From: an uncultured Gammaproteobacteria bacterium
GTDB lineage: Bacteria > Pseudomonadota > Gammaproteobacteria > PS1 > Pseudothioglobaceae
NCBI GenBank assembly: GCA_902512305.1
Contig: CABXIU010000011.1
Coordinates: 1-52,122, forward strand
DNA length: 52,122 nucleotides
Reading direction: 5' to 3'
The position numbers were made by a program, and so were the translations under genes. Positions 1-52,122 of this stretch are shown here, piece by piece (the first letter of the stretch is position 1; the number at the start of each line of letters is the position of its first letter). The notes beneath the pieces are model-generated. The model saw nothing but the letters and a program-made list of their open reading frames with translations, searched no databases and was not told the origin of the DNA.

Positions 1-592
1 TGATATTTTATTAATCTTTGATGAAGTGATAACCGCTTTTGGACGCATGGGAGCGAAGACAGGGAGCGAAGCATTTGGGGTTACTCCAGATATAATGACT
101 TTTGCAAAACAAGTTAGTAATGGCAGTCAACCGCTTGGTGGAGTCGTGGTTAACAATAATATTTATGAAACTTTTATGGATACAAAAGCACCAAATTATA
201 TGATTGAATTAATGCATGGTTATACATATTCCGCTCATCCTGTAGCTTGTGCTGCATCGATTGCAAGTTTGGATATTTTGCAGAATGATCATTTGATTGA
301 GCGAGTGCAAAAAATGAGTCCAGTATTCGAGAAAGAACTTCATAGCCTTAAAGGGTTAAAATATGTTACGGATATTCGTAATTATGGATTAGCTGGTGGA
401 ATTACTATTGAGGCTGCTAAAAACGAACCCGCATTAAGGCCCTACCAAATAGCAATGAAATGTTGGGACAAAGGTTTTTATGTGCGATATGGTGGAGACA
501 CTATTCAATTAGGCCTGCCATTTATCGTTTCCAAACAAGAAATAAAGGATGTTGTTGGTGCAATATCCGACTCAATTAAAGAACTACATTAG
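1..592 (+). CDS. Class III omega-amino acid (beta-alanine)--pyruvate aminotransferase, 5' truncated
   Basis: The C-terminal part (about 196 residues) of a PLP-dependent class III aminotransferase; the gene runs off the left edge. The frame is open from base 2 and begins DILLIFDEVITAFGRMG, the conserved PLP-proximal Asp motif of the family, so the GTG at 26 is not the real start. The Schiff-base lysine is in TFAKQVSNG, followed by the usual QPLGGV. From context it probably transfers the amino group of beta-alanine (from uracil) or beta-aminoisobutyrate (from thymine) to pyruvate, giving malonate or methylmalonate semialdehyde for the next gene, 14 bp away. Family assignment is firm; the exact substrate is inferred from neighbours. 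Confidence 0.88.
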   Translation, partial: DILLIFDEVITAFGRMGAKTGSEAFGVTPDIMTFAKQVSNGSQPLGGVVVNNNIYETFMDTKAPNYMIELMHGYTYSAHPVACAASIASLDILQNDHLIERVQKMSPVFEKELHSLKGLKYVTDIRNYGLAGGITIEAAKNEPALRPYQIAMKCWDKGFYVRYGGDTIQLGLPFIVSKQEIKDVVGAISDSIKELH

Positions 593-606
593 AGGAGAAA
601 GAAGGA

Positions 607-2097
607 ATGAAAGTAATAAAGCACCTTGTTAACGGTGAAATTGTATCAATGGGTGACCCTACTCAAGATGTATTTAATCCATCCACTGGAGAGGTTAGTA
701 AGCAAGTAGAAATTGCTACAAAAACCACTGTTGAAAAAGCGATAACTGCTGCTCAGGATGCTTTTCCAGAATGGCGAGCAACGCCACCCCTTAAACGCGC
801 AAGAATTATGTTTCGCTTTAAAGAATTGTTAGAAAAAAATACTAATAAAATAGCAAAATTAATTGGAGAAGAGCACGGCAAAATTGCTCATGATGCGCTT
901 GGAGAAATAACTCGGGGTATAGAGAATGTTGAATATGCTTGCTATGCGCCACAGCTCCTAAAAGGAGAACATAGTAAAAATATCTCATCCAATATCGACT
1001 CATGGAGTGAGTTTCAACCTTTAGGAGTTGTTGCAGGAATTACCCCCTTTAACTTTCCTGCAATGGTGCCATTATGGATGTATCCAATGGCAATAGTTTG
1101 CGGCAATTGCTTTGTATTAAAGCCATCAGAAAGAGATCCATCTGCAGCATTTTTCGTAGCCCAATTATTAAATGAAGCAGGATTGCCAAAAGGAGTTATG
1201 AATGTAGTGAATGGCGGCAAGGAAGCGGTAGATACTTTACTAACTGATGAAAGAGTGCAAGCAGTCAGTTTTGTTGGATCTACCCCTATTGCAAAATATA
1301 TTTACCAAACAGCTACAGCGCACGATAAAAGATGCCAGGCTCTTGGCGGTGCTAAAAACCATGCTATTGTCATGCAAGATGCTGAAATGGAGAATACAGT
1401 CAATGCTTTAATTGGAGCAGCATTTGGTTCTAGTGGTGAACGCTGTATGGCAATCTCTGTTGCCGTTGCAGTTGGTTCAGAGACTGCAGATAATTTAATT
1501 GCTGGCTTAAAATCGAAGATGAATGATCTAAAAGTTGGTAATTTTGATAATAGTGATAATGATTTTGGACCGCTTATCACTAAGGACCATATGGAAAAAG
1601 TCAAACAATATATAACTAGCGCAGAATCTCAAGGCGCAGAGATTGTGGTGGATGGTCGAAGTGTTGATGTTAAAGGTTGCGAAAATGGGTTTTACGTTGG
1701 TGGCACCCTTATTGATAGTGTAGAAGCATCAATGGATTCCTATCAGAATGAAATATTTGGACCAGTGTTACAAGTTGTCAGAGTTGACACTATGCAACAG
1801 GCAATAGACTTAATTGATGAACATGAATATGGCAATGGCACTTGCATTTTCACCCGTGATGGTGAAGCAGCAAGATATTTCAGTGACCAAATAAAAGTCG
1901 GTATGGTTGGCATCAATGTGCCATTACCTGTTCCAGCTGCTCAGCATAGTTTTGGTGGCTGGAAGCAATCAATGTTCGGAGATTTAGCTGCATATGGGCC
2001 TGACAGTGTGAGATTTTATACTAGAAGAAAAACCATAACTCAGCGTTGGCCATCATCTAGCATTCGGGAAGGCGTTAACTTTTCTTTTCCATCCTAG
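607..2097 (+). CDS. mmsA: CoA-acylating (methyl)malonate-semialdehyde dehydrogenase
   Basis: A full-length (496 aa) CoA-acylating aldehyde dehydrogenase of the MmsA type. It converts malonate semialdehyde to acetyl-CoA and methylmalonate semialdehyde to propionyl-CoA with release of CO2. The start HLVNGEIV, the PFNFPAMVPLWM segment, the GSTPIAKYIY Rossmann region and the catalytic cysteine in SSGERCMA (about residue 280) are typical. The start has a strong purine-rich ribosome site (GGAGAAAGAAGGA). It lies 14 bp after the aminotransferase and is closed by a terminator, so these two genes end a transcription unit. It supplies the propionyl-CoA consumed by prpBCD about 6 kb downstream. Confidence 0.92.
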   Translation: MKVIKHLVNGEIVSMGDPTQDVFNPSTGEVSKQVEIATKTTVEKAITAAQDAFPEWRATPPLKRARIMFRFKELLEKNTNKIAKLIGEEHGKIAHDALGEITRGIENVEYACYAPQLLKGEHSKNISSNIDSWSEFQPLGVVAGITPFNFPAMVPLWMYPMAIVCGNCFVLKPSERDPSAAFFVAQLLNEAGLPKGVMNVVNGGKEAVDTLLTDERVQAVSFVGSTPIAKYIYQTATAHDKRCQALGGAKNHAIVMQDAEMENTVNALIGAAFGSSGERCMAISVAVAVGSETADNLIAGLKSKMNDLKVGNFDNSDNDFGPLITKDHMEKVKQYITSAESQGAEIVVDGRSVDVKGCENGFYVGGTLIDSVEASMDSYQNEIFGPVLQVVRVDTMQQAIDLIDEHEYGNGTCIFTRDGEAARYFSDQIKVGMVGINVPLPVPAAQHSFGGWKQSMFGDLAAYGPDSVRFYTRRKTITQRWPSSSIREGVNFSFPS

Positions 2098-2118
2098 ATA
2101 GCTTTGATATTTTTCTTT

Positions 2119-2146
2119 AAAGGATTTCCTCAGGGAGATCCTTTTT
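2119..2146 (+). terminator. Intrinsic terminator after mmsA
   Basis: An 11-bp stem (2119-2129 with 2134-2144, one T-G wobble), a TCAG loop and a run of T to 2146. It lies 22 bp after the mmsA stop and separates the aminotransferase-mmsA unit from the beta-ureidopropionase unit. Confidence 0.8.
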
Positions 2147-2221
2147 ATTAAGCCTTAGTATTTAATATATAACTATTAAATAATCATAGAACTATATTAA
2201 AAGTTAGTCTCATATTTGTAG

Positions 2222-2264
2222 TTGACAACTATAACTAAAATATGTAACCTGTCTAGTTAGTCAA
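2222..2264 (+). promoter_or_regulatory. Putative promoter with degenerate RutR-like operator upstream of beta-ureidopropionase
   Basis: TTGACA at 2222-2227 can serve as a -35 box; a weak -10 (TAACCT, 2245-2250) follows at 17 bp. The -10 overlaps an imperfect palindrome at 2249-2264 (TGTCTA-GT-TAGTCA), which matches 10 of the 14 specified positions of the known RutR consensus TTGACCA-NN-TGGTCAA. The strong operator upstream of preT makes this second copy plausible, but it is degenerate and unproven. Confidence 0.35.
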
Positions 2265-2324
2265 GAAGTCTTAAGTTCTTTGATTGACTTAATCGGAAAA
2301 GGAAATCGGAAAAGGAGGAATCGA

Positions 2325-3197
2325 ATGAGCAAATTAAAGTGTGGCCTAATCCAAATGGGATTAAAGGGTGACGGTACGATGTCGCCAGAAAAAATACGTG
2401 ATTTAATGATTGAGGCGCATATCCCTATGATAGAGGATGCAGCTAAACAAGGCGTAAAAGTGTTGTGTTTTCAAGAAGTATTCACTCAACCCTATTTTTG
2501 TCCAAGTCAGGATAAAAAATGGTATAGCGCAGCAGAGTCAATTCCTGATGGGCCCACAGTTAAATTGATGCAAGAATATGCCAAAAAACACCAAATGGTA
2601 ATCGTTGTACCTATCTATGAGGAAGAAATGTCAGGTGTTTATTACAACACAGCAGCAGTAATTGATGCTGATGGAAGTTTTTTAGGTAAATATCGAAAAA
2701 CTCATATACCTCAAGTTGCCCCTGGTTTTTATGAAAAATTTTTCTTTAAACCTGGAAATCTTGGATATCCAGTCTTTGATACTGCTTATGTTAAATTGGG
2801 AGTATATATTTGTTATGATCGACACTTCCCTGAAGGTTGGCGAGCATTGGCATTAAATGGTGCTGAATATATTGTTAATCCTTCAGCTACAGTTGCAGGA
2901 TTAAGTAAATATCTATGGGAATTAGAGCAACCAGCATCAGCAGCAGCAAACGGAGTATTTATTGGAGCTATCAATCGTGTCGGCACTGAAGAGCCTTGGG
3001 CAAAGCAAATGGGTGAATTCTATGGATCAAGTTATATTGTAAATCCTCGTGGGCAAATAGAAGCCCAAGCAAGTTATGGCGATGACGAGCTTTTAGTTCA
3101 TGAAATTGACTTAGATATGGTTCGAGAAGTGAGAGACACTTGGCAATTCTTTAGAGACAGGCGAAGTGACCTATATGGGAGGTTAACGGAAAAATAG
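2325..3197 (+). CDS. Beta-ureidopropionase (N-carbamoyl-beta-alanine amidohydrolase)
   Basis: Nitrilase-superfamily amidohydrolase (290 aa) that hydrolyses N-carbamoyl-beta-alanine or N-carbamoyl-beta-aminoisobutyrate to the beta-amino acid, CO2 and ammonia, the third step of reductive pyrimidine breakdown. The Glu-Lys-Cys triad is visible in CFQEVFTQ, KYRKTHIP and YICYDRHFPEG. ATG 2325 is chosen over the upstream in-frame start at 2280 because an ideal AAAGGAGG site lies just before it and the protein then begins MSKLKCGLIQMG, as in homologues. It sits between mmsA and dihydropyrimidinase. A near-full-length amidase with the triad intact makes the call firm; specificity rests partly on context. 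Confidence 0.9.
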   Translation: MSKLKCGLIQMGLKGDGTMSPEKIRDLMIEAHIPMIEDAAKQGVKVLCFQEVFTQPYFCPSQDKKWYSAAESIPDGPTVKLMQEYAKKHQMVIVVPIYEEEMSGVYYNTAAVIDADGSFLGKYRKTHIPQVAPGFYEKFFFKPGNLGYPVFDTAYVKLGVYICYDRHFPEGWRALALNGAEYIVNPSATVAGLSKYLWELEQPASAAANGVFIGAINRVGTEEPWAKQMGEFYGSSYIVNPRGQIEAQASYGDDELLVHEIDLDMVREVRDTWQFFRDRRSDLYGRLTEK

Positions 3198-3201
3198 TGC
3201 C

Positions 3202-3342
3202 ATGAGTAAGTCGTCATCCTCTAATCCTTCAAAGTCTTCAACCATAGATATTAAGAATTTATATCTGACATTTGAGACCCAAACAGAGCTTGGACTCATA
3301 AGGTCTGGGACGCTGTATTTGGTTCATAATTTTAATCACTAA
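3202..3342 (+). pseudogene. Remnant of an ABC-transporter ATPase N-terminus (46-codon ORF)
   Basis: A short ORF starting 5 bp after the beta-ureidopropionase stop. Its product begins with a Ser/Lys-rich stretch followed by STIDIKNLYLTFETQTE, which resembles the first beta-strand of SsuB/TauB-type ABC ATPases (consensus of the type I-x-I-K-N-L-x-L-T-F). After about residue 31 the similarity stops, there is no Walker A motif, and the frame ends at 3342, 19 bp before dihydropyrimidinase. I infer that an uptake-transporter gene set was deleted here, leaving only the 5' end. Alternatives are a chance ORF or a small translated leader. The resemblance is by eye from memory of the family. Confidence 0.5.
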
Positions 3343-3352
3343 TTTCTTGTAG

Positions 3353-4801
<1,449 letters not shown>

Positions 4802-4840
4802 GAGAGTAATTGATTTATTGAGGTTATATGTATATTTAAC

Positions 4841-4856
4841 CTGACCAAGTGGTCAA
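4841..4856 (+). promoter_or_regulatory. RutR operator upstream of preT
   Basis: The 16-mer here contains the perfect inverted repeat TGACCA-AG-TGGTCA and matches the E. coli RutR consensus TTGACCA-NN-TGGTCAA at all specified positions except the first (C instead of T). It lies 24 bp upstream of the preT start, near where transcription would begin, with a RutR-family gene three cistrons downstream. Uracil or thymine would be expected to release the repressor. The match is directly visible; binding is inferred. Confidence 0.75.
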
Positions 4857-4879
4857 ATATTTTTTTTTCGGAGGAAAAG

Positions 4880-6238
4880 ATGAGTGACAACAAATTAATA
4901 AGTGATGGTGTGAACGTCAAATCACATCGTCTAAGTAAAAAAGAGATTGAAAATAATTTTTCAGATCTGCATGCACCATTATCAGCAGTAGAGGCATTAA
5001 TTGAGTCTGACCGATGTTATTTCTGTTATGACGCTCCTTGTACTAAAGCTTGTCCTTCTGATATTGATGTTCCGGGCTTTATTCAAAGTATTAGGAGTGA
5101 TAATTTGACAGGCGCTGCAGAGAAAATATTATCTGAAAATATTTTTGGAGGTATGTGTGCTCGCGACTGTCCGACTGAGGAATTGTGTGAGCAAGCGTGT
5201 GTCCGTAATGATAATGAAGAGAAGCCTGTTGAAATTGGATTATTACAACGATATGCAACTGATTCAGTATTGAGTAGTGGCGTAAAGTTATTTTCTAGAA
5301 AAAAAGAGACAGGAAAATCTATTGCAGTAGTTGGAGCGGGTCCTGCTGGAATTTCTTGTGCACATCGTTTGGCGGTTTTGGGCCACAAAATAACGGTTTA
5401 TGATGCGCAAGATAAGCCAGGTGGTTTAAATGAGTATGGTATAGCAGCTTATAAATCTACCAATGATTTTGCACAGCAAGAACTTCAATACATTCTAGAT
5501 ATAGGTGGCATTACTATAAAAACAGGAATGAAACTAGGAAATCAAATTAATCTTGAAGATCTTCAAGAACAATATGACGCCGTATTTTTAGGGTGTGGTC
5601 TAGGCACGGTCAATCAATTGAATCTTGATAATGAAAATGTTTCAGGCGTTATAGATGCAGTTGAATATATTGAAAATTTGAGACAAATTGACAGTAAGGA
5701 TGAACTAATGGTTGGAAAAAATATTGTTGTTGTTGGGGGCGGAATGACAGCAATAGATATTGCTGTTCAAAGTAAATTATTAGGCGCTGAACAAGTCACT
5801 ATTGCTTATAGGAGAGGTAAAAATATAATGGCGGCTAGTGAATATGAGCAACTTTTAGCAAAAAAGCATGATGTACAGATTCAGTACAATGTTTCTCCAA
5901 AACGCCTCTTATCTGAAAATAGTCACGTTACTGCAATGGAGTTTGACGTTATGCAATCTCAAGGTGATGGTGGTTTAAAGGCAAGTGGAGAAAGTATTAC
6001 ATTGAAAGCTGACGTTGTTTTTAAGGCAATAGGACAAAAATTAGTTACCGAAGGTCTTAACAGCTTAGAAATAATTAAAGGAAGAATTGTTGTTGATGAA
6101 AATCGGAAAACTTCTTTGACTAAAGTTTGGGCAGGTGGAGACTGTATTCTTGATGGTAATAATCTAACAGTTTCAGCAGTTCAAGATGGCAAACTAGCAG
6201 CAATTTCAATAAACGAAACGCTAACGCAAGGAGTTTAA
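4880..6238 (+). CDS. preT: NAD-dependent dihydropyrimidine dehydrogenase, flavin/Fe-S subunit PreT
   Basis: The 452-aa electron-input subunit of bacterial dihydropyrimidine dehydrogenase, related to the small subunit of glutamate synthase. An N-terminal cysteine-rich region binds [4Fe-4S] clusters (CYFCYDAPCTKACPSD near residues 50-65, then CARDCPTEELCEQAC). It is followed by an FAD site (VVGAGPAGISCA) and an NAD(P)H site (VVVGGGMTAIDIA). With PreA it reduces uracil and thymine to the dihydro forms. The start has a GGAGGAAAAG ribosome site. The stop (TAA, 6236-6238) and the preA ATG (6240) are one base apart, which suggests translational coupling. It is the first gene of the operator-controlled unit. 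Confidence 0.93.
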   Translation: MSDNKLISDGVNVKSHRLSKKEIENNFSDLHAPLSAVEALIESDRCYFCYDAPCTKACPSDIDVPGFIQSIRSDNLTGAAEKILSENIFGGMCARDCPTEELCEQACVRNDNEEKPVEIGLLQRYATDSVLSSGVKLFSRKKETGKSIAVVGAGPAGISCAHRLAVLGHKITVYDAQDKPGGLNEYGIAAYKSTNDFAQQELQYILDIGGITIKTGMKLGNQINLEDLQEQYDAVFLGCGLGTVNQLNLDNENVSGVIDAVEYIENLRQIDSKDELMVGKNIVVVGGGMTAIDIAVQSKLLGAEQVTIAYRRGKNIMAASEYEQLLAKKHDVQIQYNVSPKRLLSENSHVTAMEFDVMQSQGDGGLKASGESITLKADVVFKAIGQKLVTEGLNSLEIIKGRIVVDENRKTSLTKVWAGGDCILDGNNLTVSAVQDGKLAAISINETLTQGV

Positions 6239-6239
6239 T

Positions 6240-7541
6240 ATGGCAGATTTATCAAGTAATTTTTTAGGAATTAAGTCACCTAACCCTTTTTGGTTGGCCT
6301 CGGCACCACCTACAGACAAGGCATATAACGTCAATCGTGCCTTTGAAGCGGGTTGGGGTGGGGTTTCATGGAAAACTTTAGGTGAGGATCCTCATATTGT
6401 GAATGTTAATGGCCCAAGATACACTTCCATGATGAGTAATGATCGACGAGTAATTGGCTTTAATAATATTGAGTTAATTACTGACCGACCCTTTAAAGTT
6501 AATCTTAAAGAGATGCGTCAAGTAAAAAGAGACTGGCCAGATAGAGCCTTGGTTGCATCAGTGATGTTTCCGATGAATGAGGAATCTTGGGCAAAACATA
6601 TTCCAATTATTGAAGATACTGGTGTAGATGGTTTTGAGCTAAATTTTGGTTGTCCACATGGCATGTCAGAGCGCGGCATGGGCGCAGCAGTTGGGCAAGT
6701 TCCAGAATATATTAAGCAGGCAACTGAGTGGTGTAAGAAATATGCTACGGTGCCGGTAATTGTAAAACTTACGCCAAATATAACTGATGTATTGTATCCG
6801 GCCGAAGCATGTCTTGAGGGTGGTGCAGATGCAGTTTCATTAATCAATACCATAAATTCAATTATGAGAGTTGATTATGACACTTTAACCATGTTTCCAA
6901 CTACGGGAAACATGGGTACTCATGGGGGTTATTGTGGTGAAGCGGTAAAACCAATAGCACTAAATATGGTAGCAGAAATAGCGAGAAATGAAAAAACAAA
7001 AAATTTACCAATTTCAGGCATTGGAGGAGTAACTACATGGAAAGATGCTGTGGACTTTATAGCATTAGGTGCGAGTAATGTTCAGGTGTGTACAGCGGCA
7101 ATGGTTTATGGTTTTAAAATTGTTGAAGATATGAAAACCGGATTGAGTAATTTTTTAGATGAAAAAGGCATGACTTCAGTGGATGAGCTTATAGGTAAAG
7201 CAGTTCCTTCAGTTACTGATTGGAAGTTTTTGAATCTAAATCATGTTGACAAAGCTGTCATTGATCAAGACAAATGTATAAAATGTGGGCGTTGTTATAT
7301 TGCATGTGAAGATGCTTCGCATCAAGCAATTGAATATACTAACAATAATGATGATCGAGTATTTACAGTTAATGATGATGAATGTGTTGGGTGTAATCTT
7401 TGTGTAAGTGTTTGCCCTATTGTTGATTGTATGTCAATGGTTGCTATGACAAGTGGTACTGATCCAAGAACTGGAAAGAAGATTTCATCAGAAGTTGCTG
7501 ATTGGACAACCCATGCAAATAATCCATTAAAGGTATCTTGA
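6240..7541 (+). CDS. preA: Dihydropyrimidine dehydrogenase catalytic subunit PreA
   Basis: The 433-aa catalytic subunit: an FMN-binding dihydroorotate-dehydrogenase-like barrel (about residues 1-320) joined to a C-terminal 2x[4Fe-4S] ferredoxin domain. The pyrimidine-site cysteine lies in NFGCPHGMSERGMG. The ferredoxin cysteines are in CIKCGRCYIACED and CVGCNLCVSVCPIVDC. It receives electrons from PreT and reduces the 5,6 double bond of uracil and thymine in the cytoplasm. The close spacing to preT and the matched pair of domains make the assignment firm. Confidence 0.95.
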   Translation: MADLSSNFLGIKSPNPFWLASAPPTDKAYNVNRAFEAGWGGVSWKTLGEDPHIVNVNGPRYTSMMSNDRRVIGFNNIELITDRPFKVNLKEMRQVKRDWPDRALVASVMFPMNEESWAKHIPIIEDTGVDGFELNFGCPHGMSERGMGAAVGQVPEYIKQATEWCKKYATVPVIVKLTPNITDVLYPAEACLEGGADAVSLINTINSIMRVDYDTLTMFPTTGNMGTHGGYCGEAVKPIALNMVAEIARNEKTKNLPISGIGGVTTWKDAVDFIALGASNVQVCTAAMVYGFKIVEDMKTGLSNFLDEKGMTSVDELIGKAVPSVTDWKFLNLNHVDKAVIDQDKCIKCGRCYIACEDASHQAIEYTNNNDDRVFTVNDDECVGCNLCVSVCPIVDCMSMVAMTSGTDPRTGKKISSEVADWTTHANNPLKVS

Positions 7542-7560
7542 AAAAATAATGGAGTATTGA

Positions 7561-8220
7561 ATGGGTGATCAAATTGTTGCAGTAAAAGCCAAACGTGGCC
7601 AACGAAGTAAAGAGAGTATTCGTGAAGATAACGAACTTATTATCTTAGCTGCAGCAGAGAAAGTATTTGCAAAGCATGGTCTTAAAGGTTCCACTACGAA
7701 ACAAATTGCAGATGTGGCAAAGTTACCAAAATCCAATATCCATTATTATTTTCATACTAAATTAAATCTTTACCGACGTGTTTTGGAAAGTATATTTGTT
7801 GAATGGATGAAAGCTGCTGAGCCATTTAATACATATGATGAACCAAAGGAAGCAATTCGATTTTATGTTGGTGCAAAAATGGACTTGTCACGAACAAGGC
7901 CATTTGGGTCAAAAGTATGGGCGAATGAGATTATTAGTGGTGCTCCAGAAATGGAAGAGATATTATCTTCAAGGTTAAAGAAATGGGTCGATACTTGTGT
8001 GAGTTCAATAAATACGTGGGTTGAGCTAAAGAAAATTAATAGTATGGGTGATGCCCATACCTTTTTATATATGATTTGGGCTACCACCCAACATTATGCT
8101 GATTTTGACTATCAACTAATTATATTAAACAACGGGAAAAAACTAACAGATAGTGAGTTTGAAGAAAAAAAACAACAAGTTATAGGTCTAGTTTTACGTA
8201 GTGTTGGCATAGAGCCATAG
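7561..8220 (+). CDS. rutR: TetR-family regulator of pyrimidine catabolism, RutR type
   Basis: 219-aa TetR regulator with an N-terminal helix-turn-helix (about residues 38-66: KQIADVAKLPKSNIHYYF) and a RutR-type ligand domain. The C-terminal helix IWATTQHYADF closely matches my recollection of the uracil-binding helix of E. coli RutR. It sits directly after preTA, and the operator upstream of preT matches the RutR consensus, so autoregulation of the preT-preA-rutR unit by uracil or thymine is the natural reading. In E. coli RutR controls the different (Rut) pathway; here it would control the reductive one. Confidence 0.85.
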   Translation: MGDQIVAVKAKRGQRSKESIREDNELIILAAAEKVFAKHGLKGSTTKQIADVAKLPKSNIHYYFHTKLNLYRRVLESIFVEWMKAAEPFNTYDEPKEAIRFYVGAKMDLSRTRPFGSKVWANEIISGAPEMEEILSSRLKKWVDTCVSSINTWVELKKINSMGDAHTFLYMIWATTQHYADFDYQLIILNNGKKLTDSEFEEKKQQVIGLVLRSVGIEP

Positions 8221-8251
8221 TCAAATGGAAAAAAGGCAAGGAATTTAAAAG

Positions 8252-9130
8252 ATGGGCAGTAGTGGAAAGAAATTCAGAAAGTTAGTTATTGAAAGTAAAC
8301 CACTTCAAATTGTAGGTACTGTCAATGCCTATAGTGCGATTATGGCTGAAAAAGTTGGGCATCAATCCATCTACTTATCCGGTGGTGGTGTTGCAGCTTC
8401 GTCTCTTGGAGTTCCAGATCTTGGTATTACCACACTCGAAGATGTGCTCGAAGATGCTAAAAGAATTACTCAGGTAACTTCATTGCCATTATTAGTTGAT
8501 GCTGATACTGGCTGGGGAGATGAGATTAATATTGCTCGCTGTGTTCGAGAGATGATAAATAGCGATGTCGCTGCCATCCATATTGAAGATCAGGTTTCTC
8601 TAAAGCGTTGTGGGCATCGACCAAACAAGGCAATTGTTAGTACCAACGAAATGCTTGATCGTATCAAGGCTGCAGTGGATGCTAGAACAGATTCTAACTT
8701 TGTAATTATGGCTAGGACAGATGCGCTCGCTATCGAAGGAATGCAATCTGCTATCGATAAAGCAGAAGCATTTGCTGAAGCTGGTGCAGATATGATATTT
8801 CCTGAGGCACTCAATACTATTGAGCAATATCAAAAGTTTTCTGATTCTCTAAGTGTACCAATTCTGGCAAATATAACCGAATTTGGTCAAACACCATTGT
8901 TTAGTAAAGAGGAGCTTTCTGAGGCTGGTGTAGATATGATTCTTTATCCGCTCAGTGCTTTTCGAGCTATGAGTAAAGCAGCTCTTAATGTCTATCAACA
9001 TATTTTAGAAGATGGCCATCAAAACAATGTACTAGAAACTATGCAAACCAGGGAAGAATTGTACGATTATCTAAACTATCATCAATATGAGATGGAATTG
9101 GATGAGTTAATGAATAAGGAGAATAAATAG
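8252..9130 (+). CDS. prpB: 2-methylisocitrate lyase
   Basis: 292-aa isocitrate-lyase-superfamily enzyme that cleaves 2-methylisocitrate to pyruvate and succinate, the last step of the methylcitrate cycle. Visible features are the metal site DADTGWGD, the catalytic motif [10 protein letters not shown], and the ARTDA and PEAL segments. Length is normal for PrpB and much shorter than glyoxylate-cycle isocitrate lyase. An AAGGAA site precedes ATG 8252. It starts only 31 bp after rutR with no terminator between, so it is probably read from the preT promoter. Its stop codon overlaps the prpC GTG by one base. Confidence 0.9.
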
Positions 9131-10257
9131 TGAGTGGAAAAAAAATGGGTGGAGCTGGTCTTAGAGGGCAGAGCGCTGGAGAGACATCAATATGTACTGT
9201 TGGAGTAACCGGCTCAGGCCTTACTTATAGTGGTTATGATGTAGTAGATTTGGCAGAAAATACAACATTCGAAGAGGTCGCCTACCTTTTATTACATGAA
9301 AAATTACCCAACTCCAAGGAATTAAAAGACTATATAGAAAAACTCAAATCATTAAGAGGTTTACAGCCTGAACTAAAAAGTGCTTTAGAGGGTATCCCTA
9401 AAACCGCTCATCCAATGGATGTTTTAAGGACAGGCTGTTCAGTTTTAGGTAATTTAGAACAAGAGGAAGGGTTTTTAAATCAAACTGACCATGCTGATCG
9501 AATGCTGAGTGCATTTCCATCGATACTTAGCTATTGGTATCAGTTTTCTCACCACGGGAAAAGAATTGATACTGAAACAAATGATGACAGTATTGGTGGC
9601 CATTTTTTACACCTTTTGCACGGTAAAGAGTCTAGCCAACTTCACAATCAAGTCATGAGTGTTTCTTTGATTTTGTATGCTGAACATGAATTCAACGCCT
9701 CCACTTTTGCTGCAAGAGTTTGCGCATCAACGCTTTCAGATATCCACTCCGCAGTAACAAGTGCTATTGGAACTTTACGTGGTCCATTACATGGAGGAGC
9801 CAATGAGGCTGCAAGTGCTATGCTCTCTCAATGGAATGATCCTGATGTTGCAGAGGTAGAATTACTCAAAATGCTTGCACAAAAGCAACTTGTGATGGGC
9901 TTTGGACATGCCGTTTATACTGAATCTGATCCACGAAATGAGGTTATCAAACAATGGTCAAAAAAATTATCCTTAGAAGTAAACGACAAGCATCTTTATG
10001 ATGTATCAGAAAGAGTTGAATCAGTTATGAGAAGAGAGAAGAATCTATTCGCAAATGCTGATTTTTATCATGCTTCTACCTATGAATTTATGAAAATACC
10101 GACCAAACTATTTACTCCAATATTTGTTCTTTCAAGAGTAACTGGCTGGTGTGCCCATATTTTTGAGCAGAGACACAACAATCGCATAATAAGACCTAAT
10201 GCCGATTATATAGGCCCAAGTTTGCAAAAAGTTACTCCAATAGAGGAAAGAGATTAG
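9130..10257 (+). CDS. prpC: 2-methylcitrate synthase
   Basis: 375-aa citrate-synthase-family enzyme that condenses propionyl-CoA with oxaloacetate. The active-site signatures are present: HGGANEAAS (first His), GFGHAVY (second His) and RPNADYIGP with its Asp. Length and position between prpB and prpD identify it as the methylcitrate type and not TCA citrate synthase, though the folds are the same. The start is GTG overlapping the prpB stop, consistent with translational coupling. Confidence 0.9.
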   Translation: MSGKKMGGAGLRGQSAGETSICTVGVTGSGLTYSGYDVVDLAENTTFEEVAYLLLHEKLPNSKELKDYIEKLKSLRGLQPELKSALEGIPKTAHPMDVLRTGCSVLGNLEQEEGFLNQTDHADRMLSAFPSILSYWYQFSHHGKRIDTETNDDSIGGHFLHLLHGKESSQLHNQVMSVSLILYAEHEFNASTFAARVCASTLSDIHSAVTSAIGTLRGPLHGGANEAASAMLSQWNDPDVAEVELLKMLAQKQLVMGFGHAVYTESDPRNEVIKQWSKKLSLEVNDKHLYDVSERVESVMRREKNLFANADFYHASTYEFMKIPTKLFTPIFVLSRVTGWCAHIFEQRHNNRIIRPNADYIGPSLQKVTPIEERD

Positions 10258-10260
10258 AAA

Positions 10261-11700
10261 ATGAAAGCTGATAGAATGACAGCAGATCAAGTTCTGCAAG
10301 ATATCGCTGATTACGTCATTGATTATAAAATACTATCTGAAGAAGCCTTAAACACTGCCAGAAATTGTTTAATAGATACTATTGGGTGTGGTCTGATGGC
10401 TCTAAAATATCCAAATTGCACTAGACATTTGGGTCCAATAGTTCCAGGGATAACGGTAGAAAACGGTGCTAGAGTTTTTGGCAGGTCTTTTGAGCTTGAC
10501 CCTGTTAAGGCTGCTTGGGATATTGGTGCAATAGTGCGCTGGTTAGATTTTAACGATACCTGGCTTGCTGAAGAGTGGGGCCATCCCTCAGATAATTTAG
10601 GTGCAATTATGGCGCTTAGTGATTATATTTCACGAGTTAATATTTCAAATCATAAATCACCATTAAGTATAAAAGATGTTCTTGAATACATGATTAAAGC
10701 ACATGAAATTCAAGGCATTCTCGCACTTGAGAATAGTTTTAATAAAGTAGGTTTAGATCATGTTTTGCTTGTCAGGGTTGCAAGTACTGCTGTTGCAACA
10801 CACATGCTAGGTGGTAACAGAGATCAAATCATTGCCGCTTTATCTCAAGCCTGGGTTGATGGCTCTTCCCTTCGAACCTATCGTCATGCTCCTAATGCTG
10901 GTTCAAGGAAATCATGGGCTGCTGGTGATGCGACATCTCGCGCCGTTCGCCTAGCAATGATGACGATGGCTGGTGAGATGGCTATGCCTTCTGTTTTAAG
11001 TGCTCCAGAGTGGGGTTTTTATGATGTAAGTTTCAAGGGAAGACAGTTTAGCTTTTCTAAGAAATATGGCTCTTATGTGATGGAAAATATTCTTTTCAAG
11101 ATATCCTTTCCAGCTGAATTCCATGCTCAAACAGCGGTAGAGTGTGCAGTCTTACTTTATCCAGAGATAAAAGACAAGTTAGATGCAATTGATAGGATTG
11201 AGGTTACAACTCATGAGTCAGCACTAAGAATTATAGATAAGACAGGCACCTTAGATAATCCAGCTGACCGAGATCATTGTATGCAGTATATGCTTGCAGT
11301 TGCAATGATTAAAGGGGATTTAGTTGCTGAGTTTTATGAGGATTCCTTTCATCAACAGAATCCATTGATTGATGAGCTTCGTAGCAAGATGATTTTGACT
11401 GAAGATAAAAGATATTCAAAAGACTACTTGGCAGATGATAAGAGATCTATTGCTAATGCATTACAGATTTACTTTAATGATGGGAGTCGAACTCAGAAAG
11501 TAGAAGTAGAATATCCAATTGGACATCGCCATCGTCGCAAAGAGGGTATCCCGTTATTAGAGAAGAAATTTTTTAACAGCCTAAAAAACACTTTTAATAA
11601 TGACCAAGCTAACAGGATTTACTCTTTATGTCTTGATAGTGAGAAAATTAAAAATACACCTGTTAACGAGTTTATGGACTTGTTTGTCATTAAAGATTAG
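10261..11700 (+). CDS. prpD: 2-methylcitrate dehydratase (MmgE/PrpD family)
   Basis: 479-aa MmgE/PrpD-family dehydratase that converts 2-methylcitrate to 2-methyl-cis-aconitate. Family segments are DTIGCGLMALKYPNC, WLDFNDTWLAEEWGHPSDN and SFPAEFHAQTAVE. It begins 3 bp after prpC and ends the island. No prpE or AcnD/PrpF is present, so hydration to methylisocitrate presumably uses a housekeeping aconitase elsewhere. The 3' end overlaps the convergent reductase gene by 11 bp. Confidence 0.9.
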   Translation: MKADRMTADQVLQDIADYVIDYKILSEEALNTARNCLIDTIGCGLMALKYPNCTRHLGPIVPGITVENGARVFGRSFELDPVKAAWDIGAIVRWLDFNDTWLAEEWGHPSDNLGAIMALSDYISRVNISNHKSPLSIKDVLEYMIKAHEIQGILALENSFNKVGLDHVLLVRVASTAVATHMLGGNRDQIIAALSQAWVDGSSLRTYRHAPNAGSRKSWAAGDATSRAVRLAMMTMAGEMAMPSVLSAPEWGFYDVSFKGRQFSFSKKYGSYVMENILFKISFPAEFHAQTAVECAVLLYPEIKDKLDAIDRIEVTTHESALRIIDKTGTLDNPADRDHCMQYMLAVAMIKGDLVAEFYEDSFHQQNPLIDELRSKMILTEDKRYSKDYLADDKRSIANALQIYFNDGSRTQKVEVEYPIGHRHRRKEGIPLLEKKFFNSLKNTFNNDQANRIYSLCLDSEKIKNTPVNEFMDLFVIKD

Positions 11701-12688
11701 AAATGTTATTAACTAAATCGCTATTTACCTGTCTAGGTCCAACATCCTGTCTATTTTTATGACGTCTTTCTCCGGGTAGACGTACCCCTTCTATTTCATT
11801 ATATTTTTTTAGAAAGCTCTCAATTTGCTCTGACGTGTCTTTTCCAGATACTATTTTAGGTGACATAGCTAAGATAAACTGACCGCCCTGAACTGGCCCG
11901 CCATCTCCATTATCACGCTCTTTCGTTTCATATGAGAAAGTTTCACCTACTAGTGGACCTGATAAAAGCTCAATCATAAGTGCTATTACAGAGCCTTTGT
12001 GACCTCCAAATGGAAGTAATATGCCTTTATCAATTTCTGCTGCATCAGTAGTTAACTCACCTGATGGAGAAAGTCCAGTTCCAAGTGGAACAGAGTGTCC
12101 ATCTCGAGCTGCAATCTGAATTTCACCTTTTGCCATAGAAGCTGTAGCCATATCAAAAACGATTGGATTTGTTCCGGGTCGTGGCCATGAAAATGCAATT
12201 GGATTTGTTCCATATAATGCTTTAGTTCCGCCTGAAGGAGCTACAGCAGGAGTGTATGAAACGGATGTCAAGCCAACTAAGCCTTGATCACTAATTGCTT
12301 CAACTTCTGGCCATAATGCGGCAAAGTGATGGCAACGTTGAATAGCAAGTCCAGCAATTCCAAAAGTATTCGCTGCATCAATTAACTTTTCAAGACCATA
12401 CTTATGTGCAAGAGGTGCAAAACCATTTTGAGCGTCACACCTGAATATTGTTGGTGTAACTTCTTCAATTTCTGGCTTTGCAGAGCCATCAACTTTGTTG
12501 CTTTGGAGTGCTTTAATGTATCCCGGTATTCGAAACAGACCATGAGAGACTGAGCCATCTCGCTCTGCATTGGTTACTGTAGTTGCCACTGCATCAGCAT
12601 TTTCTTCATTCGCACCATTATTAATGAGTGCCGTTTTAGCTAGATTGAAAATTTCATCTAGGCTTAGTTCGGTTGTAGTCGAAGTCAT
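11690..12688 (-). CDS. Ldh2/YlbC-family dehydrogenase, probable delta1-pyrroline-2-carboxylate / delta1-piperideine-2-carboxylate reductase
   Basis: 332-aa NAD(P)H-dependent oxidoreductase of the malate/L-lactate dehydrogenase (Ldh2) fold. Typical segments are HGLFRIPGY, HHFAALWPEVE, APSGG, GTNPIAFSWP and PFGGHKGSVIALMIELL. The HHFAALWPEVE sequence, with Ala-Leu-Trp after the histidines, resembles the DpkA/LhpI branch that reduces cyclic imines to proline or pipecolate, in place of malate dehydrogenase. It is divergent from a proline-racemase-superfamily gene 119 bp away; the dehydration product of trans-3-hydroxyproline is a likely substrate. Family is firm, substrate is inferred from context. 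Confidence 0.78.
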   Translation of the reverse strand: MTSTTTELSLDEIFNLAKTALINNGANEENADAVATTVTNAERDGSVSHGLFRIPGYIKALQSNKVDGSAKPEIEEVTPTIFRCDAQNGFAPLAHKYGLEKLIDAANTFGIAGLAIQRCHHFAALWPEVEAISDQGLVGLTSVSYTPAVAPSGGTKALYGTNPIAFSWPRPGTNPIVFDMATASMAKGEIQIAARDGHSVPLGTGLSPSGELTTDAAEIDKGILLPFGGHKGSVIALMIELLSGPLVGETFSYETKERDNGDGGPVQGGQFILAMSPKIVSGKDTSEQIESFLKKYNEIEGVRLPGERRHKNRQDVGPRQVNSDLVNNISNL

Positions 12689-12807
12689 CAGATTAATCCT
12701 TTTGTTCTAAGATTCATTCAGGAAGGTAAATTGCTTAGTATAAGGAATTCAACAGCCAAGTTACAAAAAAATGATAACATGCCCTAAAAAAATAAAGTTT
12801 AACTTGT

Positions 12808-13839
12808 ATGAAAAGTAAAAGATCAATTGAAATCGTCTCTTGTCACGCTGAAGGAGAGGTTGGCAATGTCATTATTGGAGGTGTAGAAGTACCCCCTGGA
12901 AAAACTCTTTGGGAGCAGGCAAGATGGATTCACGAAGATAATACACTTCGTCAGTTTGTTTTAAATGAGCCTAGAGGAGGTGTTTTCAAGCATGTCAATC
13001 TTTTGGTTCCTGCTAAGGATTCAGAAGCAGTTCAAGGCTTTATAGTGATGGAGCCGGAGCACACTCCACCGATGTCGGGCTCGAATTCAATCTGCGTTTC
13101 AACCGTACTTTTGAATACTGGAATAATTCCAATGAATGAACCAATCACTGAATTTATTCTTGAAGCTCCTGGCGGCTTGGTTCCAATCAAAGCTTACTGC
13201 GAAAATGGCAAAGCAAAGAGTATCGAAATTCATAATGTTGCATCATTCGCAGACAAATTGGATGTAAACATAGAGGTTGAGGGTATTGGAACACTGAAGG
13301 TTGATACCGCTTATGGTGGTGATAGCTTTGTCATGGTCAATGCAAAGGAACTTGGCTTTGAAATAAAGCCTGATGAAGCCAGAGATATATCAAATATTGG
13401 TTCAAAAATTACTGCTGCCGCCAATCAACAGTTAGGCTTCAATCATCCAACAAATAATGACTGGAGTCATATATCATTTTGTGAATTTGCTCTTCCAATA
13501 TTTGAAGAGGATGGAGTTAAAGTAAGTAAGAATACTGTTGTTATTGATCCTGGAAAACTTGATCGTTCTCCTTGTGGTACTGGTTGTTCCGCAAGAATGG
13601 CTGTCCTTCATGCAAAAGGAGAGTTAAAAAAAGGAGACCGTATGATTGGCCGTTCCATTCTAAATTCTAGATTTGATTGTGAAATAGTTAAAGAGACACG
13701 AATTGGTAATCACAAAGCAATAATCCCTTCAATCAAGGGAAGGGCATGGATTACTGGAACTTATCAACTGGAGCTTGATGCAGATGATCCTTTTCCTGAT
13801 GGATATCGACTGAGTGATACATGGCCAATAAAACAATAA
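12808..13839 (+). CDS. Proline racemase superfamily enzyme, probable trans-3-hydroxy-L-proline dehydratase
   Basis: 343-aa member of the proline racemase/4-hydroxyproline epimerase superfamily. The first catalytic position, Cys in racemases (MCGH), is Ser90 here (MSGSN), whereas the second cysteine, Cys256 in [11 protein letters not shown], is kept. A Ser/Cys pair is known from superfamily members that dehydrate trans-3-hydroxy-L-proline (some also epimerise 4-hydroxyproline); true racemases have Cys/Cys. The divergent imine reductase next door would turn the pyrroline product into proline. A true racemase is unlikely; which hydroxyproline is used cannot be settled from the sequence. Confidence 0.78.
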
Positions 13840-13923
13840 ATATTAGAATCTATTTATTTAGATTTGTCTAGAAAATAGTGTAAAAAATAAATTTTTGTAT
13901 TAAATAATTATAAAGGAGCATCA

Positions 13924-15078
13924 ATGACAAAGATTCATTGGCTAGGAACTGGACTCTCTGCAATTCCAGGTTTAAAAATGCTGATCGAGAATGGACATAC
14001 AGTTGTTGTATATAACCGAACAGTTGACAAGGCAATTGACGCTTTGTCTGGAGTAAATGGAGATTATCAAGTGGTTCCATTTTCACTCGAAGCACTTGAG
14101 CAATATACTAATGCTGGCGATATGGTTGTTTCAATGCTTCCAGGTAATTTTCATGTTCCAGTTGCAGAGCTCTGTATATCACTGAATGCTCATTTTGTAT
14201 CAAGTTCATATATTTCAGACGAGATGAGAATTTTGAATGATGCTGCAAATGAGAAAAATTTATGCCTTGTTAATGAGGTCGGGTTAGACCCTGGAATTGA
14301 TCATAGCATGTCACATGCCTTGGTTGAGGATTACAAAAAATCAAGTGTCTTTTCAGCTCAGAATAACCATTCTTTTTTGAGTTATTGTGGTGGCTTGAGT
14401 GATATACCAAATGACTTTTGCTACAAGTTTAGCTGGTCTCCACTCGGCGTTTTAAAAGCCTTGATGTCAACCTCTGTGAGTATCCGTAATGGTGAAGTTT
14501 ATACTGTAACAAAGCCATGGGAGTCTGTAGAGCTTTATCCTCTCCCGATGCCATGGGGTGAAGATGAGTTTGAAGTTTATCCCAACCGAGATTCTCTTCC
14601 ATTTATAGAGCAATACCAAATGGATGATGGGTTAAAGATTAATCAATTTGTAAGAGGAACTCTCAGATATAAAGGTTGGAAAAATGCATGGAGAGAAATT
14701 TTTTCTGAAGTAGACTCGCTTGATCCCTCTTTAGCAGAAGATCGTTTGAAGGAAATTAGTGATGATTTATGGAGCAAATATTCATATAAAGATGATGAAG
14801 TTGATCGAGTCATCCTAACAGTTGAGCTAAAGGTTGAAAATGAATCAGAGGTTGTCTGGCACAAACAATTCTTAATGGACACCCTTGGAAATGATAAAGG
14901 TAGTGCAATGGCTCAATTAGTGTCATGCTCTGTTGCTCTCGCGGTTGAAGCGGTTATTAATGAAGAGATTCCACCTGGAGTGTCAGCAGCCCCCCATCAG
15001 AATGAATTAGTTAATCGTTGGTTAAAGCAGGCTGAAGAAATCAGTGACCACTTTATCTTAATCGATCATTTGAATTAA
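13924..15078 (+). CDS. Saccharopine dehydrogenase-like protein
   Basis: 384-aa protein with an N-terminal NAD(P) Rossmann motif (HWLGTGLSAIPGLKML, then VVVYNRTVDKA) and a saccharopine-dehydrogenase C-terminal domain containing NEVGLDPGIDHSMSHAL. An AAGGAG site precedes ATG 13924. It is 85 bp after the proline-racemase-like gene and 7 bp before a DAO-family oxidase, suggesting a three-gene unit. Family members interconvert saccharopine, glutamate and aminoadipate semialdehyde or related compounds; a role in lysine or cyclic imino-acid degradation is possible but not shown. Confidence 0.72.
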   Translation: MTKIHWLGTGLSAIPGLKMLIENGHTVVVYNRTVDKAIDALSGVNGDYQVVPFSLEALEQYTNAGDMVVSMLPGNFHVPVAELCISLNAHFVSSSYISDEMRILNDAANEKNLCLVNEVGLDPGIDHSMSHALVEDYKKSSVFSAQNNHSFLSYCGGLSDIPNDFCYKFSWSPLGVLKALMSTSVSIRNGEVYTVTKPWESVELYPLPMPWGEDEFEVYPNRDSLPFIEQYQMDDGLKINQFVRGTLRYKGWKNAWREIFSEVDSLDPSLAEDRLKEISDDLWSKYSYKDDEVDRVILTVELKVENESEVVWHKQFLMDTLGNDKGSAMAQLVSCSVALAVEAVINEEIPPGVSAAPHQNELVNRWLKQAEEISDHFILIDHLN

Positions 15079-15085
15079 TCATTTT

Positions 15086-16399
15086 GTGAGCCAGGATAAT
15101 CTTAACTTTGATCATGAAACCAAGGGCTGGGTAGACCTGATACCCCACAGGAAACCTCAGCCAATTTTAAACTCTAATCTAGATACGAGATGGCTTGTCA
15201 TTGGTGCTGGATTTACAGGACTTTCCTGTGCAAGAAGGCTCGCAGAGCTTAACCCTAATGAAAAGATTGTCTTGCTTGAGGCTAGAGAAGTCGGGCAGAG
15301 TGCATCCGGAAGAAATTCAGGATATGCAGTCGCACATAGCCACTTTTCTGGTGGGTATCAAAAGGATCAGCTCAATCAATATAAAAGGATTGACCGCATT
15401 AATCAGGCAGGTCTTGACTCCCTCAAATCAATAATAAATGAAAGCCAGATTAATTGCGACTTTAAGGAGTCAGGAATTTATCATATGGCTGCCGATAAAA
15501 GCTCATCTGAAGAATGTGAATATTTTGTTGACTATCTTCAAAAAAGGCAGATTGAGCACAGACCACTTTCACAAGATCAAATTAATTTAGAACTCGGCAC
15601 GAATTGGTATCGAAAAGGAGTAAAGGTTAAAGATGGTGCTCTAGTTCAACCTGCTAAATTAGTTTTTGGTCTTGCTGATACCCTTCCAAGTAATGTTAAG
15701 CTCTATGAGAACTCTCCAGTATTAGCAATGGAAATAGGAAAAATCAATACGGTGAGACTTCCAAATTCAACGATTAAAGCTGAAAACGTTATCATGGCCT
15801 GTAACTATGAGCCTATAGCTAATGGCAAACAAAAACAAAGAGTGGTTGGCGTTACGCTCTCAGGGAGTATTACGAGAGTGCTGATTCAGGAAGAAGTTGA
15901 AATGCTTGGTAGTGAATCTTCATGGGGTATTCTATCTCTTCATAGCGGCGGAGCAACGGTAAGACTTACAGAAGACAAAAGAATTTCAATCAGGAATACT
16001 GCAGAATACAATAATCAACGCTTACTCAGTGATGGACAACTTAAAGAAAGACAAAAGGTTCATCGACAGGCATTCGATAATAGATTTCCAGGGTTAAGTC
16101 ATGTAGGGTTTGAGCACTTATATTCTGGCGTTGAAGGCGTCTCAGCCAACAAAACAAATGTCTTTAAAAAGTTGTCATCGAATCTATATTTTGCTGGTTG
16201 CTACAATGGCTCTGGTATTACAAAAGGGACTGCTTTTGGTATAGGCGTGGCAAATTTTGCAAGCGGTAATGATGACGAATTAGTAACCGATTGTCTTGGA
16301 ATTGAGAAGGCTAAATGGCTTCCACCCAGACCTTTCTTGGATATAGGGGCATGGTATATCACTAAACAAAGGTTTAAAGGGGTTGGGAAAGATTACTAA
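15086..16399 (+). CDS. FAD-dependent oxidoreductase, DAO family (PuuB/glycine-oxidase-like)
   Basis: 437-aa flavoprotein with a dinucleotide-binding motif near residue 37 (VIGAGFTGLSCARRL), the family segment SASGRNSGYAVAHSH, and a C-terminal FAD contact (YFAGCYNGSGITKGTAFG). It oxidises an amine or amino acid, with the product and partner unknown. The likely start is GTG 15086, 7 bp after the preceding stop and without a clear Shine-Dalgarno sequence, which fits translational coupling. It ends 11 bp before the convergent second DAO-family gene. Confidence 0.75.
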   Translation: MSQDNLNFDHETKGWVDLIPHRKPQPILNSNLDTRWLVIGAGFTGLSCARRLAELNPNEKIVLLEAREVGQSASGRNSGYAVAHSHFSGGYQKDQLNQYKRIDRINQAGLDSLKSIINESQINCDFKESGIYHMAADKSSSEECEYFVDYLQKRQIEHRPLSQDQINLELGTNWYRKGVKVKDGALVQPAKLVFGLADTLPSNVKLYENSPVLAMEIGKINTVRLPNSTIKAENVIMACNYEPIANGKQKQRVVGVTLSGSITRVLIQEEVEMLGSESSWGILSLHSGGATVRLTEDKRISIRNTAEYNNQRLLSDGQLKERQKVHRQAFDNRFPGLSHVGFEHLYSGVEGVSANKTNVFKKLSSNLYFAGCYNGSGITKGTAFGIGVANFASGNDDELVTDCLGIEKAKWLPPRPFLDIGAWYITKQRFKGVGKDY

Positions 16400-16410
16400 T
16401 AAGATAATCT

Positions 16411-17664
16411 TTAAATTAGATGATTAAGTTTTGCTCCAAACTCAATTAAACTTCCTTTTAATTTTCCAAGTCTCTCATTGTTGTTGCTGGTTGGTTTGAT
16501 AGGAAGAGAGTCTTCATTGTCATTCAAAAAAGTCTCAACTATAGATTTACCAAAATAAGTGCCAGGACCTATTCCTCTCCCCGAATATCCAAAAATTGAA
16601 TACGCGTTGTGACCAATACGATAAATTTTTGGAATATGGTCATCAGTCATTGCAATTTGACCACCCCAGAAATAGTCAAAGGAGATATTATTTAGTGAAG
16701 GAAATAAAGTCTGAGCTTTTCTTGTTGCCCAATTTGAGTGAATTTTAGAAATATTTGAACCTAGGTTTCCAATTCCCCCAATAATGAAGCGATTATCACT
16801 ATCCAATCGAAAAGATGACATAACAGTGGCCGTATCCCAGCACCCTTCATTATTTGGCAAAATACCATCTAAAACGTGACTTGAGAGTGGTTTAGTTGCT
16901 GCTTGAAAATAATAAACAGGCGTGTATTTTGATGAGTCAACGCCTTTGATAGTTTGTTGATAGGCATTTGTTGCAAGCAAAAGCATCTTTGATTGAATAG
17001 ATCCGCTTTCCGTTCGAATTGTCCAAAGTTTATTCTTGTAATCTATTTTTTTTGCTAGAGATGACTCAAAAATATTTGCACCTTTAGATTGTGCTGCTTT
17101 TGCTAGTCCTCGGCAATAACTCAGTGGATTAATTGTGCCGGCTCTTTTGTTGAGTAGGGCGCCATAAAATTTAGATGATCCAATTCTTTTTTCTGCTTCT
17201 TCTCGATCTAGTAGCTCTAATTCAGCTCCACGCTCAGTGAGCTGTTGGTATCGATTTTGTATATCATCTAATCCCTTATGTGAATGAGCACAATGAAGCG
17301 TACCTGAGCGATTCGCATTGCAGTCTATTTTGTATTTGTCTATCAGTTTAAATACTAAATCTGGTGCAGAAGACAATGACTTATTTAGCTTAATGCCGGC
17401 ATTTTTTCCAAGTATATGCTCAACTTTTTTTGGAGGCAGCCATAAGCCTGAGTTGACTAGGCCAACGTTACGACCTGAGCCACCAAAACCAATTTTTTTG
17501 TCAATGAGTGTGACTGAAAGTCCATTTTCAGCAGCAGTTAGAGCTGCTGAGCAGCCTGTATATCCACCTCCAATAATTGCTAGATCTGAAACAACTGAGT
17601 CTTTTAGTGACTCAAAGCTTATATTTTCTTTTGAATTTTTCTGCCAAAGGTTGATTTGTCGCAT
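16411..17664 (-). CDS. FAD-dependent oxidoreductase, DAO family (possible L-pipecolate/amino-acid oxidase)
   Basis: 417-aa flavoprotein with DLAIIGGGYTGCSAAL at the N-terminus, GFGGSGRNVGLVNSG, and the C-terminal FAD loop YSIFGYSGRGIGPGTYFG. It belongs to the same superfamily as the convergent gene but is clearly a different paralogue. Such oxidases act on imino acids (pipecolate, proline), gamma-glutamylputrescine or sarcosine. With an imine reductase and a saccharopine-dehydrogenase homologue nearby, an imino-acid substrate is plausible. Substrate is not readable from the sequence. Confidence 0.72.
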   Translation of the reverse strand: MRQINLWQKNSKENISFESLKDSVVSDLAIIGGGYTGCSAALTAAENGLSVTLIDKKIGFGGSGRNVGLVNSGLWLPPKKVEHILGKNAGIKLNKSLSSAPDLVFKLIDKYKIDCNANRSGTLHCAHSHKGLDDIQNRYQQLTERGAELELLDREEAEKRIGSSKFYGALLNKRAGTINPLSYCRGLAKAAQSKGANIFESSLAKKIDYKNKLWTIRTESGSIQSKMLLLATNAYQQTIKGVDSSKYTPVYYFQAATKPLSSHVLDGILPNNEGCWDTATVMSSFRLDSDNRFIIGGIGNLGSNISKIHSNWATRKAQTLFPSLNNISFDYFWGGQIAMTDDHIPKIYRIGHNAYSIFGYSGRGIGPGTYFGKSIVETFLNDNEDSLPIKPTSNNNERLGKLKGSLIEFGAKLNHLI

Positions 17665-17702
17665 TAATAATTAACTATTTATTTGATTCAATATAATAAA
17701 TA

Positions 17703-17728
17703 AAAAAGACGCCCTAGAGCGTCTTTTT
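17703..17728 (-). terminator. Bidirectional-looking intrinsic terminator
   Basis: GACGC (17708-17712) pairs with GCGTC (17719-17723) around a 6-nt loop, flanked by five A on the left and five T on the right that extend the stem and give a U tract on either strand. It lies between the stop of the SnoaL-like gene (17747, minus strand), which it would terminate, and the start of the next minus-strand gene (17664). Confidence 0.78.
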
Positions 17729-17746
17729 ATTAGATAGTATTATTAA

Positions 17747-18076
17747 TTATGGAAGAAGCGTTGCTCCTGTCTCCATGCGTATTACTTTTCCATCTTGAAT
17801 TTGATGAAATGCAAGAACTGCCTCTCTAGTTCCATCAGGAAAGCTCATAACGCCATGGGTAACCATGGCTTCGTCATTTTCATAAAGGCATCGTGACTCA
17901 TGTGTAACAAAATCATCACTATTCATCATAAAAGAGAACATTTCCATAGCTTGGTCTTTACTCATGCTTGAATTATCTAGGTGCATAATAAATTCATAGT
18001 CATCATGAAGAGTTGCTGCATAAGCCTCCATATCGTTATTTTCTCTTGCTGCTTCTTGAGTCTTGTATATTGACAT
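17747..18076 (-). CDS. SnoaL/NTF2-like domain protein
   Basis: 109-aa single-domain protein with the pattern of the NTF2-like (SnoaL) alpha+beta barrel: an N-terminal helix, then LHDDYEFIMHLDNSSMSKDQAMEMF, and a final beta-sheet ending AFHQIQDGKVIRMETGATLLP. Members include small isomerases, hydrolases and ligand-binding proteins. Translation starts after a TAGGAGC ribosome site. No catalytic residue can be assigned with confidence, and it is a stand-alone unit with its own terminator. Confidence 0.65.
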   Translation of the reverse strand: MSIYKTQEAARENNDMEAYAATLHDDYEFIMHLDNSSMSKDQAMEMFSFMMNSDDFVTHESRCLYENDEAMVTHGVMSFPDGTREAVLAFHQIQDGKVIRMETGATLLP

Positions 18077-18227
18077 TGTTAGCTCCTAAAATTAATTAAA
18101 TAGTTTAATTACTATTAAACATCTATAAGTATACTAATTTTCCAGCAAGTAGTTTATATATCATAAGAGGAATATCCTGAAAATTATTAGGGGAAAAGTT
18201 CAAAAATGGAATCAAAGAGTTGGCTAG

Positions 18228-18695
18228 CTAAATCTTAACCTTGAAGCATTCATAGGGTTTTCCTGAGGATGGCTGAAGATTAATATAATCATCAGCTAAA
18301 ACAACTATTTCCTCAGAATTTTTCTCGTTGAGTGTAAATTGATCTTGCAGGCTAAAGTATTCTTCAAGCCAGGGATGGTTCCTATTAGTGACTTTAATAG
18401 AGTCAATCATACTCACCAAATTTTGATTATCAATCTCCCAAACTCCAGATCCAAGAGCACTATAGTAAACTTTAACTTTATTGTCTTCGATAGGAAAGTC
18501 TACTATGAGCTCCCCAAAACTATTCCAGGTTCCATCTTTTTTGTATCTGATCATTTCAAAGGCTGAGTAGCCAGGCCATACATCTTTACAAATCCAATTA
18601 CCGAGTATTTCTTTCTCATAAAAATGTGGCGACATCGCTGCAGATGCTGAGAAACTAATAAATAACCCTATGATTAAAGTATTAATAAATTTCAT
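18228..18695 (-). CDS. Secreted hypothetical protein
   Basis: About 155 aa with an N-terminal signal peptide (MKFINTLIIGLFISFSASAA, likely cleavage after SASA). ATG 18695 is preferred over an upstream in-frame start at 18719 because the signal peptide then begins properly. The mature part is beta-rich (GNWICKDVWPGY, GVWEIDNQNLVSMID) and resembles lipocalin-like proteins in which a GxW pattern is followed by alternating strands, but I cannot name a family. Two cysteines (in NWICKD and PYECFK) could form a disulfide. Probably periplasmic. Confidence 0.6.
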   Translation of the reverse strand: MKFINTLIIGLFISFSASAAMSPHFYEKEILGNWICKDVWPGYSAFEMIRYKKDGTWNSFGELIVDFPIEDNKVKVYYSALGSGVWEIDNQNLVSMIDSIKVTNRNHPWLEEYFSLQDQFTLNEKNSEEIVVLADDYINLQPSSGKPYECFKVKI

Positions 18696-18756
18696 AAGTA
18701 TAGTGTAAATTAAGTTCAAGGTATATGCATGAAGTATTCATGAATTTTAAGCGAAT

Positions 18757-18969
18757 TTAATGTCTTTTATTAAGGTCATTAGCCATTTCAATAATTTTTT
18801 TGCTAACAGTTTTTTTGAATAAGAATGGTAATATTGCGTGGACAAATGCAATAACAAATAATCTAAAAAGCTTGTAACTCATTTTTAAAGCAAATATTAG
18901 GTGTTGAAGGTATGATTCATTAACTGAGTTGGGGTGCTTAGTAAATATATTTGGCATTGTATTATTCAA
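18757..18969 (-). CDS. Small membrane protein, DUF6356-like
   Basis: 70-aa protein with the pattern F-T-K-H-P-x-S-V-x-E-x-Y-x-x-H-L, a hydrophobic segment (LFRLFVIAFVHAILPFLF) and a positively charged tail. This matches my recollection of the DUF6356 family of small single-span membrane proteins in marine Proteobacteria. Function is unknown. It is 61 bp upstream (on the minus strand) of the secreted hypothetical gene. Confidence 0.6.
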   Translation of the reverse strand: MNNTMPNIFTKHPNSVNESYLQHLIFALKMSYKLFRLFVIAFVHAILPFLFKKTVSKKIIEMANDLNKRH

Positions 18970-19037
18970 TGAAATATTTTATGGATAATCCCAGTATATA
19001 CACATAGAATATACATGGTTATTAATTTTTTAATTTT

Positions 19038-19871
19038 ATGTCCAAAGTTCTGACAAAATCGCAAATTGAACAATACCATGATGAAGGTTTTATATCGCCT
19101 GTCAGGGTAATTTCTCAGCAAGAGGCTCATTTAATAAAACAAGAGTTAGAGATGGTTGAGGCAGAATTTCCAGAAGAAATTAATGCTGAAAGTCGAAATA
19201 ATCTTCATCTTTCATTTGCATTTTTAGATGCTCTTGCTCATAACGAAATCATTGTTGATGCAATGGAGGATCTGATTGGACCAAATATATCACTTTGGGC
19301 TTCAGTCATGTTTATCAAAGAACCTTCTTCTAAGCATTATGTTAGTTGGCATCAGGATGCTACTTATATGGGTCTAGATAGTTTGAACTTTCCAACCCCA
19401 TGGGTTGCACTCAGTCCGAGTAATAAAGAGACAGGCTGTATGACAATGATTGCAGGCAGTCATAAAACAAAAATTCAAGAGCATGAGGATACGTTTGCTG
19501 AGAATAACATTTTAACTAGAGGTCAGGTTATTAAAAATGTTGATGAAAGTAAGGCTGTAGATCTTATTTTAGAGCCTGGTGAAATGTCTATCCATCATGG
19601 GGCTGTTATTCATGGTTCTCAACCTAATAGTAGCACTCATAGGAGAATAGGTTTTTCACTTCAATCCTATATGCCACCAAATATCAAGCAGATTGTCGGT
19701 AGAAATATTTGGACACATGTTAGAGGAAAAAAAAGAGAGGATGAGGATGGAATTTTGTTAGATCGACCTAAGTTTAATATGGATCCAGCTACTGTTGAGC
19801 AAAGAAGGATTGCAAATGAAAATATGTCTGAAATTCTCTATAATGGCGCAAAAATTAAACGAAACTATTAG
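19038..19871 (+). CDS. Phytanoyl-CoA dioxygenase (PhyH) family Fe(II)/2-oxoglutarate oxygenase
   Basis: 277-aa double-stranded beta-helix oxygenase. The iron triad is the HxD of SWHQDATYMGL (about residue 105) and the distal histidine in MSIHHGAVIHGSQPN, with the 2-oxoglutarate-binding Arg in STHRRIGFSLQ. The N-terminus (YHDEGFISPVRVIS) is also typical. Substrates in this family are diverse (acyl-CoA, ectoine, halogenated or amino-acid substrates) and cannot be assigned here. It overlaps the convergent hydrolase gene by 4 bp. Confidence 0.82.
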   Translation: MSKVLTKSQIEQYHDEGFISPVRVISQQEAHLIKQELEMVEAEFPEEINAESRNNLHLSFAFLDALAHNEIIVDAMEDLIGPNISLWASVMFIKEPSSKHYVSWHQDATYMGLDSLNFPTPWVALSPSNKETGCMTMIAGSHKTKIQEHEDTFAENNILTRGQVIKNVDESKAVDLILEPGEMSIHHGAVIHGSQPNSSTHRRIGFSLQSYMPPNIKQIVGRNIWTHVRGKKREDEDGILLDRPKFNMDPATVEQRRIANENMSEILYNGAKIKRNY

Positions 19872-20728
19872 CTATTCTTTTTGATCCACTCAAGGATCTT
19901 CTTTACTCCTTGTTCAGTTTTAGTTGGACTCAGAATGTCACCAAGAACACCATGCTTGGAAGGGTCATCTTTAGAAGAAAGAATTGGGTTAAAAACATCA
20001 ACATTCTTGCCTAATTTAGAAATAATTCTTCGCGTATCTTTTGCAGATACAATTTTGTCATAATCTGAAAACCAGAAGAGCATTGGGATTCTTATTTTGC
20101 TATGGTTAGCCAAAGTGGCAGCAGCTACAGAGTCCTTGACTGCAAATAGAGCTTTCGTTGGGTAGCGAGTTGTCCAGCATCGTTCGTGTTCAGAGTTTTT
20201 AGTAGCGAAGGATTGCTCACTTCCTAAAATAAGAGGTATAAACCATTTTGCTCCAGGTGCTCTCAAAAAATGACCTTTGAAGGATCTAGGCCCAAAATTA
20301 GGTGAGACATAAATCACAGAGGTAACGTTCTTCTGGCTTTCTAAAAGGCTATGAATAACTGAACAGCCAGTTGATGAGCCAATAAGAATAACCTCATCAC
20401 CTATGACTTCACCAATATTAATTGCCTCCTTGGTATCCAATATCCAATCATTAAAAGTTGCATTACTCAATGATTCACTATCTTGCCCATGACCACTTAG
20501 TCTTGAATAGAAAGCATTAGCACCTAAGGCTTCTGCAACTTTCTCAATTACTGGGCTAAGCTCAATACGACTTGCAGAAAATCCATGAATAAAAACTATA
20601 CTTTTAGTAGTTTTATGGGCAGGTTTAGAGGCCCATAAAATTTTCTTTTCTATATTGTGGCGAAGATTAGGAGTTGCTTCTTCACTCGATATTATGTGAT
20701 TTTCAATAGAGCCAATTTCAAACTTCAT
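19868..20728 (-). CDS. Alpha/beta hydrolase (monoacylglycerol lipase/carboxylesterase-like)
   Basis: 286-aa serine hydrolase. The oxyanion-hole motif is IVFIHGFSASRIELSP; the nucleophile elbow is LIGSSTGCSVIH (G-x-S-x-G, Ser about residue 118); the acid is probably in WFSDYDKIVSA and the base is His near the C-terminus (PSKHGVLG). The cap-like region and RLSGHGQD recall bacterial lysophospholipases. No signal peptide, so cytoplasmic. Substrate unknown. Confidence 0.78.
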   Translation of the reverse strand: MKFEIGSIENHIISSEEATPNLRHNIEKKILWASKPAHKTTKSIVFIHGFSASRIELSPVIEKVAEALGANAFYSRLSGHGQDSESLSNATFNDWILDTKEAINIGEVIGDEVILIGSSTGCSVIHSLLESQKNVTSVIYVSPNFGPRSFKGHFLRAPGAKWFIPLILGSEQSFATKNSEHERCWTTRYPTKALFAVKDSVAAATLANHSKIRIPMLFWFSDYDKIVSAKDTRRIISKLGKNVDVFNPILSSKDDPSKHGVLGDILSPTKTEQGVKKILEWIKKNS

Positions 20729-20799
20729 GATTTTTTATGTCAAATTATTATCGTCATTAATTATAGCTTTATCTTTTTTTTAAAAATATAATTTAAATT

Positions 20800-20853
20800 T
20801 GTATACAATAAGAAAACAAATATAACTACATTATGTATACAAAAAGTGTATAC
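20800..20853 (+). promoter_or_regulatory. Three TGTATAC sites upstream of a small DNA-binding-like protein
   Basis: The heptamer TGTATAC (with the palindromic core GTATAC) occurs at 20800-20806, 20834-20840 and 20847-20853, 34-87 bp before the ATG at 20887. Repeated short palindromes immediately upstream of a ribbon-helix-helix-like gene are a usual arrangement for an autoregulatory operator. Binding is inferred. Confidence 0.5.
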
Positions 20854-20886
20854 TCTTATGCAGCAGTTAAATTATTTAATCTTTAG

Positions 20887-21192
20887 ATGGGCAAGTACGT
20901 TACAAAAAATCAGAAAAAAGATGAAAAAAGAGTGGTCAGCGTTAGGATACGTAGACCCGTTTTTGAGGCATTTAAGGGCGCCTCAAATGCTGCTAAAGAG
21001 ATTGGTTATAGCATGTCTTTATCAGGTGTTTTTGAGACTGCGATGGAAGATGCAATATCTGAATTCAAAGAAATTAGTGGTATTGACTATAAGGATATTG
21101 CAAAAACCAAACTCGATAAGAATTGGGAGAGTCAGTACAGCGCTAGGACTTCAAAGAAAATTTCTAAGGGTAAATCTCAATCAAAGGATTGA
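20887..21192 (+). CDS. Small ribbon-helix-helix-like protein
   Basis: 101-aa very basic protein. A Lys-rich N-terminus is followed by VVSVRIRRPVFEAFKGASNAAKEIG, which reads as a beta-strand then helix as in CopG/Arc-type ribbon-helix-helix proteins, then a second helix (SLSGVFETAMEDAISEFKEIS) and a Ser/Lys-rich tail. No clear Shine-Dalgarno sequence. A larger overlapping ORF in another frame (20846-21232) looks like a shadow because its product lacks domain-like composition. Three TGTATAC sites precede the gene and a terminator-type hairpin overlaps its stop. The family is a guess from secondary-structure pattern; I do not recognise the protein itself. Confidence 0.55.
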   Translation: MGKYVTKNQKKDEKRVVSVRIRRPVFEAFKGASNAAKEIGYSMSLSGVFETAMEDAISEFKEISGIDYKDIAKTKLDKNWESQYSARTSKKISKGKSQSKD

Positions 21193-21200
21193 GATTTTTT
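21172..21200 (+). terminator. Hairpin terminator overlapping the stop of the RHH-like gene
   Basis: A perfect 11-bp stem (AAATCTCAATC, 21172-21182, with GATTGAGATTT, 21187-21197), an AAAG loop and a T run to 21200. The TGA stop of the preceding gene lies in the stem, and the next gene's ribosome site begins only 8 bp later, so this could also attenuate expression of the downstream gene. Confidence 0.75.
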
Positions 21201-21221
21201 GTATATTAAGGAGTGAGATTA

Positions 21222-21446
21222 ATGTCAGATAATAGTATCGTTAATAAGGTTAAAGAGTTAAGAAAAGATTTGGATAAAGAAACCAGCTATTTACAAGAAC
21301 AGATGGAGTTACCATTAAATGGCAATATAGTTAAGAGCATTCAATCAGATAATAATTCCATGCGGTTGAATAAAGGAATTGCAATCTCTAAATGGGTTCG
21401 AAAAATTACCTCACAATTTGAGTCAGTCGATCCATTTTATAAATAA
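21222..21446 (+). CDS. Small hypothetical protein
   Basis: 74-aa charged protein with a predicted N-terminal helix (NSIVNKVKELRKDLDKETSYLQEQM, coiled-coil-like) and a polar C-terminal half. ATG 21222 is chosen because AAGGAG lies 8 nt upstream; an in-frame GTG at 21213 overlaps that site. It is 30 bp after the RHH-like gene, across a hairpin. The pair could be a regulatory or toxin-antitoxin-like two-gene unit, but no family is recognisable. Confidence 0.5.
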   Translation: MSDNSIVNKVKELRKDLDKETSYLQEQMELPLNGNIVKSIQSDNNSMRLNKGIAISKWVRKITSQFESVDPFYK

Positions 21447-21457
21447 ACTTTATTCTA

Positions 21458-22327
21458 TCAAAGATTGAGTTGTTCTTTTCGCGAGCGCCAATTGAAGAGG
21501 GTGCTTGCAACACCTATCATTACTAATGTTCCACCGATTCCCATTGCAATTGTAAACTGTTCTTCAAGGAGTACTATTCCAGCTATGATTGAAGTGACTG
21601 GTAATAGCATCAGAAAAGGCGATAACCTACTAACATCGCAAATTCGCAACAAATGATACCAAATACTATAGCCAATGACTGTCATGATCAATGACAAGTA
21701 AAAGACTATAGACCAGTCTAGAAGACTAGCACTTTTTAAAGACTCCCATTGACCATCTTCAATAATTAGTGAGATAAGTAACATTTGAGGGGTAGCGATA
21801 ATAGCAACCCATGTCAGAATAGTAATACCAGAGAGTGACTTGAGGCGACTAATCATGATTTGAGCTATTGCCCAGAAAAGTGCACCTATTATCACTAAGG
21901 CAACGCTATCTAAACTATCATTTAATCTTGGTTCACCCGCAATAACAAAAACACCGAAAAAAGCTAAACCCATTCCAAGAGTTCGAGGCCAACCAAGCCT
22001 CTCTTTGAGTATTAGGGCGCTAAGGAGAGCTAAAATAGGACCTTCAAGTTGTACCAAAATGGAAGCTGTTGATACATCAATACCTCTTAATCCATAGTAG
22101 GTGAAGCCATACTGAATTGTAGAACCTATAAAGGCAATCATAAAGAGTTCCCCCATATACCCCCAAGGAGGCTTGACAAACCATACCAGTATCAGACCTG
22201 CAATACCAAAACGAAGCGACATTAATAGTAATGGAGTGAACTGATCCATGCCAATCTTTGCTAAAGCATAGCCAAATCCCCAAGTGATCGGAACAATAAG
22301 TGCGAGGAGGATTTGCTTTGAATTCAT
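21458..22327 (-). CDS. EamA/DMT-superfamily inner-membrane transporter
   Basis: 289-aa integral membrane protein with about ten hydrophobic helices in two EamA repeats, beginning LLALIVPITWGFGYALAKIG and with the typical RFGIAGLILVWFV. Family members export amino acids, purines, metabolites or drugs; the substrate cannot be inferred. It ends 11 bp from the convergent small hypothetical gene. Confidence 0.85.
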   Translation of the reverse strand: MNSKQILLALIVPITWGFGYALAKIGMDQFTPLLLMSLRFGIAGLILVWFVKPPWGYMGELFMIAFIGSTIQYGFTYYGLRGIDVSTASILVQLEGPILALLSALILKERLGWPRTLGMGLAFFGVFVIAGEPRLNDSLDSVALVIIGALFWAIAQIMISRLKSLSGITILTWVAIIATPQMLLISLIIEDGQWESLKSASLLDWSIVFYLSLIMTVIGYSIWYHLLRICDVSRLSPFLMLLPVTSIIAGIVLLEEQFTIAMGIGGTLVMIGVASTLFNWRSRKEQLNL

Positions 22328-22347
22328 AATTAAATCAATTTTGCAAG

Positions 22348-22371
22348 AAAAAAGGGGTCAGTAGAGACCCC
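22348..22371 (-). terminator. Intrinsic terminator of the M81-family gene
   Basis: GGGGTC (22354-22359) pairs with GACCCC (22366-22371) around AGTAGA; read on the minus strand the stem is followed by six T (22353-22348). It closes the minus-strand aldehyde dehydrogenase-MlrC unit before the EamA gene. Confidence 0.85.
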
Positions 22372-22437
22372 CTTGTTTTTATTTATTACAAAAACATCTT
22401 ACCTTAATTAATAATTATTGAGTCTAAATATTAGAAG

Positions 22438-23841
22438 CTATTGATTAACTAAATTCTCTCCATCACTAACCTCAGGTATGTAATCCTGAAAATCTTGAAA
22501 AGGAAAAGTGTTCTTCATTCGATTGTTATTTTTTAGTGTTATTAAATCTTGATTAACAGAGCCATTCGTTAAAGCCATGAACGATGGTGCAGAGAGCGAT
22601 TGGAGCTCAGGAGAGAGATATCCAGATTTCACCACAAGAATTTTATAGTTTTCAAGGTTTATATTAAGATCAATAAAGTCCTGGAGATAGTGAAACGGCC
22701 GTCTAAGTTTAGATATGATAATTACTGACCCAGAAATATTGACTACTGCACATTGATTTTTGAAGTAGACGGAATCAGCTTTAAGATTTAAGGACGGTCC
22801 TCCCCCTCCAAAAGTACCTCCGATAGTAAATGTATTGCTTACTTTGATTGAATCATAGGCAGATTTCGATGCAATTCCAGCGAATAAAACGTTTTTGAGA
22901 TTTTTATTTAATACTGCTTTTAGTATATCCGCTCTATCTCCAACGCCTCCTGCCGTTGGATTATCGCCACTATCAGCAATGATTGAAAAATCACCTTTTA
23001 CCCAATCTAAAGCATCCTCTATATTCCCATATGTCATATCAAATTTGAGATGATGGCGATTATTCCAATAGGCATTAGCAATTTTTGCGCATACTTTACT
23101 TCCCGAATTTGGGTTGGTACATGTAACTACTGACGATGCAGTTGCTCTATTTGTATCAGCCCATACATAGCCCACCAATAAATTGCAATCAAGAATATGA
23201 TTCTGTTGATTGTATTGATCAAGTTCCTGATAGATTGATTTACAGGGCTCAACAAATGTCGAAGACATTTCTCCAGAAACCAAAACAGGTATTCTAGACC
23301 ATACTACATAAGGCCTATAGTTTTCGATGATTGATTGAGTAAGCATTAAAGCGGAGCGTTGATAGGTTTCTTTAACATCAACATGGGGAGCTGTTTTAAA
23401 GGCTGCAAATGCATCAATATTTTTAATGATTTTATCGGTTATTTGACCATGAAGATCATAGCTGACTGAAATAATACACTGAGGACCTACTATTTTTCGA
23501 ACAGAGCTGATCCATTCTCCTTCAGGGTCTTCTATTCCTTCGACATAGATTGCTCCATGCATCAAAAGAAGAATGCCATCGAGCTTACCTAAAGCATTTA
23601 TTTCACTGATAAACTGATTTTTGATTTGATCAAAATATTGTCTTTCAATTGGACCACCTGGAACGGACTTATTGAAAAATAAGGGGTGAGCATTTATTCC
23701 ATGCTCTAAAAAAGGAAAATCAACTAGATTAAGCAATTCTTGGCCTCTAACGGATGCAAAGTCATCTTTGTTTTGAGACAAGGGCGAGTAACTACTACAT
23801 TCCGTACTGATACCCCCAATGGCTATATTTTTAATAGCCAT
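22438..23841 (-). CDS. M81-family metallopeptidase (MlrC/microcystinase C-like)
   Basis: 467-aa protein with the M81 pattern: N-terminal GGISTECSSYSP, the SVSYDLHGQITD segment (metal-binding DLHG), ADSGDNPTAGGVGDR in the middle, and a C-terminal domain with GGTFGGGGPSL. MlrC cleaves small peptides in microcystin-degrading bacteria, but most homologues sit in amino-acid or peptide catabolic loci and have unknown substrates. It begins 20 bp after the aldehyde dehydrogenase and probably shares its transcript. Confidence 0.83.
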   Translation of the reverse strand: MAIKNIAIGGISTECSSYSPLSQNKDDFASVRGQELLNLVDFPFLEHGINAHPLFFNKSVPGGPIERQYFDQIKNQFISEINALGKLDGILLLMHGAIYVEGIEDPEGEWISSVRKIVGPQCIISVSYDLHGQITDKIIKNIDAFAAFKTAPHVDVKETYQRSALMLTQSIIENYRPYVVWSRIPVLVSGEMSSTFVEPCKSIYQELDQYNQQNHILDCNLLVGYVWADTNRATASSVVTCTNPNSGSKVCAKIANAYWNNRHHLKFDMTYGNIEDALDWVKGDFSIIADSGDNPTAGGVGDRADILKAVLNKNLKNVLFAGIASKSAYDSIKVSNTFTIGGTFGGGGPSLNLKADSVYFKNQCAVVNISGSVIIISKLRRPFHYLQDFIDLNINLENYKILVVKSGYLSPELQSLSAPSFMALTNGSVNQDLITLKNNNRMKNTFPFQDFQDYIPEVSDGENLVNQ

Positions 23842-23861
23842 TAAGATTTAATTTTTTGAAA

Positions 23862-25289
23862 TTAGTTCCAGCCTGTAACAACCTTGACTTCGATGAACTC
23901 AGTAAAGCCATGCTCACCGCCTTCTCGGCCAATTCCAGAGTGTTTGAATCCTCCAAATGGAGCGCCACTCGCTGCACCTTTTCCGTTGAGTTCAACAGTG
24001 CCAGAGAGAAGCTTTTTAGACATTCTTTTTGCTCTATCTCGATCCTGAGTTTGAACATAATTAGTTAGTCCATATGGAGTATCATTTGCAATGTCAATGG
24101 CCTCTTCTTCGGTATCAAAAGGGATGATTGAAAGTACAGGACCAAAAATTTCAGTTTGTGCAATAGTCATTTGGTTATTAACATCTGCAAATATAGTAGG
24201 TTTAATAAAATAACCTTTCTCAAGACCATCTGGTTTTCCGGTTCCACCTGTCACTAGAGTGGCATTCTCATCAATTCCAGCTTGAATTAAAGCTTGAATT
24301 TTATCGAACTGGAGTTTTGACACAACAGGACCAAGATGTTTTCCTTCTTTTGATGCTATGTCAGTTTTAGTCGATATCGCAGTATCTTTAGCAATCTCAA
24401 CAGCTTGATCATAGATAGATCTTTCAACAAGCATTCTTGTTGGAGCATTACAGGACTGTCCTGTGTTACTAAAGCAGTGTCTTACGCCTCTTTTGACTGC
24501 CTTTTCATCGGCATCTGCAAAGATTATATTTGCACCTTTGCCACCAAGCTCTAGGCCAACTCTTTTAAAGTCATCAGCCGCATTGTGAGAGATCAAGGCT
24601 CCAGCTCTTGTTGAGCCAGTAAAAGAAACCATATCAATATCAGGGTGAGAGGTAAGTTGACTGCCAACGCCTGCTCCATCTCCATTTACAAGGTTAAAGA
24701 CGCCAGCAGGGCATCCAGCCTCTTCCAGCATTTCTGCAAAAATCATAGAGTCCAAGGGGGCAATTTCAGATGGCTTTAAAACCATTGTGCAGCCTGCAGC
24801 AATAGCTGGAATAACCTTAAGTGCAACCTGACTGATAGGCCAGTTCCATGGAGTAATGAGTGCACAAACTCCTTTCGGCTCATAGATCAGTTGGTTGTCA
24901 GAATCATCAAGTTGCTCTTCAAATTCAAATTTTTTGAGCTGATTAAGAAAATCTTCTATTGCATTTGTGCCAGAAGGAGCCTGAGCCGCCTTAGAAAAAT
25001 CAATTGGCGCACCCATTTCAATTGAAATAACCTCAGCCATCTCATCCATCCTGCTTTGGTAGATTGAATAAAGTCTTTCCAATAAAGCAACTCTATCCTC
25101 TTTTGTAGATCTCGACCACATTGGGAGTGCTGCTCTTGCTGCTGCAACTGCAGCATTAGTGTCATCCTGTGAGCCCAGAGATATAACTGCACAAACTGAT
25201 TCATCAGAAGGGTTTATGACATCAAAGTCATTCTTTTTCGATGGTTCAACCCATTGACCATTAATATAGAATTTCCTTTTATCAAGCAT
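23862..25289 (-). CDS. NAD(P)-dependent aldehyde dehydrogenase
   Basis: 475-aa classic aldehyde dehydrogenase: the NAD-binding ITPWNWPISQ and FTGSTRAGA, general-base Glu in ELGGKGANI, catalytic Cys in FSNTGQSCNAPTR, and C-terminal EIFGPVLSI and PFGGFKHSGIGREGG. ATG 25289 is chosen over an in-frame start 18 bp upstream because AAGGAG lies 7 nt before it and the protein begins MLDKRKFYINGQW. Substrate unknown. It could serve the imino-acid region (an aminoadipate-semialdehyde or 2-oxoglutarate-semialdehyde role), but it is 6 kb away from it. Confidence 0.88.
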   Translation of the reverse strand: MLDKRKFYINGQWVEPSKKNDFDVINPSDESVCAVISLGSQDDTNAAVAAARAALPMWSRSTKEDRVALLERLYSIYQSRMDEMAEVISIEMGAPIDFSKAAQAPSGTNAIEDFLNQLKKFEFEEQLDDSDNQLIYEPKGVCALITPWNWPISQVALKVIPAIAAGCTMVLKPSEIAPLDSMIFAEMLEEAGCPAGVFNLVNGDGAGVGSQLTSHPDIDMVSFTGSTRAGALISHNAADDFKRVGLELGGKGANIIFADADEKAVKRGVRHCFSNTGQSCNAPTRMLVERSIYDQAVEIAKDTAISTKTDIASKEGKHLGPVVSKLQFDKIQALIQAGIDENATLVTGGTGKPDGLEKGYFIKPTIFADVNNQMTIAQTEIFGPVLSIIPFDTEEEAIDIANDTPYGLTNYVQTQDRDRAKRMSKKLLSGTVELNGKGAASGAPFGGFKHSGIGREGGEHGFTEFIEVKVVTGWN

Positions 25290-25344
25290 TGTAATTCTCC
25301 TTTTCAAAAAGTAGAGGTTATATTAAGAAATTTTAGATGTCAAG

Positions 25345-25371
25345 CAAAAAAATAAACAAATGATTGTTTAT
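25345..25371 (-). terminator. AT-rich intrinsic terminator after aspC
   Basis: ATAAACAA (25352-25359) and TTGTTTAT (25364-25371) form an 8-bp stem around ATGA; on the minus strand it is followed by seven T. It overlaps the aspC stop codon and separates aspC from the aldehyde dehydrogenase gene. Confidence 0.6.
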
Positions 25372-26543
25372 ACACTCGCTAATTTTTCAACTGATAATTT
25401 AATGTTATCCATGCTTGTAGCAAAAGACAATCTTACGTATCCAGGAGCACCAAATGCTGAGCCAGGAACAACGGCTAAACTCAGTTTTTCAAGACAGTAA
25501 GTTGAAAATTCAACATCATCCTTAAGTCCAAGTCTTTCAATGAGTCCCTGGATTTTAGGAAAAGAATAGAAAGCACCTCCTGATCTTGGGCATTCGATAC
25601 CATCAATATCATTTAGACTATCTACAAGAAAGTCATGACGATGTTCAAAAGCCTCAACCATCATATTAATGAACGACTGATCGCCATTGATAGCTTCAAG
25701 AGCAGCAGCTTGAGATATTGAACTTGGATTTGAAGTAGATTGACCCTGAATTTTTTTCATTGCTTTAATAACTATCTCTGGGCCAGCAGCATAACCAATT
25801 CTCCATCCAGTCATCGCATAAGCTTTTGATACACCATTAAGAATAACAATACGATCCTTAAGATTAGGGCATGCCATAGCAATATTAATAAAATCCTCAT
25901 TACCCCATCGAATATGTTCATAAATATCATCACTAATAATGAGAACATGCGGGTATTTCTCAAGAACTTCTCCAAGAGCTTCGATTTCTGATTTAGAGTA
26001 GACTGAACCAGTTGGGTTTGAAGGGCTATTCAATACCAACAGTTTTGAGTTTGAGTTAATGCTTGCTTCTAGCTGTTCAGGGGTAATTTTAAAATTTTGA
26101 TCTAAGTCAGTCTCAATAAAGACTGGTGTTGCATCTGCCAAAATTGCCATATCAGGATAAGAAACCCAATATGGGGTTGGGATAATCACTTCATCACCAG
26201 TATTCAAAATAGCTTGACAAAGATTATAAAAGACCTGTTTTCCACCACAAGAGACCATCACCTCAGTTGCTGAGTAATCGAGTCCATTTTCTCTCTTAAA
26301 CTTTTCACAAATAGCTTTTTTAAGCTCAGGTGTGCCATCTGCAGCGGTATATCTAGTCTCACCATTGCCAATTGCTTTAATAGCGGCTTTTTGAATATTA
26401 TTTGGAGTATCAAAGTCAGGTTCACCTGAACCCATAGAGACAATTTGAACACCTTGAGATTTTAATGCTTTGGCTTTATCACTGACCGCCATAGTGGCAG
26501 ATGGTTTAACTTTTTGTACACGTTTTGATAAGATGTTTGACAT
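25368..26543 (-). CDS. aspC: Pyridoxal-phosphate aspartate aminotransferase (class I)
   Basis: 391-aa class I aminotransferase of the Ib (bacterial AspAT/prephenate aminotransferase) type, interconverting aspartate/oxaloacetate and glutamate/2-oxoglutarate. Visible motifs are GSGEPDFDTP, the NSPSNPTGSVYS segment, the PLP lysine in LNGVSKAYAMTGWRIGY (about residue 236) and the C-terminal carboxylate-binding Arg in YVRLSFATS. It is divergent from uvrB with 62 bp between the starts. AspAT versus prephenate or other aminotransferase specificity is not separable by eye. Confidence 0.88.
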   Translation of the reverse strand: MSNILSKRVQKVKPSATMAVSDKAKALKSQGVQIVSMGSGEPDFDTPNNIQKAAIKAIGNGETRYTAADGTPELKKAICEKFKRENGLDYSATEVMVSCGGKQVFYNLCQAILNTGDEVIIPTPYWVSYPDMAILADATPVFIETDLDQNFKITPEQLEASINSNSKLLVLNSPSNPTGSVYSKSEIEALGEVLEKYPHVLIISDDIYEHIRWGNEDFINIAMACPNLKDRIVILNGVSKAYAMTGWRIGYAAGPEIVIKAMKKIQGQSTSNPSSISQAAALEAINGDQSFINMMVEAFEHRHDFLVDSLNDIDGIECPRSGGAFYSFPKIQGLIERLGLKDDVEFSTYCLEKLSLAVVPGSAFGAPGYVRLSFATSMDNIKLSVEKLASV

Positions 26544-26605
26544 TTTACTGTTTTCTTTTAATGGTTTAAAATTGAGGGTTTTATTTTAATGAAAAACAGC
26601 CAATA

Positions 26606-28591
26606 ATGGCCAAAAAATTTCAACTCAAATCAAATTTTTCACCAAAAGGAGACCAACCATCAGCAATTCAAAAATTAGTTGATGGAATTGAGTCTGGAGA
26701 GAAATATCAAACTCTTGTCGGTGTAACAGGGTCAGGAAAAACGTTTACTCTTGCAAATGTCATTGAAAAAAGTCAAAAGCCTAGCTTAATTATGGCTCCT
26801 AATAAAACCTTAGCGGCACAGCTTTATAGCGAAATGAAAGAATTTTTCCCTGATAATGCAGTTGAATATTTTGTCTCATATTATGATTATTATCAGCCAG
26901 AAGCATATGTTCCTGCTTCAGATACTTTCATTGAAAAAGATGCATCAATCAATGAACAAATAGAACAAATGAGACTCTCTGCTACCAAGTCACTGCTTGA
27001 GAGAAAAGATGTCATTATTATTGCAAGTGTCTCAGCAATATATGGACTTGGCGATCCAAAGAGTTATATGAAAATGCTTCTTCATTTAACGGTTGGAGAA
27101 ATCACAAATCAGAGAGAAATTCTTGCAACACTCTCAAAGATGCAATATACCCGAAATGACTTGACTTTAATTCGTGGCCATTTTAGAGTTAAGGGGGAGG
27201 TGATAGATATTTTTCCTGCAGACTCTGAAGAAAAGGCGATTCGAATTGAAATGTTTGATGATGAGGTTGAAAGCCTTTCTTGGTTTGACCCTTTGACAGG
27301 AGAAAAACTTAAGTCACTTCAAAGAATAACAATCTATCCGAAGACTCATTATGTAACCCCTGAGTCGACGATTCAAAATATGCTTGATGACATTAAAGTT
27401 GAACTTAGAGATAGAAAAAAAGTGCTTCTTTCTCAAAATAAATTGGTTGAAGAACAAAGACTTTCTATAAGAGTAGCTCAAGACATAGAGATGATGAGAG
27501 AACTTGGATACTGCTCCGGAATTGAAAACTATTCCCGCTATCTTTCTGGACGACAGCCAGGAGAGGCGCCACCAACGCTTTTTGATTATCTACCAGATGA
27601 TTCATTAGTTATATTGGATGAGTCTCATGTCTCAGTCAGTCAGATTGGTGGAATGTATAACGGAGATAGATCTCGCAAAACAACGCTCGTGGATTTTGGA
27701 TTTCGTTTACCCTCTGCATTAGATAATAGGCCTTTAAAATTTGAAGAGTTTTCAGAAAAATTAAATCAGTGTATTTTGGTATCTGCAACGCCTGCAAATT
27801 ACGAGTTGGAGGTATCGACAGTTGTTGCTGAGCAAGTTGTAAGACCAACTGGATTATTAGATCCAAAAATAGATGTAAAGCCTGTAGATACACAGGTAGA
27901 TGATCTTTTATCTGAAATTAATAAAAGGGTTCTTCTAAAAGAAAGAGTCCTTGTGACAACGCTAACGAAAAGAATGTCAGAGCAGCTCAGTGAGTATTTA
28001 AATGATCATAATGTCAAAGTGCGCTATCTTCACTCAGATATTGATACTGTTGAACGGGTCGAAATTATCCGAGATTTGCGTCTAGGAGTTTTTGATGTTT
28101 TAGTTGGAATCAACCTGTTGAGAGAGGGTCTTGATATTCCTGAGGTGTCTTTGGTAGCAATTTTAGATGCGGATAAAGAAGGATTTTTAAGATCTGAAAG
28201 ATCTCTTATTCAAACAATGGGAAGGGCAGCTAGAAACATCAATGGCAGTGTTATCCTATATGCTGATAGAGTAACAAATTCAATGCAAAAAGCTATAGAT
28301 ATAACTACATCTAGAAGAAAGAAACAACAAGCTTTTAATGAAAAATATGGAATAACTCCAAAAGGTGTTGTTAAACCGATTGTTAATATTCTAGATACAG
28401 ATCTTTCAGTTGCTGATATTGATGAACTAGGTTCTGAAACTATTCAAGTTAAACTTTCACCTGTTCAGCTTTCTAAAGAGCTGAAGCAACTTGAGAAAGA
28501 AATGTATAAATTTGCTGAAGAATTAAAATTTGAGCAAGCAGCAGATATTAGAAACCAAATAAAACTATTAAAAGAAGGTCAATTCAAGTAA
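26606..28591 (+). CDS. uvrB: Excinuclease ABC subunit B
   Basis: 661-aa UvrB, the damage-verifying helicase-like subunit of nucleotide excision repair. Visible are Walker A ([14 protein letters not shown]), the beta-hairpin [15 protein letters not shown], the DEAD-like box VILDESHVS, helicase motif VI (QTMGRAARN) and the C-terminal UVR domain that binds UvrC ([22 protein letters not shown]). Length and domain order are normal. It is a single gene divergent from aspC. Confidence 0.97.
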
Positions 28592-28673
28592 CAAAACTAT
28601 AAATAATTATCGAGATTAGTATTGTCAAATAAATTATGATAATATTAAGCCTTTGATTGAAATCGGTGAGATT

Positions 28674-29342
28674 ATGTTCAAGAAATATATTTTAAAGTTA
28701 ATTAGTTCTTTTTTCTTATTAGCGTTATTATCATCTTGCGCGCCTAGTGTTGTTGATGTATCACTCTATACGACTGATATTGAAGCTGCTAACGAAGGAG
28801 AGGTTTTTGAAGTGCCTTTAAGAGCTTCATTTACAACCTATAGTGAAGATGACGGTGAATTAGAAACTGCAAGTATTATTGCAGAAAAATATCTTGCACC
28901 AGACTCCGTTTTTTCTCAATCATCTGGTGATTGGGGAGATACACTTGTTATCGAAACAACAATTCCAATAGGTACTTTAGAGAATTTACAAAACTATCTT
29001 GCAAATAATAATCGAGTGGCAGTTCTACTTGTAGAGAATACTGGAGAGATTGAGGTTAGTCTCAGTTCAACAGATTATGCTGATGCACTTAATAGCGAGT
29101 TAAGTGATATTAACTTCATGCTTGGCTTTGAGTTGCCGGGTGATGCAACAAACTTTAGAGTTATAAGTGACAGTAGAAATGATGTCCAGGTTGATGCGAC
29201 GGCAGTATTTGTTTCTGAAAAGCCTTATCTTTATTTCTCGAAAACACTCAAACGTAGAGATGAAGCGGAAATAGTATTTAAGGGAACCTCAGACAGTGTA
29301 TACAGTTCAATAAATCCTGTAATTTACGTCAACTTCCCATAA
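28674..29342 (+). CDS. Hypothetical lipoprotein
   Basis: 222-aa protein with a type II signal peptide (LLALLSSC lipobox, Cys about residue 22) and an acidic Asp/Glu-rich mature part suggesting an extracytoplasmic beta-rich domain. ATG 28674 is preferred to the in-frame start 21 bp upstream because the signal peptide then starts MFKKYILK. I recognise no family. It faces aroC tail to tail with 15 bp between. Confidence 0.7.
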   Translation: MFKKYILKLISSFFLLALLSSCAPSVVDVSLYTTDIEAANEGEVFEVPLRASFTTYSEDDGELETASIIAEKYLAPDSVFSQSSGDWGDTLVIETTIPIGTLENLQNYLANNNRVAVLLVENTGEIEVSLSSTDYADALNSELSDINFMLGFELPGDATNFRVISDSRNDVQVDATAVFVSEKPYLYFSKTLKRRDEAEIVFKGTSDSVYSSINPVIYVNFP

Positions 29343-29357
29343 TTTAAAAGAGTTCTA

Positions 29358-30458
29358 CTACTGCTTGGACGCAGGAATTTGGGGTGTCATTGATGCTACG
29401 TCAGCATTTTGAGCACGATTTCTTAAAGCATGATCCATCAGTGTTATCGCGAGCATTGCCTCTGCAATAGGGGTTGCTCTAATGCCTACACAAGGGTCAT
29501 GCCTTCCAGTTGTGCTAATTTCAGTTGATTTACCTTTTTTATCAATAGTTTCTACTGGAAGTCGAATACTTGAAGTAGGTTTTAATGCAATTGATATTAA
29601 TAGATCTTGTCCAGAGCTAATACCACCCAGAGTCCCTCCAGAATTATTTGATTTAAAGCCTTCAGGTGTTATTAAATCTCTATGGTCAGAACCTTTTTGA
29701 TTAACAACCTCAAATCCAGCGCCTATTTCAATACCTTTGACTGCGTTGATGCTCATCATTGCATGAGCGATATCAGCATCTAACCTATCAAAAATAGGTT
29801 CTCCAAGACCAGTAATCATGTTACTGGCAACAACATTGATTCTTGCGCCAATTGAGTCACCCGACTTTCTAAGATTGTCCATATATTTTTCAAGCTCTGG
29901 AACCTTTGAAGAGTCAGGGCAAAAGAAAGGGTTGTTATGAACTTCATTCCAGTCAAAGTTATCAAAAGTAATTGGGCCTAATTGAGCTAAATAACCATGA
30001 ATTTTTATTTCATACTTTTCACTTAGATATTTTTTTGCAATACCTCCAGCTGCAACTCTTATTGCAGTTTCTCTTGCAGAGGAGCGTCCTCCGCCACGGT
30101 AATCTCTAATTCCATATTTTTGTTGATAGCTAAAGTCAGCATGTCCAGGTCTAAATGAATTAGAAATCTTGCTGTAGTCTCTTGGTCTTTGATCATTATT
30201 TTCAATAACAAGGCCAATTGGAGTTCCGGTAGTTATTCCCTCAAAAGTACCCGAGACAATTTTGACGGCATCCGACTCTCTTCTTTGAGTGGTATGTCTT
30301 GAACTTCCAGGTTTTCTAAGGTCTAAATCACCTTGAAGGTCTTCCTCACTTAGATTCATTCCAGGAGGGCATCCATCGACAATACCTATGAGCGCCTCTC
30401 CATGGCTCTCTCCAGCAGTTGTTAGGGTGAATAGTTTTCCAAATGAGTTGCCTGACAT
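29358..30458 (-). CDS. aroC: Chorismate synthase
   Basis: 366-aa FMN-dependent enzyme converting EPSP to chorismate. The family signatures are clear: [78 protein letters not shown] and the C-terminal [18 protein letters not shown]. Length matches the bifunctional-free bacterial enzyme. It ends tail to tail with the lipoprotein gene. Confidence 0.97.
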
Positions 30459-30573
30459 TGAAGGTTGATGCGCTTAATTAGATGGCTTATATTATACCAG
30501 TGACAGATTTTAGTTCGAATATTATTAAATTACACTTAAAAGTAAGCGAAGCTTGATGAGATATGAGGTTAGA

Positions 30574-31215
30574 TTAATTTATAAAGTCATCAAAATAATA
30601 ATAATTAATACCAGGTTGAGAATCTAAAGTAGACGCCATTTTTTTTGCTAAGATTTGAGCATCAATGCTTCTATATTTTCTTGCAGATCCAATACAAAAA
30701 ATGTCTAAGATTTTTGCAAGTTTCATTAAAAATTTTTCTGAAAGGGCTCTATTTCTTCCACCACTCCCAATTAAAAAACTGGGTCTAAATATATTTACAC
30801 TATCAAAGCCGAGATTAAGAATAGCATCCTCTAGTTCTCCTTTAACACCTAAGTAGAAGTTTTTTGAAGAGCTATTTGCACCAACTGTAGAGATAAGTGT
30901 CAGTTTTTTTGCACCAGATTCAAGAGCTTTTTTAGCGACAATCAGGGGGTAGTCGATGTCAACTCTTCGAAAATTATCCTTGCTACCTGCAATTCTAATT
31001 GTTGTTCCAAGACAAATAAATATATGATCACACTTTGGAAGAGAACCGTGAGTTAGAAAAGAATCAAAGTCAACTATTAGTTCTGTAGCATTTGATGGTA
31101 ATCCTGAAATTGGCTTTCTAGCAAGAGCAACAACCTTATGGTTGTTATTACAAAGCTGGATTAGGATATTATTTCCAACTAATCCGGTTGATCCTGCGAT
31201 GATTGAAATTGACAT
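30574..31215 (-). CDS. NAD(P)-binding, SDR-like oxidoreductase (NmrA/HTATIP2-like)
   Basis: 213-aa protein with an N-terminal Rossmann motif (IAGSTGLVGNNIL) and the sequences HIFICLGTTIR and LTLISTVGANSSSKNFYLGVKGELEDAI. The YxxxK-like pair (YLGVK) fits atypical SDR proteins of the HTATIP2/TIP30-like group. Substrate unknown. It begins 9 bp after the DUF2141 gene on the same strand and is probably cotranscribed. Confidence 0.7.
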   Translation of the reverse strand: MSISIIAGSTGLVGNNILIQLCNNNHKVVALARKPISGLPSNATELIVDFDSFLTHGSLPKCDHIFICLGTTIRIAGSKDNFRRVDIDYPLIVAKKALESGAKKLTLISTVGANSSSKNFYLGVKGELEDAILNLGFDSVNIFRPSFLIGSGGRNRALSEKFLMKLAKILDIFCIGSARKYRSIDAQILAKKMASTLDSQPGINYYYFDDFIN

Positions 31216-31223
31216 TTATGGGT

Positions 31224-31658
31224 TTATGGAAGGACGATTTCAATGTTATCTATGTCACCATTTATATCTATCTTCATTTTGTCAAATTTAGGTGCCCCCA
31301 TTCCATTAAATTGATAAAAACCGGCTGGCTCTTTTGGAATAAAGAAAAAGAAGTCTAACTTGCCATTACCATTCTTGTCTTCAAAAGAGGCTAATGCATA
31401 GGGTCCTTTTGGAACTTCCATACTAAAGTTCACTATGCAATCATTTCCTTTGACGGGATTATAGATATTTTCTTGACTATGGTTCATCTCTTTAAAGCCA
31501 GACTCTTCATAAATAAGAACGTGAACTGCATGCTTTGACGAGCAGCCTGAAACCATACCACTAACCTTATAAAGGTGATCATCAGCATTTGCTATGTTGA
31601 AAAAGTTAAATACATAAACTGAGAGAAAAATAGCTAGTAATTTTGATTTTGATTTCAT
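31224..31658 (-). CDS. DUF2141 family exported protein
   Basis: 144-aa protein with an N-terminal signal peptide (LLAIFLSVYVFNFFNIANA) and a beta-sandwich-like mature domain. PKGPYALASFEDKNGNGKLD (a calcium-loop-like D-x-N-x-N-x-x-L-D) and FFFFIPKEPAGF are typical of DUF2141. Probably periplasmic; the role is unknown. It is the first gene of a two-gene unit on the minus strand. Confidence 0.75.
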   Translation of the reverse strand: MKSKSKLLAIFLSVYVFNFFNIANADDHLYKVSGMVSGCSSKHAVHVLIYEESGFKEMNHSQENIYNPVKGNDCIVNFSMEVPKGPYALASFEDKNGNGKLDFFFFIPKEPAGFYQFNGMGAPKFDKMKIDINGDIDNIEIVLP

Positions 31659-31777
31659 AATAAATTTTTTTATTGAGATTAATTTAGTTTATGTAAAGGA
31701 GTTAGAATTTTAATGAATTATTTATGGGTTTTCTATAAAAATTCATAAGCTTGTTATTATGTAATTTAAATTATTGT

Positions 31778-31854
31778 TGGCGCCCTGGGCAGGATTTGAA
31801 CCTACGACCCCTCGCTTAGGAGGCGAGTGCTCTATCCAGCTGAGCTACCAAGGC
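31778..31854 (-). tRNA. tRNA-Arg (anticodon CCT)
   Basis: 77 nt read on the minus strand: acceptor stem GCCTTGG/CCAGGGC, D-stem GCTC/GAGC, anticodon stem CTCGC/GCGAG with loop CTCCTAA giving anticodon CCT (AGG codons), T-stem GTAGG/CCTGC with TTCAAAT, discriminator G, and an encoded CCA. All stems pair. Confidence 0.95.
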
Positions 31855-31863
31855 AAGATGTCT

Positions 31864-31892
31864 ATTATTGCTATTTATAGTTATAAATTCAA
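31864..31892 (-). promoter_or_regulatory. Probable sigma-70 promoter of tRNA-Arg
   Basis: On the minus strand TTGAAT (31892-31887) and AATAAT (31869-31864) are spaced by exactly 17 bp, placing the start about 3 nt before the tRNA 5' end. Confidence 0.45.
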
Positions 31893-32108
31893 GCTATTAA
31901 TTGATTAATGATGAAATTATTTCTATGAGAGTCTATAAGTATCTTATTCCACTTAAAAATATTGAAAAAGTATATAATTTAAGAATAAGTATTATTTGTT
32001 TATAGTTTGGGTTAACTTTGCTGTTTTGCAATCTTCATCTAATAAACACATTTAATTCATTAGTTGTCTGTAGAATATTTTTATTAAATTAAATCATTGG
32101 AGTTTATT

Positions 32109-32624
32109 ATGAAAATTATTTTAAAAAGTTCTTTGATTGCTTTATTGGTATCAGCTTTTCAAATCTCTTTTGCGGGAACTTTCATAGATTCTGCTTCTGT
32201 CGTATCAGTTGATAAGGTTTATAAACAGGTTAGAGTTGAAGAGCCTTATCAGGAATGTTATATAAAAGAAACTGTTCAAAGTGGTGACGGAAGTGCTACC
32301 AATGAAATAATTGGCGGTATTATCGGTGGAGCCATAGGTAATCAGTTTGGTGATGGCAGTGGTCAAGATGCAATGACTCTTGCAGGAATTTTTCTTGGCG
32401 CTTCAATAGCAAATGATGCTGAAAAAGCTGCTGCGAATGGGGAGCAAGTGGTTGTTAGTCAAGAAGTATGCGAGAAAAAGGTTAGACAAAAAATAGAGAA
32501 AAGATTAAGTCATTACAAGGTAACTGTGGACTATAACGGAAGGGAGGTTTCATTCTCTACAAAGAGAAGACCTTATGATGAAATTATAAAGATCGAAGTC
32601 ACCGTTGATGGACTTGATAATTAA
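32109..32624 (+). CDS. Glycine-zipper surface/outer-membrane protein (17-kDa antigen-like)
   Basis: 171-aa exported protein with a signal peptide (LIALLVSAFQISFAG). A glycine-zipper segment (IIGGIIGGAIGNQFGDGSGQ, followed by LAGIFLGASIAND) resembles the 2TM glycine-zipper domain of Rickettsia 17-kDa-type proteins. The C-terminal part is charged (VCEKKVRQKIEKRLSHYKVTVDYNGREVSFST). Two cysteines may form a disulfide. ATG 32109 is preferred because GGAG lies 6 nt upstream. Likely a periplasmic or outer-membrane protein. Confidence 0.75.
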   Translation: MKIILKSSLIALLVSAFQISFAGTFIDSASVVSVDKVYKQVRVEEPYQECYIKETVQSGDGSATNEIIGGIIGGAIGNQFGDGSGQDAMTLAGIFLGASIANDAEKAAANGEQVVVSQEVCEKKVRQKIEKRLSHYKVTVDYNGREVSFSTKRRPYDEIIKIEVTVDGLDN

Positions 32625-32646
32625 TAAATAAGTTTTTTAGGCCTTA

Positions 32647-33495
32647 ATGCCTTTTTTCTTCTTAATAATATTAATGGCGGCTGCAGTAGTAATTGCAGCC
32701 GCTTTTTTTTACGTATCTAAAATTATTTCTACTCCGCCATTTGGAAGAGCTGAAGATTATATAAAAAGTCAAAACAATAAAAATCAAAGAGTAATTGCTT
32801 GTTTAGGTGATTCGTTGACTCACGGCAATGTTGGACAAAGCTGGGTAGATTATCTTCGTGATGAATTTCCAAATGATATTTTCCTTAATGAAGGTATTAA
32901 TGGAAATACAGTGTGGCAAGTTTTAAAGAGACTAGAACCAATACTAAGTTGTAGACCAGATATTGTAATAGTAATGATTGGCACTAATGATGCATTAGGA
33001 TCATTTGATGAAAATTCAGGCCTTCGATATAAACGTAACAATAATTTACCTGAAGTTCCAACTTTTGAAAAATATAAAGATCAGCTTTTTAAATTAATTG
33101 AAAGGCTTAATGAAGTTCCTGAAATAGCAATATGTACTATCCCACCTATTGGGGAAAACAAAGATTCTTTAATAAATAATCATGTTAAAAAGTTTAATGA
33201 TTTAATCAAATCAGTAGCAAATGAAAAAAATATAGAATTATTATCAGTCTCTGAAAAACTATGGTCAGATATATCAAATAGAACTTATTCTTTAAGAAGC
33301 GATTATGATTCAAATGCAATACCTCTAATGCGAAGAATCCTTGGTGGAATTTATCATCACTATCTATTTAAAAAATCATGGAATGATATAGCCAAAGCTA
33401 AAGGGCAATGGATTCTTTTTGATCAAATACATTTGAATGAGAGAGGTGCTGAAATAGTTTATAAATTAGCAAAAAACTTTATCTCCAAGAGCTAA
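32647..33495 (+). CDS. Membrane-anchored SGNH/GDSL hydrolase
   Basis: 282-aa protein with an N-terminal hydrophobic anchor (FFFLIILMAAAVVIAAAFFYV) followed by the SGNH fold: block I ACLGDSLTHG (Ser nucleophile), glycine in INGNTVWQ, block III MIGTNDALG (oxyanion Asn), and the Asp-x-x-His block at the C-terminus (FDQIHLNERG). Probable esterase or acyl hydrolase facing the periplasm. It starts 22 bp after the glycine-zipper gene; no clear ribosome site. Substrate unknown. Confidence 0.83.
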   Translation: MPFFFLIILMAAAVVIAAAFFYVSKIISTPPFGRAEDYIKSQNNKNQRVIACLGDSLTHGNVGQSWVDYLRDEFPNDIFLNEGINGNTVWQVLKRLEPILSCRPDIVIVMIGTNDALGSFDENSGLRYKRNNNLPEVPTFEKYKDQLFKLIERLNEVPEIAICTIPPIGENKDSLINNHVKKFNDLIKSVANEKNIELLSVSEKLWSDISNRTYSLRSDYDSNAIPLMRRILGGIYHHYLFKKSWNDIAKAKGQWILFDQIHLNERGAEIVYKLAKNFISKS

Positions 33496-33544
33496 TATTT
33501 TAATTTAAAGTATAATAAATTATTTCTATAAAAACTCTAACTCA

Positions 33545-34249
33545 ATGAAGGATATAAAGCTTGAAGACCGATTAATCTTTGCACTGGATGTGCCTGAGGT
33601 TGCTGAGGCTAAGGACATTGTTAGTGAGCTTGATGACAGTGTTAATTTTTATAAAATTGGCATGGAAATGCTTATGACAGGAGAGTATTTTGAGCTTCTT
33701 GAGTGGTTAATAAATAAAGATAAAAAAGTTTTTGTAGATCTGAAGTTTTTTGATGTTCCTGAGACAGTCGGAAGAGCAATAGCCAGACTTAGCGATTATG
33801 GTGCGACTTTTGCCACTGTTCATGGCAACCAAGCCTTAATGGAGAAGGCTGTAGAGAATAAAAACAATTTAAAAATTCTAGCGGTCACAGCATTAACAAG
33901 TTTAGATCGAGGTGATTTAGATGATTTAGGGTTTTCATGTGATATTCAAGATTTAGTTATTTCTAGAGCAAAAAGAGCATTTGAGGCTGGCTGTGATGGA
34001 ATTGTGTCTTCGGGTCTTGAAGTTCCTTTCTTAAGAGAGTATGTAGATAACAAATTAATTGCAGTTACTCCCGGAATTCGACCAGTTGCAAACGATGATG
34101 ATCAAAAGCGGGTTGTTGACGTAGCTACGGCTTTTCAGAGCGGTTCAGATTATATTGTTGTAGGAAGGCCAATTAAAAATGCTGAAAATCGCTATGAAGC
34201 TGCAAGTAATATACAAAAGATTATCAAAAGCACATTTGAAGCAGTATAA
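33545..34249 (+). CDS. pyrF: Orotidine 5'-phosphate decarboxylase
   Basis: 234-aa decarboxylase making UMP, the last step of de novo pyrimidine synthesis. The signature DLKFFDVPETVGRA contains the Lys-Asp catalytic pair; LIFALDV and FYKIGMEM are the N-terminal substrate contacts, and TPGIRPV and IVVGRPI the phosphate-binding end. Length is normal. tRNA-Val follows after 12 bp. Confidence 0.95.
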   Translation: MKDIKLEDRLIFALDVPEVAEAKDIVSELDDSVNFYKIGMEMLMTGEYFELLEWLINKDKKVFVDLKFFDVPETVGRAIARLSDYGATFATVHGNQALMEKAVENKNNLKILAVTALTSLDRGDLDDLGFSCDIQDLVISRAKRAFEAGCDGIVSSGLEVPFLREYVDNKLIAVTPGIRPVANDDDQKRVVDVATAFQSGSDYIVVGRPIKNAENRYEAASNIQKIIKSTFEAV

Positions 34250-34261
34250 TTTTGCATTCTT

Positions 34262-34338
34262 AGTCGCGTAACTCAGTTGGTTAGAGTGTCACCTTGACAT
34301 GGTGGAAGTCGGCAGTTCGAATCTGCCCGCGACTACCA
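34262..34338 (+). tRNA. tRNA-Val (anticodon GAC)
   Basis: 77 nt: acceptor AGTCGCG/CGCGACT, D-stem ACTC/GAGT, anticodon stem TCACC/GGTGG with loop TTGACAT giving anticodon GAC (GTC and GTT codons), T-stem GGCAG/CTGCC with TTCGAAT, discriminator A and an encoded CCA. It lies 12 bp after pyrF and may be read from the pyrF promoter; a T run follows. Confidence 0.95.
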
Positions 34339-34412
34339 TTTTTTTTTAATCAATATGGCTTAGCTCATTTGTAAGTTATAATTCGCTGTTTCTCTTTATT
34401 TTTTTATTCAAT

Positions 34413-35123
34413 ATGAAAAATTTCCTATTTTTATTTTCTTTTGTTTTTTTTCTAGTTAGCTGTTCTTCCATAGAGATTGATCCAGCTACTTCATCTGAAG
34501 ATGAAGCCCAAAAAATTCTTGCTTTAGGTCTTTCTCATGAAGAAAGTCTCAGAATGGCCAGTAAACTTGATAGTCCTCATTTGGTCAAAATTGTTACTTT
34601 AAAATTGAATAATGCTAGAGATGAAAAAATTCAGGCAGTGATTGATGCTGAAAAATCTCAAGAATTTGCTGCGAAAGTAAAGGTTTCTGAAGATGGTAAT
34701 GAGTTTGTCAGCATGGAAATTTCAGAATCCTTGAAGAGTGGGATTTTAGATACTGATGTAGACTTATTAAATTATTATTTTGAAAGTAATAAAGATTTGA
34801 GTAAAGGGCTTATGGATCATAGGCTTAATCTTTCCCTTGTTTATAACTCAAATAAAACTAGAGATTACCGTTCAGTAAGCTTTTGCGACAAGTGGAATAA
34901 TTGTGATGAAAAGATAGAGCAAAATGCTACTTCGATAAATGTTTCAAATTGTAAAAATACTACTTGTGATTATAAAGAAGTATTTAATATTGACTTGAAG
35001 GATGATTTCTTGAGGAATACCATAAATGAAGGATTTTCAATGCGCTTAATTTCAGATAAGAAAACAATTAGTATTAAAATACCTAAAGCTTTCCTTGTGG
35101 GCTATTTGAAGGTTGCTCAATAG
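34413..35123 (+). CDS. Hypothetical lipoprotein
   Basis: 236-aa protein with a lipoprotein signal (FLFLFSFVFFLVSC, lipobox Cys about residue 17). The mature part is charged with a helical, EF-hand-free acidic N-terminal third. A cysteine-rich stretch near residues 155-190 (SFCDKWNNCDEKI, NCKNTTCDY) has four cysteines that may pair as disulfides, suggesting a periplasmic fold. No family recognised. It follows tRNA-Val and faces the convergent Fe-S protein gene. Confidence 0.68.
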   Translation: MKNFLFLFSFVFFLVSCSSIEIDPATSSEDEAQKILALGLSHEESLRMASKLDSPHLVKIVTLKLNNARDEKIQAVIDAEKSQEFAAKVKVSEDGNEFVSMEISESLKSGILDTDVDLLNYYFESNKDLSKGLMDHRLNLSLVYNSNKTRDYRSVSFCDKWNNCDEKIEQNATSINVSNCKNTTCDYKEVFNIDLKDDFLRNTINEGFSMRLISDKKTISIKIPKAFLVGYLKVAQ

Positions 35124-35136
35124 AAAGTTATTCTAA

Positions 35137-36306
35137 TTAAATCTTTTTCCACCAATTTGAGGATTTTTGCCGTTTACCAAAACCTAATTTGACATCAAGC
35201 CAAAGTAAAAGGTGTCTTAACCAGGTTCCAGATAACTTAAGTCCTATTCTATTAATCCTTTTTGAATAGTCTTTGTTATATGGGCATACCCTTATACAAA
35301 TTGAGCAATCGGAGTTCTGAGCAGTCCAAAAACTAAAACACTTTTCTCCATCTACTGACCATTTGCGAACACCTATAATATTTGATTGATTATATGAAAT
35401 TTCAGAAGGAGCTCCATAAGGTATTGCTTTAACTGGACATTCTTTAGCACAAATATTACAAATATTACAAAACTTCTTTACACCAAATTGAATAGGTTTG
35501 TCATGGTTTAAAGGAAGATCGGTATAAATTTTTCCAAGTCTTACTCTGGGACCATATTTTTTGGTTATAAGTAAGCCATTTCTTCCATACTCTCCAAGTC
35601 CTGCTTGAATTGCATAAGGAATAGCTAAGGATGTATCATTCATACTTCCTATTGCCTCATAACCAAGGTTTCGAATATATTGAGTTAGTGAGAGAACCGT
35701 TAGAGCATCATGAGAGTAGCCTAAGCCAGTTGCAGATCCGCTCAGCGCCGAGGGAACAGTTTTAACAAGCTCATAATCCATTGGTAATGCTACAACAATA
35801 ACATTATTTAGATTTTCAGGAATCTCAGGAGGGTAGGACTTTAAGCTCAAGTCACTAAATTTACTAGAGTATTCCCAGCGACTGTCATATTTAGTAATTC
35901 CTACAAGTTCAGCTCCAAAAGCTAGTGCTATTTTCTTTATCTCATTACTTGCCTCTCTTTCAGTCCCTAGATTAATTTTATTTTCAGCAATAGGTGTTTG
36001 AATTGTAAATGCATCTGAAAAACCCTCTCTACGATCCTGGCCAGCATTAATTTCAGTAAGGATGTCGCTTACATGCCAAGCTGCATTTCGAAGGGCATAA
36101 TCCTTCTGGGTGAATCCATCAGCTTTTCTCCAGGTTTTTAATGGTTCACGGTAAGTAGCATAGAAAAGCTCAGTTTTTTTTGATCTAATTTTTTTATCCC
36201 ACCACGAACGTCTGAAAACGTCATTTTTTTGGTCAAATCTTTCAAAATTATCTAAAACTTCAAAATTTTCAGAAGTGTTATTATGATTCTTTTGTTCTAT
36301 ATTCAT
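35137..36306 (-). CDS. Cytoplasmic reductive-dehalogenase-like (RdhA-family) Fe-S protein
   Basis: 389-aa protein carrying the RdhA pattern. AGLGEYGRNGLLITKKYGPR (about 235-254) resembles the cobamide-binding region of reductive dehalogenases, and two [4Fe-4S] cysteine sets follow (Cys280/283/286/290 and Cys323/334/337/341). The twin-arginine signal of respiratory dehalogenases is absent, so the protein is probably cytoplasmic, and the fused reductase domain of NpRdhA-type catabolic enzymes is also absent; a separate electron donor is needed. An epoxyqueuosine-reductase-type QueG fold is the alternative, but the cysteine spacing with an insert in the second set and the length favour RdhA-like. 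Substrate unknown. Confidence 0.7.
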   Translation of the reverse strand: MNIEQKNHNNTSENFEVLDNFERFDQKNDVFRRSWWDKKIRSKKTELFYATYREPLKTWRKADGFTQKDYALRNAAWHVSDILTEINAGQDRREGFSDAFTIQTPIAENKINLGTEREASNEIKKIALAFGAELVGITKYDSRWEYSSKFSDLSLKSYPPEIPENLNNVIVVALPMDYELVKTVPSALSGSATGLGYSHDALTVLSLTQYIRNLGYEAIGSMNDTSLAIPYAIQAGLGEYGRNGLLITKKYGPRVRLGKIYTDLPLNHDKPIQFGVKKFCNICNICAKECPVKAIPYGAPSEISYNQSNIIGVRKWSVDGEKCFSFWTAQNSDCSICIRVCPYNKDYSKRINRIGLKLSGTWLRHLLLWLDVKLGFGKRQKSSNWWKKI

Positions 36307-36523
36307 AAGTTAATTTCTAATGAATTTAATTAAATATCTTTATATAAATGCAGTTAATATATTTTTTGAAATTAACTTAAAATACTACATTAAAGATTGA
36401 TGGAACATTGATAATTTAAGGTTTTTTAATTTTAAATCTGCTTGATTCTTCATCTATTCAACACAATTAATTCATAAGTTGGGTGTACAATTTCCATTTT
36501 TTTAATATATAGTTAGGTTTTAA

Positions 36524-37783
36524 GTGATATTAGAAATTTTCTTTGCGGCTGGTTGTTTTTGGGGTGTTGAAAAAAACTTTGAAAGCATTGAGGGAGTTGT
36601 TGATGTAGTTTCTGGGTACTCCGGAGGGAGTTATGATAACCCAACATACGAAGATGTCCTCAAAAATAGAAGGATACAAAGTGAAGGCTTTCTATCCGTT
36701 CTAAAGAATATCGGACTTTCTGATGAAGAAAAAACAAAAAATACAAGCAGTTTAATTAACCATACAGAGACTGTTAAGGTTGTTTATGACTCTTCTCAAG
36801 TTTCTACTGAAAAATTAGTTAAGAATTTCTGGGAGATACACGATCCTACTCAGGTTAATCGTCAAGGTAATGATGTCGGTAACAATTATCGCTCTGCTAT
36901 CTACTGGACCAACGAAAATCAAAAAAATGTTGCGATAGAGACTGGTCGAATCTATCAAAAAATATTATCAGCCAAAGGATATGGTGAGATTGTTACAGAA
37001 ATGGCTGCTCTTGAGAAGTTTTGGCCTGCAGAAGATTATCATCAAGATTATTTATTAAGAAACCCTAATGGTTATTGTCCAGACCACTCAACTGGAGTTA
37101 AATTTGCTGAAAATACTGTAGAAAGTGATTTAAGTCAAGATATAGAGCCACTTGGTGGTAAAGAAATCATTGTGATAGGTCCTGAGGTTGAAGGTACATG
37201 CTTGTTTTGTATAGAATTTGAAAGAAAGGTTACCTCACAATATAAAGGAACTATTCCGCTCAGATCAATTCCTGCATCAGCATTAAAAGGTTTTGATATA
37301 CAAACTCCAACTTGGGCTACTCCAACTATTATTTTTATAAATGAAGGTAAGGAGGTCTGGTCTCATCAAGGCATTATGACTTCAGAAGAATTTTATAAAG
37401 CTCTTGGTGAATTTAAATTAGGATTGGGCTCTGAGGCCTATAATGTTGCTTTTAATGAAGGTACAGATAAAAGATTTTGTATCCAATATCAAATATTTAA
37501 CGATACACCTGAAGGAGTTTTTTTAGACAAACTCTCGGGCAGGCCACTTTTCGATACAGCGCATCGATTTGACTCTAAGTCAGGTTGGCTTTCATTTACT
37601 CGACCAGTGGAAAATGAAGTCTATGAGAAGTTAGACACGAGTTATGGAATGATTCGTACTGAAATCCGATCTGTAAGTTCAGATATTCATCTTGGTCATG
37701 TATTTAATGATGGGCCTAATGGCTTGCCTAGGTACTGTATTAATGCCACAGTTCTAGAGTTTGTTCCACGCGATGGTGTTTAA
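36524..37783 (+). CDS. msrAB: MsrA-thioredoxin-MsrB fusion, methionine sulfoxide reductase
   Basis: 419-aa three-domain protein. Residues 1-195 are MsrA (catalytic Cys11 in AAGCFWGVEK, then HDPTQVNRQGNDVGNNYRS) with an insertion of about 30 residues at 48-78 before NHTETVKVVYD. Residues 210-300 are thioredoxin-like with CLFC (Cys226/229), and 305-419 are MsrB (catalytic Cys405 in RYCINATVLEF). It repairs both methionine-sulfoxide epimers. The zinc cysteines of MsrB are absent and the usual resolving-Cys position is Ser353. The start is GTG 36524: an in-frame stop is immediately upstream and the GCFWG motif must follow within ten residues. No signal peptide seen, so probably cytoplasmic. Confidence 0.88.
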   Translation: MILEIFFAAGCFWGVEKNFESIEGVVDVVSGYSGGSYDNPTYEDVLKNRRIQSEGFLSVLKNIGLSDEEKTKNTSSLINHTETVKVVYDSSQVSTEKLVKNFWEIHDPTQVNRQGNDVGNNYRSAIYWTNENQKNVAIETGRIYQKILSAKGYGEIVTEMAALEKFWPAEDYHQDYLLRNPNGYCPDHSTGVKFAENTVESDLSQDIEPLGGKEIIVIGPEVEGTCLFCIEFERKVTSQYKGTIPLRSIPASALKGFDIQTPTWATPTIIFINEGKEVWSHQGIMTSEEFYKALGEFKLGLGSEAYNVAFNEGTDKRFCIQYQIFNDTPEGVFLDKLSGRPLFDTAHRFDSKSGWLSFTRPVENEVYEKLDTSYGMIRTEIRSVSSDIHLGHVFNDGPNGLPRYCINATVLEFVPRDGV

Positions 37784-37847
37784 GATGTAAATAAATGTAA
37801 AATAATGAATTAAATCAAATACTTTCATTATCAACTTTTTTACATCT

Positions 37848-38468
37848 ATGAAAAATACCTCAAAATTAACTGGCATCTCTCTACTTAATTTAATAGTCTT
37901 AATTGTTTTTTCGTTTATTTTTATAACTCCAATAGCCGCTGAAGAAAGCCTGTATGAGAGAGGAAAGGAGTTGGTTGAGCAGAAAGACTATGAAAAGGCA
38001 TTAAAAGCATTTGATATTGCCGCAAAAGCTGGTAATTTGGATGCTCTCACAGCACTTGGAGTTATGCATATAGGTGGGATTGGTGTTAAACAGGATAATA
38101 AAAAAGGTTATCAATACATAAAGGAGGCTGCAGATAAATCAGACCCCAAAGCACAATATACTTTAGGTGCCTTGTATTATCTTGGGGTTGGAGTAGAAAA
38201 AGACTATAAAAAAGCTTTTAATTGGTTGAATTTGTCTTCTGAACAAAACTATATTGATGCTAAATATAATTTAGGTGTCATGTATGAGTTTGGTGAAGGC
38301 GTTGATCAGAGCTATGAAAAAGCTTATGAATATTATTTATTTGCAGCTAGGAGAGATAGTTTAGAATCTCAAATCAAGGTTGCTGAGATGTATAAAGAGG
38401 GGATTGGAACGGCTAAAGATCCTGATAAAAGTGCGTACTGGTTAAAAAGAATTGAAGATTCAAAATAA
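37848..38468 (+). CDS. SEL1-like repeat protein, exported
   Basis: 206-aa protein with an N-terminal hydrophobic signal (LLNLIVLIVFSFIFITPIAA) and three to four Sel1-type TPR repeats, each with the pattern A-x-x-x-L-G-x-[ML]-[HY]-x-x-G-x-G-V. Examples are LDALTALGVMHIGGIGV, AQYTLGALYYLGVGV and AKYNLGVMYEFGEGV. Such repeats mediate protein-protein contacts; function unknown. Likely periplasmic. Confidence 0.85.
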   Translation: MKNTSKLTGISLLNLIVLIVFSFIFITPIAAEESLYERGKELVEQKDYEKALKAFDIAAKAGNLDALTALGVMHIGGIGVKQDNKKGYQYIKEAADKSDPKAQYTLGALYYLGVGVEKDYKKAFNWLNLSSEQNYIDAKYNLGVMYEFGEGVDQSYEKAYEYYLFAARRDSLESQIKVAEMYKEGIGTAKDPDKSAYWLKRIEDSK

Positions 38469-38499
38469 AAGAATGAATTTTTAATTGAGATATAAGACT

Positions 38500-39714
38500 A
38501 TGCAAGAGATGAATGCTGATAAGAATTATGATGTAATCATAGTAGGTGCTGGCCCAGCAGGTTTAAGTTTTGCGTGTTCTTTAGTTGATTTAAATTTAAA
38601 GGTGATGGTTGTTGAAAGATCAACTCTTTCATCCATTTCTAGTCCAAAGCCTGATGGTAAAGAGACCGCTTTAACTCACAATTCATTAAAGATTCTTCGA
38701 AAGCTTGGTGTATGGGATCTGATTGATGAAACTAAAGTAAGCCTTTTGAGAGAGGCAAAAGTTTTTGATGGTGATTCGGATTCATTATTAAACTTTACTG
38801 CTAAAAAATCTTCAATTGATGCGCTTGGTTACCTTGTGCCAAATCATTTAATTCGACTTGCTCTTTACGAAAAAGCATCGCATTCTGACAACTTATCAAT
38901 AATTAGCGACTTATCTGTTGAATCAGTTGAAACAAGCTATTCTGGCGGTAAAGTGACTCTATCAGATGGACAAATTTTGAATTCTAAGCTTATTGTGGCT
39001 GCAGATAGCCGTTTCTCTGAAATTAGACGAAAAATGGGTATTGAGTCGACCATGAAAGACTTCTCTAAGGTGATGATTATTACCCGAGTTTCTCATGAAA
39101 AAGATCATAATCAGATTGCACTTGAGTGTTTTAACTATGGCCATACGCTTGCACTTTTGCCACTCAATGGGAATATTTCCTCTGTAGTGTTAACAGTTCC
39201 AACAGATGAGGCTGATCAAATGCTTAATATGGATCAAGAAAAATTCTGCAAATTCGCAAGTGAAGGCTTTAATGGAAGTCTAGGTGAAATGAAGCAGATT
39301 GGTGAAAGATTTTCATACCCTCTGGTTGGTGTTTACGCTAAAAAATTTAGATCTACTCGTTTTGCGCTCATTGGAGATGCAGCAGTAGGAATGCATCCGG
39401 TGACAGCGCATGGATTTAACTTGGGACTTAGGGGGCAGGATATTCTTTCAAAATCAATTTCTAAGGCTCTAAATGCTGGAAAAGATATTGGCTCTGTGGA
39501 AGTTCTTAGGGAGTTTGAAAATAAACAAATTCATCTCTCAAGGCTAATGTATTTTGGAACCAATGGCGTTGTTTCGTTGTTTACGAATGATGACGAAAAA
39601 GCAAAGCAAATTCGTAAGCTAGTATTAAAGTTTGCAGATCGATTTCCTCCTATAAAATCATTGATTACAAAGCATTTAACTGAATCGAAAAAAAGTAATT
39701 TAATTCCTTTTTAG
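38500..39714 (+). CDS. ubiM: FAD-dependent ubiquinone hydroxylase, UbiM-like
   Basis: About 405-aa FAD monooxygenase of the UbiH/UbiF/COQ6 family: FAD motif [25 protein letters not shown] and the second FAD motif [27 protein letters not shown]. The segment [19 protein letters not shown] and the C-terminal [23 protein letters not shown] recall UbiM, which hydroxylates C5 of the quinone ring. Several in-frame starts exist (38485 TTG, 38500 ATG, 38509 ATG); 38500 is chosen, without strong ribosome-site support. UbiM versus UbiH/UbiF is uncertain. Confidence 0.78.
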
Positions 39715-39724
39715 TGGAAATATT

Positions 39725-40366
39725 ATGTCAAAAGCAGGTGATTTAAGTAATTTAAGAAATGAGTACCTTAAGAGCGGACTTATTAGAGAGGATTTGAATG
39801 ATAGTCCTATAGGGCAGTTTTCTTTATGGTTTTCACAGGCTGTAGAATCTAATATCGTCGAACCTTCCGCTATGAGTCTTGCCACATCAGATGATTCAAT
39901 TGGAATAAGAACAGTGCTTCTTAAATATTTTGATGAAAATGGGTTTGTATTTTTTACAAATTATGAATCTAAAAAATCTAAGCAAATACAAAGAAATCCT
40001 CAGGCTGCTATTCTTTTCCCATGGCTGGCTCTTGAGAGACAAGTAAAGATTATTGGGACAGTTGAAAAAATAACCAAGCTTGAGTCCTTTAAATATTTTT
40101 CATCAAGACCCAAAGATTCTCAGTTAGGGTCATGGGCATCGCAACAATCATCAAGAATTCCCTCAAGATCGGTATTGGCTGAACAATTTGCATCTATGAA
40201 AAAAAAGTTTTCTGCTGGTGATATTCCATTACCTGATTTTTGGGGTGGTTATAGAGTTGTTCCAAAAAGCATAGAGTTCTGGCAGGGACGGGAAAATAGA
40301 CTGCATGATCGATTTATCTATGAATTGAGTGATAATAAATGGACTATTAGTCGACTATCTCCCTAA
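39725..40366 (+). CDS. pdxH: Pyridoxamine 5'-phosphate oxidase
   Basis: 213-aa FMN enzyme giving pyridoxal 5'-phosphate, the cofactor of the aspC and class III aminotransferase products encoded here. Characteristic segments are [49 protein letters not shown] and the C-terminal [19 protein letters not shown] with RLHDRFIYE. Length is normal. It overlaps the convergent aroE by 20 bp. Confidence 0.94.
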
Positions 40367-41159
40367 TTAGAGAAATTATAGAACTTGTATTAGGTTTCTT
40401 TCCTAACCAATAATTAAATGAAAGTGCTGCTTGTTCAACTAACATTCCTAAACCATCACTAACCATTTTGGCAGAGTTATGATGTGCCCACTTCATAAAT
40501 GGAGTTTCTATTCCATACATCAAATCATAACATAACGCACCTTCACATAGACCTCCTGGCAAATTAGGCATCTCTCCATCTATCCATGCACTGGTTGCAT
40601 TGATTACTATATCAACAGGTTTAGATTTGATTTGATCTAAACCAAATCCACAAACCTTTCCAAACTTTGAAAAATCATTAGCTAGTTTTAAGGATTTTTT
40701 TGAGGTGCGATTAGCTAATAAGATTTTTTCAGGTTTTTTTTCAAGTATTGCTTTTAGAATGCCTTGAGTGGCGCCACCAGCACCAATAATCAAAATTTCC
40801 TTGTCTATTAAGTTTTGATTTAAATTTTTCTCAAGATCGTTAACTAATCCAGTACCATCTGTATTTTCACCAAATATGACATTATTTTCAATTTTTATAG
40901 TGTTGACAGCGCCAGCTGCTTTTGCATTAGAAGTTAGTTCTTCAGAAAATGAATATGCATCAATTTTAAATGGAAGTGTAATATTAAATCCCGAACCACC
41001 ATTTTGTATAAATTTTTCAGCATGTAATGCAAACTTTTCAATTGGTGCAAGAATTTTTTCATAAGATATTTCTATGCTAAATTCTTTTGAAAACTCATTG
41101 TGAATCATAGGCGATAGACTGTGATTTATTGGGTTTCCAATTACTGCAAATCTATTCAT
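40347..41159 (-). CDS. aroE: Shikimate dehydrogenase
   Basis: 270-aa NADP-dependent enzyme of aromatic amino-acid synthesis. Substrate-binding [15 protein letters not shown], the catalytic Lys in [22 protein letters not shown], the NADP loop [11 protein letters not shown] and NRTSKK are all present. It starts 6 bp after the rne stop on the same strand, so it is in an operon behind RNase E. Its last 20 bp overlap the end of pdxH. Confidence 0.95.
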
Positions 41160-41165
41160 AGAAAT

Positions 41166-43304
41166 TTAAGAGACCTTTTCACCTGACTTGTCTATCGGAT
41201 TAGAAATATCTTTTTTTGAATTATTATTTTCAGATTTAGTTTCAGTTGTTATGTTTGCTTTTTTAGGCGTCTTTTTTACTGGTTTTCGAGCTGATTTAGA
41301 GCTTTTAGAGTCTTTTTGACTTTGATTTTTTTCAGCAGGCTTGGTTACAACATTCTCAGCAGGCTTGGTTACAACATTCTCAGCTGGCTTGGTTACAACA
41401 TTCTCAGCAGGCTTTGCGTTAGAATTAGAAGTATTTTTTTGATTCCTATTTTTACTTCTATTTCTGCTTTGATTGTTTTTATTCTTTAGATTCTCATTCT
41501 TAGCTTTATTAGTTACTGAGTTAGATTTATCAGTACTATTAGAGATCTCTTGAGCATTCTTATTCTTATTCCTATTTTGATTTCTGGTTTGACTTCTACT
41601 CCTATTTCGATTCTGAGGTCTTGTGTTTTTAGTTTTTTGAATAATCTTTTTATCTGAAGAAAAAATTTCAGTTAACTTACTCATAAATGATACTTTCTTT
41701 TCGGGCATTTTTGTTGAAGGCTGATTAGTAGAAATTGCTGGAATATCAGGCTTGTCGATATAGTTAATTAAATTAGGATTTTCCTGTGGTCTTGAGATTG
41801 CTTGAAAACTCTTGTGATGGGATCTTTTATCCCCTTTTTGCTTATTTACAGTGTAGTGAGGAAAATGCATGTATTGGTTAGGAAGGAGCGTAATTTTTAT
41901 ATTATGCTTCTTTTCCATACCAATAATGTTTTGTCTTTTTTCATTCAATAGATATGTAATTACTTCAACACTAGATTGAATAGTTATATCGCCACTACTT
42001 GTATTTGAGTTAAGACTATCTTCCAATTGACGAATAATTCTTAATGATAACGAAGGTATTGTAGGGTTTGCTCCACTTCCATTACATACTGAACATGTTT
42101 TACCTGTGGATTCTGTTACTGAGCTCATGAGCCTCTGTCTAGATAATTCCATCAAGCCGAATCTTGAAATGGTTCCTATCTGAACGCGAGCTCTATCATT
42201 TGCAGTAGCTTTTTCCATTAGTTTTTCAATAGATGTTCTATTTGCATCAGATGCCATATCAATAAAGTCTATGACTATAAGGCCGCCAATATCTCTTAAT
42301 TGAAGCTGAACTGCAATTTCTTCAGCAGCATCAAGATTGGCCTTATATGCAGTATCTTCAATGCTTATTCCTTTTGTTGCTCTTGCTGAGTTTATATCAA
42401 TTGCTGTAAGTGCTTCAGCAGAATCAAAAACTATAGTTGCTCCTGATTTCAATTCTACCTCTCTGTTAAATACATTTTTAACTTGAGATTCAATACTCAT
42501 ATGAGCAAAAAGGGAATGATCAGTTATATCAAAGAACTTAATTTTATCGAGATAGTGAGGCATTACGAAATTGATAAAGTCTCGTGCTTTTTGATAGGTC
42601 TCTAGATCATCTATGATTACACTATCGGTGTCCTCTCTTAAATAGTCTCTAAGAGCTCTAATAGTAATGTCACTTTCTTGGTAGATTAAAAAAGGACTAT
42701 CTTGATTCTTTGTCTCTGTTTTTATTGATTTCCATAGCTTTGTTAAGTGGTCAACTTCCCATTGAAGTTCACTTACTCCTCTACCAGCACCTTCAGTGCG
42801 AATAATAAGCCCTGAGTGTTTAGGAACTTCAAGCTTGGGTAATACTTTTTTTAAATCTTGTCGGTCCGAAGCATTAATCTGTCTTGAAATGCCAGAGCTT
42901 TTTGGATTATTAGGTGTGAGAATCATGTATGCACCAGCCAAGTTAATATACGTGCTAAGAGCAGCGCCTTTGTTGCCTCGCTCTTCTTTTTCAACTTGAA
43001 TGATGATTTCTTGTCCTTCTTTTAGGACATCACTAATTGTTAATTTTTCGCCTTTAGGTTTGATGCCTTCAGCAAAAAAAGAGGATACTTCCTTAAATGG
43101 TAAGAATCCATGTTTTTCTTTTCCATAATCTACAAAAGCAGCCTCAAGGGATTGTTCAACCCGTGAGATTTTTGCTTTATATATGTTGCCTTTTGTTTTA
43201 CGATTAAGGCTAGTTTCTATATCGAGATTGGCAAGCTTTTGATTCTTGACGATAGCCACCCGGATCTCTTCCTTGTGGGTAGCATTTATGAGAATGTGAT
43301 TCAT
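41166..43304 (-). CDS. rne: Ribonuclease E/G-family endoribonuclease
   Basis: 712-aa RNase E. The catalytic half (about 1-450) shows MNHILINATHKEEIRVA, the S1 domain (KGNIYKAKISRVEQSLEAAFVDYG, HGFLPFKEV), the DNase-I-like metal site (AIDINSARATKG, IVIDFIDM) and the Zn-link motif CSVCNGSG. The C-terminal half is low complexity: Arg/Asn/Lys-rich RNA-binding stretches and an 8-residue repeat (VVTKPAEN). ATG 43304 is chosen because homologues begin there and AGGA lies 7 nt upstream; longer in-frame starts exist to 43352. The C-terminal scaffold is shorter than in E. coli, and no obvious enolase- or PNPase-binding segment was recognised. Confidence 0.92.
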   Translation of the reverse strand: MNHILINATHKEEIRVAIVKNQKLANLDIETSLNRKTKGNIYKAKISRVEQSLEAAFVDYGKEKHGFLPFKEVSSFFAEGIKPKGEKLTISDVLKEGQEIIIQVEKEERGNKGAALSTYINLAGAYMILTPNNPKSSGISRQINASDRQDLKKVLPKLEVPKHSGLIIRTEGAGRGVSELQWEVDHLTKLWKSIKTETKNQDSPFLIYQESDITIRALRDYLREDTDSVIIDDLETYQKARDFINFVMPHYLDKIKFFDITDHSLFAHMSIESQVKNVFNREVELKSGATIVFDSAEALTAIDINSARATKGISIEDTAYKANLDAAEEIAVQLQLRDIGGLIVIDFIDMASDANRTSIEKLMEKATANDRARVQIGTISRFGLMELSRQRLMSSVTESTGKTCSVCNGSGANPTIPSLSLRIIRQLEDSLNSNTSSGDITIQSSVEVITYLLNEKRQNIIGMEKKHNIKITLLPNQYMHFPHYTVNKQKGDKRSHHKSFQAISRPQENPNLINYIDKPDIPAISTNQPSTKMPEKKVSFMSKLTEIFSSDKKIIQKTKNTRPQNRNRSRSQTRNQNRNKNKNAQEISNSTDKSNSVTNKAKNENLKNKNNQSRNRSKNRNQKNTSNSNAKPAENVVTKPAENVVTKPAENVVTKPAEKNQSQKDSKSSKSARKPVKKTPKKANITTETKSENNNSKKDISNPIDKSGEKVS
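41338..41409 (-). repeat. Three 24-bp tandem repeats in the rne 3' part
   Basis: Three consecutive 24-bp units (41338-41361, 41362-41385, 41386-41409) differ only by a T for A at the last base of the middle unit. They encode the eight-residue repeat seen as KPAENVVT in the RNase E tail; partial copies flank them. In-frame unit length and near identity suggest recent slippage or duplication. Confidence 0.9.
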
Positions 43305-43564
43305 TATAAAGTCCTGTAATATCTGGACTATTGAGCACATGCATAGCTTCAATACTTAAGTATTGAATGGGTATAAAGTTTTGATTGTTAAGATTAATCA
43401 ATTTCTAAATAAGTTCTATATGCGGCACCAATAAGCCCATAAAAAATAGTTCGTTACAATATTTCTGTTTTCTGTTTTTTTTGAAATAATTGTAAAAAAA
43501 TTCTTGTTTGTCGAAAAAATGTTCGACGAGTAAATTATATCACAAATTGACCTGTAAATGATTA

Positions 43565-44284
43565 TTACTGGTTAAGAGTTCTACCTCCATCAACATTAAT
43601 AATTTGGCCAGTAATATAGTCTGAATTAGCCAAAAATAGAACTGTATCAGCAATATCATGAGGGGATCCTTGTTTGTTAAGCGCAATCCTCTCTAGCATA
43701 AGTTTTTTTTCAATATCTGAAATCTCTTTGGTAGCTTCAGGCCAAAGAATGTATCCTGGTGAAACACCATTCACTCTAATTCTAGGAGCCAGTTCCTTGG
43801 CTAAGGTTTGGGTAAGCATTTTTAAACCTGCTTTTGAGATATTGTAAACAGCATGATTTTTTAATGGCTTATCAGAATGGATATCAATAATGTTGATGAT
43901 AGAGCCATCATTATTTGCTAATTTCTTGCTTAATCCTTTAGATAAGAAAAAAGGTGCTCTCAAGTTAACATTAAGTACATTATCCCAATCCTCAATTTCA
44001 CTATTTTCGACAGACTTTGGATAAAAGACAGATGCATTATTAACTAATAAATCTAGTGATTCAATGGACTCTACAATAGTTGATATGTTGTCAATATTAT
44101 TTAGATCACCTGAAATGACTTTCACTGTATCTTTGCTTATTGAATTAAGGTTATCAGAAAGAAGTTTTGCTTTTTCTAGTGACCGATTGCAATGAATAAC
44201 AATCTTGAAATTATTATCATGGAGTGTTTTGACGATTTGTGCTCCAATACGAGCTGCACCTCCGGTAATTAATGCTGTTTTCAT
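43565..44284 (-). CDS. SDR-family oxidoreductase, pteridine reductase/FolM-like
   Basis: 239-aa classical short-chain dehydrogenase: NADP motif ALITGGAARIGAQIV, the NNASVFYP segment, catalytic Tyr-x-x-x-Lys in YNISKAG and VSPGYILWPE. The GGAARIG motif, the Arg-type specificity and the substrate-loop Ser/Phe-Tyr (NASVFYPKS) resemble pteridine reductases (dihydrobiopterin or dihydrofolate reduction). It is divergent from the methyltransferase gene with 87 bp between. Confidence 0.75.
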   Translation of the reverse strand: MKTALITGGAARIGAQIVKTLHDNNFKIVIHCNRSLEKAKLLSDNLNSISKDTVKVISGDLNNIDNISTIVESIESLDLLVNNASVFYPKSVENSEIEDWDNVLNVNLRAPFFLSKGLSKKLANNDGSIINIIDIHSDKPLKNHAVYNISKAGLKMLTQTLAKELAPRIRVNGVSPGYILWPEATKEISDIEKKLMLERIALNKQGSPHDIADTVLFLANSDYITGQIINVDGGRTLNQ

Positions 44285-44371
44285 TATTGTTGTATTAATG
44301 GATTAATAATAAATGTATTTTTCTTTTTATGGAGAATACAGAGTATCCACAGTATAAAATATTTTTTACTT

Positions 44372-45463
44372 ATGAAACTTGAAAATATTATATCTAAAAG
44401 CATTAAGGACAATAATAATCCAATTGGTTTTGATGTTTTTATGAACCTTGCTTTATATCATCACAAATTTGGTTATTATCGTTCAAATAAAACGATTTTT
44501 GGACATAAGGGTGATTTTATTACTTCTCCTGAAGTTTCTGATCTATTTGGTTTTAGTATTGCTAGGCAGTGTAGTCAAGTTCTTAATGGTGGTGATATCT
44601 TGGAATTTGGTGCTGGTAGTGGTATTCTTGCAGTACAGATTCTTTTTGAGCTCGGAAAGCTAGAGTGCCTTCCAAAAAAATACTATATTATTGAATTAAG
44701 TGCGCAACTTAGAAATATTCAAAAGGACACTATAAAAAAAATCTTGCCAGAGATCTTGGATTGTGTGGAGTGGTTGAATGAGTTTCCCAAAGACTTTAAA
44801 GGCGTCATTATTGCTAATGAGGTTTTAGATGCGTTCCCTGTGAAGCGAATTAGTTTCTCAAAAGGGCATTTTTATGAATTGGGTGTGGACTTAATTGATG
44901 GGAAGTTTAATTGGAAAAGGCTTCATGAACCATTTTTGAGTTCAAAGATGCCGGCTTCAAAGAATTTTCAGGAGGGTTATACTACTGAAATCAATCTTCA
45001 GTCTAGCGCATGGATCAATTCACTTTATGAGTCAATGAATGAGGGTACAGTTTTTTTAATAGATTATGGAATGACTAGTGTTGAATTTTTTCATCCTCAG
45101 CGTCACCAGGGAACCCTAAAGTGTTTTTATAATCACAAATCAAGTAATGATCCTTTTAGTTATATTGGAAAGCAAGATATAACAGCATCGGTCAACTTTT
45201 CGGATGTTGCAGAGAGCGCCATTGAGTCTGGTTTTGAAATATCTGGTTTCACTACTCAATCCATGTTTTTGATTTCATTAGGCATTGAGAGCTTTCTAAA
45301 AAATGAAGAGAATGATAAAAAAAGAGCTAAAATCGCTCAAGAAATTAAACAACTAGTTCTGCCAGGAGCAATGGGAGAGGTCTTTAAAGTGATGGCTTTG
45401 AGCAAGAAACAATCAGTAAAATTAGATGGATTTCGAGAACTAGATTTAACAAGTAGGCTTTAG
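44372..45463 (+). CDS. SAM-dependent methyltransferase, MidA/NDUFAF7 family
   Basis: 363-aa DUF185 protein: YHHKFGYY, GDFITSPEVSDLFG, the SAM site LEFGAGSGILAVQIL, ANEVLDAFPVKR and FLIDYGMTS. Mitochondrial homologues methylate an arginine of a complex I subunit; bacterial members are less studied, so a complex I assembly role is inference. It is the first gene of a run of seven same-strand genes ending at the window edge. Confidence 0.83.
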   Translation: MKLENIISKSIKDNNNPIGFDVFMNLALYHHKFGYYRSNKTIFGHKGDFITSPEVSDLFGFSIARQCSQVLNGGDILEFGAGSGILAVQILFELGKLECLPKKYYIIELSAQLRNIQKDTIKKILPEILDCVEWLNEFPKDFKGVIIANEVLDAFPVKRISFSKGHFYELGVDLIDGKFNWKRLHEPFLSSKMPASKNFQEGYTTEINLQSSAWINSLYESMNEGTVFLIDYGMTSVEFFHPQRHQGTLKCFYNHKSSNDPFSYIGKQDITASVNFSDVAESAIESGFEISGFTTQSMFLISLGIESFLKNEENDKKRAKIAQEIKQLVLPGAMGEVFKVMALSKKQSVKLDGFRELDLTSRL

Positions 45464-45472
45464 AATTAATTT

Positions 45473-46267
45473 ATGGATATATTACAAGTGGTCATTTTAG
45501 CCTTTATACAAGGGTTGACAGAATTTTTACCTGTATCCTCATCTGCACATCTTGTTATTCTTCCAAAGTTTTTTGATTGGCCTGACCAAGGATTGGCCCT
45601 TGATGTTATTCTTCATTTTGCATCTCTTTGTGCAGTTGTTTTATACTATAGAACCTCAATAGTTCTGCTTTTTCAAGACTTTTTCTCATCTATCTCCAAT
45701 AGAAAAATGCAAGGTGATTCGTTATTAGCATGGGGAGTTTTGTTGGGAACAATTCCTGTTGGTTTGGCCGGATTTTTCTTTAATGATTTTGTTGAAATTA
45801 ACCTTAGAAATTTTCATGTTGTAGCATACGCAACCATTTTTTTTGGCATTGTCCTTGGGTTGTCTGATTTGATTCATAAGGTCAGAGATAAAAGTCGTGA
45901 GATCATAAGAGGCTCTGATATCTTAATTGTAGGTTGCTTTCAGGCATTAGCTTTAATTCCTGGAACCTCTCGATCAGGCATTACCATAACCGCTGCATTG
46001 CTTATTGGATTATCAAGAGGACTATCGATTAAATTTGCATTTCTTTTATCAATCCCTGTGATTACTCTTGCAACAATATTGAAATTCTTCGAATTATTTA
46101 ATGAAGTCCACCAGGTTGACTGGCTAATTATTTCGATAGGTTTTGCTATTGCATTTTTAACATCATATTTTACAATTGTATTTTTTATTAAACTTATTGA
46201 AAGAATTGGCTTTCTTCCTTTTGTAATTTATCGAATTCTTCTTGGAGTAATACTATTTCTAATTTAA
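45473..46267 (+). CDS. uppP: Undecaprenyl-diphosphatase
   Basis: 264-aa polytopic membrane enzyme (about 7-8 helices) recycling the cell-wall lipid carrier. The BacA/UppP motifs are clear: AFIQGLTEFLPVSSSAHLVIL at the N-terminus and the second active-site motif PGTSRSGITITAA. It is 9 bp after the MidA-type gene and overlaps the pepN start by one base (TAATG). Confidence 0.94.
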   Translation: MDILQVVILAFIQGLTEFLPVSSSAHLVILPKFFDWPDQGLALDVILHFASLCAVVLYYRTSIVLLFQDFFSSISNRKMQGDSLLAWGVLLGTIPVGLAGFFFNDFVEINLRNFHVVAYATIFFGIVLGLSDLIHKVRDKSREIIRGSDILIVGCFQALALIPGTSRSGITITAALLIGLSRGLSIKFAFLLSIPVITLATILKFFELFNEVHQVDWLIISIGFAIAFLTSYFTIVFFIKLIERIGFLPFVIYRILLGVILFLI

Positions 46268-48780
46268 TGCCGCAGCCTATTTATAGAAAGGACTATGAGC
46301 CAAGCTCTCATTTAATCAAAACAACTGAGCTAGATTTTAATCTGGGAGATGATGAGACAATTGTGTCATCTCGGATTGCTTTTTATAAAAATCCGCTTGC
46401 CTCAAAATCAGTTGATGAGTTATTTTTAAATGGCGAATCATTAGAGCTTTTATCTATCAAAATCGATGGGTTGAATGCTAATTATGTATTGAAAGATGAT
46501 GGGCTTTTTCTTGTCAATCCTCCTGAAAACTTTGTTTTAGAGGTTCAGGTTAAGATTCATCCAGAAAGCAAAACAGATTTAAACGGTCTATATCAGTCAA
46601 GTGGTAATTTTTGTACACAATGTGAGGCTATGGGTTTTAGACAAATCACTTACTACTTAGATAGGCCTGATGTCCTGAGTGTTTTCACTACTAAAATAAA
46701 TGCAAATCGAGATTATTATCCCGTGCTCTTAAGTAATGGGAACTTAATTGAAGATTCTATAACTCACTCAATTTGGCATGACCCTGCTCCAAAGCCCTGC
46801 TACCTATTTGCTTTAGTTGCAGGAAAACTAGACTTCCTTCAAGATGAATTTATAACCTCGGCCGGGAGAAAGGTCGACTTAAGGCTATATGTAGAGTCAC
46901 ATAATATGCATAAAACTGCTTTTGCAATGGAGTCTTTAAAGAAGGCATTTGAGTGGGATGAAAAAAGATTTAATCTAAGTTACGACCTAGATATTTATAT
47001 GATAGTTGCAGTTGACGACTTTAATATGGGAGCAATGGAAAACAAGGGCTTAAATATATTTAATTCAGATTGTGTTTTAGCAAACAAAAATACCTCAACT
47101 GATTCAAGTTTTGTAAGAATTGAATCCATTATTGGTCATGAATATTTTCACAATTGGACTGGAAATAGAGTGACCTGTCGAGACTGGTTTCAATTGAGTT
47201 TAAAAGAGGGGTTAACTGTCTTTAGAGATCAAGAATTTTCTTCGGATCTAAGGTCAAGAGCAATCCAAAGAATCTCCGATGTTATTCAACTTAAAACAAG
47301 GCAATTTGCAGAGGACTCAGGTCCTATGGCGCATCCAGTTAGGCCAGAATCCTACATTTCAATGGATAATTTCTACACATCAACTGTCTATGAAAAAGGT
47401 GCTGAAGTTATTCGCATGATTCATACTATACTTGGAGAAGAGGATTTCCAAAAGGGGATGAAATTATACTTTGAGAGACATGACGGTGATGCGGTTACTA
47501 TTGATGATTTTGTTGCTAGTATGGCGGATGCAAACAATAAAAATTTTGAAAATTTTATGCTTTGGTATTCCAAGTCAGGAACTCCAGAAGTGAGCATTGA
47601 AGACGAGTATGATTCAGATGCCAATGTTTATAGTGCAACATTTACTCAAAAAAACCAAAATATACCATTTATGATACCAAATCAGTTCGGCTTGTTGGCG
47701 GAAGACGGTGCTGAGATTGAATCTGGAATGGTTATTATTGATGAACTGGTCAAGACAATCTCTTTTGACAATATTTTAAGTAAGCCAACTCCCTCTTGGT
47801 TTCGAAGCTTTTCTGCGCCAATAAAGTTCAACTCTAATCTATCAACAAATGAAAAGATATTTTTGGTATCAAATGATTCTGACCCTTTTAATCGATGGGA
47901 TAACGTTCAAAGTCTTTGGTTGGAATATATTCTCAGTCCAGAGTTGGTTTCAAAAAAAGAATTGTTTAGTATGGTTGAAAATCTACTTGATAAAGAGACT
48001 GATTTTGCCCTCTTATCAGAGATGATAAGCCTTCCTTCAGAACAAATTCTTCATCAGAATATTAGAGAAATTGATGTAGAGGATGTTCATTATAAGCGTA
48101 ACAAATCTTATCTTGAGATTGGAGACGCTTTTAAAGAAGTTTTTTTAAAGATTTATGAAAAATTAAATTATAAAAAGTCATTTAACCTAACTTCTATTTC
48201 AGTTGCTGAACGTGCCTTGAAAAATAAATGTTTAGGTTATCTTACAAAACTTGGTGAATTTGATATTGCATATCAGCAATTTATAAATTCAGAATGTATG
48301 ACTGATCAGTTTGGAGCATTTCAGTCTCTTCTTGATTCTTCAAATTCTTACAGAGATGAAGTTGTTGAGCGATTTTATAATCAGCATAAATCAGATGTTC
48401 AAGTAATGGATAATTGGTTTAGTGCTCAAAGCATTTCTTCTGTTTCATCTGTTACAGATATTCGAAACTTAATGAATCATAAGTTATTTAGTATAAAAAA
48501 TCCAAATAGAATTCGTTCTGTAATCGGATCCTTTAGTCAAAATACTATCCAGTTTCATTGTCAAGAGGGTTATCAGCTTTTGAGTGAGGTAATTGTCGAG
48601 TTGGATGATTTAAATCCACAAATTGCTGCAAGATTTGCTGGAATCTTTAATCATTGGAGGCGCTTTGCCAATAAATACTCTAAACTTCAAGAGTTTCAGA
48701 TTAAATCAATAATTGATAGAGATAAAATTTCAAAAGATGTTTTTGAGATTGTTCAATCTGCCATTTTAGGAAAACACTAA
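46267..48780 (+). CDS. pepN: Aminopeptidase N (M1 family)
   Basis: 837-aa M1 zinc aminopeptidase. Exopeptidase motif [12 protein letters not shown] and zinc motif [28 protein letters not shown] (HExxH with the distal Glu) are present, and the N-terminus ([12 protein letters not shown]) matches the E. coli-type PepN. Slightly shorter than E. coli PepN (870 aa). ATG overlaps the uppP stop. Cytoplasmic; it recycles peptides. Confidence 0.96.
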
Positions 48781-49253
48781 TGTCCTATTTAAAAGCTAAA
48801 AAATTAAGTGAACTATTGATTTTAAAAAATATGTCTATCGCTATAGCTGAATCTTGCACTGGAGGTTCAATATCTAGCTCACTAACTTCAATTCCAGGGG
48901 CTTCGAACTATTTTAATTGTGGCTTTATAACTTATAGCAACCAGTCTAAAGTAAATATGCTTGGTGTTGACCCTAAGGCAATTGAATTATTTGGTGCTGT
49001 GAGTGAAAAAGTTGCCTATGAGATGGCAATGGGTGCTGGTCAAAAATCTCAGAGCGATTTAGCTGTCTCAGTTACAGGAATTGCTGGACCTTCTGGAGGT
49101 ACTCCAGAGAAGCCAGTTGGCATGGTATGTTTTGGTTTTTATATGAATAGAAATGTTGAAACTACCACCCAATTTTTCTCCGGCGTTAGGTCTGAAATTG
49201 TATCTGAGAGCATTGCATTTGCTTTAACAGAATTGACATTGAAAATCGAATGA
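48780..49253 (+). CDS. pncC: Nicotinamide-nucleotide amidase (CinA C-terminal domain)
   Basis: 157-aa stand-alone CinA C-terminal domain, deamidating nicotinamide mononucleotide in pyridine-nucleotide recycling. Motifs are [39 protein letters not shown] and [18 protein letters not shown]. The start overlaps the pepN stop (TAATG) and the end overlaps dusA by 4 bp (ATGA). Confidence 0.93.
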
Positions 49254-50227
49254 ATCATTCTCTAGTCTCCATTGCTCCAATGATGGATTGGACGGATAAA
49301 CATTGTAGATATTTTTATCGTCTCATTAGTAAAAATGTTCAGCTATATACTGAAATGATTACGACAAAAGCAATCCTGCGAGGTGATAAAAATCGATTAT
49401 TAGATTTTAATACTAGTGAAAACCCATTAGTTTTACAGCTTGGTGGAAGCGATCCTAAGGAGATGGCAGAATGTTCTTTAATTGCGCAAGATTGGGGTTA
49501 TGATGAGGTAAATATTAACGTTGGATGTCCATCTGACAGAGTTCTTTCAGGAAGTTTTGGTGCGTGTCTTATGAAAGAGCCTAATCTTGTCGCTCAGTGC
49601 GTTGATAGTATGATGCAAAAGTGTGATATCCCAGTAACAGTAAAGCATCGAATAGGGATTGATGAGATGGAGAGCTACAATCAGTTGTCAGATTTTGTTG
49701 ACCGAATAAGTGATAAGGGCTGCCAACACTTTATTGTACATGCTCGCAAAGCTTGGCTAAGAGGGTTAAGTCCAAAAGAAAATCGAACAATACCACCACT
49801 CAACTATCCTTGGGTATATAAGCTAAAAAAGGATTTTCCAAAGTTAAAATTTTCCATTAATGGCGGCATTGAAAATTGTAAAGAGATTTCTAAGCATTTA
49901 ACAAAAGTTGACGGTGTAATGCTTGGAAGGTCTATCTATCACAATCCATTTTTACTTGATGAAATTGAAGGATTTATATTTAAAAATAAAAAAAGTTCGA
50001 TTAATCGAGAACAGATTCTTAAAAAATATATGTCTTATATAAGTGATCAATCTCAAAAAGGAGTTCCTATAAGATCTATGACTAGACATATTTTGGGTTT
50101 ATATCATGGTGAGGCTAATGCAAAGCTATTTAGAAGATTACTAAGTGGAAAAATAGTAGAATTAGGCCACTTGAATGACTGGCTATATTTTAAAAAAAAT
50201 AGTTCAACTGAGATTAAAAGCTTTTAA
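49250..50227 (+). CDS. dusA: tRNA-dihydrouridine(20/20a) synthase
   Basis: 325-aa FMN enzyme reducing uridine 20/20a in the tRNA D-loop. Motifs are [54 protein letters not shown] (catalytic Cys), [10 protein letters not shown] and [19 protein letters not shown], the last typical of DusA over DusB/C. It is the link between the pepN-pncC unit and ftsA, where ftsQ would usually be. Confidence 0.95.
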
Positions 50228-50269
50228 TAGTTTGGTAAAATTTTTATAAACTTCTTTCATTAAATTAAT

Positions 50270-51490
50270 ATGGCAGGCAACCACTTTGTAGCAAGCATCG
50301 ATATAGGAACAGAAAAAATTGCTCTACTAGTTGCTGAACAAGAGGAGGATGACTATCTACGAATATTTGCATATAATGCTTGTCCTTCCAAAGGGGTTGA
50401 AAGAGGGTCTATTTCTTCGATTGACTTTTTGTCCAGAGAAATTACGCAATTAATTAAAAAAACTGAGGAAGGTTTTGACCTTGATTTAATTAGAGTTCGT
50501 GTCAACATTTCTGACACCCACCTTACCTGTAAAGATAGTAGTTCACAGATTCGAGTTGATGAACAAGTAAAACTTGAGGATTTAGAATCAGTTCTTGATT
50601 CTGCTGCGGCGATTACAACATCAACCAATAAACAAGAAATCCATACTATTAAAAAGAAGTTCACGATTAATGAGGAGTCTGAGGTAGATGATCCAATGGA
50701 TATGGAGGCTAACGTATTGGAGGCTAAAGTTCATATCATTACTGTTTCAAGTTCAAGTGTTAGAAATATTGAAAACTGTCTCAAGCAAAGTAATCTTGAA
50801 GTTGAAGATATAGTACTTAACTCTATAGCTAAATCTCACGCAGTATTGACCCAAGAACAGAAAAATAGTGGGGTATGTTTGCTTGATATTGGCGCAGGAG
50901 TGACAAGTTATTCAGTATTTCAAGAAGAGGGTATTGTTCAAAGTGGCATTATTGCAATGGGTGGTGATGATGTAACAGAAGAAATTGCATATGCTTTTGA
51001 TACTTCTCTCGAAGAAGCAAAAAGATTAAAAGAGAATTATGGTGTTGCTAAAACATTGTCTCAATCTGATGATAGATTCATTGATTTCACTCAGGCAAAT
51101 AACAATGAAGAGCGTCAACTCTCTTGCTTAGATTTGAGTGAGGTGATAGAAGAGACCTATCGAGAGATTTTTGAGGCTTTAAAAAATGAGCTAAAGCATC
51201 GCAAATTAGATACTATTATCAAATCAGGTTTTGTTCTTTGTGGAGGAGGCTCAGAAATCAATTCTATCGAAGAGCTTATTCGTAATTTTTTTTCAAAAAG
51301 GGTGAAACTGGGTACAATTCAAAGATCAAGAATTGGTGGCTTAGAAGCTATTCTTACTGACTATCGATATACTGGGAGTATAGGACTTTTATTGCATGAG
51401 GGTGATTTAAACAAAAGAAAGTCCATTGTTTCTAATCGTAATAATGGAGTTTTAGATAAATTAAAAGGCACATTTGCAAAAAATTTCTAA
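50270..51490 (+). CDS. ftsA: Cell-division protein FtsA
   Basis: 406-aa actin-like divisome protein that tethers FtsZ to the membrane. Phosphate 1 (ASIDIGTEKIALLVAE), phosphate 2 (LLDIGAGVTSYSVF) and adenosine motif (FVLCGGGSEINSIEELI) are present. The SHS2 (1C) region lies between residues about 85 and 160. The C-terminal membrane-binding amphipathic helix is intact (LDKLKGTFAKNF). No frameshift or missing motif was seen. The upstream gene is dusA, not ftsQ, and the downstream gene is lpxC after 3 bp, not ftsZ. Confidence 0.94.
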   Translation: MAGNHFVASIDIGTEKIALLVAEQEEDDYLRIFAYNACPSKGVERGSISSIDFLSREITQLIKKTEEGFDLDLIRVRVNISDTHLTCKDSSSQIRVDEQVKLEDLESVLDSAAAITTSTNKQEIHTIKKKFTINEESEVDDPMDMEANVLEAKVHIITVSSSSVRNIENCLKQSNLEVEDIVLNSIAKSHAVLTQEQKNSGVCLLDIGAGVTSYSVFQEEGIVQSGIIAMGGDDVTEEIAYAFDTSLEEAKRLKENYGVAKTLSQSDDRFIDFTQANNNEERQLSCLDLSEVIEETYREIFEALKNELKHRKLDTIIKSGFVLCGGGSEINSIEELIRNFFSKRVKLGTIQRSRIGGLEAILTDYRYTGSIGLLLHEGDLNKRKSIVSNRNNGVLDKLKGTFAKNF

Positions 51491-51493
51491 CGT

Positions 51494-52122
51494 ATGGTTA
51501 AACAAAGAACAATTAAGAAAACTGTTAAAGCTCGTGGGGTTGGTATTCACAGTGGGAAAGTAGTCAATTTAAAATTGATTCCTGCGGCAGTTGATCATGG
51601 TGTTGTATTTAAAAGATTAGATGCTGGAGGTAGGCAGGTTCATGCTCATAGTGCATTTGTTAACGAAGTTATTTTGTCGACTGGAATTGAGAGTCAGGGT
51701 GTTAAAGTATCTACAATTGAGCATTTAATGTCTGCGCTTTCTGCTCTTGGTGTAGATAATCTTTTGGTTGAGCTTGACTCATTTGAGGTACCGATAATGG
51801 ATGGTTCTTCAGCACCTTTCGTATTTTTGGTTCAGTCTGCAGGTATTGAAGAGCAGGATGCACCAAAAAGATTTATAGTAATCAGGGATAAAGTTAGAGT
51901 AGAAAATGGGGAGTCATGGGCACAAGTTTCTCCTCACAATGGATTTAAAGTTTCGTTAGAGATTGATTTTGAACACAAAAAAATAAAAGAAAGTGGGCAA
52001 AAACTAACTATTGATTTTGCTGAACAATCATATCTTAAAGAAATATCACGAGCAAGAACATTTGGCTATGAAAAGGATGTTGAAATGCTGCAAAAAGAAA
52101 ATCTTGCTCTTGGGGCAAGTAT
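51494..52122 (+). CDS. lpxC: UDP-3-O-acyl-N-acetylglucosamine deacetylase, 3' truncated
   Basis: The first 209 codons of LpxC, running off the right edge. It begins [22 protein letters not shown], the family's N-terminus. [17 protein letters not shown] contains the zinc-binding His, and [13 protein letters not shown] and SRARTFGY are also typical. It makes lipid A and its presence shows a Gram-negative outer membrane. It starts 3 bp after ftsA, presumably in the same transcript. Confidence 0.95.

Follow-up and report, generated by a model that had tools for sequence, protein, structure and literature searches.

An FtsA retained without FtsZ in a family of Gammaproteobacteria

In the family studied here, sulfur bacteria of the sea and related lineages, which we take to be the Thioglobaceae (SUP05, Ca. 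T. singularis, and clam symbionts), we conclude that ftsZ was cleanly deleted between ftsA and lpxC in the common ancestor, because the empty junction is common to the family and FtsZ was not found in any of its 83 sampled genomes. From sequence comparison we further lean toward a reading in which FtsA was kept and re-adapted and would still serve the septal synthase FtsI/FtsW without FtsZ. FtsZ is the tubulin-like protein used for division by nearly all bacteria, and FtsA is its actin-like partner. Two long-standing questions are thereby touched, namely whether FtsZ is the sole possible septal organiser and what role FtsA can have alone. A literature search based on titles, abstracts, and word counts, with most subscription papers outside its scope, found no paper that treats FtsA in this family. 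As far as that search shows, what is new is an FtsA that is kept, is fast-evolving, and has lost a presumed FtsZ-binding Arg, together with the finding of ZapA, SPOR proteins, and MinE in 0 of 83 genomes, and the decay of clam-symbiont ftsA together with ftsI. That ftsZ is missing is in itself no novelty and is partly published already, FtsZ-less division having been described for the free-living Ca. Thioglobus autotrophicus and the SUP05 clade in a study whose main text makes no mention of FtsA, MinC, MinD, FtsN, or FtsK (mBio 2019, PMC6509183). The present analysis adds FtsA to a published picture that lists missing division proteins without mentioning it, and the family, which keeps FtsA, FtsI, and FtsW without FtsZ and has at least one cultured member (EF1 of that study), makes both questions testable.

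The ftsA-lpxC junction and the absence of FtsZ

The window, that is, the whole stretch of 52,122 bases that was analysed, is contig C11 of a genome of 1,478,601 bases in 34 contigs that is 89.6% complete. Its 3' end carries, all on the forward strand, cinA (48780..49253; Pfam CinA, E 1e-52), a conserved neighbour recurring in relatives, a dihydrouridine synthase gene, dus (49250..50227; Pfam Dus, E 3.5e-84), the complete ftsA of 406 aa (50270..51490), and the 5' part of lpxC (51494..52122; Pfam LpxC, E 7.4e-71), which runs off the contig end. A preliminary description of this DNA had placed the ftsA stop codon TAA at 51488-51490 and the lpxC ATG at 51494 and had stated that ftsQ is not in place upstream of ftsA; the sequence bears out both, leaving a 3-bp spacer (51491..51493) at the expected place of ftsZ and dus in that of ftsQ. 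The FtsQ profile PF03799 gave no match in the window's own genome, to which that search was limited.

The comparison covered 145 genomes, 83 of the family, including 17 single contigs, and 62 from other families of the class. Four of the single-contig genomes presumably correspond to named organisms, and we take G005 (1,714,148 bases; same genus as the window) to be Ca. Thioglobus singularis PS1, G047 (1,512,449 bases) to be Ca. Thioglobus autotrophicus EF1, G046 (1,160,782 bases) to be Ca. Ruthia magnifica, and G054 (1,022,154 bases) to be Ca. Vesicomyosocius okutanii. The ftsA-lpxC gap was measurable in 49 of 51 family ftsA loci examined and is -11 to 99 bp in 48 of them; at the remaining locus (L029, 238 bp) the start of the lpxC ORF is clipped, and tblastn places lpxC directly 3' of ftsA. 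On the other hand, the gap is 1156-1469 bp in all 16 loci measured among the 20 sampled FtsZ-bearing loci of other families. The order cinA-dus-ftsA-lpxC is repeated in the family loci with enough upstream sequence, one exception being L103 (G048), where cinA lies ~5 kb before dus. Because the same junction is repeated across the assemblies of many relatives, an assembly error at this point is ruled out.

Elsewhere in these genomes, the FtsZ profile PF00091 found no match in the window's own genome (89.6% complete) or in 60 family genomes, as against 32 of 35 matched in the class's other families. TIGR00065, applied at E values up to 1, gave nothing above noise in the 83 genomes of the family (best E 0.023 among 13 matches), and the six of these matches that were read are, by our own reading of the sequences, ordinary enzymes (two phosphoribulokinases, two alcohol dehydrogenases, RecJ, and IspE). 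Outside the family the same model detected FtsZ in 56 of 62 genomes, 54 of them above cut-off, and left six without a match (G063, G077, G082, G122, G129, and G136). FtsZ was thus not found in 83/83 genomes of the family versus 6/62 outside it (Fisher p 9e-34, with genomes counted as independent though related), and a relocated or cryptic ftsZ was rejected on the basis of the PF00091 and TIGR00065 searches and the reading of the noise matches. The preliminary description had asked whether ftsZ is missing genome-wide and in relatives or has only moved; these searches of the window's own genome and of the family support absence, and the lack of ftsZ in clam-symbiont relatives, which it had also mentioned, is in print in passages of PMC4164004 and PMC6952346.

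Other division proteins are missing as well. ZapA was found in 0/83 family genomes versus 52/62 outside, the SPOR domain in 0/83 versus 61/62, and MinE in 0/83 versus 28/62; as no SPOR domain was found, the family has no FtsN of the usual kind. The septal-glycan-binding SPOR proteins are gone from the family as a group. MinC occurs in 45/83 family genomes (2/29 in the window's genus and 43/54 in the rest of the family) and in 30/62 outside. At the six minC loci that were read (L124, L130, L132, L133, L134, and L137), minC has a TolA-like gene before it, a glyS-like gene after it, and no min neighbour; in L124 Pfam identifies ExbD/TolR together with a TonB C-terminal domain, in L130 it confirms glyS, and in L133 it assigns no domain to the TolA-like protein, the remaining neighbour identities being our own reading of the sequence. 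The gene is an orphan, retained even though FtsZ, its target, has been lost. In vitro, FtsA can be patterned by MinDE waves when FtsZ is absent, according to passages of PMC9262947; positioning of FtsA by a MinCDE oscillator was considered for the family and dropped, given the MinE count and the lack of min neighbours at the six loci. Three genomes of other families that are 97-100% complete (G063, G082, and G129) also yielded neither FtsZ nor ZapA; all three encode MinC, and two of them (G063 and G082) also encode MinE but gave no FtsA match, and these absences are either draft gaps or further losses.

Sequence of the retained FtsA

The 406-aa ORF is identified as FtsA by the NCBIfam equivalog TIGR01174 (314.5 bits, cut-off 175.85) and by the Pfam FtsA and SHS2_FTSA models (the latter, with 54.1 bits versus 25.4, marking the 1C (SHS2) subdomain by which FtsA is told apart from MreB), and its best-matching solved chains are those of FtsA in 7q6g, 7q6d, and 7q6f. 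The protein is complete, as the preliminary description had it, and the further statement that its C-terminal membrane helix is intact agrees with the alignment. The last 15 residues (51443..51487, forward strand), which occupy the place of the membrane-targeting helix in the aligned C-termini, fit that statement in their basic and hydrophobic residues, with W415 mostly lost in the family; the helix itself stays putative, since the hydrophobic moment of the tail (mean 0.34 in the family, 0.37 outside) is significant in neither set and the test is therefore without power. A single-sequence fold of FtsA was unusable (mean pLDDT 30.9), and a contig scan with FtsA was uninformative, its sole matches being four Pelagibacteraceae contigs (24% identity, residues 197-347).

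Of the 83 family genomes, 72 have a match of FtsA grade, with E values no weaker than 8.4e-19, and the other 11 have only a weaker match, taken for MreB. Six of these 11 are 53-86% complete (G004, G013, G014, G020, G022, and G032); the remaining five (G050, G054, G057, G095, and G098) all belong to a single genus and are each assembled as one contig. In family ftsA, dN/dS has a median of 0.19 and reaches at most 0.57 (218 of 595 pairs with dS <2; 35 sequences), values indicating that the gene is under purifying selection in most members, for which FtsA as a dead relic is ruled out. At an LpxC identity of 70-80%, the median FtsA identity is 36% in the family (324 pairs), as compared with 79% among FtsZ-bearing genomes (16 pairs); judged by this yardstick, the family FtsA has evolved very fast. 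The identity and tail tests used the full-length FtsA with an accompanying LpxC (48 of 51 in the family and 15 of 20 others), the FtsA analysis as a whole excludes loci L147-L157, and the column counts given below omit two partial FtsA (L123 and L004).

Of the 121 columns that reach 95% conservation across 20 FtsA from FtsZ-bearing genomes, 15 are replaced in all 50 family FtsA, and these include R300, R153, G85, and position 124. The column of E. coli Arg300, which we take to be an FtsZ-binding residue, holds Arg in 20/20 FtsA from FtsZ-bearing genomes and in 0/50 of the family; in the window it aligns with the Thr296 codon (51155..51157, forward strand; position counted by hand in the alignment). 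For the family FtsA, neither the FtsZ partner (0/83) nor the presumed docking Arg (0/50) was found. In the papers covered by a literature search, R300 or R300E of FtsA did not occur, and R300 is only one of 15 replaced columns among 121, which weighs against the reading favoured below. An FtsZ peptide is described in part of PMC9098913 as binding FtsA subdomain 2B near R286. As for filament formation, R153 together with M96 matters for FtsA double filaments (passages of PMC11323482), and E124 lies in a subunit interface (passages of PMC7613929). Both of these E. coli lateral filament-interface positions, R153 and 124, are changed in 50/50 family FtsA, and E. coli-type double filaments can therefore not be assumed.

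E. coli G205, D210, G212, G214, G336, and G337, which we take to line the nucleotide site of FtsA, are kept in at least 96% of the 50 family FtsA. With the subdomain boundaries assumed here, columns conserved outside the family are retained at a higher rate in subdomain 2A (23/45) than elsewhere (47/163; p 0.007, for counts that come from one clade and are non-independent).

Septal enzymes and their decay in clam symbionts

The enzymes of wall synthesis are largely in place. A SEDS protein is present in 82 of the 83 family genomes, the one without being 54% complete. In the window's own genome, RodA adjoins a D,D-carboxypeptidase, FtsW (342.5 versus a TIGR02614 cut-off of 337.5) adjoins murG, and mreB, mreC, mreD, and PBP2 follow one another in that order, the two middle ORFs being read as mreC and mreD. 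A further cluster combines the RsmH gene with an FtsL-like ORF and an FtsI-class transpeptidase; the transpeptidase scores under the cut-off of the FtsI model, and the FtsL-like ORF has no family match, the equivalent small ORF in G047 matching FtsL weakly. This genome thus shows the Chlamydia-like condition of MreB with PBP2 present and FtsZ not found. The well-assembled subset comprised 44 family genomes that carry FtsA and are at least 90% complete and at most 5% contaminated; two transpeptidases occur in 42 of them (exceptions G033 and G103) and at least two SEDS matches in 43 (exception G003), shortfalls that are perhaps due to gaps. Nearly all family genomes have just two transpeptidase genes, with no listed frame longer than 658 aa, and class A PBPs seem absent from the family, an absence reported for V. 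okutanii in part of PMC8406291.

Five symbiont genomes allow the fate of ftsA to be compared with that of these enzymes. In four of them (G050, G054, G057, and G095; 1.02-1.03 Mb), ftsA and ftsW are disrupted in situ, the adjoining lpxC, glnA, bioB, and ribBA carry no stops, and no FtsI match was found; in G054, ftsL is gone and ftsI is reduced to a 25-residue trace between intact dnaG and rsmH. In G050, G054, and G057, murG is one open frame, PBP2 is intact, and mreB reads intact. G095 (a contig of 1,023,779 bases; loci L102 and L146) is the exception, its decay reaching beyond the septal set to PBP2, which is broken, RodA, which carries a stop, and murG, which is in three pieces; this genome may be losing the wall altogether. 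In the fifth genome (G098, 1.23 Mb), ftsA is in two frames, ftsI is in four pieces with a stop, and ftsW is intact. Because the lpxC tree places G098 with G097 (support 0.82), apart from the clade of the other four (0.995), joint decay of ftsA and ftsI has probably taken place twice. Two events are not proof, and such co-decay is an argument that would tie FtsA to the septal synthase and not to MreB, PBP2, and RodA, with G095, in which both sets are being lost, as an exception. Since these symbionts have lost FtsA, the protein is dispensable inside a host, where any division left would have to proceed without it.

Organisation of division without FtsZ

The reading toward which we lean can be set out as follows. 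FtsA, which the family has retained, would have been re-adapted, with the presumed nucleotide-site positions and the C-terminal tail kept and the presumed FtsZ-docking Arg lost, and it would continue to serve FtsI/FtsW, the wall synthase of the septum, probably together with FtsL, a tie suggested by the shared decay in symbionts. Acting directly on FtsI/FtsW, FtsA may work as filaments or as a membrane-bound adaptor. It would gather or guide the septal synthase without a tubulin ring, and MreB, PBP2, and RodA would make the other wall. A more specific form of this proposal, in which the septal machine of the Thioglobaceae is actin-only and FtsA filaments gather FtsL, FtsI, and FtsW without FtsZ, ZapA, MinE, or SPOR-type FtsN, is put forward tentatively; if true, it would be a natural example, in free-living bacteria, of a divisome that does without its tubulin half and keeps running on its actin half.

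The main rival to FtsA as scaffold is division led by MreB, in which FtsA would be only an adaptor between the septal enzymes and either the membrane or MreB; we regard this as possible though less likely. MreB is kept in the family, and its gene reads intact even where ftsA no longer works, in G050, G054, and G057, and MreB-organised division reportedly occurs in Chlamydia. Passages of PMC6509183 also report MreB expression and propose MreB-led division in SUP05. The position of mreB with PBP2 in the usual gene order of the window's own genome is, however, what would be expected for ordinary wall growth, and division led by MreB leaves unexplained both the purifying selection on FtsA and its co-decay with ftsI/ftsW. 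It is improbable that some other organiser, such as an S-layer, a dynamin, a bactofilin, or a novel protein, replaces FtsZ and has FtsA as its membrane anchor: a role of the S-layer in division is proposed in passages of PMC6509183, but Cdv, actin, and dynamin are stated there to be lacking, and the ftsA-lpxC locus holds no candidate. That FtsZ is present and was missed, through relocation, excessive divergence, or loss from the assembly, is hardly credible, for although the window's own genome is incomplete and the TIGR00065 model also fails to detect FtsZ in six outside genomes, some perhaps through draft gaps, the contrast of 83/83 with 6/62 extends over 17 single-contig family genomes, the junction recurs in many assemblies, ZapA is gone too, and the six noise matches read are ordinary enzymes.

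Several known systems can be set beside this one. Ca. T. autotrophicus and the SUP05 clade belong, by presumed identity, to the same family. As described in part of PMC6509183, FtsZ is absent from them and MreB present, as here; that study compares its case with PVC bacteria, whereas here FtsA is kept, altered, and co-decays with the septal synthase, and the present set is wider in that it includes the window's genus. The E. coli FtsA is homologous; in the account given in part of PMC7613929, it builds double filaments on the membrane, and these, with FtsN bound, organise synthesis at the septum. The presumed nucleotide-site positions are kept in the family; in contrast to E. coli, it has no FtsZ or SPOR-type FtsN, and the lateral-interface and presumed FtsZ-site positions are changed. 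Ca. Ruthia magnifica and Ca. Vesicomyosocius okutanii are tabulated without FtsZ in PMC4164004. The loss of FtsZ in these two has been attributed to genome reduction, whereas here it is common to free-living relatives and therefore predates symbiosis. The genome that we take to be Ruthia (G046) keeps ftsA, and that taken to be Vesicomyosocius (G054) has it broken. Chlamydia and Planctomycetes, which are not known to have FtsA, have lost FtsZ and kept some septal enzymes, as here, the difference being that this family additionally keeps FtsA. Without FtsZ, Chlamydia retains FtsI, FtsK, and PBP2 (PMC5147048), and Planctopirus retains ftsI, ftsW, and ftsK (PMC6952346).

Elsewhere in the window, five ORFs of 163-236 aa have no Pfam match at E 1e-5 (18228-18719, 28653-29342, 30574-31215, 32097-32624, and 34413-35123). 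A gene of the PEP mutase/ICL family, a citrate synthase gene, and an MmgE/PrpD gene stand in a row at 8252-11700, an arrangement resembling a methylcitrate (propionate) cluster.
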